NCBI GenBank assembly: GCA_017465575.1
Contig: JAFTVX010000016.1
Span: forward strand, 1-53,986
Direction: 5' to 3'
DNA length: 53,986 nt
From: Alistipes sp.
GTDB lineage: Bacteria; Bacteroidota; Bacteroidia; Bacteroidales; Rikenellaceae
The notes under the pieces were generated by a model that saw only the letters and a list, made by a program, of their open reading frames with translations, was not told where the DNA came from and did not search any database. The position numbers and the translations under genes were made by a program. Shown in pieces: positions 1 through 53,986 of this stretch (position 1 is its first letter; each line of letters begins with the position of its first letter).

Positions 1-69
1 GGAGGTGGCTTTGGTGGCGGCTTTGGTGGCGGTAGCTTCGGCGGCGGCGGTGGCGGCTCACGATGGTAG
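1..69 (+). CDS. C-terminal fragment of a glycine-rich (TPM/YgcG-type) protein
   Basis: The first 69 bases read in frame as a tail made almost only of Gly with a few Phe and Ser, ending Gly-Ser-Arg-Trp and a TAG stop. Tails of this kind end YgcG-like TPM-domain membrane proteins, which very often sit directly beside lemA, as here (the gap to lemA is 69 bp and has no promoter that I can see). The identity is inferred from the tail and the neighbour; the domain itself lies outside the window. Confidence 0.6.
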   Translation, partial: GGGFGGGFGGGSFGGGGGGSRW

Positions 70-138
70 AGGATGCTTACTCCAAGCGCAACTCTAACAA
101 CTAACAACTAATAACTAAAAACTTAATATCAAACAACT

Positions 139-720
139 ATGAAAAAAAGCACACTTATTATTTTGGCGGTTGTTGCCGTAGTCGTTGTATGGGCTATCGG
201 TGGCTATAATGGTCTTGTGTCGGCTGACGAGAAGGTATCGGAGCAGTGGGCAAATGTTGAGACAACATATCAGCGCCGTGCCGACCTTATCCCCAACTTG
301 GTGAACACCGTGAAGGGTTATGCTTCGCACGAGCAGGAGACATTGCAGGCTGTTACCGATGCACGCACCCGCGCTACATCTATCACCATCGACCCCTCGA
401 CCGCTACAGCCGAGGATATGGAGCGCTATATGGCGGCACAGCAGGAGGTAGGCTCAGCTCTCGGTCGTCTTATCGCCGTGTCGGAGTCGTACCCCGAGTT
501 GAAGGCTAACCAGAACTTCTTGGAGCTTCAGTCGCAGTTGGAGGGTACCGAGAACCGCATCTCTACCGAGCGCAAGCGCTACAACGAGCTTGTCAAGGAG
601 TTCAATGTTAAGTGCCGTCGCTTCCCTATGAACCTCCTCGCTGGCATCTTCGGCTTCGACCTCAAGACAATGTTTGAGGCTCAGGATGGCGCAGAGAACG
701 CCCCCGTGGTAGAGTTCTAA
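139..720 (+). CDS. lemA: LemA family membrane protein
   Basis: 193 residues, the usual LemA length. One hydrophobic segment near residues 5-24 anchors the protein. The rest is the helical LemA domain, starting around the family-typical stretch with NLV and TVKGYA (about residues 50-62) and containing many Glu, Gln and Ala. The LemA domain folds as a long helical bundle outside the membrane; its molecular role is not established. It follows the glycine-rich TPM-type gene fragment, a common pairing, and is probably co-transcribed with it. A hairpin terminator follows the stop codon. The start ATG gives the short Lys-rich N-terminus MKKST expected ahead of a membrane segment. Confidence 0.93.
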   Translation: MKKSTLIILAVVAVVVVWAIGGYNGLVSADEKVSEQWANVETTYQRRADLIPNLVNTVKGYASHEQETLQAVTDARTRATSITIDPSTATAEDMERYMAAQQEVGSALGRLIAVSESYPELKANQNFLELQSQLEGTENRISTERKRYNELVKEFNVKCRRFPMNLLAGIFGFDLKTMFEAQDGAENAPVVEF

Positions 721-742
721 ACAACCGACTGACAACGCATGA

Positions 743-767
743 GACCACCTTTCGGGGTGGTCTTTTT
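743..767 (+). terminator. Rho-independent terminator after lemA
   Basis: A perfect 7-bp stem GACCACC / GGTGGTC with a six-base loop is followed by five T. It lies 23 bp after the lemA stop codon. Confidence 0.88.
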
Positions 768-773
768 GCATTA

Positions 774-905
774 ATGAGCAATGAGAAATTAGAAATTAGA
801 AATGAGAAATTAGCAATAGTTGCAGGCGTTCCGCCTGCTAAAAAAGATTGCTCATTGCTAATTCCTCATTGCTCATTGCTCATTAAAAAAGGAAGATTGC
901 TCTTT
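774..905. repeat. Degenerate heptamer repeat tract (AATGAGC / GCTCATT)
   Basis: The left part carries copies of AATGAGCAATGAG-like sequence and the right part carries the complementary ATTGCTCATTGCTCATT, so the two halves form a long loose inverted repeat. In the middle is a perfect hairpin, GCAGGCG-TTC-CGCCTGC, at 822-838. The same heptamer is found as a clean tandem array at 34321-34383. The tract is noncoding and lies between a terminator and a promoter. Confidence 0.7.
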
Positions 906-933
906 GCTCATTGATATTTTTTTCTTATATTTG
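903..933 (+). promoter_or_regulatory. Bacteroidota-type promoter for the glucosaminidase gene
   Basis: TTTG at 903-906, a 19-bp spacer and TATATTTG at 926-933 match the Bacteroidota -33/-7 consensus exactly. The -7 box ends 19 bp before the ATG at 953. This shows that the in-frame ATG at 911 lies inside the promoter and cannot be the start. Confidence 0.85.
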
Positions 934-952
934 CGTGAATAAATATACATCT

Positions 953-2014
953 ATGAAGAGCATCGTAAGAAATATCCTCGCTGTGGCAGTTGTGGGCTAC
1001 CTTATGTCGTTGGGTACAGCCACTGCACAGGAGCGCACAACACGCGAAGAGTATGTCGTAAAGTGGCGACACCTCGCTATCGACAATATGGAGGTCTATG
1101 GCATTCCCGCAAGTATCACTATGGCGCAAGCATTGCTTGAGTCGAATGCTGGCAACAGCCACCTATCACGCACCTCGAACAACCACTTCGGCATAAAGTG
1201 CAAGTCCTCGTGGACAGGCGACAAGGTATACCACGACGACGATGCCAAGGGCGAGTGCTTCCGTGCCTACCCCACAATCGCCGAGTCGTACACCGACCAC
1301 GCCGAGTTCCTCAACTCTAATAAGCGCTACGAGTCGCTCTTCGCCTACGACACCGACGACTACCGCAGTTGGGCAAAGGGCTTGAAGGCTGCGGGCTATG
1401 CCACAGCCCCCGACTATGCCGAGCGCCTTATCAAGCTTATCGAGGATGAGCACCTCTACTTGCTCGACCAGAAGGACGGCATAAAGCTCTACGACGACTA
1501 TATCGCCTCGAAGTTGGGCATCGTACCTACCCCCTCAGTCCCCACCGAGGAGCCTTCGGAGGGGCCTACCGAGCCTAAGCGCGACAACGACACCCACCGC
1601 TACGGCGAGGGCACAGCCTACGCCGACAATGGCATCGACCCCAACAACTTCCGCGTGACAATAAATGCCCACCACGGCTACAATGTCTACCGCACCAATG
1701 GCTCGCACTACATCGTGGCAAAGGCTGGCGACAGCTACGAGGCGTTGGCAAAGCTCTTCGAACTCTCGACATCTACGCTCCGTCGCTACAACGATGTATC
1801 GTCGGGCGCACAACTCTCCGAGGGTGATGTTGTCTACATCGAGCGCAAGGCATCACGCTGGAAGGGCGAGGCTGCATTCCACACCGCAAAGCGTGGCGAG
1901 ACGATGCACTATCTCTCGCAGACCTACGGCGTACGCCTCGACCAGCTATCGAAGCTCAACCGCATACGCACCTCCGACCCCTTGGCGGATGGTCAGACAA
2001 TCAAACTACGATAA
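953..2014 (+). CDS. Secreted glucosaminidase (GH73-like) with two LysM domains
   Basis: 353 residues. A signal peptide (residues 1-26, cleaved after TATAQ) is followed by a glucosaminidase domain (about 30-180) with the likely catalytic glutamate E63 in ALLESNAGNS and the family motif NNHFGIKC. A Pro/Glu-rich linker joins it to two LysM repeats (about 250-300 and 308-353), which bind peptidoglycan. It should cleave the glycan strand of the cell wall in the periplasm or at the cell surface. The start at 953 is chosen because the promoter -7 box ends at 933 and because it gives a clean signal peptide. The next gene starts 21 bp downstream, so the two are probably one transcript. Which wall bond it cuts cannot be told from the sequence. 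Confidence 0.9.
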   Translation: MKSIVRNILAVAVVGYLMSLGTATAQERTTREEYVVKWRHLAIDNMEVYGIPASITMAQALLESNAGNSHLSRTSNNHFGIKCKSSWTGDKVYHDDDAKGECFRAYPTIAESYTDHAEFLNSNKRYESLFAYDTDDYRSWAKGLKAAGYATAPDYAERLIKLIEDEHLYLLDQKDGIKLYDDYIASKLGIVPTPSVPTEEPSEGPTEPKRDNDTHRYGEGTAYADNGIDPNNFRVTINAHHGYNVYRTNGSHYIVAKAGDSYEALAKLFELSTSTLRRYNDVSSGAQLSEGDVVYIERKASRWKGEAAFHTAKRGETMHYLSQTYGVRLDQLSKLNRIRTSDPLADGQTIKLR

Positions 2015-2035
2015 CAACCTAACAACCATATAGTT

Positions 2036-2719
2036 ATGAGCAGCGCATTACGCACCAAGATACTTGACGCCATAGTCAAGAAGTCGACCCTCAAACAGCA
2101 GATTTTCGACAACACCTTCTCGACCTTCAACGACCTGAAGGAGACACTCTTTGAGATGGCATCGGAGATTGACGACGAGCTCGATGGCAAGCTCGACCGC
2201 CGTGTACGCATCGAGTACCGCGACCGTGGTAAGTTCGAGGCGCAGTTGCAGGTGGCAAGCGACATCCTCATCTTCCAGATGCACACCGATGTCTTTGAGT
2301 TCGACTCCAACCATATCATCTGGCAGAATGGCTATGTTCAGACCGACCGCGACAACAGCTACACGGGCGTTATCAACATTTACAACTTCCTCTCGGACTC
2401 TATGAAGTACAACCGCAATGCCGACGAGGGCTACCTCATTGGTCGCATCTTCATCAACCGCGAGAAGTGCTTCTGGGTCGAGGGCAAGCGCCAAACCTTG
2501 GTACGCCCTATGGCATTTGGCTCGCGCAAGATTGACCGCGAGGCGTTGGTGGCAATCATCGAGACTGCTATTCACTACTCGCTCAACTTCGACCTTCTGA
2601 TGCCTCCCTACGAGGAGAATATCCGTGTTACGGTAGACCAGTTCAACTCAAAGCTCGACAACTCGAAGTTCACAACGGGTAAGCGCCTAAGCTACGACTT
2701 CTCGATGGACGATATTTAA
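2036..2719 (+). CDS. Conserved hypothetical protein
   Basis: 227 residues, with no signal peptide and no membrane segment, so probably cytoplasmic. It is acidic and mixed alpha/beta: a helical N-terminus (about residues 1-50) precedes a region rich in beta-forming residues (about 55-160). I recall similar proteins from Bacteroidales but no function. It follows the LysM glucosaminidase by 21 bp with no promoter between them, so it is probably translated from the same message. Codon use matches its neighbours. No catalytic motif is apparent, and I do not assign a role. Confidence 0.85.
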   Translation: MSSALRTKILDAIVKKSTLKQQIFDNTFSTFNDLKETLFEMASEIDDELDGKLDRRVRIEYRDRGKFEAQLQVASDILIFQMHTDVFEFDSNHIIWQNGYVQTDRDNSYTGVINIYNFLSDSMKYNRNADEGYLIGRIFINREKCFWVEGKRQTLVRPMAFGSRKIDREALVAIIETAIHYSLNFDLLMPPYEENIRVTVDQFNSKLDNSKFTTGKRLSYDFSMDDI

Positions 2720-2768
2720 CCGACAACAGCCTAAAACTAATTTACTAATTTATAGAACACACCTTCCA

Positions 2769-4895
2769 ATGAGAAAACTTATCCTAACTCTAACCGCATT
2801 TGCAATCGCTGCCTCGGCAATGGCGCAGGTAGGCTATATGCAGATGATCGAGGAGCGTAGCCAGAACGCTCGCTATATTCATCCCGCCTCACTCACACCC
2901 GTTGCCGACAGCCACCAGTATATGGAGCTTGATGGCAAGCAGGTGGTGCTCTACGACTACAACCGTGAGTCGGAGGGCGAGGTAGTATTCAAGGCTAAGG
3001 GCGTAATTATGTCTTACGACAAGTCGCCCGACGGCACTATGGCAATCTATGAGTTGTGGGACGAGGGCTCACCACGCCGTGAGATTTACCGCCACTCGTT
3101 CACCTCGGACTACTACATCGCTTGCCCCGATGGCTCGACAATCAAGATTGACGATGTACGCGACATCTCGTTCTCGCCCGACTCGAAGTTCCTCGCTATG
3201 GGCTACAACAACGATATCTTCGTCTACGACCTTTTGACCAACGAGATTTACAACATCACCGACGATGGCGAGTGGAACCATATCATCAACGGCACCACCG
3301 ACTGGGTCTACGAGGAGGAGTACGGCTTTACGAAGGCCTACGCTTTCTCGCCCGATGGTCGCGAGATTGCCTATCTAAAGTTCGACGAGAGCCGTGTCAA
3401 GGAGTTCGAGATGATGCGTTTCGATGGCACGCTCTACAACGAGGCATACAAGTTCAAGTACCCCAAGGCTGGCGAGGATAACTCCGTTGTTACGCTCCAC
3501 ATCTACAACCTCTACACTCAAGAGACCCGCCAGGTAGACACCGGCGAGGAGACCGACCAGTATATTCCTCGCATCGGCTACACCCCCGCTGGCGAGTTGT
3601 TCTTCTACCGTGTCAACCGCCTTCAGAACCACTTCGAGGTTGTCTTGGTTGACAACGATGGCAACCAGCGTGTAATCTACGACGAGCAGGACAACCGCTA
3701 TGTCGAGCGCCCATCTGACGCCACTATCACCTTTATCGATGGCGAGCGCTTCATCGTGCGTGAGGAGACCACCACAGGCTGGTTCCACCTCTACCTGCAC
3801 TCTACAAAGGAGGGTCGCCTCAACGCTATCACCTCGGGTGAGTGGGAGGTAACACAGCTTGTCGGTCTCTCGGCAAACAACAAGACCGTATACTATATGT
3901 CTACCGAGCAGTCACCCGAGGAGCGCCACCTCTATGCTATCGACCTTTCGGGCGAGAAGAAGGAGTGCTTGCTCTCGAAGCCTGGCTACTGGCGTGTATA
4001 CCCCTCGGCAGATATGAAGTACTTCGCTGCCGAGCACTCGGCAACCAACTGCTACCCCACGGCTGCTGTCTACAACGCCAAGGGCAAGGAGGTACGCTCG
4101 TTGATGCTCGAGAAGCCCACCGCTGGCGAGCCCAAGTATCAGCGTAACTACTACTCGTTCGTCACGGAGCGTGGCGATGAGTTGCGCTACTACCTCATCT
4201 ATCCCGAGAAGTTCAATGCCGACAAGGAGTACCCCGTGCTTATCACCCAGTACTCGGGCCCTGGCTCACAGCAGATCGAGAACCGCTACACAACAGACTG
4301 GGAGGAGACTATGGCACGCAACGGCTATATCGTGGCTTGCTGCGATGCTCGTGGTACAGGCTACCGTGGCGAGGCATTCAAGAAGGTGACCTACGGCAAC
4401 CTCGGCTACAACGAGGTAGAGGACCAGATATCGTTTGCTCGTCACCTATCAAAGCAGACCTTCATCGACCGCTCACGCATCGGCATCTACGGCTGGTCGT
4501 ATGGTGGCTTTATGGCTCTTGGCTGCGCCTTGAAGGGTGATGGACTATTTAAGATGGCAATCGCCGTAGCCCCCGTAACTTCGTGGCGCTACTACGACTC
4601 TATCTACACCGAGATTTACAACGGTCTGCCTCAGGATAACCCCGCAGGCTACGACAACAACTCGCCTATCAACTTTGCCGACCGTCTCTCGAGCAACACC
4701 CGCTTGCTCATCATCCACGGCACGGCAGATGACAATGTACACTTCCAGAACACCATCGAGATGTGCCGAGCGCTCAACCGTGCGGGCAAGCAGTACGATA
4801 TGATGGTCTACCCCGACCAGAACCACTCGATGCGCCCCAACGATATGATCAACATCCGCCAAAAGATGGTTGATTACTGCTTGGAGAATCTATAA
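2769..4895 (+). CDS. Dipeptidyl-peptidase IV family serine peptidase (S9)
   Basis: 708 residues with a signal peptide (1-19, ending ASAMAQ). An N-terminal beta-propeller (DPPIV_N, about 80-430) is followed by a C-terminal alpha/beta-hydrolase domain. The catalytic triad is visible: S577 in GWSYGG, D654 in HGTADDNVHFQ and H686 in DQNHSM. The Glu pair that binds the free N-terminus of substrates in DPP-IV is probably EE in WVYEEEYGF (about residue 180). It should remove X-Pro or related dipeptides from peptides in the periplasm. The length is normal for the family. It is monocistronic as far as can be seen, with hairpins behind the stop codon. Confidence 0.95.
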   Translation: MRKLILTLTAFAIAASAMAQVGYMQMIEERSQNARYIHPASLTPVADSHQYMELDGKQVVLYDYNRESEGEVVFKAKGVIMSYDKSPDGTMAIYELWDEGSPRREIYRHSFTSDYYIACPDGSTIKIDDVRDISFSPDSKFLAMGYNNDIFVYDLLTNEIYNITDDGEWNHIINGTTDWVYEEEYGFTKAYAFSPDGREIAYLKFDESRVKEFEMMRFDGTLYNEAYKFKYPKAGEDNSVVTLHIYNLYTQETRQVDTGEETDQYIPRIGYTPAGELFFYRVNRLQNHFEVVLVDNDGNQRVIYDEQDNRYVERPSDATITFIDGERFIVREETTTGWFHLYLHSTKEGRLNAITSGEWEVTQLVGLSANNKTVYYMSTEQSPEERHLYAIDLSGEKKECLLSKPGYWRVYPSADMKYFAAEHSATNCYPTAAVYNAKGKEVRSLMLEKPTAGEPKYQRNYYSFVTERGDELRYYLIYPEKFNADKEYPVLITQYSGPGSQQIENRYTTDWEETMARNGYIVACCDARGTGYRGEAFKKVTYGNLGYNEVEDQISFARHLSKQTFIDRSRIGIYGWSYGGFMALGCALKGDGLFKMAIAVAPVTSWRYYDSIYTEIYNGLPQDNPAGYDNNSPINFADRLSSNTRLLIIHGTADDNVHFQNTIEMCRALNRAGKQYDMMVYPDQNHSMRPNDMINIRQKMVDYCLENL

Positions 4896-4913
4896 AAGAG
4901 TTATTAGATAGAA

Positions 4914-4984
4914 CAAAGGCTAACCCAAAAGGTTAGCCTTTGTTAGTTTTAGACCTTAGGACGATAAGATTTTTTCTTATCGTC
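4914..4984. terminator. Double hairpin terminator between convergent genes
   Basis: The first stem is CAAAGGCTAACC / GGTTAGCCTTTG (4914-4942), followed by a T-rich stretch. The second is GACGATAAGA / TCTTATCGTC (4960-4984) with a T-run loop, and a third partial copy of the CTTATCGTC arm follows. The stems lie between the S9 peptidase (+) and folA (-) and probably end transcription from both sides. Confidence 0.8.
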
Positions 4985-5012
4985 TTACTTGTCTTATCGT
5001 CTTAAAATCTCT

Positions 5013-5495
5013 CTACTTTCTGTCGTAAGTAAGGAACGCAAAGGGATACTCATACTCCTCGCCACGGTCGTGATGCTCTTCGGCAACTAATTTCCACTTC
5101 GAGAAGTCAATCTCGGGGAACGAGGTGTCGCCCTCGTAGTCGTGCATCACGCGCGTGATATACATACGGTCGGCAACACTGAGTGCCTCGCGGTAGATTT
5201 GCGCACCGCCAATGATGAACACCTCCTCGTCGCCATCTGCCATACGGATAGCCTCCTCCAACGAGTGAGCAGTGAGCGCACCCTCAAACTCGATATCCTG
5301 GCGTGTGATTACAATATTTGTGCGCTTGGGCAGGGGTCGTGAGCCAAGCGACTCAAAGGTCTTGCGACCCATCACAACGGCATGTCCCGATGTCGTGGTG
5401 CGGAAGAAGCGCATATCCTCCTTGATATGCCACAAGAGGGCATTTTTATCTCCGATAGTGCCATTCTGTGCGATGGCGACAATAATGCTTACCAT
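5013..5495 (-). CDS. folA: Dihydrofolate reductase
   Basis: 160 residues, normal for bacterial DHFR. It reduces dihydrofolate to tetrahydrofolate with NADPH. Visible signatures are the N-terminal strand and loop SIIVAIAQNGTIG, WHIKEDMRFF (the Asp takes the place of E. coli D27), the NADPH-binding GRKTFESLG, and the C-terminal GGAQIYREAL. The gene starts 3 bp after the thyA stop codon, the common thyA-folA pairing in which DHFR recycles the dihydrofolate made by thymidylate synthase. It is the last gene of a minus-strand run that starts at 8946. Confidence 0.97.
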   Translation of the reverse strand: MVSIIVAIAQNGTIGDKNALLWHIKEDMRFFRTTTSGHAVVMGRKTFESLGSRPLPKRTNIVITRQDIEFEGALTAHSLEEAIRMADGDEEVFIIGGAQIYREALSVADRMYITRVMHDYEGDTSFPEIDFSKWKLVAEEHHDRGEEYEYPFAFLTYDRK

Positions 5496-5498
5496 AGT

Positions 5499-6392
5499 TT
5501 AGAAAGATAAGGGTGCTTTAATTGCTGGGTGGGGGTCGTAGCCCTCCAACTCGAAGTCGTCGTAGGTGTAGTCGAAGATGCTCGCTACGCCATCGCGAAG
5601 GTGCATCTTAGGTAGCGTGCGTGGCTCACGCGAGTGCTGCTCTGCCGCCTGCTCCAAGTGGTTAAGATAGAGGTGAGCATCGCCCAAGGTGTGAACAAAA
5701 TCGCCAGGCTGCAAACCGCACTCCTTGGCAATCATCATCGTAAGCAGGGCATACGATGCGATATTAAACGGAACACCGAGGAAGGTATCTGCCGAGCGCT
5801 GATAGAGCTGACACGAGAGTTTGCCATCGGCCACGAAGAATTGGAACATTGTGTGGCACGGAGGCAGAGCCATAGAGCCAACATCTGCCACATTCCACGC
5901 CGAGACGATGATACGGCGTGACGATGGGTTCTTCTTAATGGTGTCGATAACGCCCTGAATCTGATCGATAGAGCCACCATCGGGCTTGGGCCAGCTACGC
6001 CACTGATAGCCATAGACATTATTTAGGTCGCCAAAGCGGTAGCCCTCGATAGGCGACTCTACGCCCGCAGCCGAGAGGAAGGTATCCTTATCCACGGGCA
6101 GTACGCCGTGCTTAACACATAGCTCGTTATAGTAGCGGAAGGCATCGCTATCCCAGATATGCACCCCATTATCCACCAAATACTTGATGTTGGTGTCGCC
6201 CTTCAAGAACCACAACAACTCATGTATTACGCCCTTCAAAAAGACTCGCTTTGTCGTCAAGAGAGGAAAGCCATCGGCGAGGTTAAAGCGCATCTGGTAG
6301 CCAAAGATACCCTTGGTGCCTGTGCCTGTGCGGTCATCACGCACAACGCCCTCACGGCATATCTTATCGAGTAGTTCAAGATACTGTTTCAT
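5499..6392 (-). CDS. thyA: Thymidylate synthase
   Basis: 297 residues; it makes dTMP from dUMP and methylene-tetrahydrofolate. The catalytic cysteine is C179 in [11 protein letters not shown]. The phosphate-binding RR pair ([11 protein letters not shown]) and the QRSADTFLG and [11 protein letters not shown] motifs are present. It is about 30 residues longer than E. coli ThyA; the extra sequence, around residues 85-115 ([17 protein letters not shown]), looks like a surface insertion. Its start overlaps the end of lpxH by 17 bp and folA follows 3 bp after, so these genes are co-transcribed and probably translationally coupled. Confidence 0.97.
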
Positions 6393-7134
6393 CTATTGCG
6401 AAAGTTTTAAGTTTCAGGTTGTTATCGCTGTCCATCACGGCATACACCGCCTCCGAGCCACACCAGTCGCCAAGGAACAAGACCTCGAAACGCTCCTCCT
6501 TCGTGTAGTGCGCAAGGTGCATGTGGCCGAAGATATAGTGCTCGACATCGCCATTCTTGGCGTTATGCTCACGGGCATACTCCACCAACGGACGAAGGTT
6601 GTCGACGCCCATAAGAGTCTTGTTGTGCGACTTTCGCGACTTACCACTCCACCATAGGCCGAATTTCAGCGCCAAGTCGGGATGAACGAGCCAACTAAAA
6701 AGCGTTCGTGCAACACTCGAACGGAAGATGGTGTTCATAAGTTTAAGCATCGGCTGACCCGAGATATTGAGATTGTCGCCATGCGCAAGGTGTAGCTTTA
6801 TGCCATCAAACTCCTGAACACGGGGCTTACGCACAATCTCCACTCCGCACTCCTCCTCAAGGTAGTCGTAGCACCACATATCGTGGTTGCCCGTAAAGAG
6901 CACCACCCTAACGCCACGAGCGCTAAGCTCAGCCAAGCGAGCCAAGACGCGCGTAAAGCCACGAGGCACCACCCTACGATACTCAAACCAGAAGTCGAAG
7001 ATATCGCCCATAAGGTATAGTTCCGTAGCATCACTCGCAACCATATCGAGCCAACGGCAGAAGGCATCTTCTACCCTCCGCCTCTCAGCCTTCGACCCTG
7101 CGCCAAGGTGTATGTCCGATACGAAATATCTCAT
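6376..7134 (-). CDS. lpxH: UDP-2,3-diacylglucosamine diphosphatase (LpxH-type)
   Basis: 252 residues with the calcineurin-like metallophosphoesterase motifs in order: SDIHLG (residues 6-11), [11 protein letters not shown] (about 42-53), GNHD (about 82), HGDN and GHMHLAH. The pattern DFWFEY and the length fit LpxH, which removes UMP from UDP-diacylglucosamine at the inner membrane to give lipid X in lipid A synthesis. LpxA and LpxC are encoded elsewhere in this window. It overlaps thyA by 17 bp, and its start codon shares one base with the stop codon of the upstream thioredoxin-like gene. A related phosphoesterase of other specificity cannot be fully excluded. Confidence 0.88.
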
Positions 7135-8267
7135 TAGATATGCTTCTTAATCTCCTCCTCCAACGACGACATTACCAGCGAAGGCACCGACATATTGCCC
7201 TCGCGGTCGATAAGAAAGGCCGAGGGAACACCCGCAACATTATAGGTCGAGAATACCTCGGGCGATGTGCCACCATAGACCGAAATCCAAGGCAACTTCT
7301 GCTGACGGACAGCCTCAATCCATGTCGAGATATTCGAATCTGCCGACACCTGATATACCTCGAAACCCTTGTCGTGGTAGCGCTCGTAGAGCGACTTAAG
7401 TTCGGCATTTACATTGTTCGACACCGAGTCTATGGCCGACCAGAAGTAGAGCAACACAACCTTGCCGTCGAGCGACGATAGGCGGTGCGCACGGTTGTAG
7501 ATATCTTTAAGCTCGATATCGGGGTACGAAATCTCTGCTACATTGCGACTAAGGTCGATGATAGTCTCGTCGGTAGATATCTCCTGCTCCAAGATAGCGA
7601 TATAGGGCGAGTCGGGATAACGCTCCATAAGACCCTCAACCAAGGCACGACGATGTGCCACGGTGATGCCCATACCCTCCAACTGAGGGATATAGCGCTC
7701 GGCAGCCGTATGACGAATGGCGTAGAACGCTGCCAAGCGGTCGCGGTGGGTGCCCACAAAGCGCAACTGCGCCTGCATAGCCTCGCACGCAGCATCGTAG
7801 GCACGACGGTGCATACCCTCGCCCGTGTCGATGCCCTCGGCGATGCGTGCCACACGGTCCACGGCAGTAAAATACTCGCGGTTGAACTCCTTGATGAGTG
7901 CCGACTCCTCCGAGCCCTCAACCTCGTAGTTAAGGAAGATATCGCCTGCCGACTCCAACTTAATCTCGTCACCGGGTGCTACAACTAAGGTTACGGGGCG
8001 ACGACCACCCTCGAAAGCAAGGCGGTAGAAGCGGGGCGATGTGCCCTCGTCGATGCCAAACTCAAACTCAAAGCCACCATTATCAGCCAACGCTACACGG
8101 TCGATAGTCTCGGGCGAGGTGAAGTTATCGCTAACACGCTCCAAATATACCGTGTCGACACCACTGCCAACAAAGCGACCCGAAATGGTGGTAGCAACAC
8201 CCTTATCGGTGCTGCATGATGCAAAGGTGGCGGCAAAGGCTACAACCGCCAAAAGAAGTTTCTTCAT
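7134..8267 (-). CDS. Thioredoxin-fold (TlpA-like) lipoprotein lacking the redox cysteines
   Basis: 377 residues from the ATG at 8267. An earlier in-frame ATG at 8513 would add 82 residues of low-complexity Ser/Thr/Val sequence that overlap the DUF4290 gene, so it is rejected. The lipobox FASC places the lipid anchor at about residue 18. A beta-rich N-terminal domain (about 30-140, DUF4369-like) and a helical middle lead to a thioredoxin/AhpC-type domain (about 265-377) with the conserved GVPSAFLIDREG containing the cis-Pro. The usual WCxxC is WSAIDSVS at residue 276: both active-site cysteines are gone (Asp280 and Ser283). Redox catalysis is therefore not expected; a binding or structural role is inferred. 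It lies in the minus-strand run with lpxH and DUF4290. Confidence 0.87.
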   Translation of the reverse strand: MKKLLLAVVAFAATFASCSTDKGVATTISGRFVGSGVDTVYLERVSDNFTSPETIDRVALADNGGFEFEFGIDEGTSPRFYRLAFEGGRRPVTLVVAPGDEIKLESAGDIFLNYEVEGSEESALIKEFNREYFTAVDRVARIAEGIDTGEGMHRRAYDAACEAMQAQLRFVGTHRDRLAAFYAIRHTAAERYIPQLEGMGITVAHRRALVEGLMERYPDSPYIAILEQEISTDETIIDLSRNVAEISYPDIELKDIYNRAHRLSSLDGKVVLLYFWSAIDSVSNNVNAELKSLYERYHDKGFEVYQVSADSNISTWIEAVRQQKLPWISVYGGTSPEVFSTYNVAGVPSAFLIDREGNMSVPSLVMSSLEEEIKKHI

Positions 8268-8280
8268 ATTATGTATTGAC

Positions 8281-8946
8281 TTATTTACGATTGTTGTTAT
8301 GGTAGTGGCGTTGCTTGCCATGGAACTTGCCACGGTTATTGTTGTTGCGGCGAGAGTTGTTACGACCCTTCTGATTACGCTGCTGCGGACGACGATGATA
8401 GTCGTGGCGCATAGATTGGAGCAGTGCAGGGTCGAGGCTGATGCCACCCTCCGACATGATGCGCACATCGCGAACAATAGAGCCATTATTGGGGTGCTCG
8501 TTGTTGAACTCATAGCTCTTCGAGCGCATAAAGTGCGCTACGCAGAGTGCATCATCCATCGAGAAGCCGCCCGGGCGCGATGCAATCTTGCGCACCATCT
8601 GGTGGGCATACTTGCCATAGTGCTTAAAGACGATATGCGACTGGGGATAACGCAACTTTTTGGGCTTCAGCTCCAACTCTTGGCGTGAAGGTTGTGGGTA
8701 TGGCGAATCGACATCGAGTTGGAAATCCGACATAATGAAGAGATGATCCCAGAGCTTGTGTTTAAAGTCGGCGGTATCGCGCAACAGAGGGTTGAGATTG
8801 CCCATCACGGCAATCACAGCCTTGGCCTGGCGTGTACGCTCTGCTCGGTCCTCGATAAGGAGCAGCGAGTCAATCATCTCGTGGATGTGGCGTCCGTACT
8901 CTGGCAAATAGAGCTTTCGGCGCGTGTAGTTATAGTTCTTTCTCAT
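8281..8946 (-). CDS. DUF4290 family protein
   Basis: 221 residues. Residues 1-165 match what I recall of the Bacteroidota DUF4290 family (start NYNYTRRKLYLPEYGRH, then PLLRDTADFKHKLWDHLF). The C-terminus (about 180-221) is a low-complexity tail of Arg, Asn, His, Gln and Lys that could bind nucleic acid. No signal peptide or membrane segment is visible, so it is probably cytoplasmic. No function is known to me. It lies 13 bp upstream of the thioredoxin-like lipoprotein gene and is the first gene of the minus-strand run down to folA. Confidence 0.85.
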   Translation of the reverse strand: MRKNYNYTRRKLYLPEYGRHIHEMIDSLLLIEDRAERTRQAKAVIAVMGNLNPLLRDTADFKHKLWDHLFIMSDFQLDVDSPYPQPSRQELELKPKKLRYPQSHIVFKHYGKYAHQMVRKIASRPGGFSMDDALCVAHFMRSKSYEFNNEHPNNGSIVRDVRIMSEGGISLDPALLQSMRHDYHRRPQQRNQKGRNNSRRNNNNRGKFHGKQRHYHNNNRK

Positions 8947-9140
8947 ACAAGGTTAAAAAATGGATATGTGCCGAATATCACTTTCGGCTCTAATCGATGT
9001 CGGCATCGGCTCAAACTCCTTCGACCACTTGCACAACAAGCTAAAACGCCGCATCTTTCGCAGATATTATGCCGCTTTATGCTACGCATAACAACATTTG
9101 ATAATGCAAAGTAAATGCAAATTATTCACATAAGCAAACT
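8947..9140. other. Divergent intergenic region
   Basis: 194 bp between the DUF4290 gene (-) and the sigma-54 activator (+), so it must hold both promoters. I find no exact TAnnTTTG box on either strand; CAAAGTAA and CAAATTAT near 9108-9124 are close on the minus strand. A short hairpin, GCCGAA / TTCGGC, lies near 8972-8990. Confidence 0.5.
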
Positions 9141-10274
9141 ATGACAAAAATTTTAATCCTCTTTCATCAGCGAAGCATGCGAAATTCGCTTTCGGAACGC
9201 CTCCGTTTCGAGAACTTTGCAACAGATGAGGCATCCGACGAGAGCCAAGCACGCGAGATGTGCGAGGCCACGGATTACGATGCTGCGATTGTGGGTAGCG
9301 ACATTGAGTGCTCGGCGCTCCACCTACCGAAGATTGTCGTGGCGGATAAGCCAGCGTTGGAGAGTGCAGTGATGGCTCTACGCTCGGGTGCTATTGACTA
9401 CCTATCGATGCCTATCGACATGAATATGCTCCTCGATAGACTGCGCACCCTCACCCCGGACGATGCACAGCAAATAGCGCATCGTTGCCCACGCCACCAC
9501 ACTCGTCGCACGAACTGTGCCACGCAACCTATCATCGGCAAATCCGAGGCCATAGAGCGTGTCAGGCAACTTATTGGTCGTGTAGCGCCGTCGAACGCCC
9601 GTGTTTTGGTCTTGGGCGAAAATGGCACAGGCAAGGAGCTTGTAGCACGCTGGCTACACCTCAAAAGCCACCGATGCGATGCTCCGTTTGTCGAGGTAAA
9701 CTGCGCCGCTATACCCGCCGAACTAATTGAAAGCGAACTCTTTGGCCACGAAAAGGGGTCGTTCACCTCGGCCGTGAAACAGCGCAAAGGAAAGTTTGAG
9801 TTGGCCGATGGTGGTACACTCTTTATGGACGAGATTGGCGATATGTCGCTATCGGCACAAGCCAAGGTACTAAGAGCATTGCAAGAGAATAAGATTACGC
9901 GCGTAGGTGGCGATAGAGATATACCTGTCGATGTGCGTGTTGTAGCGGCTACGAACAAAGATATTCGCCACGAGATTGCCCTCGGCCACTTTCGTGAAGA
10001 CCTCTACCACCGCCTTAGCGTTATTGAGATTGATGTGCCACCCCTGCGCGAGAGGCGAAGCGACATCGGCTTGCTTGTCGACCACTTTATCGAGGAGGTA
10101 TGTTCGCGCCACTCCGTTGCCACCAAGCATATTGACAACGAGGCCGTTGCGATGCTTAGCGATATGCCGTGGACAGGCAACATCCGCGAGCTACACAATG
10201 TTGTCGAACGCCTCGTAATCCTTAGCGACGATCGCATCACGGCAAATGCCGTAAGGCTCTATTGCCACGCTTAG
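9141..10274 (+). CDS. Sigma-54 AAA+ activator with a degenerate receiver and no HTH
   Basis: 377 residues. The N-terminus (1-105) has a receiver-like fold but lacks the phosphorylation residues: the acidic pair is Phe-His (ILILFHQ), the acceptor Asp is Gly52 (YDAAIVG), and the conserved Lys is Met90 (YLSMPID). The AAA+ domain (about 130-360) is intact: Walker A GENGTGKE at 159-166, Walker B GGTLFMDEIG at 224-233, and the arginine-finger region FREDLYHRL. The sigma-54 contact loop reads GSFTSA (206-211) instead of GAFTGA. The protein ends at NAVRLYCHA with no Fis-type HTH. It should remodel sigma-54 RNA polymerase from solution and without phosphorylation; this is inference. The last 4 bp overlap the convergent HAD gene. 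Confidence 0.9.
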   Translation: MTKILILFHQRSMRNSLSERLRFENFATDEASDESQAREMCEATDYDAAIVGSDIECSALHLPKIVVADKPALESAVMALRSGAIDYLSMPIDMNMLLDRLRTLTPDDAQQIAHRCPRHHTRRTNCATQPIIGKSEAIERVRQLIGRVAPSNARVLVLGENGTGKELVARWLHLKSHRCDAPFVEVNCAAIPAELIESELFGHEKGSFTSAVKQRKGKFELADGGTLFMDEIGDMSLSAQAKVLRALQENKITRVGGDRDIPVDVRVVAATNKDIRHEIALGHFREDLYHRLSVIEIDVPPLRERRSDIGLLVDHFIEEVCSRHSVATKHIDNEAVAMLSDMPWTGNIRELHNVVERLVILSDDRITANAVRLYCHA

Positions 10275-10927
10275 AGCACCACTTCGCGGAGTTCATCGAT
10301 GGTCGTTACCACCTTTGTTGCGCCCGCCTCATAAAGCTCCTCGGCAAAGCGGAAGCCCCACGCCACACCCACCGAGGCGATGCCTGCGCCAGCGGCGGTA
10401 CGGATGTCGATGCCAGAGTCGCCAACCAAGATAGCACGACTGGTGTCGAAGTCGCCCTTACGCAAGATGTTGAAGATGATTTCGGGGTCGGGTTTTAGGG
10501 GTGCACCCTCGCGGTTGCCCTCAACGGCAACAAAGTCGATATCGGCGAAAAACTTCTGTATCAGACGGTCGGTGCCGTGCTGAAACTTATTCGATGCCAC
10601 AGCCACCGCTACACCCTCTTTGCGAAGGTCGTGCAACAACTGGTGCATACCCTCGTAGGGCACGGTGTGGCGGTCGATGTTGTCGACATAGTAGCGACGA
10701 AACTGCGTCACGCAATCATCAACATAGCCCTCATCTTTTGCCAATTCCGAGGGCAACGCCCTCTCTACCAAGCGCTTGATACCTCCACCTACCATCTGTC
10801 GGTACTCCGCATCGGTGTGTTCGGGGAGGTTGCGCGAACGCATAACATAGTCTACCGACGCTGCCAAATCGCCTATGGTGTTGAGCAGCGTGCCATCAAG
10901 GTCGAAGATTACAATATCGAATTTCAT
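10271..10927 (-). CDS. HAD-superfamily phosphatase (phosphoglycolate phosphatase-like)
   Basis: 218 residues. HAD motif I is FDLDGTLLNT (nucleophile D9, acid D11), motif II includes VASNKF (about residue 110), the motif III lysine is in the PLKPDPEIIF region and motif IV is GDSGID. The helical cap between motifs I and II (about 15-85) is of the Gph/PGMB subtype. The probable substrate is 2-phosphoglycolate or another small phosphate ester, but HAD specificity cannot be read from motifs. It is convergent with the sigma-54 activator (4-bp overlap) and divergent from the glycosyltransferase. Confidence 0.9.
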   Translation of the reverse strand: MKFDIVIFDLDGTLLNTIGDLAASVDYVMRSRNLPEHTDAEYRQMVGGGIKRLVERALPSELAKDEGYVDDCVTQFRRYYVDNIDRHTVPYEGMHQLLHDLRKEGVAVAVASNKFQHGTDRLIQKFFADIDFVAVEGNREGAPLKPDPEIIFNILRKGDFDTSRAILVGDSGIDIRTAAGAGIASVGVAWGFRFAEELYEAGATKVVTTIDELREVVL

Positions 10928-10931
10928 AGGG

Positions 10932-10968
10932 CAAAGATAATATTTTTCGAGAAAAATGCGTAATTTTG
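10932..10968. promoter_or_regulatory. Divergent -7 boxes between the HAD and GT2 genes
   Basis: TATCTTTG on the minus strand (10939-10932) lies 4 bp before the HAD start codon, and TAATTTTG on the plus strand (10961-10968) lies 4 bp before the GT2 start codon. Both fit TAnnTTTG. The very short distance would put transcription starts at or just inside the start codons, so either the messages are leaderless or the true starts lie slightly downstream. No clear -33 box is visible. Confidence 0.55.
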
Positions 10969-10972
10969 TGGT

Positions 10973-11866
10973 ATGATACGCCTTTCGTTGATAGTTGCGA
11001 CCTTCAATCGCTCGGAGCAGTTGCTCACCACCCTACGCTCGGTGGCTCAGCAGAGCCACAAGGCAGAGGAGTGGGAGTGTATCGTTGTGGATAACAACTC
11101 TAAGGACAACACACGCTCTGTGGTCGAGAAGTTTATCTCGGAGCATACTGCGCAAAACTTCCGCTATAAGTTCGTCAAGGAGCAGGGGTTGTCGTTTGCC
11201 CGCAATGGTGGTATTCGTGAGGCAAAGGGCGATATCATAGCATTTATCGATGATGATGAGCGCATAGTGGCAGATTTCATCTCGGCATACATTGAACTCT
11301 TTGACCTCCACCCCGATGCTATGTCGGCGGGTGGCGAAATCATCGCCGAGTACCCCTTTGGTCGCCCCCGCTGGATGTCGCGCTATGCCGAAGAGCCGAT
11401 AGCCAACCCTATGTCGTTTGGCTCGCACATTAGACTCTTTCCCAAGGGTCGCATCCCCGGTGGTGGCAATATGGCTGTTAGGCGCAAGGCTCTCGATATC
11501 GTAGGCTTGTTCGACACCTCGCTTGGTCGCACGGGCAAGAGCCTTACGGGTGGCGAGGAGAGCGACCTTTTTGAGCGAATGGCAAAGCACGAAATGGCGT
11601 GCTACTATGTCCCCCGTGCCGTGATGTATCATATTATCCCCGAAGAGAAACTCTCGCTCGACTACTTTCGTCGCCTTAACTTCAACAATGGCCGTAGCCA
11701 ACTGCGCCGTGCCGAGCTACACCACCGCACACCTATGCTCTATATTAAGGAGTGCGCCAAGTGGGTTGCCACACTTCTCCTATGCCTTGTGCACCGCCCC
11801 GCGCAGTCGCGCTATCTTCTTACGATGCGCTACCAAATATCGCGCGGAATATTTAGCAAAGAATAA
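10973..11866 (+). CDS. Family 2 glycosyltransferase
   Basis: 297 residues. A GT-A fold starts at residue 3 with LSLIVATFNRSEQL, followed by the nucleotide-binding VDNNSKDNT and the metal-binding DDD in AFIDDDERI. The acceptor-side acidic motif is GGEESDLFERM (about residue 195). The C-terminus has one weakly hydrophobic helix (about 260-278) that may associate with the membrane. It should transfer a sugar from a nucleotide donor to a glycan or lipid; the sugar and acceptor are unknown. It stands alone between divergent HAD and convergent lpxA genes, not in a glycan cluster. Confidence 0.9.
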   Translation: MIRLSLIVATFNRSEQLLTTLRSVAQQSHKAEEWECIVVDNNSKDNTRSVVEKFISEHTAQNFRYKFVKEQGLSFARNGGIREAKGDIIAFIDDDERIVADFISAYIELFDLHPDAMSAGGEIIAEYPFGRPRWMSRYAEEPIANPMSFGSHIRLFPKGRIPGGGNMAVRRKALDIVGLFDTSLGRTGKSLTGGEESDLFERMAKHEMACYYVPRAVMYHIIPEEKLSLDYFRRLNFNNGRSQLRRAELHHRTPMLYIKECAKWVATLLLCLVHRPAQSRYLLTMRYQISRGIFSKE

Positions 11867-11871
11867 AGCAT

Positions 11872-11898
11872 AAGGGCTGCCCCGTGGGACAGCCCTTT
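11872..11898 (+). terminator. Terminator after the GT2 gene
   Basis: Stem AAGGGCTG / CAGCCCTT with a ten-base loop, followed by only a short T stretch, immediately behind the stop codon. Confidence 0.75.
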
Positions 11899-11910
11899 AC
11901 CTTACTTATG

Positions 11911-12029
11911 AAGTTGTATAACAAGAGCTAATTTTAGGCTTGCGAAGCCCGAGAAACCGCAGTTTACTATGGCGTAAATGAGGATTTCGAGGGCAAGCGT
12001 AACGACAAAGTAGCCTTGTTAGACAGCTT
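11911..12029. repeat. Long imperfect hairpin behind lpxA
   Basis: The 60-base arms begin AAGTTGTATAACAAG and end CTTGTTAGACAGCTT. They pair along most of their length with bulges, through GCTTGC / GCAAGC to an apical GTTTAC / GTAAAT around TATGG. The right arm ends 6 bp before the lpxA stop codon. The architecture and apical loop resemble the AATTTGTTG hairpins elsewhere in the window, but the outer arm differs and no TTAGGG block is attached. Confidence 0.7.
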
Positions 12030-12035
12030 CAACGA

Positions 12036-12821
12036 TTATCGTCTTGACATATACTGCTTGATTACACCGCGCTTCGATGCACGAATAAACTCAATTAGCT
12101 TATTGCGCTCGGGGGTCTCGGCAACCTCTGCCTCCGCCTTGTCGCAACCAGCCAGGTAGTTAAGCTCGCTCTGGAACAAGATGCGGCAGGTGTTGTGGAT
12201 AGAGTCGATCTGCTCCGAGGTAAAGCCACGGCGCGAAAGACCTACCTTATTGATACCCGCATAGTGTGTCTCACCATTTGTTGCGATGATAAATGGAGGA
12301 ACATCCTGCGTAACGAGCGCACCACCCTGAATCATAGCGTGGTCGCCAATATGAATCCACTGGTGGAGTGCTGCGTGGCCACCAATAACTACCCAGTCGC
12401 CAACCTCAACCTCGCCAGCCAACGACACACGATTTGCGATAACGCAGTGGCTACCAACAACATCGTCGTGAGCAATATGCACATAGGCCATAAGCAGGTT
12501 GTGGTCGCCAACAACGGTCGTGCCACGCGATGCCGTGCCTCGTGCGATGGTTACGCACTCGCGGATGTCGTTGTAGTCGCCAATAACGGCAGTTGTCTGC
12601 TCGCCAGCGAACTTCAAGTCCTGAGGCAAGCAAGCGATGCAAGCGCCGGGGTGTACCTTGTTACCCTTACCCAGACGAGCGCCATTGTAGATGCAGGCGT
12701 GAGGTCCAATCCAGCAGTCGTCGCCGATAACAACATCGCCCTCGATATATGCGAAAGGCTCGATGGTCACATTGTTGCCAATCTTGGCATCGGGGTGAAC
12801 ATAAGCTAAGTTACTAATCAT
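12036..12821 (-). CDS. lpxA: UDP-N-acetylglucosamine acyltransferase
   Basis: 261 residues, normal for LpxA, which adds the first acyl chain to UDP-GlcNAc in lipid A synthesis. The left-handed beta-helix is visible as hexapeptide repeats (IGNNVTIEPFAYIEGDVVIGDD) over residues 10-190. The catalytic histidine is in AYVHIAHDDVVG. The helical C-terminal part (about 195-261) matches LpxA. The start at 12821 (MISNLAYVHPDAKIG) is used; the in-frame ATG 78 bp upstream adds unrelated residues that overlap the lpxC-fabZ gene. It follows lpxC-fabZ by 35 bp in the same operon. Confidence 0.96.
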   Translation of the reverse strand: MISNLAYVHPDAKIGNNVTIEPFAYIEGDVVIGDDCWIGPHACIYNGARLGKGNKVHPGACIACLPQDLKFAGEQTTAVIGDYNDIRECVTIARGTASRGTTVVGDHNLLMAYVHIAHDDVVGSHCVIANRVSLAGEVEVGDWVVIGGHAALHQWIHIGDHAMIQGGALVTQDVPPFIIATNGETHYAGINKVGLSRRGFTSEQIDSIHNTCRILFQSELNYLAGCDKAEAEVAETPERNKLIEFIRASKRGVIKQYMSRR

Positions 12822-12856
12822 AATCCAAATTTTTGTTTGTGTCCTAACTAATCCTT

Positions 12857-14242
12857 TTAGCGGTTCTTGGCAATCTGGGCGGTGAGCACAGCCTCGCAAG
12901 CGAGTGTACCACCAGTAAATGCCTTACACTCAGCGGTGCAGATACCACGGCGCATATCCGTGATGTGGCACTCGAGCTGCAAGGTATCGCCCGGAACAAC
13001 CTTCTTCTTCCACTTTACGCCATCGGCCTTGAGGAAGTAGGTCGAGTACGACTCGGGGTTCTCAACCTTGCTAAGCACCAAGATACCGCAGCACTGCGCC
13101 AACGCCTCGATGATAAGCACACCAGGCATCACAGGCTCCTCGGGGAAGTGACCCACGAAGAAGGGCTCGTTCATCGACACCTGCTTGATACCGCCGATAG
13201 CATTCTCCTCCATGTGGAAGACACGGTCGACGAGCAAGAAGGGAGGACGGTGGGGCAAGGTAGCCTTAATCTGGTTGATATCCATCAAGGGCTGCTCCTT
13301 TGAGCTATACTTGAACGAGGGGCGGTCGCCACTACGACGGATAGTGCGCGAAAGCTCCTTCATAAACTCCGTATTGGCGAAGTGACCGGGGCGAGTGGCC
13401 CATACACGACCCTTGATACGCATACCCAAGAGAGCAAAGTCGCCAAGCAGGTCGAGAAGCTTGTGGCGTGCAAGCTCGTTGTTGGCACGCAACTGCTGGT
13501 TGTTAAGGTAGCCACCCGTGATGTGGATATCCTCCTTGCCGAAAATCTGCTTGAGGTGGTCAAGTTGGTCGTCAGACACGGCATTTTCAACAACTACGAT
13601 AGCGTTATCCAAGTCGCCACCCTTGATAAGGTTCATCTTCATCAGAGGCTCCAACTCGTGGAGGAAGACGAAGGTACGGCACATCGCAATCTTCTCTGTG
13701 TAGTTATCCGAGGGGTTGTAGACAGCATACTGGTTGCCCACGACCTTTGAGTTGTAATCCACATGAACCGATACCGAGAACTCGTCATCGGGATAGAGCA
13801 CGATAGCAACACCCTTCTCGGGGAGGGTATATACCTGCTTCTCGGTAACCTCATAGTAGCGGCGCTCGGCCGACTGCTCTACGGTGCCTACCTCCTCAAT
13901 GCGTGCTGCGTACTCTCTTGCCGAACCATCCATAATGGGGGTCTCGGGGGCGTTAATGTCGATTATTGCGTTGTCTACACCCAAGGTCCAGAGTGCCGAC
14001 ATAATATGCTCAATGGTGCTCACCTTTGCCTCGCCACGCTCGATAGTCGTACCACGCGATGTATCGCTCACATACTCACACAATGCGGGCACCTCGGGTG
14101 CACCCTCCAAATCTACACGACGGAACGAAATACCGTGGTTGTCCTCCGCGGGATTTACGGTCATCTTCACCTGCAAACCAGTGTGCAGACCCTTACCCTC
14201 GAAAGAGATGGCGCTGGTCAAAGTTCTCTGTTTTGTTGCCAT
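12857..14242 (-). CDS. lpxC-fabZ: Bifunctional LpxC deacetylase / FabZ dehydratase
   Basis: 461 residues. Residues 1-300 are LpxC, the zinc deacetylase that commits UDP-acyl-GlcNAc to lipid A: HIMSAL and HKLLDLLGDFALLG carry the zinc ligands. Residues about 318-461 are FabZ, the 3-hydroxyacyl-ACP dehydratase: PHRPPFLLVDRV and GHFPEEPVMPGVLIIEALAQ give the active-site His and Glu. This fusion is typical of Bacteroidota and joins the two enzymes that compete for hydroxyacyl-ACP. The operon continues with lpxA. A TATATTTG box lies 28 bp upstream of the start codon. Confidence 0.96.
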   Translation of the reverse strand: MATKQRTLTSAISFEGKGLHTGLQVKMTVNPAEDNHGISFRRVDLEGAPEVPALCEYVSDTSRGTTIERGEAKVSTIEHIMSALWTLGVDNAIIDINAPETPIMDGSAREYAARIEEVGTVEQSAERRYYEVTEKQVYTLPEKGVAIVLYPDDEFSVSVHVDYNSKVVGNQYAVYNPSDNYTEKIAMCRTFVFLHELEPLMKMNLIKGGDLDNAIVVVENAVSDDQLDHLKQIFGKEDIHITGGYLNNQQLRANNELARHKLLDLLGDFALLGMRIKGRVWATRPGHFANTEFMKELSRTIRRSGDRPSFKYSSKEQPLMDINQIKATLPHRPPFLLVDRVFHMEENAIGGIKQVSMNEPFFVGHFPEEPVMPGVLIIEALAQCCGILVLSKVENPESYSTYFLKADGVKWKKKVVPGDTLQLECHITDMRRGICTAECKAFTGGTLACEAVLTAQIAKNR

Positions 14243-14270
14243 ATTGAATAAATTATTTTGTTATCAACTG

Positions 14271-14308
14271 CAAATATACAAAAAATTCGAAAAAAATTAC
14301 TATTTTTG
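14271..14308. promoter_or_regulatory. Divergent -7 boxes for lpxC-fabZ and the TonB-like gene
   Basis: TATATTTG on the minus strand (14278-14271) faces lpxC-fabZ, and TATTTTTG on the plus strand (14301-14308) faces the TonB-like gene, 18 bp before its ATG. Both match TAnnTTTG. The DNA between them is A-rich; no convincing -33 TTTG is visible. Confidence 0.65.
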
Positions 14309-14326
14309 CTCATTATTACAAAGTAA

Positions 14327-15172
14327 ATGTCTGACAACCGCAAAACATATATCCCAAATAGACCAATCGCAAGAGGCGTTGCACCCCGTCGTCGTATGTC
14401 GATAGACCTTGGCGACACACGCACCGAGTCGTTTGGCGAGTGGCTCTTCAACCACCGCATCGGACTTGTTGCGATGTTGGCGGCATATATCATCGGCATC
14501 ATCGTCGTGGCCACCACACGCATCAATGTCGAGCTTCAGCCCCAGGAGTATATCATTGAGTTTGTCGAGGAGGAGCCCACGAAGGAGGAGTTGGAGCGGT
14601 TGCGCCGTAAGCGTGATGCCTTGCAGGAGGAGATAAATCAGCGCTTGGCGCGTGCTCAGCGTGTGCAGAACTTGCAGTCGAACGATGCCTCGGAGAGCAG
14701 TGCCTCGTCGTCGGAGATGCGCTACGACTCGGAGACCGAGCAGATGATGGATAAGATTGCCTCGGATATGGCGACCAATCGTGGTGATTATGAGAGCGGT
14801 ATGCGCCAGATAAATGGTATGGGCAAGGGTACGGGTAACGGCTCGGGCACGGGTGGAGATAAGGGCACAGACGAGAAGGGCAAATTCTCGGGTGCCGTAA
14901 CGGTTAACTACTCGTTTACCGACCCTGTGCGCCACCACCGCGACCTCTATGTGCCAGCCTATCGTGCCAAGGGTGGAGGTGTTGTTGTGGTAGATGTTTG
15001 GCTCGACCGCAACGGCACGGTGACGAATGCCCGCATAGCATCGTCGACCAACCCCGAGCTTAACTCTCAGGCACTTGCAGCGGCAAAGCATAGTCGAACG
15101 CTCTTCCGCATCGACAACACAGCGCCACAGTCGCATCGTGGCACGATAACTTACACATTTGTAGCACAATGA
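14327..15172 (+). CDS. TonB-like energy transducer protein
   Basis: 281 residues. A cytoplasmic N-terminus of about 45 residues precedes one membrane segment (about 46-65, IGLVAMLAAYIIGIIVVATT). An acidic/coiled-coil stretch follows (EEEPTKEELERLRRKRDAL, about 80-110), then a Gly/Ser-rich linker (about 160-185) and a C-terminal TonB-C-like domain (about 200-281) with GGGVVVVDVWLDRNGTVTNA and the closing GTITYTFV. This is the layout of TonB proteins, which pass inner-membrane energy to outer-membrane receptors, but the proline-rich spacer is replaced by a shorter Gly-rich one and no exbB/exbD lies nearby. The stop codon overlaps the next gene in ATGA. Confidence 0.8.
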   Translation: MSDNRKTYIPNRPIARGVAPRRRMSIDLGDTRTESFGEWLFNHRIGLVAMLAAYIIGIIVVATTRINVELQPQEYIIEFVEEEPTKEELERLRRKRDALQEEINQRLARAQRVQNLQSNDASESSASSSEMRYDSETEQMMDKIASDMATNRGDYESGMRQINGMGKGTGNGSGTGGDKGTDEKGKFSGAVTVNYSFTDPVRHHRDLYVPAYRAKGGGVVVVDVWLDRNGTVTNARIASSTNPELNSQALAAAKHSRTLFRIDNTAPQSHRGTITYTFVAQ

Positions 15173-15549
15173 CGCATCTAAAACATATAGCCCTAACCCT
15201 CGTTGCGATGTTGGCATCACTCGTTGCCGATGCCGCCACCGAGTCGCTATATATCGAGATGCCCGTCGCTAAGTCTTCGCCTGTCGAGGAGGCGCAGTTC
15301 GTAGAGAGTCATTCGATGCCCCTTATCAGCCCCACCACAGGCTCGGCGCAGACGATACTTCCTGCGGTGCGCACCATACATCGAGCGCCCCGCCACTCGG
15401 AGCGCAACGAGCTATCGTTCAGTGCTTTAGTACGCTCGATAGACTCCACCACGGCGGCTTATCGTTATGGATTGTATAACCACAAAATATTATTCTTTGC
15501 TTACCCTCGTCACTACTACCTGATGCTGTTGGTAAGACTTATTATTTAG
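15169..15549 (+). CDS. Small secreted hypothetical protein
   Basis: 126 residues. A signal peptide (about 1-22, LTLVAMLASLVADA) is followed by a short region without recognisable domains; the C-terminus (about 105-126) is aromatic and hydrophobic (HYYLMLLVRLII). The start codon overlaps the stop codon of the TonB-like gene by 4 bp, so it is probably translationally coupled to it. I know no homologue and assign no function. Confidence 0.65.
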   Translation: MTHLKHIALTLVAMLASLVADAATESLYIEMPVAKSSPVEEAQFVESHSMPLISPTTGSAQTILPAVRTIHRAPRHSERNELSFSALVRSIDSTTAAYRYGLYNHKILFFAYPRHYYLMLLVRLII

Positions 15550-15611
15550 TGCTTTATAGGCTCAGTGTGTGTTTTTATAAAGTAACTTAACTAAATAATA
15601 TTTTTAACCTA

Positions 15612-15645
15612 ATATAGTGCCTCGGCGGAGGTCGTGGCACTATAT
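15612..15645. promoter_or_regulatory. Perfect inverted repeat in a 5' leader
   Basis: ATATAGTGCC and GGCACTATAT form a 10-bp perfect stem with a 14-base G-rich loop, ending 16 bp before the ATG at 15662. There is no T-run, so it is not a standard terminator. It could be an operator or an RNA hairpin covering the start region. Confidence 0.6.
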
Positions 15646-15661
15646 TTCAAAAAAGAATAGT

Positions 15662-16162
15662 ATGAGATTGGATATATGCGAGGCACTCTATGCCTTGCCT
15701 GGCGGTGTTGTTGTTGCACGCCGCCGTTCGATGATGAAACCCATCATCTACTTGTGCTTGGGCATAGTTCTGTGTATTATTAACTTTGTGGCTGTCGAGG
15801 ATAAGAATGGCGCATTGGGTATGTTGCTTATGGTGTGTGGCATATCTCTTGTTGCCTACGGTATCTTTGCCATTATCGCACGCTTTGCCGATAGCGAGGG
15901 TGTTCCCTACGATACGGAGGCTCGCCGCTATATGGTGCGCCGTGAGCGCTACTTCGACCACGAATTGCTCAAGCCTCTGAGCGATGCTGTGGCGCGTGGC
16001 GATAGAGAGGCTATCGACTCGATGCCCACAACAAATGTTGCTCGTCTGACCCTTGTCGAGTACCGCACACCCGGCACTAACCGCACGGCGTGGGCGATAT
16101 ATGAGTATGTCGATTTCTCAAACCGCCTCTATGGCGAGGTAAAGATACTGTCAGGCAAGTAA
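15662..16162 (+). CDS. Small membrane protein of unknown function
   Basis: 166 residues from the ATG at 15662. The alternative ATG 45 bp upstream lies inside a perfect hairpin and adds a basic, non-conserved stretch. Two membrane segments are visible (about 24-42 and 48-70), followed by a soluble C-terminal part with ERYFDHELLKPL and a beta-rich end (WAIYEYVDFSNRLYGEVKIL). The layout is that of a small inner-membrane protein with a cytoplasmic or periplasmic tail. I recognise no family. Confidence 0.75.
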   Translation: MRLDICEALYALPGGVVVARRRSMMKPIIYLCLGIVLCIINFVAVEDKNGALGMLLMVCGISLVAYGIFAIIARFADSEGVPYDTEARRYMVRRERYFDHELLKPLSDAVARGDREAIDSMPTTNVARLTLVEYRTPGTNRTAWAIYEYVDFSNRLYGEVKILSGK

Positions 16163-16219
16163 CAAGTAAAATTTTGTGTTTCAGTATAACTTGTTAAGCA
16201 AGTCTTAAACAGTTTCAGT

Positions 16220-17704
16220 ATGAACGAAAACTTTCTGTTTGTAGGAGCTTTGTTGCTCTTTGCTGCCGTGCTTGCAGGTAAGGCGGCATATCGTCTGGGA
16301 GCGCCAGCCCTGTTGCTCTTCCTTGGTGTAGGTGTGTTGTTTGGCTACAACGACTTCGTTGAGTTCCACTCCTACGACTTTGCGGGCTTCATCGGTATGG
16401 TTGCGATGTGTATCATCCTCTTCTCGGGCGGTATGGACACCAAGTTTTCGGAGATTCGGCCGGTGTTAGCACCCGGCGTTGTTATGGCAACGCTGGGTGT
16501 AGCACTCACCGCCCTTATCGTCGGAGGCTTTATCTACCTGCTCGCCCCGTGGCTCGGTGTTGAGATTAGTTTTACTATGGCGCTGTTGCTTGCTGCCACG
16601 ATGTCATCTACCGACTCTGCCTCGGTATTTAGCATCCTGCGCACCAAGAAACAGGGTCTTATGCAGAACCTACGCCCTCTGCTTGAGTTGGAGAGTGGTA
16701 GTAACGACCCCATGGCATATATCCTTACTGTTGTGCTTGTTAGCCTTGTTAAGGATGGTGCAGAGTTGGAAATTTCGTCGGCTCTTAGCACCTTCTTTAT
16801 CCAGATGGCACTCGGTGCTATCTATGGCTACGGCTTTGGTCGAGTCACGGTGTGGATTATGAACCATATCAACATTCGTAGCACACCCTCGCTCTACTCC
16901 GTATTGCTCTTGGCGTGTGCCTTCTTCACCTTTTCGTTCACGACCATCACCCATGGTAACGGCTACCTGGCGGTATATATCGCAGGTCTTGTTGTGGGTA
17001 ACCACCGTATCGCCTACCGCAATATGCTCGGTACATTCTTCGACTCGTTCACTTGGCTGCTGCAGATTATCCTCTTCCTCTGCCTCGGCCTTATTGTCGA
17101 TGTCCACGAGCTTATTAAGCCCGAGGTGCTCTTTATGGGTCTTGCAATAGGTATCTTTATGATATTCCTCGCCCGCCCCGTGGCCACGGTAATATCGTTG
17201 CTCCCCTTCCGCAAGTTTAGCGGCAAGGCGCGTGTATATGTGTCGTGGGTAGGTCTGCGTGGCGCTGTGCCTATCATCTTCGCCATATACCCTATCACGC
17301 AGGGTGTCGAGGGTGCGGAGTATATATTTAATGTGGTGTTCCTCGTAACCATCGTCTCGCTACTTATTCAGGGTACTACGGTCAGCGGTATGGCCAACTG
17401 GCTCGGCCTTTCGTATGAGGAGCCCGATGCCACCTTTAAGCTCACCGTGCCCGACCATATACGCAGCCAGTTTACCGAGATTGGCGTTACGGCATCGATG
17501 CTCCATAGTGGCGACACGCTGAAGGATATCCACCTTCCGGGCAATACGCTTGTTGTCTTGGTCTACCGCGACAATAAGTACTTTGTGCCCAAGGGCTTTA
17601 CACAACTCCACCCCGGCGATAAACTGCTTGTGGTGTCGGACAACAACGAGGAGTTGCTCACCAAGGTCAAAACCCTCGGCATCAAGCATATTATTGAGGT
17701 GTAA
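16220..17704 (+). CDS. Potassium or sodium/proton antiporter (NhaP2/CvrA type)
   Basis: 494 residues. A CPA1-type membrane domain of about 12 helices (1-390) carries the ion-site stretch MSSTDSASVFSIL and LLELESGSNDPMAYILT (the ND of the second contains the acidic ion ligand). It is followed by a soluble RCK-C/TrkA-C domain (about 395-494) that usually binds a regulatory ligand. This layout matches NhaP2/CvrA, which exports K+ or Na+ in exchange for protons. The gene ends in a strong terminator and appears monocistronic. The choice between K+ and Na+ cannot be made from sequence alone. Confidence 0.92.
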   Translation: MNENFLFVGALLLFAAVLAGKAAYRLGAPALLLFLGVGVLFGYNDFVEFHSYDFAGFIGMVAMCIILFSGGMDTKFSEIRPVLAPGVVMATLGVALTALIVGGFIYLLAPWLGVEISFTMALLLAATMSSTDSASVFSILRTKKQGLMQNLRPLLELESGSNDPMAYILTVVLVSLVKDGAELEISSALSTFFIQMALGAIYGYGFGRVTVWIMNHINIRSTPSLYSVLLLACAFFTFSFTTITHGNGYLAVYIAGLVVGNHRIAYRNMLGTFFDSFTWLLQIILFLCLGLIVDVHELIKPEVLFMGLAIGIFMIFLARPVATVISLLPFRKFSGKARVYVSWVGLRGAVPIIFAIYPITQGVEGAEYIFNVVFLVTIVSLLIQGTTVSGMANWLGLSYEEPDATFKLTVPDHIRSQFTEIGVTASMLHSGDTLKDIHLPGNTLVVLVYRDNKYFVPKGFTQLHPGDKLLVVSDNNEELLTKVKTLGIKHIIEV

Positions 17705-17750
17705 GAGAAACGACCCAACCTTCGCGGTTGGGTCGTTTCTCTTAGTTTTT
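17705..17750 (+). terminator. Strong terminator after the antiporter gene
   Basis: 16-bp perfect stem (17705-17720 with 17726-17741, GAGAAACGACCCAACC and its complement), five-base loop TTCGC, then TTAGTTTTT. Confidence 0.9.
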
Positions 17751-17773
17751 AGTTGTTAGTTTTTAGTTGTTAG
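17742..17773. repeat. TTAGTTGTTAG-type short repeat
   Basis: TTAGTTTTTAGTTGTTAG is repeated nearly twice. The same motif, or its complement CTAACAACTAA, recurs at about 92-126, 34630-34650 and 39934-39965, always at gene edges and three times next to a TTAGGG repeat block. Confidence 0.6.
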
Positions 17774-17775
17774 AG

Positions 17776-17927
17776 GCGCAGTCGGATAGGGATTTTAGGG
17801 AGATTAGGGAGAGCGCAGTCGATAGTGAAGTTAGGGAAATTAGGGAATTTAGTGAACTTAGTGAAGAGCGCTATCGACATTTATCCCTAACCTCCCTACA
17901 CTCATTAAACTCATTAAATTCCCTAAA
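17776..17927. repeat. 9-bp repeat block (copy 1 of the composite element)
   Basis: It begins GCGCAGTCGGATAGG and has a second start, GCGCAGTCGATAG, at about 17813. Then come 9-bp units of the type TTAGGGAAT/TTAGTGAAC, the conserved centre GAGCGCTATCGACATTTATC, and the complementary right half (CTCATTAAA units, ending TTCCCTAA). GTCGATAG and CTATCGAC are complementary, and so are the two repeat arms, so two exclusive foldings are possible. It is noncoding; the open frame across it is only the result of the 9-bp period. Confidence 0.8.
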
Positions 17928-17953
17928 AAACCACATTCCCAAGCACCACGACC

Positions 17954-18083
17954 AATTTGTCGTCAAAAGTCGTGAGATGTGGTCTATCGCAAGAGAATCC
18001 CCCAAGGGATAGTACGAAATAGTACAGCCCTTGGGGGATTACTATTGGGATAGGCCGCAGATTGCGGCTTTTCACGGCAAATT
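17954..18083. repeat. Long hairpin abutting the M3 peptidase stop codon (copy 1)
   Basis: The left arm starts AATTTGTCGTCAAAAG and the right arm ends CTTTTCACGGCAAATT. The arms pair as RNA with several G-U pairs. The tip is an inner hairpin, CCCCCAAGGG/CCCTTGGGGG, around GTAC...GTAC. The right arm overlaps the stop codon (18082-18084) of the minus-strand peptidase gene. Confidence 0.85.
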
Positions 18084-20199
18084 ACTTGAGGTTCATCTGG
18101 TCAATAAGCGCCTTAGTCTTGGGCTTGTGGCCGCGGAAGTTCTTGTAGAGAACCATAGGATGCTTGTGTGCGCCCTTCTCAAGTACCTCGTGGCGGAACT
18201 TGCCTGCTACCTCCTGGCTGAAGATACCCTTCTGCTTGAAGTAAGAGAAGGCATCTGCGGCGAGCACCTCTGCCCACTTATAGCCATAGTAACCAGCAGC
18301 ATAGCCACCGCTAAAGATGTGAGTGAATGCGGTGCCCATAGCGGTACCCTCAACAACGGGAAGCACCTGTGTGGGCTGCAAAGCCTTGCCCTCGAATGCG
18401 AGGACATCGCCAGTATAAGGCTCGGTGATAGTATGCCAAGCCATATCGAGCATACCGAACGAGAGCTGACGAACATTGTAGTAAGCAGCGAGGTAGTTCT
18501 TCGCAGCTACAATCTTCTCGATAAGTTCTGCGGGCATAGCCTCGCCAGTCTGGTAGTGCTTAGCCCAGAGGTCGAGATACTCCTTCTCGGTAGCCCAGTT
18601 CTCCATAATCTGTGAGGGGAGCTCCACGAAGTCGCGCTTAACAGATGTGCCGTTGATAGCCTCGTACTTACCGCGAGCAAGGATGCCGTGAAGACCGTGG
18701 CCAAACTCGTGGAGGAAGGTAGTGAACTCATCGAATGTGAGCAATGAGGGTGTGTTAGCTGTGGGCTTTGTGAAGTTCATCACGAGCTGCACCAAGGGGC
18801 GCTGCTCCTTGCCGTCCTTAACCTTAACACCACGGAACTCGGTCATCCAAGCACCCTGACGCTTCGACTCGCGGGGGAAGAAGTCGAGGTAGAGGATAGC
18901 CATAAGCTCACCCTTGTCGTCGCGTACCTCATATACGGTAGCCTCGGGGTGGTAGGTCTCGATGTTGTCAACAGCGGTGAAAGTGAGGCCATAGAGCTTG
19001 CCAGCAAGCATAAATACGGCATTCTTAACATTCTCAAGCTGCAAGTAGGGCTTAATCTGCTCGTCGTTGATGGCATACTTAGCCTCTTTATACTTCTCGT
19101 TGTAGTAGCCGAAGTCCCAAGACTCCAACTCGCCCTCGAAGCCCATCGACTTAGCATACTCCTTGATAGCCGCTACATCCTTCTTGGCATACTCCAAGGT
19201 TGCCTTGTTGAGCTCCGCAAGGAAGCCATTTACAGTCTTGGTGCTCTCGGCCATACGGTCCTCCAAAACATAGTCGGCATAGCACTTGTAGCCAAGCAAG
19301 TTGGCAATCTTGAGGCGAAGCTCAGCGATACGACGGATAATCTCGCGGTTGTCCGAATCGCCACCGATACCACGGGTGTTGTAAGCACGATACAAAGCCT
19401 CCTTGATGTCGCGCTGTGTCGAGTAGGTCATAAAGGGGCTATAGCTGGGGGCGTGGAGCGTTACGGTCCAGCCCTTCTCGCCACGAGCCTCAGCCTCGGC
19501 AGCAAGACCCTCCTTTACGAAGTCGGGCAACTCCTCAACCTTTGCAGGGTCGGTAATGTTGTACGAGAAGGCGTTGGTAGCAGCCAAAGCGTTCTGACCA
19601 AACTTCAATGTGAGCTGCGAAAGCTCCGACGAGTACTCACGATAGAGCTCCTTATCCTTACCCTCGAGCAAGGCGCCTGAGCGTGCAAAGCCCTTGTAGG
19701 TATCCTCCAAAAGCTGCATATCCTCCTCGTCGAGGTTGAGCTTCTTACGCTGGTCGTAAACAGCCTTGATACGAGCAAAGAGCTCGGGGTTGAGCGAGAT
19801 ATCGTTCTCCAACTCGGTGAGCTTAGGAGTGATGTTCATCGCAATCTGCTGCATCTGGTCAGAGGTAGAGCAGCTATTCAAAACGAAGAATACGCCAGAG
19901 ATACGGCCGAGCAACTCGCCCGACTCGGTCATGGCCAAGATGGTGTTCTCGAAGGTGGGAGCCTCGGGGTTTTTCACAATAGCCTCAACCTCGGCACGGT
20001 TTACGGCAATAGCGTAGTCGAAAGCGGGCTCATAGTGAGCAAGCTCAATCTCCGAGAAGGGAGGGGTCTGGTAGGGGGTATCCCACTCCTCAACGAGAGG
20101 GTTGCCCACCAAAGACTCAGGAAGGCGTACACCGCCATTCTCTGGCAGCTCAGCAGCTGCGAGTGTCAAAGCTGACATAATTACTGATGTTGCAGTCAT
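18082..20199 (-). CDS. M3 family metallopeptidase (peptidyl-dipeptidase Dcp-like), copy 1
   Basis: 705 residues, the usual Dcp/oligopeptidase A length. The zinc site is H497-EFGH-H501 in LHEFGHGLHG, with the Glu ligand expected about 25 residues later. The N-terminus (MTATSVIMSALTLAAAE) resembles a weak signal peptide without a positive charge. NPLVEEWDTPYQTPPFSEI opens the mature part as in other Bacteroidota Dcp proteins. It should cut short peptides, probably removing dipeptides, in the periplasm or cytoplasm. It lies 39 bp behind a paralogue of the same family, so the pair is probably one operon driven from the palindromic promoter near 22510. A long hairpin overlaps its stop codon. Confidence 0.93.
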   Translation of the reverse strand: MTATSVIMSALTLAAAELPENGGVRLPESLVGNPLVEEWDTPYQTPPFSEIELAHYEPAFDYAIAVNRAEVEAIVKNPEAPTFENTILAMTESGELLGRISGVFFVLNSCSTSDQMQQIAMNITPKLTELENDISLNPELFARIKAVYDQRKKLNLDEEDMQLLEDTYKGFARSGALLEGKDKELYREYSSELSQLTLKFGQNALAATNAFSYNITDPAKVEELPDFVKEGLAAEAEARGEKGWTVTLHAPSYSPFMTYSTQRDIKEALYRAYNTRGIGGDSDNREIIRRIAELRLKIANLLGYKCYADYVLEDRMAESTKTVNGFLAELNKATLEYAKKDVAAIKEYAKSMGFEGELESWDFGYYNEKYKEAKYAINDEQIKPYLQLENVKNAVFMLAGKLYGLTFTAVDNIETYHPEATVYEVRDDKGELMAILYLDFFPRESKRQGAWMTEFRGVKVKDGKEQRPLVQLVMNFTKPTANTPSLLTFDEFTTFLHEFGHGLHGILARGKYEAINGTSVKRDFVELPSQIMENWATEKEYLDLWAKHYQTGEAMPAELIEKIVAAKNYLAAYYNVRQLSFGMLDMAWHTITEPYTGDVLAFEGKALQPTQVLPVVEGTAMGTAFTHIFSGGYAAGYYGYKWAEVLAADAFSYFKQKGIFSQEVAGKFRHEVLEKGAHKHPMVLYKNFRGHKPKTKALIDQMNLK

Positions 20200-20238
20200 A
20201 ATTAGGTAATATTCTTTTAGTTAGTTAGTTAGTTTCGA

Positions 20239-22488
20239 TTACTTAGCCTCTGGCTTTTCGGGAAGTCTTAGAATAGGCTTCTCGGCATTTGAGGGTCTTT
20301 GAGGTCTCATAGCGGGGCGTACGGGCTTAGGCTCAGCCTTCTCGACAACCTCTACTGAGTCCACCTCAACCACGGGCTCCTTCCATAGGCCACGCGCCTT
20401 GAGCATAGGTGTCTTGTCGGGGTCGGCACCGCGGAACTTGCGGTACATCTCCATGCCAGGCTTCTGACCACCCTGCGCCAAGAGGTCGTGGCGGAAGCTG
20501 TGGGCAAGCTCCTTGTCGCAGAGGTCGTGCGAGAGCTTGAAGGCCTCGAAAGCATCCTTATCCAACACCTCTGCCCAAAGGTAGAAGTAGTAACCCGAAG
20601 AGTAGCCACCGTTGAAGATGTGCGAGAAGTAGGTGTAGCGGTAGCGAGGCTCAATCTGAGGAATGAGGCCACGGCGAGTAGCAAGGTTGTACTTCTCGAA
20701 GTCGTTGATATCCATATCCGACCACTTCTCGAGGGTGTGGATATCCATATCGATAAGCGCCGCTGCTGCCAACTCTGTGGTGATAAAGCCCTGATTGAAG
20801 AGCGATGCCTTCTGTATTTTCTCGATAAGGTTGTCAGGAATTACATCGCCCGAAGAGTAGTGCGTTGCGTAGACCTTCATAATCTCAGGCTCGAATGCCC
20901 AGTTCTCCATAATCTGTGAGGGGAGCTCTACGAAGTCGCCCTCGACCTCTGCCAAGCCACGGTAGCGAACATCGGCAAAGAGGAAGTGCAGTGCATGGCC
21001 AAACTCGTGGAACATAGTCTCCGCCTCGTCGAACGAGAGCAACGAGGGGGTGTCGCCCACGGGAGGTGTGAAGTTGCAGACGATGCCCACAACGGGAGCT
21101 ACACGCTTGCCATCCTCGTAGCGCTGCTCGGTAAAGTAGCCACACCAAGCACCACCGCTCTTCGACTTGCGGGGGTGGGGGTCGATATAGAGGACACCGA
21201 GGTGCGAATCATCGACATCCAAAACCTCGTATACCGAGCACTCGGGGTGATACTTGGGAGCAGAAATGGGGCGGAAGGTGATGCCGTAAAGGCGGTTAGC
21301 CAGATAGAACATACCGCTACGCACATTGTCCAACGAGAGGTACTGGCTTACGGCAGCCTCGTCGAGCTGATACTTCGCCTTGCGAACCTTCTCGGCATAA
21401 TACCACCAATCCGACTTCTCGAACTCCTGGCCGGGGTAGTCCTTCTGGAACATCTCGTTCATAACCTCCAACTCAGCCTTAGCTGACTCCAAGGCAGGCT
21501 CCCAAATCTCGTCGAGGAGGTTGTATACTGCCGTGGGGTTACCCGCCATCTGGTCGGCGGTAACATAGTGAGAGTAAGACTTATAGCCGAGCAAGTTAGC
21601 CTTCTCGATACGGAGGCGTGCCATCTCCTTGGCAAGCTCCTTATTGTCGAACTCGTTGTCGTTGTTGCAACGCATCAAATAGCCGTTGTAAAGCTGACGG
21701 CGAAGGTCGCGGTCGGGCGAGTAGGTGAGGAAGGGAAGCATCGAGGGCTTGTCGAGGGTAAAGACATAGCTATCTGACTTACCCATAGCGGCGGCAGCCT
21801 CCTGAGCCTGATTGCGAATGCTCTCGGGGAGGTCCTTAACCTGCAAAGCATTAAGCTCCAAGAAGAACGCACCATTCTCGGCAAGGAGGTTATTGCCAAA
21901 CTTGATGGTGAGTGCCGTAAGCTCGGCGTTGATAGCCTTAAGGAGCTCCTTTGCCTCGCCCTCAAGCAAAGCACCCGAGCGAACGAACTTGTTGTAGGTC
22001 TTCTCCACAAGGCGCATCTGCACCTCGTCGAGCTTCAAGCTCAGGCGCTTGTCGTAGACAGCCTTAACCTTCTCGAAGAGGGCATCGTTGAGCATAATCG
22101 CGTTGTAGTGCGACTCAATACGGGGCATCATCTCGTTCTGCACCTCCTGCATCTTCTCGTCGAGGTCCGACGACGAAAGCATGCTGAAGATAAGACCTAC
22201 CTCCGATAGCTTGATACCCGCGTTATCCATAGCAAGGATAACATTCTCGAACGAAGGCTCCTCCTCCGATGCTACAATTGCCTCAATCTCGGCATTGTGC
22301 ATCTCGATAGCTGCCTCGAAGGCGGGCTTATAGTGCTCGGCCTTGATTTCATCAAACGGAGGGATACCCATCTCGGTATTCCACTCGTCAAGAAGAGGGT
22401 TGCCCGTAGCGGGCTTTTCGCTCTTCGAACACGAAATAGTGAGTGTCATAACAAACAATAATGACGATAATAGAAAAAGTCGTTTCAT
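20239..22488 (-). CDS. M3 family metallopeptidase lipoprotein (Dcp-like), copy 2
   Basis: 749 residues. The signal peptide ends in a lipobox (LTISC, Cys about residue 20), so this copy is lipid-anchored in the periplasm. The zinc site is H494-EFGH-H498 (FHEFGHALHF). It shares the family opening NPLLDEWNTEMGIPPFDEI with copy 1. The last 45 residues are an unusual Pro/Glu/Lys/Arg-rich tail (KPVRPAMRPQRPSNAEKP) that copy 1 lacks. It is the first gene of the two-gene run. Anchored and perhaps soluble forms of one peptidase type may divide peptide breakdown between them; this is inference. Confidence 0.94.
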   Translation of the reverse strand: MKRLFLLSSLLFVMTLTISCSKSEKPATGNPLLDEWNTEMGIPPFDEIKAEHYKPAFEAAIEMHNAEIEAIVASEEEPSFENVILAMDNAGIKLSEVGLIFSMLSSSDLDEKMQEVQNEMMPRIESHYNAIMLNDALFEKVKAVYDKRLSLKLDEVQMRLVEKTYNKFVRSGALLEGEAKELLKAINAELTALTIKFGNNLLAENGAFFLELNALQVKDLPESIRNQAQEAAAAMGKSDSYVFTLDKPSMLPFLTYSPDRDLRRQLYNGYLMRCNNDNEFDNKELAKEMARLRIEKANLLGYKSYSHYVTADQMAGNPTAVYNLLDEIWEPALESAKAELEVMNEMFQKDYPGQEFEKSDWWYYAEKVRKAKYQLDEAAVSQYLSLDNVRSGMFYLANRLYGITFRPISAPKYHPECSVYEVLDVDDSHLGVLYIDPHPRKSKSGGAWCGYFTEQRYEDGKRVAPVVGIVCNFTPPVGDTPSLLSFDEAETMFHEFGHALHFLFADVRYRGLAEVEGDFVELPSQIMENWAFEPEIMKVYATHYSSGDVIPDNLIEKIQKASLFNQGFITTELAAAALIDMDIHTLEKWSDMDINDFEKYNLATRRGLIPQIEPRYRYTYFSHIFNGGYSSGYYFYLWAEVLDKDAFEAFKLSHDLCDKELAHSFRHDLLAQGGQKPGMEMYRKFRGADPDKTPMLKARGLWKEPVVEVDSVEVVEKAEPKPVRPAMRPQRPSNAEKPILRLPEKPEAK

Positions 22489-22504
22489 TGATAGCTTTTT
22501 TTAA

Positions 22505-22522
22505 TTAACTTTGCAAAGTTAA
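22505..22522. promoter_or_regulatory. Palindromic overlapping divergent -7 promoter
   Basis: The perfect 18-bp palindrome TTAACTTTGCAAAGTTAA holds TAACTTTG on both strands, each a full TAnnTTTG box. It lies between the M3 lipoprotein gene (-, start 22488) and rsmE (+, start 22538). The two -7 boxes face each other, so RNA polymerase can probably bind only one at a time. Confidence 0.75.
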
Positions 22523-22537
22523 AAAAATTATTGAGGA

Positions 22538-23251
22538 ATGCAACTATTTTATGCCCCCGAAATTTCACTTCCCCTTTACACACTCACCGAGGAGGAGTCG
22601 AAACACTGTGTAAGAGTGCTTCGTATGGTGGAGGGTGACGAGCTACATTTGACCGATGGTCGAGGCACACTTCATCGCTGTAAAGTGGTGGATGCCAACG
22701 CAAAACGCTGTACGGTAGAGATTGTCGAGAGCCACGCAGAATACGAGAAACTGCCCTACCGCTTGGTGATGGCAGTAGCCCCCACAAAAATTATCGATCG
22801 TTTCGAGTGGTTTTTGGAAAAAGCCACGGAAGTGGGTGTTTCGGAGGTCTACCCCATCGAGAGCTTCCACAGCGAGCGCCGACAGATTAAGCACGACAGA
22901 GAGGAGAAGGTAATCACCGCAGCGGTCAAGCAGTCGCTAAAAGCGTACCACCCCACGCTCCACGAACTCACGCCCCTAAAGCAGGTTTTGACGATGCCCT
23001 TCGATGGCGATAAGTTTATCGCCCACTGCAACTCGTCGTTTGGCGAGAGGGAGTATCTTGGCAATTTGGTAAAAAAAGAGCGTGATACGCTAATTTTAAT
23101 TGGTCCAGAGGGCGATTTTTCGGAAGAAGAGATTAACTTTGCACTACAAAACGGCTTTAAGCCTATTTCGTTGGGCAAGCAGCGCTTGCGCACCGAGACA
23201 GCAGCCGTGGTTGCAACGGTCATTGTGTCGACTATTAACTCACTACAATAA
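22538..23251 (+). CDS. rsmE: 16S rRNA m3U1498 methyltransferase
   Basis: 237 residues, normal for RsmE, which methylates U1498 of 16S rRNA with SAM. An N-terminal PUA-like domain (about 1-70) is followed by the SPOUT domain, whose knot motifs LIGPEGDFSEEEI (about residue 188) and SLGKQRLRTETAAVV (about 217) are intact. The start ATG lies 25 bp after a TAACTTTG box. The stop codon is 29 bp before the membrane-complex genes with no terminator between them, so the complex may be read from this promoter. Confidence 0.96.
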   Translation: MQLFYAPEISLPLYTLTEEESKHCVRVLRMVEGDELHLTDGRGTLHRCKVVDANAKRCTVEIVESHAEYEKLPYRLVMAVAPTKIIDRFEWFLEKATEVGVSEVYPIESFHSERRQIKHDREEKVITAAVKQSLKAYHPTLHELTPLKQVLTMPFDGDKFIAHCNSSFGEREYLGNLVKKERDTLILIGPEGDFSEEEINFALQNGFKPISLGKQRLRTETAAVVATVIVSTINSLQ

Positions 23252-23280
23252 CGATATAATTAATTACTACCCAATAGTTT

Positions 23281-25266
23281 ATGTTGTTCTATGTGCTTTT
23301 GGCAGCAGTTGTTGCGATTGTTGCCATCTTCCTCACTCCCGAGCGTAAGAAGGTGTGGACAGCAACGGCAATCACATCGCTCTTGGCGGTGGGAGCTATC
23401 GCCCTTGCAGTCTATGCATTTGCGGTGGGAGAGGTAAAACTATTCTCATTCCGCACCGCAATCTTCGGATATGAGTATTTCGCAGTCGATAGACTCTCGG
23501 CGCTATTCCTTGTGATTATCGCCATTGCATCGGTTGCTACGCTAATCTATTCACGAGGCTATCTTGCCGGCTACTTCGGACGCTACTCGTCGGCACACTT
23601 CTCGTTGCACTACACCGCATTGGTGACAATGGTGGCATCGATGATGTGCGTTGTCTTGGCAAGTGGCGGTTTCTCGTTCCTCTTCTCGTGGGAGCTGATG
23701 ACCATCGCCTCGTTTATCCTTATTCTGTTTGAGGCAAACCGTCAGGAGACCCGCCGTGCAGCACTCAACTACCTGGTGATGATGCATATAGGCTTTATGT
23801 TCCTCGTTGCGGGCTTTGTAATGTTGTTCAACGCTACGCACTCCTCGTCGTTCGATGCTATCGAGTACTACTTCAAGTTGGGCAATCCCCTACCTCTGTT
23901 CGTAGTCCTCTTTATTGGTTTTGGTATGAAGGCGGGTCTGTTCCCTATGCATATTTGGTTGCCCGAGGCACACCCCGCAGCACCCTCACACATATCGGCT
24001 ATTATGTCGGGTGTGATGATTAAGACGGGTATCTACGGCATTGTGCGCATTATGCAGGCAATTGACAACGACACCGAACTACTCTACACCATCGGTCTTA
24101 TCGTATTGTTGTCGGGTATCGTAACGGGTCTTTGGGGCGTTATCTTCGCAGCTATGCAGAACGATGTTAAGCGCTTGTTGGCATACTCAAGTATTGAGAA
24201 TATCGGTGTGATACTCATCGGTTTGGGCATCGCTGCCGTGGGTCACGCTGGTGGTAGCGACCTTATCGGTATGTGCGGTATGTGTGGTGCATTGCTTCAC
24301 ACCGTAAACCACTCGTTGTTCAAGACGATGTTGTTCTTCGGTGCGGGTAATATCTACTCGAAGATGCACACTACGACGATGAACCGTATGGGTGGCATCG
24401 CCAAGCATATGCCTCTTACGGCTGCCCTTATGGCATTTGCCGTGGCGGCAATCTGCGCTCTGCCTCCTCTTAATGGCTTTGTCTCGGAGTTGTTTATTTA
24501 TATAGGTATGTTCAACGGCATCAGCGATGGCCACGAGGTGCTCTACTCGGTTGCTGGTATTATCGCCCTATCGCTTATCGGTGGTATCGTTGTTCTCGCC
24601 TTCACGAAGCTCTATGGCGTGGTATTCCTCGGCTCACCCCGCTCACACGAGGTTGCCGAGACACAGGAGGTTGATGGTTGCCGTATCGGCGCTATGGCGA
24701 TTCCTGCGGTCTTTATCCTCTTTATCGGCTTGTTCCCACAGTATGCCATTCTGCCTATCGCGCGTGTTGCCGAGGCGGTTACGGCAAGCGACAATACGAT
24801 GGTTATCGACCATATGATGCCCACTTTGCAGACTATGAGCCTTGTTTCTTGGGTGCTTATCGCTGTTATTGTGGCTCTCTTCTTATTGAAGCGCCGAGCA
24901 CAGCGCTCACGCACCATCACCGAGGGTCCTACTTGGGGTTGTGGCTTTACGACACTTAACACCAAGATGCAGTATACTGGCGAGTCGTTCTCTGAGGGGT
25001 TGGAAAATATCGGCAAGCCCTTTATGAAGGATACCGTGGATGGTCGCACCATCGACAAAAATGAGATATTCCCCACCCGCCACAGCTACGACATTCGCCA
25101 CAAGGATAAGGTAGACTCGTTGCTTGGTCGTTGGTGGATGGCACTTATGCACCGCCTCAACGAGTATATTATGCGATTGCGCACTGGTCGTGTAAATAGC
25201 TACATCACCTTTGCGTTGGTATTCCTCGTTGCCGTGTTGGTGCTCACTTTGCTTGGTATTATGTAA
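23281..25266 (+). CDS. Ehr-type complex: HyfB/NuoL-like membrane subunit
   Basis: 661 residues and about 16 membrane helices; an antiporter-like subunit of the complex I / group 4 hydrogenase superfamily. The residues of the proton path are kept: E138 in FSWELMT (helix 5), K217 in FGMKAGLFPMHIWLPEAHP (helix 7) and K248 in GVMIKTG (helix 8). The C-terminal part (about 560-640) is a soluble stretch between helices (GPTWGCGFTTLNTKMQYTGE), as in HyfB. It starts a run of five nearly abutting genes that encode the membrane arm and the large subunit; the sixth follows after a 211-bp gap. It should move protons or sodium, driven by whatever the peripheral subunits do. Confidence 0.93.
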   Translation: MLFYVLLAAVVAIVAIFLTPERKKVWTATAITSLLAVGAIALAVYAFAVGEVKLFSFRTAIFGYEYFAVDRLSALFLVIIAIASVATLIYSRGYLAGYFGRYSSAHFSLHYTALVTMVASMMCVVLASGGFSFLFSWELMTIASFILILFEANRQETRRAALNYLVMMHIGFMFLVAGFVMLFNATHSSSFDAIEYYFKLGNPLPLFVVLFIGFGMKAGLFPMHIWLPEAHPAAPSHISAIMSGVMIKTGIYGIVRIMQAIDNDTELLYTIGLIVLLSGIVTGLWGVIFAAMQNDVKRLLAYSSIENIGVILIGLGIAAVGHAGGSDLIGMCGMCGALLHTVNHSLFKTMLFFGAGNIYSKMHTTTMNRMGGIAKHMPLTAALMAFAVAAICALPPLNGFVSELFIYIGMFNGISDGHEVLYSVAGIIALSLIGGIVVLAFTKLYGVVFLGSPRSHEVAETQEVDGCRIGAMAIPAVFILFIGLFPQYAILPIARVAEAVTASDNTMVIDHMMPTLQTMSLVSWVLIAVIVALFLLKRRAQRSRTITEGPTWGCGFTTLNTKMQYTGESFSEGLENIGKPFMKDTVDGRTIDKNEIFPTRHSYDIRHKDKVDSLLGRWWMALMHRLNEYIMRLRTGRVNSYITFALVFLVAVLVLTLLGIM

Positions 25267-25288
25267 CTTTCGTAAATAAAGAGAAACA

Positions 25289-26206
25289 ATGGCTATCAAA
25301 CTACTTAACACTCTGATTATGATTGCGGTAGCACTCTCTATTACGGGAGTTATCAACCGCACACGCGCTATGTTGGCGGGTCGTAAGGGTATTCGTTTCT
25401 TCCAGCATGTGATGAATGTTCGCTTGCAGCTGCGCAAGGGCTCGGTATACTCTACCACCACTACCCTTCTGTTCCGCATCGCACCCTGTGTCTATCTCGG
25501 TGCTGCGATGATTGCCTTTCTGTTTATCCCAGTGGCAAATCTTGAGCCTATCTGCTCGTTCCACGGCGATATTGTCTTTGTTGCATACTTGCTCGCCCTC
25601 TCGCGTGTAGCTCTTATCCTCGCTGCGATGGATACAGGTAGCTCGTTCGAAGGTATGGGTGCTGCCCGTGAGGCGCTCTACGGCGCATTGGTCGAGCCTG
25701 CGTTGATGATGGCGATGGCAACATTGGCGCTCTTCTGCGGCTACTCGTCGTTTGCCGACATCTTCTCGATGGCGCAGGAGCTGGATACCAACCTCACTAT
25801 CGTACTGCTGTTGGTTGCCTATGTATTCGTTATCATTATGTTTATCGAGGCTGGCCGTGTGCCTGTTGATGACCCCAAGACCCACCTCGAGCTCACGATG
25901 ATTCACGAGGTTATGTGCCTCGACTTCTCGGGTATCGACCTTGCGATGATTCATATCGCGGGCTGGTTGAAGAATGCCACCTTGGCGATGATTGCAGCAA
26001 ATGCCGTTGCTGTCGTCTTCTGCTTCAAGTGGTGGTTCGCAGCACCGCTTGCTGTGCTCGGTACGGGTATCGCCATCGGCGTTGTCGAGTCGTTGCGTGC
26101 CCGCAACAAGCTCTCGCGCAACATCACCTACATTCTCACCATCGTGGCTATGTCGGCTTTGGTGTTGCTCATAGGTTTCCTTCTTATCCAAAACATTGAA
26201 ATCTAA
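25289..26206 (+). CDS. Ehr-type complex: HyfC/NuoH-like membrane subunit
   Basis: 305 residues, about eight helices. It is the subunit that links the membrane arm to the peripheral arm in complex I and group 4 hydrogenases. The family loops are intact: SSFEGMGAAREALYGALVEPAL (about residues 118-139) and EAGRVPVDDPKTHLELTMIHE (about 192-212), both acidic and placed at the quinone/proton junction in complex I. It starts 22 bp after the HyfB-like gene and ends 6 bp before the next. Preservation of these loops shows selection on coupling even though the catalytic subunits have lost their metal sites. Confidence 0.93.
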   Translation: MAIKLLNTLIMIAVALSITGVINRTRAMLAGRKGIRFFQHVMNVRLQLRKGSVYSTTTTLLFRIAPCVYLGAAMIAFLFIPVANLEPICSFHGDIVFVAYLLALSRVALILAAMDTGSSFEGMGAAREALYGALVEPALMMAMATLALFCGYSSFADIFSMAQELDTNLTIVLLLVAYVFVIIMFIEAGRVPVDDPKTHLELTMIHEVMCLDFSGIDLAMIHIAGWLKNATLAMIAANAVAVVFCFKWWFAAPLAVLGTGIAIGVVESLRARNKLSRNITYILTIVAMSALVLLIGFLLIQNIEI

Positions 26207-26212
26207 CGCCTT

Positions 26213-26839
26213 ATGACTCTATCGCTAATTATCCTATATGTGCTTACGCTCCTCTATCTCTCGATTGCCGAGCGTTTCCGCAACCACACCACAATTCTTG
26301 CTGTGCAGGGCTTGTTGCTCTTTGGCATCGCCATTGCGCGCCTCCACGAGTTCCACCCCGTCGAGATGACCGTGATTATCATCGAGACCCTTGTATTCAA
26401 GGCTATCGTGATTCCCGCAATCCTAATGACCGTTATCCACCGCACGAAGATTAACCGCATACACTCCTCGTCGACGCAGTTTGGTGCCTTGGTGATGTCT
26501 ATCATTGCGCTTATTGCAAGCTGTACTATTACCTACTATATGGCAGACGAGCGCACCGATATGATTTTCTTCGGTGTGGCACTCTATGCGTTGCTTTCGG
26601 GACTTATCCTTATTGTGATGCGTAAGCGTATCTTCGCCCATTTGGTCGGTTTCCTTGTTATCGAGAATGGTGTCTTCCTCTTCTCGATGGCTATCGGTGT
26701 CGAGTTGCCGATGCTTATCAACCTCGCTATTATGCTCGACATCCTTATCTCGATTCTTATTCTCGGCACCTTTCTCAGCCGTGTGGACAACGATATCCAC
26801 ACCGACGAGAGCGATGCCCTAACCTCGATTAAAGACTAA
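26213..26839 (+). CDS. Ehr-type complex: HyfE-like membrane subunit
   Basis: 208 residues, about seven helices. It matches HyfE, which contains a NuoK-like part. The buried glutamates expected in this family are present in ETLVFKAIVIP (about residue 58) and FLVIENGVFLF (about 152). The C-terminus is acidic (DNDIHTDESDAL). Gene spacing of 6 bp before and 4 bp after indicates tight co-translation with its partners. It should form part of the ion path. Confidence 0.9.
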   Translation: MTLSLIILYVLTLLYLSIAERFRNHTTILAVQGLLLFGIAIARLHEFHPVEMTVIIIETLVFKAIVIPAILMTVIHRTKINRIHSSSTQFGALVMSIIALIASCTITYYMADERTDMIFFGVALYALLSGLILIVMRKRIFAHLVGFLVIENGVFLFSMAIGVELPMLINLAIMLDILISILILGTFLSRVDNDIHTDESDALTSIKD

Positions 26840-26843
26840 CGCT

Positions 26844-28253
26844 ATGTTGACATATATCATCGTTTCGCTCTTGATTGCCATCGCTCCGCTTGCCTCACGC
26901 TCGGAGCGTATGACCAACCTTATCGCCACGCTCTTTGCCTTGGTGCAGGTTGCCTCGGTGGCTCTGCTCTTCGTCTTTGACCGCTTCGATATGGCGTTGC
27001 TCACTATCTTCCGTACCGACACCCTCGCCGTGGTGTTCCATGTGTTGATGATCGCGGTGCTTATCTTCTCGCTTATCCACTCGTCGTCGTACCTGCGTGC
27101 CGAGAAGGTTACCACACGCTCATATAACGCCTACTATACGCTTCTGATGCTTTTGGCATTGTCTATCACTTGCGTATATTACTCTTATAACCTTGCGATG
27201 ACCTGGGTATTCCTCGAGCTTACGACAATCTGCTCGGCAGGTATCATCTATCACCGTGAGTTTGAGCAGTCGTTGGAGGCTACTTGGAAGTATATCTTCG
27301 TATGCTCTACGGGTATTGCTATGGCATACCTCGGCATCTTGCTTCTCTCGACCGTGGCTGTCGAGGGCACACTCGACTACGCAGCCCTGAAGAGCGTTAT
27401 CTCGGAGGGCAACCCCCTATATCTGAAGCTCGCCTTCCTGCTTATCGTTATCGGTTATAGCTGTAAGATGGAGGTTTTCCCACTCTATACCGTGGGTGTC
27501 GATGCCAACTATGCAGCCCCCGCACCCGCCTCGGCATTTATCTCTACGGCGTTGGTCAACGCAGGCTTTGTGTCTATTATGCGTATCTACACGCTATATG
27601 CCTCTTCCGAAGTATTTGCTTGGGCGCGTAATGTGCTGATTCTTATCGGTATTTTGTCGTTGGCGGTAGGTGCTATGTTCCTCCGCCGCACGAACAATTA
27701 TAAGCGCTTCTTGTCGTACTCGACCGTGGAGAATATGGGTATTGTGGCTATCGGTATGGGTATCGGTGGTGTAGCGTTGTGGGCTGCCGTCTTCCATGTT
27801 ATGTGCCACACATTTATCAAGAGCTCAATGTTCTACCATGTGGGTGTTATGCGCCATGTCTACGATAGTTATAGCATCAACCGCATCGGTAACTATATGA
27901 ATATCAACCGCATCGGCGCTATCGGCATCGTTGTGGGCACACTCCTTCTCTTGGCATTCCCTCCCTCACCCCTCTTCGTTACCGAGGTTATGCTCTTCTC
28001 GGAGATTGCCTCGCAGGGTCGCTGGTGGTTGCTTATCTTGATGGTGGTGCTTATGTGCGTTGTGCTATATGCCATCTGGTCGCGTTCGTTGCGCCTCAAC
28101 TACCACTCAAATCAGGACGAGTTGCACCTCTCGGAGGTCAACCGTCGCCTCTCGTACTCGGCATCGGTGTTGCTCCTTATCGCTGTTGCGGTGGGCATCT
28201 GGCAGCCCGATATGCTGAAGGATATTATTGACTCAATCGTAAACCTCCAATAG
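26844..28253 (+). CDS. Ehr-type complex: HyfF/NuoN-like membrane subunit
   Basis: 469 residues and about 14 helices; the second antiporter-like subunit. The proton-path residues are E125 in VFLELTTIC and K208 in GYSCKMEVFPLYTVGVDANYAAP. It ends 1 bp before the start of the large-subunit gene. Together with the HyfB-like subunit it gives the complex two antiporter-like modules, as in hydrogenase-4, against one in the smaller Ech/Hyc types. Confidence 0.92.
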   Translation: MLTYIIVSLLIAIAPLASRSERMTNLIATLFALVQVASVALLFVFDRFDMALLTIFRTDTLAVVFHVLMIAVLIFSLIHSSSYLRAEKVTTRSYNAYYTLLMLLALSITCVYYSYNLAMTWVFLELTTICSAGIIYHREFEQSLEATWKYIFVCSTGIAMAYLGILLLSTVAVEGTLDYAALKSVISEGNPLYLKLAFLLIVIGYSCKMEVFPLYTVGVDANYAAPAPASAFISTALVNAGFVSIMRIYTLYASSEVFAWARNVLILIGILSLAVGAMFLRRTNNYKRFLSYSTVENMGIVAIGMGIGGVALWAAVFHVMCHTFIKSSMFYHVGVMRHVYDSYSINRIGNYMNINRIGAIGIVVGTLLLLAFPPSPLFVTEVMLFSEIASQGRWWLLILMVVLMCVVLYAIWSRSLRLNYHSNQDELHLSEVNRRLSYSASVLLLIAVAVGIWQPDMLKDIIDSIVNLQ

Positions 28254-28254
28254 T

Positions 28255-29772
28255 ATGAACCTATATCTTAAGACAAACAATATAGCCTCGGCAGTAAAGC
28301 TCGCCGACATACCCACGGTGGAGTACCTCGACCTCTACAACGACCTTGTGGAGCGTATGAAGGAGCAGCGCTACCATATAGCCCACTACTTCGCTACGGA
28401 GGTTGAGAAGGGGCTCAAGTTCTTTATCTTGTTGCTCGACGACGAGACCAGCGAGGTGCTTATCTCATCGTTCCAGCCCGACTACTACTCCGAAGAGGGC
28501 TTGGCATCGCTTACGGCTGTGCATCAGCAGTTCCACCCCTTCGAGCGCGAGATGCACGAGCTCTACGGCATTAAGTTCAACGGCCACCCCTGGCTCAAGC
28601 CCTTGCGCTTCAGCCACGACCGTCGCGATAAGCAGTCTACAATGGATAGCTACCCATTCTACACCATCGAGGGCGATGAGCTCCACGAGGTGAATGTGGG
28701 CCCTATCCACGCAGGTATCATCGAGCCTGGCGCCTTCCGCTTTATCTGCAATGGCGAGCAGGTGCTGCACCTTGAGATAGCGTTGGGCTATCAGCATCGT
28801 GGCGTCGAGGGCGAGATGGTGCGCAACCAAAACCGCCTGCGCCAGACGCTAATCTCGGAGAGCACGGCTGGCGACACCGCCGTAGGTCACGCCACGGCAT
28901 ACGCCGAGCTTGTTGAGAAACTCTCGGACAAGACAATATCGAGCGACCTAAAGCGTGAGCGCGTTGTTGCTATCGAGCTTGAGCGTATCGCTATGCACCT
29001 TGCCGACACTGGCGCTTTGGCTACCGATATCGGCTTCCAGCTCTATCAGGTGGCTTGCGAGGCATTGCGTACCGTAACGATTAACACCACACAGGCGTGG
29101 TGTGGTAACCGCTTTGGTAAGAGCCTTATCCGCCCCTTTGGCAGCAACTTCCCCTTGACCGAGGCGAAGATTGAGACTATCCGCAAGAATATCGCCGATG
29201 TGCGCCGTCGCTACAACGAGGTACGCACCGACATCCTCGAGGCGCCCACCCTACTTGCACGATTTGAGCAGTGTGGCTTGGTGCCTACCGAGGAGATGTG
29301 GCGCATAGGTGGCGTAGGTATGGCAGCGCGTTCGAGCAACCTTAAGCGCGATATCCGTGCTACGCACCCCTCGGGCTTCTATGCCGAGGAGTTTAACCAC
29401 GAGCCTGTCGTAAAGCAGGATTGCGATGTTTTGTCGCGCCTTGCAACTCGAATGGACGAGGTGTTGCAGAGTGCCGACTACATCGAGAACTTGCTCAAGG
29501 AGTATAAGCCGTCGAGCGAGATTTCCGCACCCGACTACGAGGCTAAGCTCTCGTCGGAGTCGCTATCGTTCTCGGTTGTCGAGGGCTGGCGTGGCGAGAT
29601 TTGCCATGTGGCACTCACCGACAAGGAGGGCAATATCGCGAAGTATAAGATTAAGGACCCCAGCGTGCACAACTGGCTCGGACTTGCTATCGCCGTGCGC
29701 TCGGAGGGCATCTCAGACTTCCCGATTAACAACAAGAGTTTTAATCTATCGTACTGCGGTCATGATTTATAA
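28255..29772 (+). CDS. Ehr-type complex: HyfG-like large subunit without NiFe ligands
   Basis: 505 residues. Residues 1-125 are NuoC-like and 145-505 are NuoD/HycE-like, starting VGPIHAGIIEPGAFRF as in group 4 hydrogenases. In those enzymes a RxCGxC motif near the N-terminus and DPCxxC at the C-terminus hold the NiFe centre. Here the first reads STAGDTAVGH (203-212) and the second FNLSYCGHDL (496-505), so all four cysteines are replaced; C501 lies one position off. The protein ends right at this motif with no cleavable tail, consistent with no NiFe maturation. It cannot be a NiFe hydrogenase. This is the hallmark of energy-converting hydrogenase-related (Ehr) complexes. The real substrate is unknown. 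Confidence 0.93.
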   Translation: MNLYLKTNNIASAVKLADIPTVEYLDLYNDLVERMKEQRYHIAHYFATEVEKGLKFFILLLDDETSEVLISSFQPDYYSEEGLASLTAVHQQFHPFEREMHELYGIKFNGHPWLKPLRFSHDRRDKQSTMDSYPFYTIEGDELHEVNVGPIHAGIIEPGAFRFICNGEQVLHLEIALGYQHRGVEGEMVRNQNRLRQTLISESTAGDTAVGHATAYAELVEKLSDKTISSDLKRERVVAIELERIAMHLADTGALATDIGFQLYQVACEALRTVTINTTQAWCGNRFGKSLIRPFGSNFPLTEAKIETIRKNIADVRRRYNEVRTDILEAPTLLARFEQCGLVPTEEMWRIGGVGMAARSSNLKRDIRATHPSGFYAEEFNHEPVVKQDCDVLSRLATRMDEVLQSADYIENLLKEYKPSSEISAPDYEAKLSSESLSFSVVEGWRGEICHVALTDKEGNIAKYKIKDPSVHNWLGLAIAVRSEGISDFPINNKSFNLSYCGHDL

Positions 29773-29983
29773 GAAGATGTTTTAATTTTATTAAATAAGT
29801 TAAACCATTGAGGCTGACAAATGTTTCGGATTCTTTGAGGTTCTTTTTGATATCTTTTGATTTGTAAGTTTTGAAAATAGCCCGCTATTACCTGCAACTT
29901 CCAAATAAAAATCTAAACAAAAATAACTCTCAAATAATCTCGAAATAAAATTAAAACAGCTTCTTTTACTAACACCTAATGCT
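29773..29983. other. AT-rich gap inside the Ehr-type gene cluster
   Basis: 211 bp between the large- and small-subunit genes, where every other junction in the cluster is 22 bp or less. It is far richer in A and T than the genes around it. I see no open frame that is convincing, no repeat family member and no exact TAnnTTTG box; TATCTTTTG and TAAGTTTTG (about 29850-29875) are near misses on the plus strand. Confidence 0.6.
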
Positions 29984-30739
29984 ATGTTATTTGGTAAGAT
30001 AAAGATTCTGCGTAGCCACGGCTGGCAGTATATCCCCGATTTGAAGAATGTAACACTCACCGAGGAGTTTCGTGGCTTCCCGCTCCTTACCGAGACCAAG
30101 GATAAGGGCGATTTGGAGCGTGCAGCGAAGCTCTGCCCCACAGGCGCACTAACCACCGAGCCTCTGACACTCGATATGGGCAGGTGCCTCTTCTGTGGCG
30201 AGTGTGCTCGTTGCGCACCGAAGAATATCCGTTTTACGAACAACTACCGCATCGCTGCCACACGCCGCGAGGACTTGGTGGTTAAGGCGGGTCAGACAGA
30301 GCCTGTCTTCTGCCGCGAGGCCGTGCGTAGCGATATCGCCAAATATTTCGGTCAGACCCTCGAGCTTCGTGAGGTCTCGGCAGGTGGCGACTGCTCGGTG
30401 GAGATGGAGCTTAACGCCACGGGCAATGTCAACTTCGACTTCGGTCGCTATGGCGTAGGCTTCACCGCCTCGCCCCGCCACTCCGATGGTTTGGTGCTCA
30501 CAGGCCCCATAAGCTCGAATATGGCGGAGGCATTGGACATCTGCTGGAACTCTATCGCCGAGCCCAAGATACTCGTTGTATGCGGCTCTGAGGCCATCTC
30601 TGGTGGCTTGTTTGCCGATAGTCCCGCCGTCGACCGTTCGTTCCTCGACAAATATAAGGTCGACCTCTGGCTCCCTGGCGCCCCTACGCACCCTATGTGC
30701 TTTATTGACGGCATTTCACGCCTACGCGAGAAGAAGTAA
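29984..30739 (+). CDS. Ehr-type complex: fused ferredoxin / NuoB-like small subunit without proximal-cluster ligands
   Basis: 251 residues. Residues 1-95 are a HyfH-like ferredoxin domain with one likely [4Fe-4S] set: C68, C71, C74 (CLFCGEC) and C51 (CPTGA); C77 is left over because the first ferredoxin motif is missing. Residues about 105-251 are NuoB/HyfI-like (FTASPRHSDGLVLTGPISSNM). The four cysteines that hold the proximal cluster are all changed: the CxxC pair is D136-CSV-139 (C137 is shifted), GDCA is GSEA with E203, and PGCPP is PGAPT with A233. In hydrogenase-4 these two parts are separate genes. An electron could reach the ferredoxin cluster but has no visible way onward. Confidence 0.9.
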   Translation: MLFGKIKILRSHGWQYIPDLKNVTLTEEFRGFPLLTETKDKGDLERAAKLCPTGALTTEPLTLDMGRCLFCGECARCAPKNIRFTNNYRIAATRREDLVVKAGQTEPVFCREAVRSDIAKYFGQTLELREVSAGGDCSVEMELNATGNVNFDFGRYGVGFTASPRHSDGLVLTGPISSNMAEALDICWNSIAEPKILVVCGSEAISGGLFADSPAVDRSFLDKYKVDLWLPGAPTHPMCFIDGISRLREKK

Positions 30740-30761
30740 CTTCGGATTTGTTAATAATAAG

Positions 30762-30797
30762 ATATCCGCCAGACTGAGGTTTGGCGGATATTTTTTA
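30762..30797 (+). terminator. Terminator of the Ehr-type operon
   Basis: 10-bp perfect stem ATATCCGCCA / TGGCGGATAT, ten-base loop, then TTTTTT. Confidence 0.9.
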
Positions 30798-30798
30798 T

Positions 30799-30837
30799 GG
30801 TAATGATGCAAAAAGTGGCACTTTCTGCATCATTACC
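30799..30837. terminator. Long hairpin, probable terminator for the lipoprotein gene
   Basis: GGTAATGATGCA (799-810) pairs with TGCATCATTACC (826-837), and AAAAGTG pairs with CACTTTC inside, giving a stem of about 18 bp with a very small loop. It lies 16 bp behind the minus-strand lipoprotein stop codon; only a short T-rich stretch follows on that strand. Confidence 0.65.
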
Positions 30838-30853
30838 TTATTATTAGGTCAAA

Positions 30854-33067
30854 CTAATTCAACTCCACAAAGTAGTCTTCATCAGACGAATACCATTTAC
30901 TTGTTGAAGGTACATAGTTCTTAACCTCGCCATTAGAGGTATAAGCTGCACTCGGATTCTGACCATAAATCCATGCGTTGTTAATTGTAATATTTCCGTA
31001 GGTATCAACAACTGTACCACTTGAAGCCTCAGCAAGCTGGATACCTTTTATAGGAATATTATCAAATACTACATAGTGGTCCTCCATCGTATAAACCTCA
31101 TTTCCGTCTGCATCTATAGACTTAATTGCCACTGACATATCATTCTGAGCCTCGAAGTAGCCCTCGTTCACAACGATATCACCGCCATTTGAAGTAATCG
31201 CAGTAGTATTATACGAATAGTAGTCACCACCATTGATAGCTACAGTAGCACCCTCGTAAGAACGGATAATCTCGTTTGTTGCGACGAAGTGTGTACCCTG
31301 ATAAGTGTAATCACCACTCTCAGAATCGTAGAAATTAAGTGTAATATCCTCAAATGCGTGAAGCATTGCGGTATCATTGCCAAAATACTGAATTTCGATA
31401 ATCGACATTGCGTAAGGATCTACATAACGATTTACAGTTACAGGGTAACGAACATTTGTAGACTCACTGAGATACAAGTTATCCTCAGCAATAATATTCG
31501 CAGTACCACCATTCTCAAAGATAGACTTAAGCAAGTATGCATTGTCTACATCAAAACTGCTTGTACGGGGCAGAACCTCATATGTTGTTGCATCAAGTCT
31601 ATAACTTGCATAATCGGGATCATCTACATAGTCAGTACCATCACCCTCAAAGCCGTTATTGCCAGGGTTGTAGTTGTGGAAACGGCCACCGATAATGCTG
31701 ATAATAGCCTTAAAGAAGTCGTCACGACCGAATAGATACGAACCATTTGTCGAACGGAAGCTACCACCCTTTACAACGAGCTTTCCACCTGGAGCAACAT
31801 AGATACCACAATTAAGCCAACTAGATGCATATGAATTTAGAGTGAAATCACCGCCCTCGATAATCAAGGTACCGTTAACTACGATTGGGAATGCAGTATT
31901 CATATTATCCGAACGAGTTGCACTCAAGGCAGCTGCCTGAGGCTCAGTAGTCGCACTAGCACTTGAGATAACACCATCACCACTGATTGTAAGTTCAGCA
32001 CCCTCCTGAATCACGATTAGTGCAGAGTTTGCGTTAGCCTCAGAGTTACAGATAGTCTGACCCTCCAAAGTAATCGACGCAGTACCACCGCTAGGCACGA
32101 TAAGTGGCTCATCGAGCATAAAGTTCTCGTCGTCAATAACAAGGTCGCCTGTAAACTCACCGCCATTACCGTCTGTAGAACCAGAGAGATCAGGAGTAGC
32201 AATCTTAACAGATGTAGCCTTGATTACACCAGCCTTGAAATCAATAGGATCTGCGAACTCTTTTACGGTCTTATATTCTGTACCATTGATATCGTATACG
32301 CAAGTAATGCTAAAGTCGCCACCCTCAACCGTCATAGCGGGGACAGCAGCGAAGATGCTCTGCTGCTCATTAGTCAAAAGAATACCATCGCCAAGGTCTA
32401 CCATAATAGAGTTAGAAGGAACGCCCTGAGAAGGATCAAGAATAGCCTTATGTACAGTCTCCTTAACATTAATATTCACACGACCAGCAATATAATTATT
32501 CTTTGACGAAAGAATAATCTTCTTTAGAGTAAAGTTGTTGGGATTGTTATCCTCTGGATCCCTGCTAACACGAACACGGACTACTGATGAAGGCGCTGAA
32601 AAATTAACATCCATAGAGAATGCAGCACCAGTCATAGGAATATGCTTAAAATCGTTTGTTGCATCATAATCCTGATATGAAGGAATATCCATAGATACAA
32701 CATTGCTTGCTACAGTAGTAGTCTCCAAATAGGGGAAAACGGCAATATAGCGAGCAAATAAAGTACCCGAATGGGTTACAAACTCACCAGTATAGCTAAA
32801 ACGAGCATATGTGCCAGAAGATGCGATCTCGGCAATCTGATACTTTAGATTGTGGTCTGACTGAGCAAATACCGTCACAGCATCACCTAAATTCCAGTGA
32901 ATAGCGTTAGAATCAGACAAGAATGTTCGAGTCTCATCTGGGAGTGAAGCATAGAGATCTGGGGTCTCGAAATCAGGCAAAGACTGAATAACCTCAACCT
33001 GGTTCTCACACGAAGCAAAGAGAACCGCAAACGATACTAAGAATAAAAACTTTTTCATATCCTTCAT
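30854..33067 (-). CDS. Fimbrillin-like lipoprotein with a beta-helix-like C-terminus
   Basis: 737 residues. A signal peptide ends in a lipobox (LFASC, Cys about residue 20), and ATG 33058 is an equally possible start. Residues about 45-260 look like the fimbrillin/Mfa-like N-domain (LSDSNAIHWNLGDAVTVF). A Gly/Asp linker (about 295-305) leads to a long region (310-700) of short beta strands with repeated Gly-Gly-Asp turns (EGGDFTL, KGGSFRS, INGGDYY), like a right-handed beta-helix. It is probably exported to the outer surface as an adhesin or stalk part. It contains more A/T-ending codons than its neighbours, and the flanking DNA is AT-rich, suggesting recent arrival. A small peptide gene precedes it by 30 bp. 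Confidence 0.8.
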   Translation of the reverse strand: MKDMKKFLFLVSFAVLFASCENQVEVIQSLPDFETPDLYASLPDETRTFLSDSNAIHWNLGDAVTVFAQSDHNLKYQIAEIASSGTYARFSYTGEFVTHSGTLFARYIAVFPYLETTTVASNVVSMDIPSYQDYDATNDFKHIPMTGAAFSMDVNFSAPSSVVRVRVSRDPEDNNPNNFTLKKIILSSKNNYIAGRVNINVKETVHKAILDPSQGVPSNSIMVDLGDGILLTNEQQSIFAAVPAMTVEGGDFSITCVYDINGTEYKTVKEFADPIDFKAGVIKATSVKIATPDLSGSTDGNGGEFTGDLVIDDENFMLDEPLIVPSGGTASITLEGQTICNSEANANSALIVIQEGAELTISGDGVISSASATTEPQAAALSATRSDNMNTAFPIVVNGTLIIEGGDFTLNSYASSWLNCGIYVAPGGKLVVKGGSFRSTNGSYLFGRDDFFKAIISIIGGRFHNYNPGNNGFEGDGTDYVDDPDYASYRLDATTYEVLPRTSSFDVDNAYLLKSIFENGGTANIIAEDNLYLSESTNVRYPVTVNRYVDPYAMSIIEIQYFGNDTAMLHAFEDITLNFYDSESGDYTYQGTHFVATNEIIRSYEGATVAINGGDYYSYNTTAITSNGGDIVVNEGYFEAQNDMSVAIKSIDADGNEVYTMEDHYVVFDNIPIKGIQLAEASSGTVVDTYGNITINNAWIYGQNPSAAYTSNGEVKNYVPSTSKWYSSDEDYFVELN

Positions 33068-33097
33068 TTTTTAATTATCAAATACGAATAATCCTAA

Positions 33098-33208
33098 CTA
33101 CATTTGCTCTTCGGGCATTTCTATAATACCAGAGCCTTGAAAGCCTTCCTCGACTTTTACTTCGATAATTTCGATATTTGGCGCATAATACGCATTGTCT
33201 CGATACAT
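33098..33208 (-). CDS. 36-residue peptide upstream of the fimbrillin-like gene
   Basis: An ATG at 33208 gives 36 codons and a TAG. The sequence opens MYRDNAYYAPNIEIIEVKVE and continues with EGFQGSG. Short peptides with the pattern YxAPxIEIIEVxVExGF are familiar to me from Bacteroidales, often next to fimbrillin-like or other surface genes; their function is unknown. A TAACTTTG box lies 30 bp upstream and the lipoprotein gene 30 bp downstream, so the two form an operon. The peptide carries no signal sequence. Low complexity is not the explanation: codons and amino acids are mixed and the frame is compatible with coding. Confidence 0.7.
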   Translation of the reverse strand: MYRDNAYYAPNIEIIEVKVEEGFQGSGIIEMPEEQM

Positions 33209-33238
33209 AAGCTATATAAATTTAATAGTGTAACAATT

Positions 33239-33246
33239 CAAAGTTA
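33239..33246 (-). promoter_or_regulatory. -7 box for the small peptide / lipoprotein operon
   Basis: TAACTTTG on the minus strand, matching TAnnTTTG, 30 bp before the ATG of the 36-residue peptide. No clear -33 TTTG at 19 bp. Confidence 0.55.
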
Positions 33247-34320
33247 TTAACTACGAACAAATGTTATTAACAATTATTAACAACCAAATTTTGGATTGCG
33301 CAAATTTCAATGAACATTTGTTTTTTATCAACAAAACAGCAATTTGCGGGGATTAAGAACATTAAACCCACCTACAAATCACTCATTTCTAATTATTTAC
33401 ACCGCTTTCGGCGGCAGATTTCAGGACTCTTTTCCTTACTTTCGTTACACAAAATTAGAGCTAAACTTCTCACTGAACAAATTTTTTCAACAAAAGTTAT
33501 CAACACCTTTGTTAACAATTTTCAGGCTTTGGACAGTAAGGGAAATAAATAAATAACTCATCTAAAAAAATGTCCAAAATTACTAACAGGGTGTTTTATT
33601 AGGTAAAATTGGTTATTCGTTGAAAGAGTTTTATGGTCAAAAAATGAGAATCACAAAGATATAAAAGGATAAATATTACATATAGAAAATGTAGATATAT
33701 AGATATAATTATAGTATATACAAAGTATATACTATAAAATCAATGCATTAGTAAAATAAAAGAATATTTTTAAAGAGATAAAATAACAATATTTTTATTG
33801 CTAAACACATTTTAGTAAAATAAGAGAATTCTTAGCAGGGTAACACATAAAAGGGAGGGTTATCAATATGGAAATATTGACCAATTCTAAAAGAGTGAAA
33901 AAATTATCAACATTTTGGATTATTTGAGATTTTTCTGCATTATCGACACTTTTTAAACAAAATTAAAATAACCGTTCGCCGCCCGATTTATACCATTCAT
34001 CAACCAATCGCCAATATTTCAATTTTAACTCGTCCACTTTTCATAACTCGAAATATGCCATTAAACTACTTTAAACAGCGATATAGGTTATACACAATCC
34101 ACATTAGGCATTACCATTCGTCGGTTTGAGAATTTAGACTAATATATCGCATATTTATGCAATAACAGCGAATTTTACGAACTCAATTGATTGGTATATT
34201 TTGGAGTATAAAAGCACGAAATCAATCAAAAAAAAGCAGTTGCTAAACAGGACGATGTCAGCACAAAAAGCAGAAGAAAATGGGATAATAAAATCATTGA
34301 AAATGGCGGGTACGGACGAG
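33247..34320. other. AT-rich noncoding region with DnaA-box-like sites (possible replication origin)
   Basis: About 1.07 kb with no convincing gene. Six nonamers close to the DnaA box TTATNCACA lie on the plus strand, all in one orientation: TTATCAACA at 33325, 33497 and 33904, TTATCAATA at 33860, TTATCGACA at 33940 and TTATACACA, an exact match, at 34088. Between the second and third groups is a stretch of almost pure A/T (33640-33830) that could unwind easily, with a 27-bp palindrome at 33710. Against an origin: rplT-rpmI and the genes on the right run toward it. Short open frames here are rejected as chance. Confidence 0.45.
33710..33736. repeat. 27-bp perfect palindrome
   Basis: TATAGTATATAC - AAA - GTATATACTATA. 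It sits in the most AT-rich part of the noncoding region; a cruciform or a protein site is possible. Confidence 0.75.
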
Positions 34321-34383
34321 AGCAATGAGCAATGAGCAATGAGCAATGAGCAATGAGCAATGAGCAATGAGCAATGAGCAATG
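34321..34383. repeat. Nine tandem copies of the heptamer AGCAATG
   Basis: Nine exact head-to-tail copies of a 7-bp unit with no interruption. Seven bp is not a multiple of three, so a coding role would change frame with copy number. The same heptamer occurs in degenerate form at 774-905. Confidence 0.95.
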
Positions 34384-34507
34384 AGAGTTATAAGTTATTA
34401 GAAAACTTCCGCTGTAAAAATATTTTAACCCATAGTAACTCATAATAACTCATTTTAACTCATTGGAGAGAGAACAGAGGAAGAGAGGTCATGGAGAGAA
34501 AAGAGAG

Positions 34508-34623
34508 GCGCAGTCAATAGGGAATTAGGGAAAGTAGGGAATTTAGAGAAGATAGGGAGAGCGCTACCGACATTTATCACTAAGCTCATTAAACTCCATA
34601 AATCCTCTCTGAATCCTCCCCGA
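34508..34623. repeat. 9-bp repeat block (copy 2, without hairpin)
   Basis: GCGCAGTCAATAGGG, TTAGGGAAAG-type units, the centre GAGCGCTACCGACATTTATC and a shortened right half. No AATTTGTTG hairpin follows; the rplT terminator is 52 bp away. A CTAACAACTAACAACTAG motif adjoins at about 34630. Confidence 0.7.
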
Positions 34624-34674
34624 AGAACTCTCTAACAACTAACAACTAGCCACCTGCTCTACCCTACCAGACAC

Positions 34675-34704
34675 AAAAAAAAGGGGCTAACCGAAGTCAA
34701 CCCC
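34675..34704 (-). terminator. Terminator of rpmI-rplT
   Basis: Read on the minus strand, GGGGTTGAC and GTTAGCCCC pair over 9 bp (two G-U) and are followed by eight T. Confidence 0.85.
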
Positions 34705-34727
34705 TACTCGTCACCTAAGCGACGATA

Positions 34728-35072
34728 CTATTTAACTGCATTAACAATTGCCTCGAATGCCTTAGGCTCGTTGAGTGCGAGGTCAGCAAGAACCTTACGG
34801 TTCAAAGCGATACCCTTCACATTCATCTTACCGATAAACTCTGAATAGGTCATACCGTGCATACGAACCGCAGCGTTGATACGAACGATCCACAATGAAC
34901 GATAATTTCTCTTCTTCTCACGACGGTGTGCATAAGCATACTGCAAACCCTTCTCGACAGTGTTTTTCGCAACTGTCCATACGTTTCCCCTTGAACCAAA
35001 GTTACCCTTGGCAAGCTTCAAAACCTTCTTTCTTCTTGCGCGTGACGCAACAGCGTTGACTGAACGTGGCAT
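34728..35072 (-). CDS. rplT: 50S ribosomal protein L20
   Basis: 114 residues, the standard length for L20, a 23S rRNA-binding protein needed early in large-subunit assembly. The strongly basic N-terminus ([20 protein letters not shown]) and [23 protein letters not shown] are typical. It lies 121 bp after rpmI in the usual rpmI-rplT order and ends in a terminator. infC is not adjacent as it is in many bacteria. The spacer upstream holds a short hairpin (GTGTGA / TCACAC, about 35102) that could serve L20 autoregulation; that is only a guess. Confidence 0.98.
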
Positions 35073-35193
35073 AGTTTAAAGTTTTTGATAGAGCTGATAG
35101 CGGTGTGATTCTCTCACACTCTTTAGGGCTATTGCGCTCCGATTGTTAAAATAAATTTTTGTGTTAGCTACTCTTTTCAAGCCCAAAGCTCAA

Positions 35194-35388
35194 TTACTTA
35201 ACGAGCAACTGCTTGATTTTAGCCTCGTCGGCTGCAGATACGATACCTGAGTAGCAGAGGTTACGCTTCTGCTTCTTAGTCTTTTTGGTCAGGATGTGAC
35301 TGTGATAAGCGTGCTTGCGCTTGATCTTACCTGTGCCGGTGAAAGAAAAACGCTTCTTTGCAGCGGCATTTGTTTTCATTTTTGGCAT
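35194..35388 (-). CDS. rpmI: 50S ribosomal protein L35
   Basis: 64 residues, normal for L35. The pattern [20 protein letters not shown] and the basic [19 protein letters not shown] are diagnostic. It is the first gene of rpmI-rplT and has its own consensus promoter 35 bp upstream, so it does not depend on infC, which is not in the window. Confidence 0.98.
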
Positions 35389-35423
35389 TGTTGTAAAAAG
35401 TTAAATTAGTTAAACATAGCGCG

Positions 35424-35455
35424 CAAAGGTAATGATAATAATCCAAACTGCAAAA
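35424..35455 (-). promoter_or_regulatory. Bacteroidota-type promoter for rpmI-rplT
   Basis: On the minus strand, TTTTG (35455-35451), a 19-bp spacer and TACCTTTG (35431-35424). An exact fit to the -33/-7 consensus. Confidence 0.85.
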
Positions 35456-35505
35456 CTTTTCGGAAAAATTTCAAAAGAAATGGAGGCTAAGGAGATAGGG
35501 TTGAA

Positions 35506-35653
35506 GCGCTATCAATAGTGAATTTAGGGAGATTAAGGAAGTTAAGGAACTTAGGGAGAGCGCTATCAACATTTATCCTTACACTCCCTACACTCCTTAA
35601 ACTCATTAAATTCCCTAATAAACCACCCAATCAGCACTCCCAATTTATTGTCA
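35506..35653. repeat. Composite element copy 3 (repeat block plus a half hairpin)
   Basis: The repeat block (35506-35620) has GCGCTATCAATAG, TTAGGGAGA/TTAAGGAAG units, the centre GAGCGCTATCAACATTTATC and the right half. It is followed by the linker AACCACCCAATCAGCACTC and one arm, AATTTATTGTCA, whose last three bases are the stop codon of the minus-strand EEP gene. The second arm is missing, so this copy looks decayed. Confidence 0.7.
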
Positions 35654-36775
35654 GAGTATGGACAATGTTGCGCTGACAGGCAAATGGTCCGACATCTCAG
35701 CCTCCTCGTCGATAAAATAGTGCTGAGCCTCAAAGCCATCCGAGTAGAGGATATAGTCGATGCGCAGGATGCCGTGGAGGGGGCGGAAGGTGTAGCCATA
35801 GCCACGACCACACTCCTTGAAAGCATCGTTGAGATGGCGGCTCATACGGCGATAGACATACGACATCGGGGTATCGTTGAAGTCGCCACAAACTATATGC
35901 TTATAGGGCGTTGCATCAATCACGGTGCGAAGGGTATCAACATGCTCGGCTCGAATAGCCGAGTTAGATGCTATACGGTCAACAATACTTGCCATACGAC
36001 CTCCATCACGAAGGATGCGACCATCGGCAATCTGCTCGCTATCGTCCGAAGTTATAGATGTGGTATAGAGGTGGTTGTTGAACACACGCACCGTATCGCG
36101 ACGAATAACGACATCGCACCACTGCGATGTACCACGATTCTCGCCCGATATCTCGCCCGTAGCGATAATCGGATAGCGGCTATATGTGCAGACCATAAGG
36201 TTGCCCGACTCCGAGGTCATACGCTTGTGATAGCCCTCGAAGAGTTCGTCGATAAGCTCTATATCGCGGGCATCGCTCATATACTCCTGAAAGCAGGCGA
36301 TATCGGGTAGAGGCTCTTCGGCATAGCGCTCAACGAAGTTATCGAGGTTGTGGCGGAAATTCTCGTCCATAAAGCCACGCACATTGTAGCTCATCACCGT
36401 GAATGCTCGGCGGTCGCGCTCGGGCTCTATCTCACGGCTGATGTCGATGCGGTAGAAGTCCGAGAAGAGGAACAAGCCGGGCAGAAGCACCACGGCAAGG
36501 ACACCGGCAATACGCCAACGGCGCATCACCACCCACAGTAGAGCGAGCATCACAACCGATATATAGATTGCAGGTGCGAAGATGCCCATAATGGTCATCG
36601 AACCAAACTTAGCGGGCGAGATAAGGGGTGTGAAGTATGCCAAAATTAGCACTACGGATAGCGCAATTGTCAGCGTTAGAAGCAGAATATTTAGGAGCAC
36701 GCCGAAGAACGAGCGCTCCTCCTTACGGCGCTTTACGCCATAGAGGTCGGTGTTGTAGGTATCCTTCTTAGACAT
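35651..36775 (-). CDS. Endonuclease/exonuclease/phosphatase-family membrane protein
   Basis: 374 residues from the ATG at 36775. The ORF extends 35 codons further upstream, but that part overlaps the rhomboid gene and has no domain character. Three membrane helices lie near residues 25-110. The EEP domain (about 125-374) then follows with FTVMSYNVRGF, the catalytic Glu in CFQEY, CGDFNDTP and the final SDHLP. EEP enzymes cut phosphodiesters in nucleic acids, lipids or phosphoinositides; with the membrane anchor a lipid or cell-surface nucleic acid is possible but not shown. It overlaps the rhomboid stop codon by 8 bp. Confidence 0.9.
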   Translation of the reverse strand: MSKKDTYNTDLYGVKRRKEERSFFGVLLNILLLTLTIALSVVLILAYFTPLISPAKFGSMTIMGIFAPAIYISVVMLALLWVVMRRWRIAGVLAVVLLPGLFLFSDFYRIDISREIEPERDRRAFTVMSYNVRGFMDENFRHNLDNFVERYAEEPLPDIACFQEYMSDARDIELIDELFEGYHKRMTSESGNLMVCTYSRYPIIATGEISGENRGTSQWCDVVIRRDTVRVFNNHLYTTSITSDDSEQIADGRILRDGGRMASIVDRIASNSAIRAEHVDTLRTVIDATPYKHIVCGDFNDTPMSYVYRRMSRHLNDAFKECGRGYGYTFRPLHGILRIDYILYSDGFEAQHYFIDEEAEMSDHLPVSATLSIL

Positions 36776-37442
36776 CGTAATCGTTGTTTTGATAGTAGCG
36801 GCGGCGTGCCTGATAGCGCCACCAAAGAAGAAGCAACCAGCCCCAGAACATACCACCGAGGTGAGCAAAGTGGGCGACATTATCCATACGGCCAGAGATA
36901 CCGAACAGCAACTCGATAAGACCGTAGATAATTACAAACCACTTGGCTTTCATAGGTATAGGGGGGAATAGAAGCATAATCGTAGCGTTGGGGTGCAGCA
37001 TACCGAATGCCAACAGCAGGCCGAACACCGAGCCCGAAGCACCGAGTGTAGGCGCACACATATACTGCCAATAGAGCTGTGAACCTTCCGAGAGGCGCGC
37101 GATATCTATCTCTGCCATTGCCAACTGCACCAAAGCAGCACCAATACCGCAGACGAAGTAGTAGAGCGTAAATCGCTTGGTACCCATCTCCCACTCCAGA
37201 CCGCGACCAAACATCCACAGAGCGAACATATTGAAGAAGAGGTGCGAGAAGTCGCCATGGAGGAACATATAGGTTACAACCTGCCAAGGCTCAAAGAATG
37301 GGCTACCCACGGGGAAGAGGGCAAAGTTTTCGTATATCGTATACTTGTTGAGCAAGAGTGTAGCGATAAATGCCACACCATTGGCTATTAGCAAGTTAAG
37401 CACCGCAGGGGGTGTATTGGTACGCTGTTGAAATGTTGTCAT
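36768..37442 (-). CDS. Rhomboid intramembrane serine protease
   Basis: 224 residues, about six helices. The catalytic dyad is S136 in LGASGSVFGLL and H194 in NVAHFAHLGGMFWG. The oxyanion-side HLFFNMFALWMFG (about 67-79) is also present. It cleaves membrane-anchored proteins within the bilayer; the substrates are unknown. It starts 2 bp after the mutL stop codon and overlaps the EEP gene. The mutL-rhomboid-EEP run is probably one transcript. Confidence 0.95.
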   Translation of the reverse strand: MTTFQQRTNTPPAVLNLLIANGVAFIATLLLNKYTIYENFALFPVGSPFFEPWQVVTYMFLHGDFSHLFFNMFALWMFGRGLEWEMGTKRFTLYYFVCGIGAALVQLAMAEIDIARLSEGSQLYWQYMCAPTLGASGSVFGLLLAFGMLHPNATIMLLFPPIPMKAKWFVIIYGLIELLFGISGRMDNVAHFAHLGGMFWGWLLLLWWRYQARRRYYQNNDYDV

Positions 37443-37444
37443 CG

Positions 37445-39370
37445 TTAGTTCTTTGTTAATTTTGCACGAAGCTCATCGGCCGTAATCTCTGCCATAATGG
37501 GTGAGCCCGAGGCGGTAAAGCTCGGGTCGTCGCACTGCGCCAAGCGTTGCAGAAGCTCCTGTGCCTCCTGTGAGCGCACCGAGCGACCATAGCCCGCACT
37601 ACCTCGGCGCGCCATAAGCTCTGCCAAACGCCTACGCTCCTCGTCGATAGGCATCTCGCCAAGGTCGATGCCCTTCAACAACTCGTAGATAAGTTCGTCG
37701 AGGGGTGTTGCTGTGTCAATCATCGCAGGGCGACCCTCAACGGCGATAGCGCCACCGCCACGATACTCTATCTCGAAGCCGAGAGCGGCAAACTCCTCGG
37801 CATGTTGCTCCATTAGCGAGTACTCCTCCTCGGAAAGCATCAGCTCCTCGGCAAAGAACATACGCTGTGTGGGTGCTGCACCTGCGGTCATCGAGCGCAA
37901 AATCTCCTCGTAGAGCACACGCTCCTTTGCTCGGCGCAGGCTAACCACCACACTCTGAGAGCCATAGATGGCGATAGCGTAGCCCGAAGGCAGTGCCATC
38001 ACCTCGCTAAATGTGCGCTTCTCGACGGTGGTCATCGACGACTCTATGTAGTCGAATGTGGTCTGCTCCTCCAAGCCCTCGTCGTCGATATACTCAATCA
38101 GCGTCGTTGGCTGCGCCATCGGCTTTGGTGAGTAGTTCATAGCCCCACCCTCCTCGACATAGTCACGCTTGGCGGGTGGTGTAGCGGGCTCGTCGTAGGG
38201 CACATCGAAGCCCGTAAAGGGCACATCGGGCATAGGTGCCGATGGGTCGATATACTCTGCGCTAAATGGGTTGTAGGCGCTGTTGGTTGCCGAGCGAGGC
38301 TCCTTGTAGACGGTCTGCTCACGGCGCATCACGGGTATCTCTACACGGTTATCTGCCGAGAAGTCCATCATAGGCACAGCACCCGTCTTTGCCAACGACT
38401 CACGAACGGCCGCCTGCAATATTTGGAGGATAACCTCCGTATCGGCAAACTTTACGGTAGTCTTCTGCGGGTGGACATTGACATCGACACGCTCGGGGTC
38501 CACCGTGAGATATATAAAGTATGAGGGCATACAACCCTCGGGGATAAGCTTCTCGTAGGCACGCAAGATTGTGCGCTGCATAGCCTGAGAGTAGAAGTAG
38601 CGACCATTGACGAAGAGGTACTGCTCGTTGTTGCGCTTCTTGGCTGCTGCGGGGCGACCCACATAGCCCTCGACACGCACAACCGAGGTATCTACCTCGA
38701 CATCAAGCAGATTTTGCTTGATATGCTTGCCCACATGGTCGATGATACGGCCACGGCGATTGGTAGGTTGGAGCGAAAAGAGGGGGGCGTCGTTCTGCCT
38801 AAGCTCGAACATCACGCCAGGGTTGCACAGCGCAACACGCATAAACTCCTGCTTAATCTGTGTCGATAGCTTGGAGTTGTCGCCCTCGATAAACTTACGG
38901 CGCGAGGGGACATTATAGAAGAGGTTGCGCACCGTAAACTGCGCACCACGGGGTGCTGCCACGGGCAACTGCGAACGGAACTCGCCACCGCTAATCGAGG
39001 TCAGCGTACCGAGCTCGTCCTCCTCACGGCGTGTGCGCAACTCCACCTCCGCTACGGCAGCGATAGATGCCAACGCCTCGCCACGGAAGCCAAAGGTGTG
39101 GAGCTTGTAGACATCGTCTATCGACTGAATCTTCGATGTGGCGTGGCGGTCGAATGCCATACGGGCATCCATCGGCGACATACCACAGCCGTCGTCGGTA
39201 ATCTGGATAAGCTCCTTGCCACCATTGCGGAAGTTGACACGCACCGAACGCGCTCCAGCATCGATGGAGTTCTCCATCATCTCCTTCACTACATTCGATG
39301 GCGAGTTAACCACCTCACCGGCGGCAATCTGATTGGCGACAATCTCAGGCAGTAGTCTTATCCTATCCAT
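37445..39370 (-). CDS. mutL: DNA mismatch repair protein MutL with a degenerate endonuclease site
   Basis: 641 residues. The GHKL ATPase part (1-330) is intact: E29/N33 region VVKEMMENSIDAGA, DDGCGM, ATSK and TFGFRGEALASI. After a variable linker (about 340-450) comes the dimerisation domain. MutL proteins with nicking activity carry DQHAxxERxxYE and CPHGRP. Here the first reads SLRRAKERVLYE (477-488) and the second is ASGSP (620-624), so the metal-binding residues are gone. It should act as a matchmaker for MutS without nicking DNA itself. It is followed by rhomboid and preceded by a small membrane protein gene in the same direction. Confidence 0.95.
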   Translation of the reverse strand: MDRIRLLPEIVANQIAAGEVVNSPSNVVKEMMENSIDAGARSVRVNFRNGGKELIQITDDGCGMSPMDARMAFDRHATSKIQSIDDVYKLHTFGFRGEALASIAAVAEVELRTRREEDELGTLTSISGGEFRSQLPVAAPRGAQFTVRNLFYNVPSRRKFIEGDNSKLSTQIKQEFMRVALCNPGVMFELRQNDAPLFSLQPTNRRGRIIDHVGKHIKQNLLDVEVDTSVVRVEGYVGRPAAAKKRNNEQYLFVNGRYFYSQAMQRTILRAYEKLIPEGCMPSYFIYLTVDPERVDVNVHPQKTTVKFADTEVILQILQAAVRESLAKTGAVPMMDFSADNRVEIPVMRREQTVYKEPRSATNSAYNPFSAEYIDPSAPMPDVPFTGFDVPYDEPATPPAKRDYVEEGGAMNYSPKPMAQPTTLIEYIDDEGLEEQTTFDYIESSMTTVEKRTFSEVMALPSGYAIAIYGSQSVVVSLRRAKERVLYEEILRSMTAGAAPTQRMFFAEELMLSEEEYSLMEQHAEEFAALGFEIEYRGGGAIAVEGRPAMIDTATPLDELIYELLKGIDLGEMPIDEERRRLAELMARRGSAGYGRSVRSQEAQELLQRLAQCDDPSFTASGSPIMAEITADELRAKLTKN

Positions 39371-39389
39371 CTTACTGATTATAAATCTA

Positions 39390-39932
39390 TTACTTTACTC
39401 GCTTACCATCTTCGATTTTTACATCGTCGTCGTAGATAGTAACCGAGCGGTTGCGTCTGTTCCACTCCTCAATCTCGTTGATAGCCTCGGCATCAAGGCT
39501 TTCGAACTCTGAAAAGTCGATATCATCGACCATCTCGTGCAGAGTGATTGTGGGTGTTGCGAGCGAGTCCAATTCGCCCACTACGCCCTCCTCAACCATC
39601 TGGCGCGCAATCTTCTCGTCGTTAGCCCTCTCGGCAAACGACATAATACGGGGATATAGCATCAAAGCCGCCACGACGACAACCGCCGAGATTACCGCAA
39701 GACGCATAATCTTGCGTGTACCCTCATCGGCACGACCCTCACGCGCAGCATCGCGCGCCTCACGCTGAGTGCGGATATAGCGACCTGGGGTGTACTCCTC
39801 CATATCGTCATCGGTCGATGTGCCGTGAAGCTCACGCCTACGCCTCTCACGCTCCTCCTTTACGGGGTCAAAGTAGCGAGGTATGTAGTTGAACTGCCTT
39901 GGCTTTGTCTTTGGCGGACGGAAAAATGACAT
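39390..39932 (-). CDS. Hypothetical single-pass membrane protein beside mutL
   Basis: 180 residues. The first 80 are basic and cytoplasmic (PKTKPRQFNYIPRYFDP, then EERERRRREL). One membrane helix (about 93-110, AVISAVVVVAALMLYPRI) is followed by an acidic region (EFESLDAEAINEIEEW). I recall proteins with the FNYIPRYFDP opening from other Bacteroidales, often near mutL, but know no function. It is 19 bp from mutL, so the two are co-transcribed. Confidence 0.8.
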   Translation of the reverse strand: MSFFRPPKTKPRQFNYIPRYFDPVKEERERRRRELHGTSTDDDMEEYTPGRYIRTQREARDAAREGRADEGTRKIMRLAVISAVVVVAALMLYPRIMSFAERANDEKIARQMVEEGVVGELDSLATPTITLHEMVDDIDFSEFESLDAEAINEIEEWNRRNRSVTIYDDDVKIEDGKRVK

Positions 39933-39933
39933 A

Positions 39934-39965
39934 GTTAGTTGTTAGTTATTAGTTTTTAGTTGTTA
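39934..39965. repeat. TTAGTTGTTAG-type short repeat
   Basis: GTTAGTTGTTAGTTATTAG and TTTTTAGTTGTTAGG in tandem, next to a partial TTAGGG block, as at 17742. Confidence 0.6.
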
Positions 39966-39970
39966 GGTGT

Positions 39971-40158
39971 TTAATCACTAAATTCACTAAACTCCCTAAT
40001 CTCCCTAAAATGAAACCTTCAGGGCTCCTAATTTGTTGTTAGAAGGCATTAGATACAACGCTCGGCGAAATTGGTGTCGATGGGCTGTACTTGGGCGTAC
40101 TGCCCATTGACAACATATTTCGTTAGCGGCAGTAGATGATGCCTTATCACAACAAATT
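39971..40158. repeat. Composite element copy 4 (partial repeat block plus full hairpin) behind dnaJ
   Basis: Only the right half of the repeat block remains (39971-40010, CACTAAATTCACTAAACTCCC). The hairpin 40030-40158 is complete: AATTTGTTGTTAGAAGGCAT pairs with ATGCCTTATCACAACAAATT at 17 of 20 positions, and the tip is TGGGCTGTAC-TTGGGC-GTACTGCCCA with one interior mismatch. The right arm overlaps the dnaJ stop codon (40157-40159). Confidence 0.85.
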
Positions 40159-41320
40159 ATCGGAAGAAGTTTTTCATTCGTTCGAAAATATTCTGGTTCT
40201 CTACGCCTTCTGCCTCCTTGAAGTGGGGCTTCTCGGAGAGTTTCTCTACCAAGTCGCGCTCCTCACGGGTGAGGTCATCGGGAATAGTGATGTCGACAAC
40301 AACCATAATATCGCCACGACCATAGCCATTAACATCGGGGATACCCTTGCCACGAAGACGAAGCACCTTGCCGGCATGTGTACCAGGGGCAATCTTGATA
40401 CGAGCCTTGCCATCGATAGTGGGCACCTCAACCTCGCCACCGAGGATTGCGGTAGTAACCGTAATATTGAGGTTGTGGATAAGGTCGTTGCCATCACGCA
40501 CAAGCTGAGGGTTGTGCTCCTCCTCGATTACGACCAACAGGTCGCCCGCAACACCACCCTGACGGGCAGCGTTACCCTTGCCACGAACGGTGATGGCCAT
40601 ACCATCGCCAACGCCAGCGGGAATCTTAACCTCGATAATCTCCTGACCCTTAACGGCACCCTCGCCCGAGCACTTGTCGCAACGCTCCTTGATAACCTTG
40701 CCCGTACCACCACAAGTGGGGCAGACACTCTGGGTCTGCATACGGCCAAAGAACGAATTTTGCACCGTAACAACATAGCCCGAGCCGTTACAAGCCGAGC
40801 AGGTGGCATATGCCGACGATGACTTAGCACCCGAACCACCGCACTTGTCGCAAGCGACCATCTTATTGATTTTAAGCTTCTTGGTAACGCCCTCAGCAAT
40901 CTCCTGCAACGATAGTTTAACCGTTACACGGATGTCGCTACCACGGTTGACACGCTGGCTACGCTGACGGCTACCACCGCCAAAACCACCACCAAACGCG
41001 CCACCGAAGATATCGCCAAACTGCTCGAAGATATCCTCCATCGAGAAGCCACCGCCCGAGAAGCCACCAAAGCCACCGCCACCAGCTGCGCCACCCATAC
41101 CTGCGTGACCAAAGCGGTCGTAGCGGGCACGCTTCTCCTCGTTCGACAAAACATCGTACGCCTCGGCAGCCTCCTTGAACTTATCCTCGGCCTCCTTGTC
41201 GCCAGGGTTCTTGTCGGGGTGATACTTGATAGCCGCCTTGCGGTACGCCTTCTTTATGGTATCGGCATCGGCATTGCGCTCGACGCCCAACACCTCGTAA
41301 TAATCTCTCTTTTCTGCCAT
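40157..41320 (-). CDS. dnaJ: Chaperone protein DnaJ
   Basis: 387 residues, normal for type I DnaJ. It has a J domain (5-70) with HPD in [10 protein letters not shown] and a Gly/Phe-rich region (about 75-125). The zinc domain has four CxxCxGxG repeats ([32 protein letters not shown]), and a C-terminal substrate-binding domain follows. It delivers unfolded proteins to DnaK and stimulates its ATPase. It follows grpE by 21 bp; dnaK is not in the window. Its stop codon is inside a long hairpin. Confidence 0.98.
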
Positions 41321-41341
41321 AATCTTCTAAAACATTGATAG

Positions 41342-41923
41342 TTACTCGCCAACAACAACCTTGGCATAGCGCAAGATATGGTCGCCGAGCTTATAGCCAC
41401 GCTGCACGCAGTCGATGACCAAGCCACGCTTATCATCGCCCGCAGCAAAGCGAGCCACTGCCTCCTGCTCCTCCTCGTTGAAGGGCTTGCCTACGCAGTC
41501 GATAACCGTGATATTAGCCGACTGGAAAACGCTCTCGAACTTCTTCATCACAAGCTCCTCGCCCTGACGCAGAGCCTCGATATCGTCCGTCTTCTTCGAA
41601 GCCGCCACGGCACGCTCCATATCGTCGACGATGGGCAACACCGCCTTCCAAGCGCTCTCGCAACCACGCTCCACAAGCTCCATCTTCTCCTTGATGGTGC
41701 GCTTGCGGAAGTTGTCGAACTCCGCCTGCAAGCGAAGGTACTTATCGCGCCATACCGCCAACTGCTCCTCCAACGAGGGCTCTACTGACATATTGTCAGT
41801 CTCTGCCTGCTCCTCCTCTGCCATATTGGCGTTCTCCTCGGTTGAAGCACCCTCCTGCGTAGCCTCAACCTCGGGCTCCTGATTCTTGATATCTTGCTCT
41901 TTTTCAGATGTTTGCTTATTCAT
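41342..41923 (-). CDS. grpE: Nucleotide exchange factor GrpE
   Basis: 193 residues. An acidic, disordered N-terminus (1-50, rich in Glu) leads into the long coiled coil (about 55-100, LEEQLAVWRDKYLRLQAEFDN) and the C-terminal beta domain ending LRYAKVVVGE. It releases ADP from DnaK. Co-transcribed with dnaJ. A CIRCE-like or heat-shock operator is not visible in the 42 bp upstream. Confidence 0.97.
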   Translation of the reverse strand: MNKQTSEKEQDIKNQEPEVEATQEGASTEENANMAEEEQAETDNMSVEPSLEEQLAVWRDKYLRLQAEFDNFRKRTIKEKMELVERGCESAWKAVLPIVDDMERAVAASKKTDDIEALRQGEELVMKKFESVFQSANITVIDCVGKPFNEEEQEAVARFAAGDDKRGLVIDCVQRGYKLGDHILRYAKVVVGE

Positions 41924-41965
41924 ATCGTTATTTGTTTTATTTCGTACTATATATTATGGGGCAAA

Positions 41966-42679
41966 TTATATGCCTAATACAAAGATTGTCGGGCGCTTCT
42001 GGATATCTGGCACGCCACGCTTGCGCCACTCCTCAACCGTGAGGGTCTGGATAAGCTCGTTGGGCGAGGTGATATCTGCCGCCACCGTAAGGCGCATCTT
42101 GGGCGAGAGTGTTGCCACGAGCGACTCAAAGAGCTTCACATTGCGGTAGGGCGCCTCGATAAATATCTGTGCTTGGTGTTCGCTCTGCGCTCGGCGCTCA
42201 AGGTTCTTAATTGTGCGTGAGCGGTCGGGCTCCTTAACGGGCAAATAGCCCACAAAGGCAAACGACTGACCATTCTGTCCCGATGCCATCATCACCATAA
42301 GGATTGACGACGGGCCTACCAACGGCACTACACGAATACCCTTGCGGTGTGCCAAAGCCACGATATCGGCACCTGGGTCGGCAACACCCGGAACACCCGC
42401 CTCGGAGATAACACCTGCCGAGCGACCCTCCTCCACGGGACGCAACATACGCTCTATATCGCGTGCCTCGGTGGTATGCTCGTTAAGCTCGACAAACTCC
42501 AGCGAGTCTATCTTGCGCTCGATGCCCGCCTTCGATAGAAAACGGCGTGCCGTGCGCGTATTCTCGACAATGAAGTAATCAAGCGAGTTCATCACCGCAA
42601 GATTTGCCGAGGGAAGAACATCCCACACCGCCCTCTCGTCCGAAATCGGACACGGAATCATATATATCGTTCCCTTCAT
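41966..42679 (-). CDS. SAM-dependent methyltransferase, RsmI-like
   Basis: 237 residues of the tetrapyrrole methylase fold. The pattern fits RsmI, which adds the 2'-O-methyl group to C1402 of 16S rRNA: EAGVPGVADPGADIVALAHRKG, VPLVGPSSILMVMMASG and IFIEAPYRN. It is shorter than E. coli RsmI (286) and lacks its C-terminal part. The N-terminus (MKGTIYMIPCPISDE) is that of the Bacteroidota SAM-methyltransferase group near RsmI, so the rRNA target is likely but not certain. Its start codon overlaps the stop codon of murF-alr by 1 bp. Confidence 0.85.
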   Translation of the reverse strand: MKGTIYMIPCPISDERAVWDVLPSANLAVMNSLDYFIVENTRTARRFLSKAGIERKIDSLEFVELNEHTTEARDIERMLRPVEEGRSAGVISEAGVPGVADPGADIVALAHRKGIRVVPLVGPSSILMVMMASGQNGQSFAFVGYLPVKEPDRSRTIKNLERRAQSEHQAQIFIEAPYRNVKLFESLVATLSPKMRLTVAADITSPNELIQTLTVEEWRKRGVPDIQKRPTIFVLGI

Positions 42680-45042
42680 TATCGCTCTGTGTATATGCGT
42701 TTTACGCGTGCCGAAACTGATGTCATAATCTCGTAACTAATCGTATCGAGTACCTCGGCCATCTCTTCGAGTGTATTACCCTTCTCGGCGCTAAAAATCG
42801 TAACCTTATCGCCAACCTCAACGCCCGCAATATGGCTGATATCAATCATCGCGCTATCCATACAAACACGACCTATGATAGGCGCTTTCTCGCCACCAAC
42901 CAACACCTCCCAACGGCCATTGCCAAGGTGGCGGTCAAGGCCATCGGCATAGCCTACGGGGATTGTCGCTATCGTCGTATCACGCTCCAAGCGGGCACTA
43001 CGGCCATAGCCTATCGACTCGCCACGGCGCAGAGTCTTAATCTGCACGATGCGTGTCGAGAGCGTTGCCACGGGGATAAGCTCGTCGTTATGCTCGAAGC
43101 CAAAGCCATAGAGACCCAAGCCCAAGCGGCACATATCGAAGTGGGCACGCTTAAAGCGAACGATGGCTGCCGAATTGGCGATATGGCACAAGGGCTTGTA
43201 GTCGAGCCACTCGATAAGTTGCTGACTCATATAGTCGAAGCGCTCAATCTGTCGGCGTGTAAACTCATCCTCCGAGGGCATATCGGCACAGCTAAGGTGC
43301 GAGAAGATGGTTGCCACACGCAGGGTATTGTCCAAATGCACAGCACGACCCAAAATATCGACCTCGTCGTCGACAAAGCCCAAGCGATGCATACCTGTGT
43401 CGAGCTTGATATGGATAGGATACTGCTCACGACCAGCACGGTGTACCGCGTGGCGGAACTCATCGAGCGAACGGAAGCTATAAATCTCTGGCTCAAGGTC
43501 GTGCGCCACCATAACATCGAATGAGTCGTGGTCGGCATTTAGCACCACGATAGGCATCGTGATACCCTTCGAACGGAGCGTAACGCCCTCATCGGCAAAG
43601 GCCACAGCGAGGTACTTAACGCCCTCGTGCTGCAACATACGCGCAACATCGACATCGCCCGTGCCGTAGCTACCAGCCTTGACCATCGCCACAATAGGAT
43701 GGTGCGCGGGAAGGTGCTTACGGAAATAATTAAGATTTTTCTTCATCGCCGCCAAATCGACCTCCAAGGTTGTCGTATGCGTACGGCGCTCCAACAATCG
43801 GCTAAGGCGCTCGAAACGGCTATCACGGCTACCCTTAACCAAGATTACGGACTTTGCCCAGCGCTCACGGTCGAACTTCTCGATAAGCTCATCGGTCGAG
43901 AGATAGAACGACGACTTTGTGCGGTCGAAGAGGTATGCCAGCGCCGAGATATTCTCGCCAACGCCGATAAGGTGGTCTACGCCCGCCTTCTTAACTGCCT
44001 CGGCAACACGCCTATACAGCTCCTCGCGCGGAATGCCACTCTGGCGGATATCCGAGATAACCGCCACCTTGCGCCTACCCATCGACTGCTGATGCAGCGT
44101 GTTAAGCGCAACGACTACGGAGTTGATATCCGAGTTGTAGGTGTCGTCGATAACCATCGAGTCGTCGATGCCCTCCTTAAGTTCAAGGCGCATAGCGACA
44201 TTTGCCGAGAATACCGCATCATCGACACCAAAGCCCAACTTACGCATCAACACCGCCACATGGCAAGCATCGACCGTAAGAGCATCGTTAAGTTCCAAAA
44301 CATCCTCAACATCCTCTTCCGAGCTATCAATAAGTTCGCGGTCGGCATACTTAGCCTTTATCATTCGCTTTAGCGAGCGATACTCTCCACTATATATTAT
44401 CGTACGCGCGCGACGAGCAAGGATTAGCTTCTCCTCAATCTTCTGCTCCTCGCTCTTAAAATTTGCCGAGTGAGCATCGCCAATAGATGTGATAACCACG
44501 ATATCGGGCTTTATCATCTGCTCCAGACGCTCCATCTCGCCAGGCTCGGAGATGCCAGCCTCGATAAAAGCCACCTGCTCCTCGCCCTCGATCATCAAGA
44601 GCGAAAGCGCCACACCAAGCTGCGAATTGTAGCTCTTGGGCGATGCGAACGAGCGCACCGTATCGGGCACCGAGCGAGCGGCCCACTCCTTAACTATCGT
44701 CTTACCATTGGAGCCAGTGATGCCGACAACAACGCCACCAAAGAGGCTACGATGGTGCTCGGCAAGGCGCTGCAACGCCACAATCGTAGACTCCACAACG
44801 ACCATACCCGAGCCTTCGGGGAGCTCCACCTCGCGCTCAACGATAAAGGCACGAACACCCTGAGCCGACATACGAGGAATGTAGTTGTGGCCGTCGTGAT
44901 TCTTGCCGTTGATAGCAGCAAACACCACATCCGAGCTCGACACAATGGCGCGAGAGTCGGTTGCCACCTCACGAACACGAAGGTCTGCGCCACGATGTTC
45001 GCCACCCACGATACGGGCTATGTCCGATAGTAAGTAGTTCAT
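42679..45042 (-). CDS. murF-alr: Bifunctional MurF ligase / alanine racemase
   Basis: 787 residues. MurF (1-415) adds D-Ala-D-Ala to UDP-MurNAc-tripeptide; its ATP loop is GITGSNGKT (107-115). Alanine racemase (about 425-787) makes D-Ala with PLP; the PLP lysine is K455 in MVKAGSYGTG. The joined order, MurF first and Alr second, is common in Bacteroidota and couples D-Ala supply to wall precursor synthesis. No separate ddl is in the window. The gene overlaps the methyltransferase gene by 1 bp and lies 13 bp after mutS2. Confidence 0.96.
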   Translation of the reverse strand: MNYLLSDIARIVGGEHRGADLRVREVATDSRAIVSSSDVVFAAINGKNHDGHNYIPRMSAQGVRAFIVEREVELPEGSGMVVVESTIVALQRLAEHHRSLFGGVVVGITGSNGKTIVKEWAARSVPDTVRSFASPKSYNSQLGVALSLLMIEGEEQVAFIEAGISEPGEMERLEQMIKPDIVVITSIGDAHSANFKSEEQKIEEKLILARRARTIIYSGEYRSLKRMIKAKYADRELIDSSEEDVEDVLELNDALTVDACHVAVLMRKLGFGVDDAVFSANVAMRLELKEGIDDSMVIDDTYNSDINSVVVALNTLHQQSMGRRKVAVISDIRQSGIPREELYRRVAEAVKKAGVDHLIGVGENISALAYLFDRTKSSFYLSTDELIEKFDRERWAKSVILVKGSRDSRFERLSRLLERRTHTTTLEVDLAAMKKNLNYFRKHLPAHHPIVAMVKAGSYGTGDVDVARMLQHEGVKYLAVAFADEGVTLRSKGITMPIVVLNADHDSFDVMVAHDLEPEIYSFRSLDEFRHAVHRAGREQYPIHIKLDTGMHRLGFVDDEVDILGRAVHLDNTLRVATIFSHLSCADMPSEDEFTRRQIERFDYMSQQLIEWLDYKPLCHIANSAAIVRFKRAHFDMCRLGLGLYGFGFEHNDELIPVATLSTRIVQIKTLRRGESIGYGRSARLERDTTIATIPVGYADGLDRHLGNGRWEVLVGGEKAPIIGRVCMDSAMIDISHIAGVEVGDKVTIFSAEKGNTLEEMAEVLDTISYEIMTSVSARVKRIYTER

Positions 45043-45055
45043 ATACTGAATGTTT

Positions 45056-47548
45056 TTAATCTCTTCTAAAAGTTACAACCGTGATGCCCGCACCACCCCT
45101 ATCGGCGTGGTCATCGGCAATGGTTGCAACATCCTTAACCGTGCGCAGATAGCGACGAATCTCCTCTTTGAGCGCTCCTGTGCCCTTGCCGTGGAGAATC
45201 GTAACACCCGAAACACCCACCATCAGAGCATCATCAACCAAGTCCTCTACAGCCTCCAACGCCTCCGAGGCACGCATACCACGCACATCAATCGTATCGC
45301 GGAAGTTGAGCTTTCGCTCACGGATATCGACCGAGACGACCGTGCGAGCTGCCACAGGGCGTGTTGCCTCACGGTACTCAGCCGACGATACGACCTTTAG
45401 TCGCTCGATATCCACCATTATCATCATCTGGCCAAATGCCACCTGCGCCTTCTTGCCCTTTATGAGCTGAACAACGCCCGGAACATCCTGACCATCAATC
45501 TTTACCTTTGTGCCCACCTCAATCTTTTGGGGTTTGGGTGCTTCAATCTTCTGTTCGGGTACTACACCTCGCTCCCTATCTTGTGCACGCTGTTCACGGC
45601 GCTCACGACGACGAGCCAAGCGCTCCATCTCGCGTTCGATGCGCTCATCGTGCGCCCCCTTGCCATCGTTTACGCCCTCGGCAAACTGCTCTAACTCCTT
45701 GCGAGCCAAGCGAGTAATCTCCTTCTCGGCCTGCGTCTCGCGAATGGTGCGAATGGTGTTCTCGATGGTGCGGTTAGCCTCTGCCACTAACTCCTCAGCC
45801 TCACGGCGTGCCTTAGCCAAAATCTCCTTACGCTCATCGCGTATCGACTGCAAGCGGTCGGTATAGGTCTGCTCCAACTGCTCGACCTTACGGTCTGTTA
45901 GGCGTATGCGGTCACGCTTCTCTGCCCAGTAGCGCTTGTCACGGGCAATCTCGCGGAGCTGTTTTTCGAGGTTGATATGGTCGTCACCCGCCTTCTCCAT
46001 AGCGTTGCGAATGATATCTTCGGGCAATCCCGTTTTGCGGGCAATCTCGATAGCGAACGAGCTGCCCGGCTTGCCCATCTCAAGGCTAAACAGCGGGCGT
46101 ATATTCTTGACATCGAACGCCATAGCACCATTGGCTACACCCTCGTGGCGCGATGCGAAATACTTGATATTAGCATAGTGCGTCGTTATCACGCCATACG
46201 CCTTGCGCTCGACAAACCTCTCCAACATAGCCTCCGAGATAGCGCCACCGATGGTAGGCTCCGTACCCGAGCCAAACTCGTCGATAAGAATCAGCGTTCG
46301 GGGTGATGCCTCCTGCAACATAGCCTTCATATTCTGAAGGTGCGACGAGTAGGTCGACAAGTCATTCTCGATAGATTGCTGGTCGCCAATATCTATCATC
46401 AGTGAGTCGAAGAGCGGAAACTCGGAATTCTCCAAGCAGGGCACCAAGAAGCCACACTGCACCATATATTGCAGGATGCCCGTAGTCTTAAGACATACCG
46501 ACTTACCACCCGCATTAGGGCCCGAAATCACCAATATGCGGTGCTCGTCGTTAAGCTCCATATTGAGGGGCACAACCTCTCTACCCTGCTCACGCAGTGT
46601 CTGTTGCAACAGAGGGTGACGAGCATCACGCAGAAGCATACGACCCTCGTCGGAGAGTATGGGCTTCACTGCACGATTATCCGATGCCCAGCGCGCCTTG
46701 GCACGCAACATATCTATTCGCGTGAGGTACTCCTCCATACGCGCGATAGGCTCGATATCGAGGCGTAGCGTGGCGGTAAGTTCGGTCAAAAGGCGCACCA
46801 CCTCGCGCTTCTCATCGTACTCCAACTCGCGCAACTCGTTATTTAGCTCGACGACCTCGACAGGCTCGATATAGAAGGTGCGACCCGTAGCCGACTCATC
46901 GTGGATAAAGCCCGCCAACTTACGCTTATTGGCTGCCGCCACGGGAATTACGGCGTGACCATCACGAATCGAAATCATCGCATCGCTATCAACGATGCCC
47001 GACGCCTTGGCGTGTTGCAAGACCTGCTGGAGGCGCTTTGCCACCTGACCCTCGTGGTCACGAATGGCACGGCGGATGCTCTGCAACTCGGGCGATGCCG
47101 ACGAGCGCACCTCGCCCTTCTCATCGACTATGCGGTCTATAGCGCCACGCAACGCTGGCGAGAGTTCGACACGCGACGAAAGGCGACGAAGATGGGGATA
47201 TGACCCATCACGGCGCGAGAGAATGAAGCTCACTATCGTGGCTGCCGAGGCAAGCGAACGACTCAATGTTGCGCACTCCGAAGCCAAGAGATATGAGCCC
47301 TCGACACGGATTTTATCTACGATATGCGACAGATCCTCCTGCTCGCCAATCTCGACACCCGACTCCATCTGGAGCATCAGGCGCATCTCATCGGCAAGCG
47401 ACAGTCGCTCCTCAACATCGCGGCGCGAACGCGAGAAGCTCTCGGCAAGGATAAGTTCGCGAGCCGACATCATCGAGCATCGCTCGGCAATGTCGGCACG
47501 AATCTTATCAAAACCCACTCTCTGCTCGAAATTCGAGGGATAGATCAT
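45056..47548 (-). CDS. mutS2: Endonuclease MutS2
   Basis: 830 residues. A MutS-core helical domain (about 20-310) is followed by the ABC ATPase (Walker A SGPNAGGKS about residue 345, then LILIDEFGSGTEP), a coiled-coil region (about 520-660, rich in Glu, Arg and Lys), a KOW-like part (KIDGQDVPGVVQLIKGKKAQV) and a C-terminal Smr nuclease domain (about 755-830, DVRGMRASEALEAVEDL and LHGKGTGALKEEI). It has no mismatch-recognition domain. MutS2 proteins act on branched DNA or collided ribosomes. Same strand and spacing as its neighbours. Confidence 0.97.
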   Translation of the reverse strand: MIYPSNFEQRVGFDKIRADIAERCSMMSARELILAESFSRSRRDVEERLSLADEMRLMLQMESGVEIGEQEDLSHIVDKIRVEGSYLLASECATLSRSLASAATIVSFILSRRDGSYPHLRRLSSRVELSPALRGAIDRIVDEKGEVRSSASPELQSIRRAIRDHEGQVAKRLQQVLQHAKASGIVDSDAMISIRDGHAVIPVAAANKRKLAGFIHDESATGRTFYIEPVEVVELNNELRELEYDEKREVVRLLTELTATLRLDIEPIARMEEYLTRIDMLRAKARWASDNRAVKPILSDEGRMLLRDARHPLLQQTLREQGREVVPLNMELNDEHRILVISGPNAGGKSVCLKTTGILQYMVQCGFLVPCLENSEFPLFDSLMIDIGDQQSIENDLSTYSSHLQNMKAMLQEASPRTLILIDEFGSGTEPTIGGAISEAMLERFVERKAYGVITTHYANIKYFASRHEGVANGAMAFDVKNIRPLFSLEMGKPGSSFAIEIARKTGLPEDIIRNAMEKAGDDHINLEKQLREIARDKRYWAEKRDRIRLTDRKVEQLEQTYTDRLQSIRDERKEILAKARREAEELVAEANRTIENTIRTIRETQAEKEITRLARKELEQFAEGVNDGKGAHDERIEREMERLARRRERREQRAQDRERGVVPEQKIEAPKPQKIEVGTKVKIDGQDVPGVVQLIKGKKAQVAFGQMMIMVDIERLKVVSSAEYREATRPVAARTVVSVDIRERKLNFRDTIDVRGMRASEALEAVEDLVDDALMVGVSGVTILHGKGTGALKEEIRRYLRTVKDVATIADDHADRGGAGITVVTFRRD

Positions 47549-47575
47549 ATCGCTAAATCACTAAATCTTAAATAT

Positions 47576-48556
47576 TTACTCTGCCTTGCGTGCTGCACGC
47601 TTTGCCTCACGCTCAGCCCTCTTGGCTGCCTTCTCGGCAATCTTCTCCTCGGACTGACCAAAGAGCGAGAAATGAACATAGCGCATAGGATTAGCCTTCA
47701 AATCCTCCAACAGAAGGGCAAGGTTCTCGCCCGCACTGTTGAGCGAATTGTATAGCTCGGCATCCTTTAAAAGCATACCCACCGAGCCCTGGCCACTCTC
47801 CAACGAAGCCACGATGTCGTTAATCGAGGCAAGCGTTGTATCGAGCTTCGTAACGAAGTCTGCCTCGGCAACATCCGAGGTAAATGTATCGAGCGACGAA
47901 ATCATCGACTCAATCTTATCGGTGTTAGCTGCCAATGTCGAAGTAAATGTCGAGAGGTCGTTCACCGCACCCTCGATATCGCCCTTCGACGATGCCAACA
48001 ACGAGTCGATAGAGGCGGTCATCGACTCAAGGTGAGCAACCAGTGCCTCGATATTTGCGCTATTTGCCCCAAGGATATCGTTCACACCCTCGATAGTTGT
48101 ATTCAAGCCATCGATAAGCGATGAGCCCTTGTCTGCCAGCAAGCCCATAAGGCCAGCGTTCACTCTACCCTCCATCGTAGCGCCATCAGCGATACGAGCC
48201 TCCGAGTCGCCCTGAATAATAAATATCTCCTGACCACCCATCAAGCCCGTAGAGCCAATCTCGGCAATCGAGTTGGCAGGGATAAAGTCGGCATAGTCGC
48301 TCTCAACCGAGAGCTCTACCATCACATTGTCGCCCAAGAGCTCGATGGTCTGAACATTACCCACCTCAACGCCACGAAGGTTGACACGCGCCGACTCCAT
48401 AAGACCCGTTACATCGTCAAAATATACATAGTAGGTCTGTGTGCGCTTCAGCAGATTCTGACCGCCGAGCCACTTGATGCCCCACCACGATACCAAAATC
48501 ACAATTACGGCAAAAATGCCAATCTTAAACTCTCTTCTCAGTTTCATATTCATCAC
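47576..48556 (-). CDS. MCE-family (MlaD-like) lipid-transport protein
   Basis: 326 residues. One membrane helix near the N-terminus (about 11-27, IGIFAVIVILVSWWGIKWL) is followed by an MCE domain (about 38-120, TYYVYFDDVTGLMESARVNLRGVEVG) and a long Ser/Asp/Ile-rich helical stretch (about 130-270). The C-terminus is Lys/Arg/Ala-rich. MCE proteins form rings or tubes that pass lipids between the inner and outer membranes, with an MlaFE-type ABC transporter that is not encoded here. It is 11 bp downstream of the amidase gene. Confidence 0.93.
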   Translation of the reverse strand: MMNMKLRREFKIGIFAVIVILVSWWGIKWLGGQNLLKRTQTYYVYFDDVTGLMESARVNLRGVEVGNVQTIELLGDNVMVELSVESDYADFIPANSIAEIGSTGLMGGQEIFIIQGDSEARIADGATMEGRVNAGLMGLLADKGSSLIDGLNTTIEGVNDILGANSANIEALVAHLESMTASIDSLLASSKGDIEGAVNDLSTFTSTLAANTDKIESMISSLDTFTSDVAEADFVTKLDTTLASINDIVASLESGQGSVGMLLKDAELYNSLNSAGENLALLLEDLKANPMRYVHFSLFGQSEEKIAEKAAKRAEREAKRAARKAE

Positions 48557-48567
48557 ATTTTCTGTTA

Positions 48568-49710
48568 TTACTTTATCTTAGTGCCCTCGTAATGAACTAC
48601 ATAGGCATCTTTGAATATCTCCTTTGCACGCTCCAACTCTTCGCGAGCCTCGGCTTTCGATGCGAAGCTGCCGAGGCAATACTTATAGCAGTAGCTACCC
48701 GTGCCCATAAGCTCCACGACACGACCACGATAGGCCTTGAACTGGCTGTCGTTTAGCGATAGCGAGTGCTTCGACGAGAGAAGCTGGATGGTATATCCCG
48801 ACTCTAAGCGCTCTGCTTCCGCCTTGGGTTCTTCGCTCTTCGGCTCTTCGCTCTTTACCTCCTCTGCGGGCTTCTGCTCCTCCGATGAGCCACCATCGGC
48901 GGTGTACTCCTGCATCTTGTCGAGGCGCTCAATAAACTCTACAATAGCATCGCTCAAAGCATCTGCCAAAGCCCTCTCGCCACTCTCCGAGAGCATATAT
49001 TTTAGCTCCTCGTCGTTGGTCATAAAGCCCAACTCGACAAGCGCACCAGGACCATTGAGCCAGTAGAGCACCGTCCAGTCGTTGAACTTCACGCCACGGC
49101 TATGGCGACCCTTCGACTTAAACTTACCGTCGGCAATACGGGCGAAGGTGTTGTTAAATGGGTCGTTGGTCATCTGGTTCGACAAGGCGATGATATAGCC
49201 GAGCGAACTTTTCGATATATTCTCGACATGCATCATCTCGCCCTCATCGACAAACGAGCCAGAGTTCTTGCGGTTCTGGCGCAAGGTATCCTCATCGAGC
49301 GACAATATCCAGACCTCAGTGCCCTTAACCGCCTTATTGTCCGCAGCATTGGCGTGAATCGAGAGCAGAAGGTCTGCACCCTTGTCGTTTGCCAACTCTG
49401 CACGGCGCTTATTGTCGATATTTCTATCATCGTGCAACGCCTTGTCCGTCTCGCGCGTGAGGATAACCTCCAACGAGGGCATCTTCTCGGCAAGTTGCGC
49501 CTTGATAGCCTTGCACATCGAGAGGTTGATATCTGCCTCCTTGGTCTTGCCTACGACCTTGCCAGGGCGCATACCACCGTGGCCAGCATCCAAAACCACC
49601 ACTCTACCCTCGGGCGATGCAACATTTTCCGTAGCATAAGCGTTAGCCGAAAGTAAAAGCCCAGCGATGAGCAAAACTACCGCGATGATATTTCTTCGTA
49701 TGAAGCACAT
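48568..49710 (-). CDS. N-acetylmuramoyl-L-alanine amidase with a SPOR domain
   Basis: 380 residues. A signal peptide (1-25) is followed by an Amidase_3 zinc hydrolase (about 33-245: VVLDAGHGG, LLSIHANA and the catalytic Glu region VELGFMTND), an acidic linker (EEQKPAEEVKSEEPKSEEP, about 265-295) and a C-terminal SPOR domain (about 305-378) that binds denuded glycan at the septum. It cuts the bond between glycan and stem peptide during cell separation. It is the first gene of the minus-strand run ending with dnaJ; a TAACTTTG box lies 117 bp upstream. Confidence 0.95.
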   Translation of the reverse strand: MCFIRRNIIAVVLLIAGLLLSANAYATENVASPEGRVVVLDAGHGGMRPGKVVGKTKEADINLSMCKAIKAQLAEKMPSLEVILTRETDKALHDDRNIDNKRRAELANDKGADLLLSIHANAADNKAVKGTEVWILSLDEDTLRQNRKNSGSFVDEGEMMHVENISKSSLGYIIALSNQMTNDPFNNTFARIADGKFKSKGRHSRGVKFNDWTVLYWLNGPGALVELGFMTNDEELKYMLSESGERALADALSDAIVEFIERLDKMQEYTADGGSSEEQKPAEEVKSEEPKSEEPKAEAERLESGYTIQLLSSKHSLSLNDSQFKAYRGRVVELMGTGSYCYKYCLGSFASKAEAREELERAKEIFKDAYVVHYEGTKIK

Positions 49711-49729
49711 AAAATCCGAAAATTATTAC

Positions 49730-49834
49730 TATATTTGTCGGTTGTAAAAACACCTGCGCGTGCGTACGAGACTACCAAAAAGGGGGCAACGGAGGCACAT
49801 TCAGGGGTTTTTGCCGACTGCGTCGGCAAAGTTA
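49730..49834. promoter_or_regulatory. Divergent promoter region of the amidase and lptD genes
   Basis: TATATTTG on the plus strand (49730-49737) points at lptD and TAACTTTG on the minus strand (49834-49827) points at the amidase; each lies beyond the other, so the transcripts overlap at their 5' ends. A perfect hairpin TTGCCGAC-TGC-GTCGGCAA at 49811-49829 lies in the lptD leader and overlaps the minus-strand box. Confidence 0.55.
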
Positions 49835-49851
49835 CAAAAAATTATTGAATT

Positions 49852-52644
49852 GTGAGACCTATTTACGCAAAATATCTGCTTTCGACACTGCTTACGGCAG
49901 TGCTCTTCTGCCTGCTCTCAGGACTCTCTGAGGTGGGTGCGAGGGGGTATCGTGCGATTTTTGCACAGGATAGCGTAAGGCTCACACGCCCCGAAAGGGA
50001 CACATTAGGCTCGCTTTCGACCTCTACGGAGAAAACTACACTTGCGCCCAGCATGCGCAACGACCTGCCGCCCAAGCCACATCGCTCGTCTGACTCGTCG
50101 CGTATGCGCTCCATCGAGCCTACTACACCCAAGCCCGAAACGGAGACTGCTAAGACGACAGAGCCTACTGCCAAGCGTGGCGCGATGTTCGACGACATCA
50201 TTGAGGGTAAGGCCGTCGACTCGGTAGTCTTCGATGCCAAGAACAAGATGATTTACAGCTACCGCGATGGCGATGTCACATATCAAGGCATGAACCTCAA
50301 GGCCGACTATATGCGTGTCGATATGCAGACCAAGGATATCTTTGCGCACGGCTTTGCCGACACCACCGAGACAGGTGAGCCAACGCACACCAAGCCCGAG
50401 TTCTCGGACGGCGGTACGCCATACGCGATGGATACCATCACCTACAACCTCGACTCGCAGAAGGCGCTAATCAAGGGCATCGCCACACAGCAGGGCGATG
50501 GCTGGCTTATCGGTAACCGTGTGAAGATGCACCCCGACGAGAGTATCCATATTCACGATGGTCTCTACACCACTTGCGACTGCACGGACCACCCCCACTT
50601 CTATATCAACATGACCCAGGCTAAGGTTATCCCCGGCAAGAAGATTATCGCGGGATACTCCTACCTCGTGATGGAGGATGTGCCTATCTACTTCCCCGGT
50701 ATTCCCGAGGCCTTCTTCCCCGTGCAGACAGGTCCTAAGTCGGGTATCTTGATGCCTACATACGGTGAGGATGCCAAGGGCTTCTTTATCCGCGATTTGG
50801 GCTACTACTTCAAGCTTGGTGAGCATATGGACCTCGCTATCCGTGGTGGTATCTACACCCTCGGCTCGTGGGAGGTATCGGCAGTATCGCAATATGTCAA
50901 GCGCTACAAATTCCGTGGTAACTTCAACCTATCGTACTCATCTATCCGCACGGGTGAGAAGGGTCAGCCCGACTATGTCAACCAAAACAACTACCGTATC
51001 CAGTGGTCACACTCGCAGGATGCCAAGGCTAATCCCGGTTCGACATTCTCGGCATCGGTGAACCTCACATCAAGTGGTTATAGCCGTTACTCGGCAACGA
51101 CGGTAAACGACATTCTTGCTACGCAGACCAACTCTTCGATTTCGTACTCGAAGAACTGGGAGGGCACGCCATTCTCGCTGTCGTTGAACTTGGCAGCTTC
51201 GCAGAACTCACGCGACAAGACCATCTCGGTAACGCTCCCCACCATCACCTTCAATGTGGCGAGCTTCAACCCCTTCAAGCGCAAGGAGGCTGTGGGCAAG
51301 ACACGCTGGTACGAGAAGATTAAGATGAGCTACTCGATGAAGATGACCAATACGGTAAGCGCCAAGGAGGACAGCATCTTCACAAAGGAGACACTCAACA
51401 AGATGAAGAATGGTATTCAGCATAATATCCCTGTATCTACCTCGCTCACGCTCTTCAACTATATCAATGTAAGCCCCTCGTTCAACTACACCGAGCGCTG
51501 GTACTTCAAGAAGGTGCAGCAGCAGTGGAACAACGAGACTAAGACCGTCGATACGCTCGACCCCGAATATGGCTTCTGGCGTATCTACAACTACAACGCC
51601 TCGGTATCGGCAAATACCACAATCTACGGTACCTATACAGCGAAGAAGAAGGAGCGTAAGTTGCAGGCTGTGCGCCACACGCTTACACCCAATATCGGCT
51701 TTGCTTACTCGCCCGACTTTAGCCGTCAGCGCTATGGCTTCTACGAGACGGTGCAGACCGATACCACGGGTCGTTTCAAGGTCTACTCGCCATTTACCGA
51801 CAATGCCTACGGTGTGCCTGGTAGCGGTCAGCAGTTCAACCTCACCTTCGGCCTTTCGCAGTCGTTGGAGGCTAAGGTGCGCACCAAGGATACGGTGAAG
51901 AAGATAAAGATTATCGACCAGATATCGATTAACGGCTCGTATAACTTCCTTGCCGACTCAATGGGCCTGTCGAACTTGCCTATCCAGTTGCGTACGACAA
52001 TTTACCAGAATATCGGCCTTAACCTCTCGCTTACGCTCGACCCCTACGAGGTGTCGCCACAGGGTGTGAGATATAATAAGCTGATGTGGGCACGCGGTCT
52101 GCCCGGCCGTATACAGTCTGTTAGCTGGAGCTTCGGCTACTCGTTTAAGTCGCGCGAGGATAAGTCGCAGGTTGCGGGTAACGATATCACCTCCTACCCT
52201 GCCGAGTACTTCAACGCATGGTCGGACCCCTATGGTCAGCTCAACCCCGCAATGCGACGACAATGGATGGCGGGCCAATACTACGACTTCTCGATACCGT
52301 GGAACTTGGGCTTCAATTATAGCATCAGCTACAATGCCCAATATGTGAATAACGGCACGACGGGCTACCGCAAGAAGATTAACCAGACGCTGAGTGTCAA
52401 TGGTAGTGTGCGCCTTACGCCCAAGACGATGATTACGGCCACGACGGGTTACGACTTTGCCTCACGCAAGATGTCGATGACCTCGATATCTATCACGCGC
52501 GACCTGCACTGCTGGCAGATGTCGTTTATGTGGATTCCGTTCGGCAACCATAAGAGTTGGTCGTTTAATATCGGTGTAAAGGCGGCATCACTCGCCGACT
52601 TGAAGTACGACAAGAGCTACACGCAGTACGACAATATGTACTAA
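49852..52644 (+). CDS. lptD: LPS-assembly outer-membrane protein (LptD-like)
   Basis: 930 residues from a GTG start codon. The first hydrophobic segment (9-24, LLSTLLTAVLFCLLSG) is a signal peptide, which supports GTG because the next ATG falls well behind it. A Pro/Thr-rich stretch (50-105) leads to an OstA-like beta-jellyroll domain (about 110-270; DGDVTYQGMNLKADYMRVD). Then comes the LptD barrel (270-930) with the conserved PIYFPGIPEAFFPVQTGPKSGILMP and repeated aromatic strands. It inserts LPS into the outer leaflet. LpxA, LpxC and LpxH, encoded in this window, make its cargo. Two cysteines only (YTTCDC) lie near the jellyroll end. Confidence 0.92.
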   Translation: MRPIYAKYLLSTLLTAVLFCLLSGLSEVGARGYRAIFAQDSVRLTRPERDTLGSLSTSTEKTTLAPSMRNDLPPKPHRSSDSSRMRSIEPTTPKPETETAKTTEPTAKRGAMFDDIIEGKAVDSVVFDAKNKMIYSYRDGDVTYQGMNLKADYMRVDMQTKDIFAHGFADTTETGEPTHTKPEFSDGGTPYAMDTITYNLDSQKALIKGIATQQGDGWLIGNRVKMHPDESIHIHDGLYTTCDCTDHPHFYINMTQAKVIPGKKIIAGYSYLVMEDVPIYFPGIPEAFFPVQTGPKSGILMPTYGEDAKGFFIRDLGYYFKLGEHMDLAIRGGIYTLGSWEVSAVSQYVKRYKFRGNFNLSYSSIRTGEKGQPDYVNQNNYRIQWSHSQDAKANPGSTFSASVNLTSSGYSRYSATTVNDILATQTNSSISYSKNWEGTPFSLSLNLAASQNSRDKTISVTLPTITFNVASFNPFKRKEAVGKTRWYEKIKMSYSMKMTNTVSAKEDSIFTKETLNKMKNGIQHNIPVSTSLTLFNYINVSPSFNYTERWYFKKVQQQWNNETKTVDTLDPEYGFWRIYNYNASVSANTTIYGTYTAKKKERKLQAVRHTLTPNIGFAYSPDFSRQRYGFYETVQTDTTGRFKVYSPFTDNAYGVPGSGQQFNLTFGLSQSLEAKVRTKDTVKKIKIIDQISINGSYNFLADSMGLSNLPIQLRTTIYQNIGLNLSLTLDPYEVSPQGVRYNKLMWARGLPGRIQSVSWSFGYSFKSREDKSQVAGNDITSYPAEYFNAWSDPYGQLNPAMRRQWMAGQYYDFSIPWNLGFNYSISYNAQYVNNGTTGYRKKINQTLSVNGSVRLTPKTMITATTGYDFASRKMSMTSISITRDLHCWQMSFMWIPFGNHKSWSFNIGVKAASLADLKYDKSYTQYDNMY

Positions 52645-52648
52645 CGAT

Positions 52649-52680
52649 AAAGCCCTCGATTGCCGAGGGCTTTGTTGTTG
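52649..52680 (+). terminator. Terminator after lptD
   Basis: Perfect stem AAAGCCCTCG / CGAGGGCTTT with a five-base loop ATTGC, then GTTGTTG. Confidence 0.85.
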
Positions 52681-52702
52681 CTGGCACAGGAGATAGAGCA
52701 AA

Positions 52703-52970
52703 GCGCAATCAATAGAGAAATTAGAGAAATTAGGGAATTTAGAGAAGTTAAGGATAGCGCTACCGACATTTATCCCTAAACTCACTACACTCCCTAAACT
52801 CATTAAACTCTCTAATAAACCACCTCCCAGCCAGCACTCAGCCAATTTGTTGATAGAAGGGGCATAATTTGGCGCCGATAAAGAGAAAGAGCGGATGGGA
52901 CATACTGGAAGTATTTCCCATTCGCTCTTTTGATTGAGGCGTCGAAGGATGCCCCTTATCTCAACAAATT
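52703..52970. repeat. Composite element copy 5 (repeat block plus full hairpin)
   Basis: Repeat block 52703-52818: GCGCAATCAATAG, TTAGAGAAA/TTAGGGAAT units, the centre TAGCGCTACCGACATTTATC and right half. The linker AACCACCTCCCAGCCAGCACTC follows, then the hairpin 52844-52970: AATTTGTTGA/TCAACAAATT pairs perfectly, AAGGGGCAT/ATGCCCCTT and AAAGAGCGGATGGGA with its partner (one mismatch) come next, and the tip is ATACT-GGA-AGTAT. It ends directly before the TAA of the minus-strand gene. The region between lptD and that gene holds no coding sequence. Confidence 0.9.
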
Positions 52971-53504
52971 TTAGAAGTGGAAGGTGCAGGTAACACCAAA
53001 GTTTGCCAACGCAAGGTCGTTGAACTGCGCCTCTGACCACTCCTTAGCATAGGCGATGCGAGGACCAAATGAGGGTGTCCAGTCTACAGAGAGGCTTACG
53101 GGAGCGTTGTTGAATGCGATACCGAGGCGAGCCATACCTGCAAGACCTACATAGGCGAAGTGTGCCTTACCGCCAACATTTACACCAGCACCAGCATCGA
53201 AGAACCAACGACCAGCCTTGGGAGTCCAGTCCATATCGAAGATATGCCAGTTGTAGAGGAGTGTGAAGTCGGCACATACGCGCGATGAGTTAACATTGAT
53301 GCTGTTCTCGGTGGTTGTAGCAACGGTAACCACGGGGTTGATCCACGATGCACCGAAGCGAGCCTCGAGGTAGTTGTCGTTCGAGAACTTGAGCTGTGCT
53401 ACGGCCTGTGCGCCAGAGCCTGCGCGAAGACCCAATGCGAACTCCTGAGCCGATACCGCGCTGATAGAGAGCGCAGCAACAAGAATAAGAAATAGCTTTT
53501 TCAT
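52971..53504 (-). CDS. Small outer-membrane beta-barrel protein
   Basis: 177 residues from the ATG at 53504. A longer form starting at 53549 would run through the promoter's -7 box, so it is rejected. A signal peptide (1-20, ending AVSAQ) is followed by alternating hydrophobic strands with Gly and aromatic residues (ALGLRAGSGA, EARFGASW, RWFFDAGAGVNVG) and a terminal Phe (TCTFHF). The pattern is that of an eight-stranded OmpW/OmpX-like barrel. No function can be assigned. It has a consensus promoter, and a long hairpin follows its stop codon. Confidence 0.85.
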   Translation of the reverse strand: MKKLFLILVAALSISAVSAQEFALGLRAGSGAQAVAQLKFSNDNYLEARFGASWINPVVTVATTTENSINVNSSRVCADFTLLYNWHIFDMDWTPKAGRWFFDAGAGVNVGGKAHFAYVGLAGMARLGIAFNNAPVSLSVDWTPSFGPRIAYAKEWSEAQFNDLALANFGVTCTFHF

Positions 53505-53548
53505 AATTTTTTGTTTTATAGTTTTGTTGTTATTTTCGTTACGCAACA

Positions 53549-53579
53549 CAAAGGTATAAAAAAATGAGCAAAGTTCAAA
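53549..53579 (-). promoter_or_regulatory. Bacteroidota-type promoter for the small outer-membrane protein
   Basis: On the minus strand, TTTG (53579-53576), a 19-bp spacer and TACCTTTG (53556-53549). An exact fit to the -33/-7 consensus. Confidence 0.88.
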
Positions 53580-53615
53580 GAGAGAAATAGTTTTTAGATA
53601 TTAGATATTAGATTT

Positions 53616-53824
53616 GCGCAGTCATTAGGGAATGTAGGGAGTTTAGTGAATTTAGTGAACTTAGGGATAGCGCTACCGACATTTATCCCTAAGCTCTATC
53701 TCATAGCGCAGTCGGATAGGGTTTAATAGGATTTTATAGGATTTAATAGGGCAAAGCGCTATCAGCGTGCCCCAAAACCCTATCTCCCTATTGCACCCCA
53801 TTGAGTCCTATCGAATCCTATTAT
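53616..53824. repeat. Two repeat blocks of the composite element (copy 6)
   Basis: Block one (53616-53703) has GCGCAGTCATTAGGG, TTTAGTGAA units and the centre TAGCGCTACCGACATTTATC. Block two (53706-53824) starts again with GCGCAGTCGGATAGGG but carries ATAGGATTTTATAGG units and the centre AAGCGCTATCAGCGTGCCCC. Block two has lost the TTAGGG pattern while keeping the layout. Confidence 0.75.
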
Positions 53825-53845
53825 TATTTCTTTCCAGCCAGCACT

Positions 53846-53986
53846 CTTTGTCGTCAAAAGTCGTGAGATGTGGTGCCAAATGAAAACTCCTCGGATGGGA
53901 CATACTTGAAGTATTTCCCATTCGGGGAGTTAAGTTTGGTGCCGCAGATTGCGGCTTTTCACGGCAAAGAACCCAATTTGTTGTCA
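53846..53986. repeat. Long hairpin (copy 6) and start of a further arm
   Basis: Hairpin 53846-53969: CTTTGTCGTCAAAAG pairs with CTTTTCACGGCAAAG, then GTGGTGCCAAA with TTTGGTGCCGC, and the tip TGGGACATACTTGAAGTATTTCCCA. The outer part is closely similar to copy 1 and the tip to copy 5, so the parts can be shuffled. The last bases, CCCAATTTGTTGTCA (53972-53986), match the hairpin border; by analogy with 35651 the final TCA may be the TGA of another minus-strand gene beyond the window. Confidence 0.8.

Follow-up and report, generated by a model that had tools for sequence, protein, structure and literature searches.

The gene set described here raises the question of what might drive a complex I-type membrane arm when the hydrogenase-like subunit associated with it has lost its metal ligands. 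This bears on a central question in bioenergetics, namely the dependence of the complex I membrane arm on electron delivery at the N2 cluster. The window, i.e., the whole stretch of 53,986 nucleotides that we analyzed, comes from an Alistipes sp. genome (1.95 Mb, 47 contigs, 94% complete) and carries on its plus strand an operon of six genes, all of them open, which were annotated with Pfam and NCBIfam profiles. In order, these code for: EhrA (23281..25266, 661 aa), a HyfB-like antiporter-type membrane subunit (PF00361, E=2.8e-54; NCBIfam hydrogenase 4 subunit B, 509 bits against a cut-off of 667); EhrB (25289..26206, 305 aa), a HyfC- and NuoH-like membrane subunit (PF00146, E=3.4e-24); EhrC (26213..26839, 208 aa), a HyfE-like membrane subunit (NCBIfam hydrogenase 4 membrane subunit, E=7.6e-12, below cut-off); EhrD (26844..28253, 469 aa), a HyfF-like antiporter-type membrane subunit (PF00361, E=1.3e-36); EhrL (28255..29772, 505 aa from ATG to stop), a hydrogenase- and NuoCD-like large subunit; and EhrS (29984..30739, 251 aa), a fusion of a ferredoxin-like HyfH with a NuoB/HyfI-like small subunit (PF01058, E=1.3e-15; matching the PDB chains 6cfw_J, 7z0s_G and 7z0s_F). 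Among the matches listed (the best 25 for two of the subunits), the NCBIfam matches of all six fall below the curated cut-offs. The first five genes (23281–29772) are spaced by 22 bases or less, and ehrS follows 211 bases later, across an AT-rich spacer of 211 bp (29773–29983); the two genes lie close together in many relatives, with gaps of about 200–670 bp in some (e.g., L006, L088 and L018).

A group 4-like large subunit devoid of NiFe ligands, the linked antiporter-like, NuoH-like and HyfE-like membrane subunits together with a small subunit, and the placement of EhrL in trees among the large subunits of Ehr-bearing lineages identify this operon, by sequence, as an Ehr (energy-converting hydrogenase-related) complex, which is what the sequence-only reading had proposed. 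The rows of these trees are relatives found by search rather than the Ehr reference sequences of the literature. At least 572 relatives of EhrL were found, and the best 80 of these were kept; among the matches listed, the closest named ones are from Alistipes sp. MAGs (81–82% identity), and near-identical versions of its two signature motifs occur in Bacteroidota, Spirochaetota, Verrucomicrobiota, Planctomycetota, Acidobacteriota, Myxococcota, Geomonas, Ignavibacteriota and Melainabacteria, besides others. In some loci of the same genus, open frames of 800–980 aa at EhrL give the appearance of EhrD–EhrL fusions; we rejected these as read-through in one frame, with EhrD lying in another.

EhrL matches the Pfam families Complex1_49kDa and Complex1_30kDa and, by sequence, solved chains of HycE, MbhL and the 49-kDa subunit of complex I. 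We aligned it with MAFFT in a set of 57 EhrL rows (the window and 56 relatives) along with E. coli HyfG, HycE and NuoCD, leaving out the partial L055 and also L053, from a genome (G173) of the same family, in which an in-frame TAA interrupts EhrL. Residues 203–212 (28861..28890) read STAGDTAVGH in place of RVCGIC...H, and the last residues of the protein, 496–505 (29740..29769), read FNLSYCGHDL in place of DPCxxCxxR, both precisely as first read. The pairing of RVCGIC with STAGDT is free of gaps and sets A205 and T208 on the two cysteines; that of DPCYSCTDR with NLSYCGHDL sets S499 and G502 on the cysteines, with C501 falling on the serine of the motif. HMMER alignments to HycE (7z0s_E, profile E=1.7e-51) and MbhL (6cfw_L) agree with MAFFT at both motifs. 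The seven cysteines of EhrL (165, 268, 283, 340, 390, 450 and 501) form no CxxC, which in the wider row set occurs anywhere in EhrL only in L096 and L128. The four NiFe cysteines are found together in none of the 57 rows, window included, so that the recovery of these cysteines at equivalent positions, which would have overturned the initial claim of lost ligands, did not materialize. As 103 positions are in addition at least 97% conserved across the same 57 rows, sequencing error is excluded. A NiFe site hence cannot form in EhrL. It might be countered that alignment error has disguised a normal complex I module or group 4 [NiFe] hydrogenase, for which the strong overall homology to HycE, MbhL and NuoD could be adduced; however, the gap-free motifs, the lack of any CxxC, the 57 rows and the failure to find HypD (see below) make this next to impossible, and we regard it as refuted by the sequence.

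Maturation proteases cleave true hydrogenases at the end of the C-terminal motif, and EhrL terminates at the residue aligned with the last one of that motif, as does NuoD. A search for hyp maturation genes had been suggested as a check on the loss of the NiFe site; it was run for HypD (PF01924), which was not found in the window's genome at 94% completeness, and which is present in 8 of the 43 Ehr-bearing genomes searched, the window's genome being one of the 43. The features of group 4 [NiFe] hydrogenases, viz. the RxCGxC and DPCxxC motifs and, as far as HypD is concerned, the maturation system, were accordingly not found here.

The former active-site pocket also departs from that of complex I. 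Residues H38 and Y87 of Nqo4, which we take to be the quinone ligands, align with P158 and G206 of EhrL in a sequence alignment with positions counted by hand, and on this alignment the quinone-ligand pair is absent from EhrL. The same role is stated for a tyrosine, Y144, of the Yarrowia enzyme in a passage of PMC8042128; we infer that it corresponds to Nqo4 Y87. The position of Nqo4 R84, taken to be R141 of the Yarrowia mutants deficient in N2, almost never holds Arg in Ehr rows, where S, T, N or some other residue takes its place.

The sequence-only reading had described the loss in terms of the large subunit; it does hold there, but it is not confined to it. In EhrS of the window, alignment with HyfI and NuoB places D136, V139, E203 and A233 at the cysteine positions of the N2/proximal [4Fe-4S] cluster: residues 136–140 (30389..30403) read DCSVE in place of the CNACE-type motif of HyfI, with D136 and V139 replacing cysteines, E203 (30590..30592) stands for the former third ligand, and A233 (30680..30682) for the fourth, the GCPP of HyfI-like proteins having become GAPTHP. 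The three cysteines of the first ferredoxin motif (N6a type) are also lost. What persists is a single [4Fe-4S] motif of the N6b type, with C51, C68, C71 and C74 (30134..30205) as its ligands. With the N2 ligands and one ferredoxin-type motif gone, electron delivery to the old pocket is probably not the driver that had earlier been left unnamed. A second small subunit carrying N2 and encoded elsewhere could have made good the loss; this was rejected as a profile search of the window's genome recovered no further PF01058 match.

To gauge how widespread this condition is, we scored EhrS in 133 rows, with 18 of the 151 EhrL rows being without a scored small subunit. Upon removing duplicates (L143=L001, L075=L015, L082=L024, L088=L026, L068=L038 and L069=L048), 128 distinct rows remained; the duplicates other than L143 are still included in the membrane-residue and neighborhood counts given below. 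The distribution is bimodal: all four cysteines are kept in 45 rows, whereas the other 83 lack them at 136, 203 and 233, with not a single row intermediate at these three positions. In the N2-less Bacteroidota clade to which the window belongs (82 rows), the replacements are themselves constrained, with D at 136 in 78 rows, D (69) or E (12) at 203 in 81, and N (69) or A (12) at 233 in 81; position 139 is variable and still a cysteine in 47. Outside this clade, 45 of the 46 scored rows keep the N2 ligands. The four N6b cysteines are invariant on either side (82/82 N2-less and 45/45 N2-keeping rows), and the window's clade usually has one ferredoxin motif. An N2-less Ehr on a contig labelled Phycisphaerae (L078) nests among the Bacteroidota, perhaps reflecting misbinning or a transfer.

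The EhrL pocket is nearly indifferent to this divide: G206 is present in 80 of 81 N2-less and 45 of 45 N2-keeping rows, and D207, S499, Y500, G502 and D504 in all 81 and all 45, respectively, with H212 and residue 503 being more variable than the other pocket positions. Thus, the constraint on the pocket seems to be independent of electrons from N2.

The one N2-less row outside the window's clade in the first row set, L114, is from Planctomycetales. A search of 59 genomes, its own and those of relatives, yielded nine long Ehr small subunits, of which L176 (the same as L114), L177, L178, L179 and L182 (cut before position 233) are N2-less, and L180, L181, L183 and L184 keep all the N2 ligands. 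L179 has D/A/D/N at the four positions, as in most Bacteroidota, and otherwise resembles its own relatives. In this second N2-less group, neither ferredoxin motif has been lost. Groupings were tested on a 73-row tree of EhrL, of which the N2 columns are not part: placing every N2-less row in one clade is rejected (lnL lower by 227, p-AU 6e-9), a single clade of the Bacteroidota N2-less rows fits better than the free quick tree, and one of the five other N2-less rows is not rejected (p-AU 0.673); as the groups were chosen after the motif pattern had been seen, these p-values are weaker as formal tests. The N2-keeping L145 lies at the base of the Bacteroidota N2-less rows in FastTree and inside them in the quick tree; a constrained tree that puts it outside them has a likelihood 46.7 units higher than the quick tree. 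On these three tests, the N2 ligands were lost at least twice, in Bacteroidota and near Planctomycetales, with recurrent replacement. Neither the loss in a large Ehr clade nor its recurrence was found in the Ehr literature searched, which was covered in part.

The membrane arm tells a different story from the N2 site. In the loci with readable genes (25–33 N2-less and 30–42 N2-keeping), the following residues are conserved with and without N2: E138, K217, K248, K348 and E403 of EhrA; E136, D194 (E once), H199, E201, E207 and D212 of EhrB; K63, E151 and D176 of EhrC; and E125, K208, K326 and E381 of EhrD, the last being E in 37 and K in 5 of 42 N2-keeping rows. These conserved charges and the profile matches bear out the earlier description of the four membrane partners as intact, and the arm keeps its proton-path residues in both groups. 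One membrane change, as judged from the alignment, does accompany N2 loss: residue 215 of EhrD (NuoM H241) is H in 41 of 42 N2-keeping rows, and Y in 17, F in 9 and H in 8 of 34 N2-less rows, with the window having Y. Between L063 and L064, EhrL and EhrS each have a dN/dS ratio of about 0.07; EhrS of the window compared with either of these gives about 0.1, and the other computed pairs, several of which have high dS, reach up to about 0.3. Such values indicate that EhrL and EhrS are under purifying selection.

This has a bearing on whether the operon might simply be a non-functional relic of a hydrogenase operon in slow decay. In favor of decay, one might cite a passage of PMC13194489, an evolutionary study of Geobacter that terms Ehr non-functional, the in-frame stop of L053, and the at least eight genomes of the same genus without EhrL. 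Yet the six open genes, the 103 near-invariant EhrL positions in 57 rows, dN/dS of 0.07 to about 0.3, the retained membrane charges and the recurrence of the N2-ligand replacement in a second lineage render a relic very improbable. Indeed, the conservation of Ehr argues against that recent verdict, which was given for Geobacter.

Ehr complexes are themselves known. Passages of PMC6349859, PMC10284858, PMC10432482, PMC4378227 and PMC7304191 describe them as lacking the cysteines or residues for Ni and Fe, those of PMC10284858 and PMC4378227 give their function as unknown, and the available accounts place them in Geobacter, Methylacidiphilum, Nitrospira, Sulfobacillus and Melainabacteria. The relatives compared here, including Geomonas and Melainabacteria, share with the window the NiFe-less large subunit, the AGDT...GH and KSFNLSYCG.DL signatures and the same kinds of membrane subunit, the Nitrospira, Sulfobacillus, Methylacidiphilum and Geobacter systems having been compared by description only. 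However, EhrS from Geomonas (L115 and L140), Acidobacteriota, Spirochaetota and Melainabacteria keeps the four N2 cysteines, whereas that of the window's clade is without a cysteine at three of these positions; intact proximal-cluster ligands, common in Ehr and, in the portions of the literature consulted, not stated as defining it, are thus missing from the window's EhrS. This suggests that at least two machines go under the name Ehr, and that a single function should not be presumed for both. E. coli hydrogenase 4 and formate hydrogenlyase have membrane subunits of the same kinds in the same order and, like the window, a HyfG-like large subunit with fused NuoC and NuoD parts; in contrast to these two (HyfB, C, E, F, G, H and I; HycE), the window's operon lacks HyfA, HyfD and HyfJ, has HyfH fused to HyfI, and is devoid of the NiFe and proximal-cluster ligands. 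With the Q-module and membrane arm of respiratory complex I (NuoB, CD, H, I, K and L/M/N), it shares sequence families and the membrane proton-path residues, but it lacks the N2 ligands, quinone ligands of the H38/Y87 type and NuoE/F/G. Finally, antiporter-type subunits are common to the window's complex, Mrp and DAB. In Mrp and DAB these subunits work without electrons; Mrp antiporters consist of the MrpA–G set, need their other subunits and have no peripheral arm. The window's complex differs from both in its NuoH-like subunit and peripheral arm, its genome has no DabA match, and by operon content it is not an Mrp.

Lacking NiFe, N2 and quinone ligands, the complex has the usual hydrogenase or quinone-reductase route cut, and we infer strongly that it would neither evolve H2 nor reduce quinone by the complex I route; with N2 and the quinone ligands gone, electrons likewise have no path left from the one surviving cluster into the pocket, in which no known redox ligand remains. 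The complex probably runs otherwise than the usual redox pump. We propose that its most likely function is that of a gated secondary cation/proton antiporter, a statement to which, taken as a whole and with both the antiport and the gate going beyond the ligand loss that the sequence shows, we would give a probability of about 0.45. Briefly, the membrane arm might act as a secondary cation/proton antiporter or a gated proton path, as in Mrp, drawing on gradients set up by other pumps, such as that to which the RnfC encoded in the window's genome might belong. The peripheral arm would then be the gate, in which the single Fe–S cluster and the Asp/Glu site that has replaced N2 could respond to a cation, a ligand or the redox state; the signal might then pass through the conserved EhrL pocket to the NuoH-like subunit. 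Consistent with such a gated antiporter are the constrained N2 replacements, the repeated loss, the nearly unchanged pocket, the missing quinone ligands, the kept membrane residues, the low dN/dS, RnfC and the want of PF00361 or PF01058 matches outside the operon in the window's genome. Likewise, in the pertinent passages of PMC8042128, complex I from Yarrowia mutants devoid of N2 is assembled but fails to reduce quinone, and an excerpt of PMC6688271, in which ehrABCDLS is listed, suggests a role in pH homeostasis for another Ehr; that idea is hence already known. Weighing against the proposal are the dependence of Mrp on its other subunits and its want of a peripheral arm, the dispensability of Ehr within the genus, and the cysteine still found at EhrS 139 in 47 of 82 N2-less rows.

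The retention of the N6b motif, and of both ferredoxin motifs in the second N2-less group, suggests that some redox role remains and counts against the antiporter. It could thus be argued that the complex is still a redox-driven pump, with electrons reaching the EhrL pocket via, for instance, an unusual cofactor bound at the Asp/Asp/Asn site, a cluster whose ligands are not cysteines or an unlinked partner protein. Such a pump would account for the N6b motif being intact in 82 of 82 rows and accords with a passage of PMC6349859 in which Ehr is suspected to link charge translocation to redox reactions; in a part of PMC7894505, the Ehr proteins of Geobacter sulfurreducens are more abundant on formate, though its Geomonas relatives L115 and L140 keep N2. 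Set against these are the missing cysteines at three of the four positions in every N2-less row, with that at 139 surviving in only 47 of 82, the D/V/E/A of the window itself, the lack of another PF01058 protein in its genome, and the failure to recognize a partner oxidoreductase among the ORF families common to at least 5 of the 67 loci studied (see below). On balance, we consider a redox pump unlikely.

Returning to the gated antiporter, the arm and pocket have outlasted the N2 ligands, which were removed and recurrently replaced on at least two occasions; this amounts to a natural uncoupling experiment. If the complex still moves ions, the coupling machinery would be drivable by protonation or ligand binding alone. 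A bolder form of this, which we advance tentatively as a possible rather than a probable history, is that two lineages independently made an electron-free ion-translocating machine by converting the N2 site into an acidic Asp/Asp/Asn cation or proton site that gates or drives the membrane arm via the near-unchanged pocket.

The genomic setting offers some further pointers. The window's genome gave no PF00361 match beyond the operon, so that neither complex I nor Mrp left a trace in this search, and we set both aside as candidates elsewhere in the genome. Of 17 genomes of the same genus, nine have Ehr and eight have no EhrL match; three further PF00361 proteins are found in three of the nine and in three of the eight, and the remaining five of the eight have no PF00361 match at all. 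From this pattern, Ehr is dispensable, is not simply the antiporter of the genus and is not exclusive of other PF00361 proteins. We also compared the neighborhoods of 67 loci of more than 9 kb (29 N2-less, 33 N2-keeping and 5 unscored), judging ORF families by position and sequence, with Pfam annotation reserved for the HTH–EIIA regulators and SulP. Most of the shared families listed reduce to genes of the operon, to antisense frames or to synteny within Alistipes.

Regulators combining HTH_17 with a PTS EIIA domain lie near 20 Ehr operons, 19 of them N2-keeping and one N2-less (five verified by Pfam). The EIIA domain has a nitrogen-type phosphotransferase role, hinting at control of Ehr by such a system. 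Outside Bacteroidota, these regulators were seen at L109:4220-4891, L115:2124-2798, L133:4252-4941, L114:1509-2303 and L123:177-881.

Seven of the 67 loci have a SulP anion transporter no more than about 10 kb from Ehr (all seven verified by Pfam), as against an expectation of about 0.4 derived from 28 match rows over about 92 Mb of sequence in 19 of these genomes. One N2-less locus (L089) combines SulP with a carbonic-anhydrase-like gene below the Pfam cut-off, and an N2-keeping one from a Planctomycetaceae MAG (L123:3782-12368) has EhrL and EhrS beside DabA, two PF00361 proteins and a SulP–P-II fusion. DAB complexes are thought to accumulate bicarbonate or hydrate CO2 without electrons, and by analogy Ehr might couple ion flow to a non-redox reaction, most concretely CO2 hydration or bicarbonate accumulation. 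The neighbors just named would fit such a role, but DabA had no match in the 54 Bacteroidota Ehr genomes searched, and we set it aside as an Ehr partner; moreover, SulP is equally frequent with N2 (4/33) and without it (3/29), none of the seven SulP loci is from Alistipes, the association was noticed post hoc, and SulP carries other anions too. We deem such a reaction quite unlikely, and treat the SulP, DabA and carbonic-anhydrase neighbors as leads towards ion or inorganic-carbon homeostasis, not as proof.

Closer to the window's operon, an rsmE-type rRNA methyltransferase ORF, recognized by eye (22538–23251), is on the same strand, separated from ehrA by 29 bases; six Alistipes-type loci share an ORF family in a similar position, which may be the same gene. 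Further upstream, again by eye, two M3-type peptidase ORFs with the HEFGH motif lie in tandem on the minus strand (18082–22488), and an ORF for an NhaP-like monovalent cation/proton antiporter (16220–17704) is situated about 5.6 kb from the operon.
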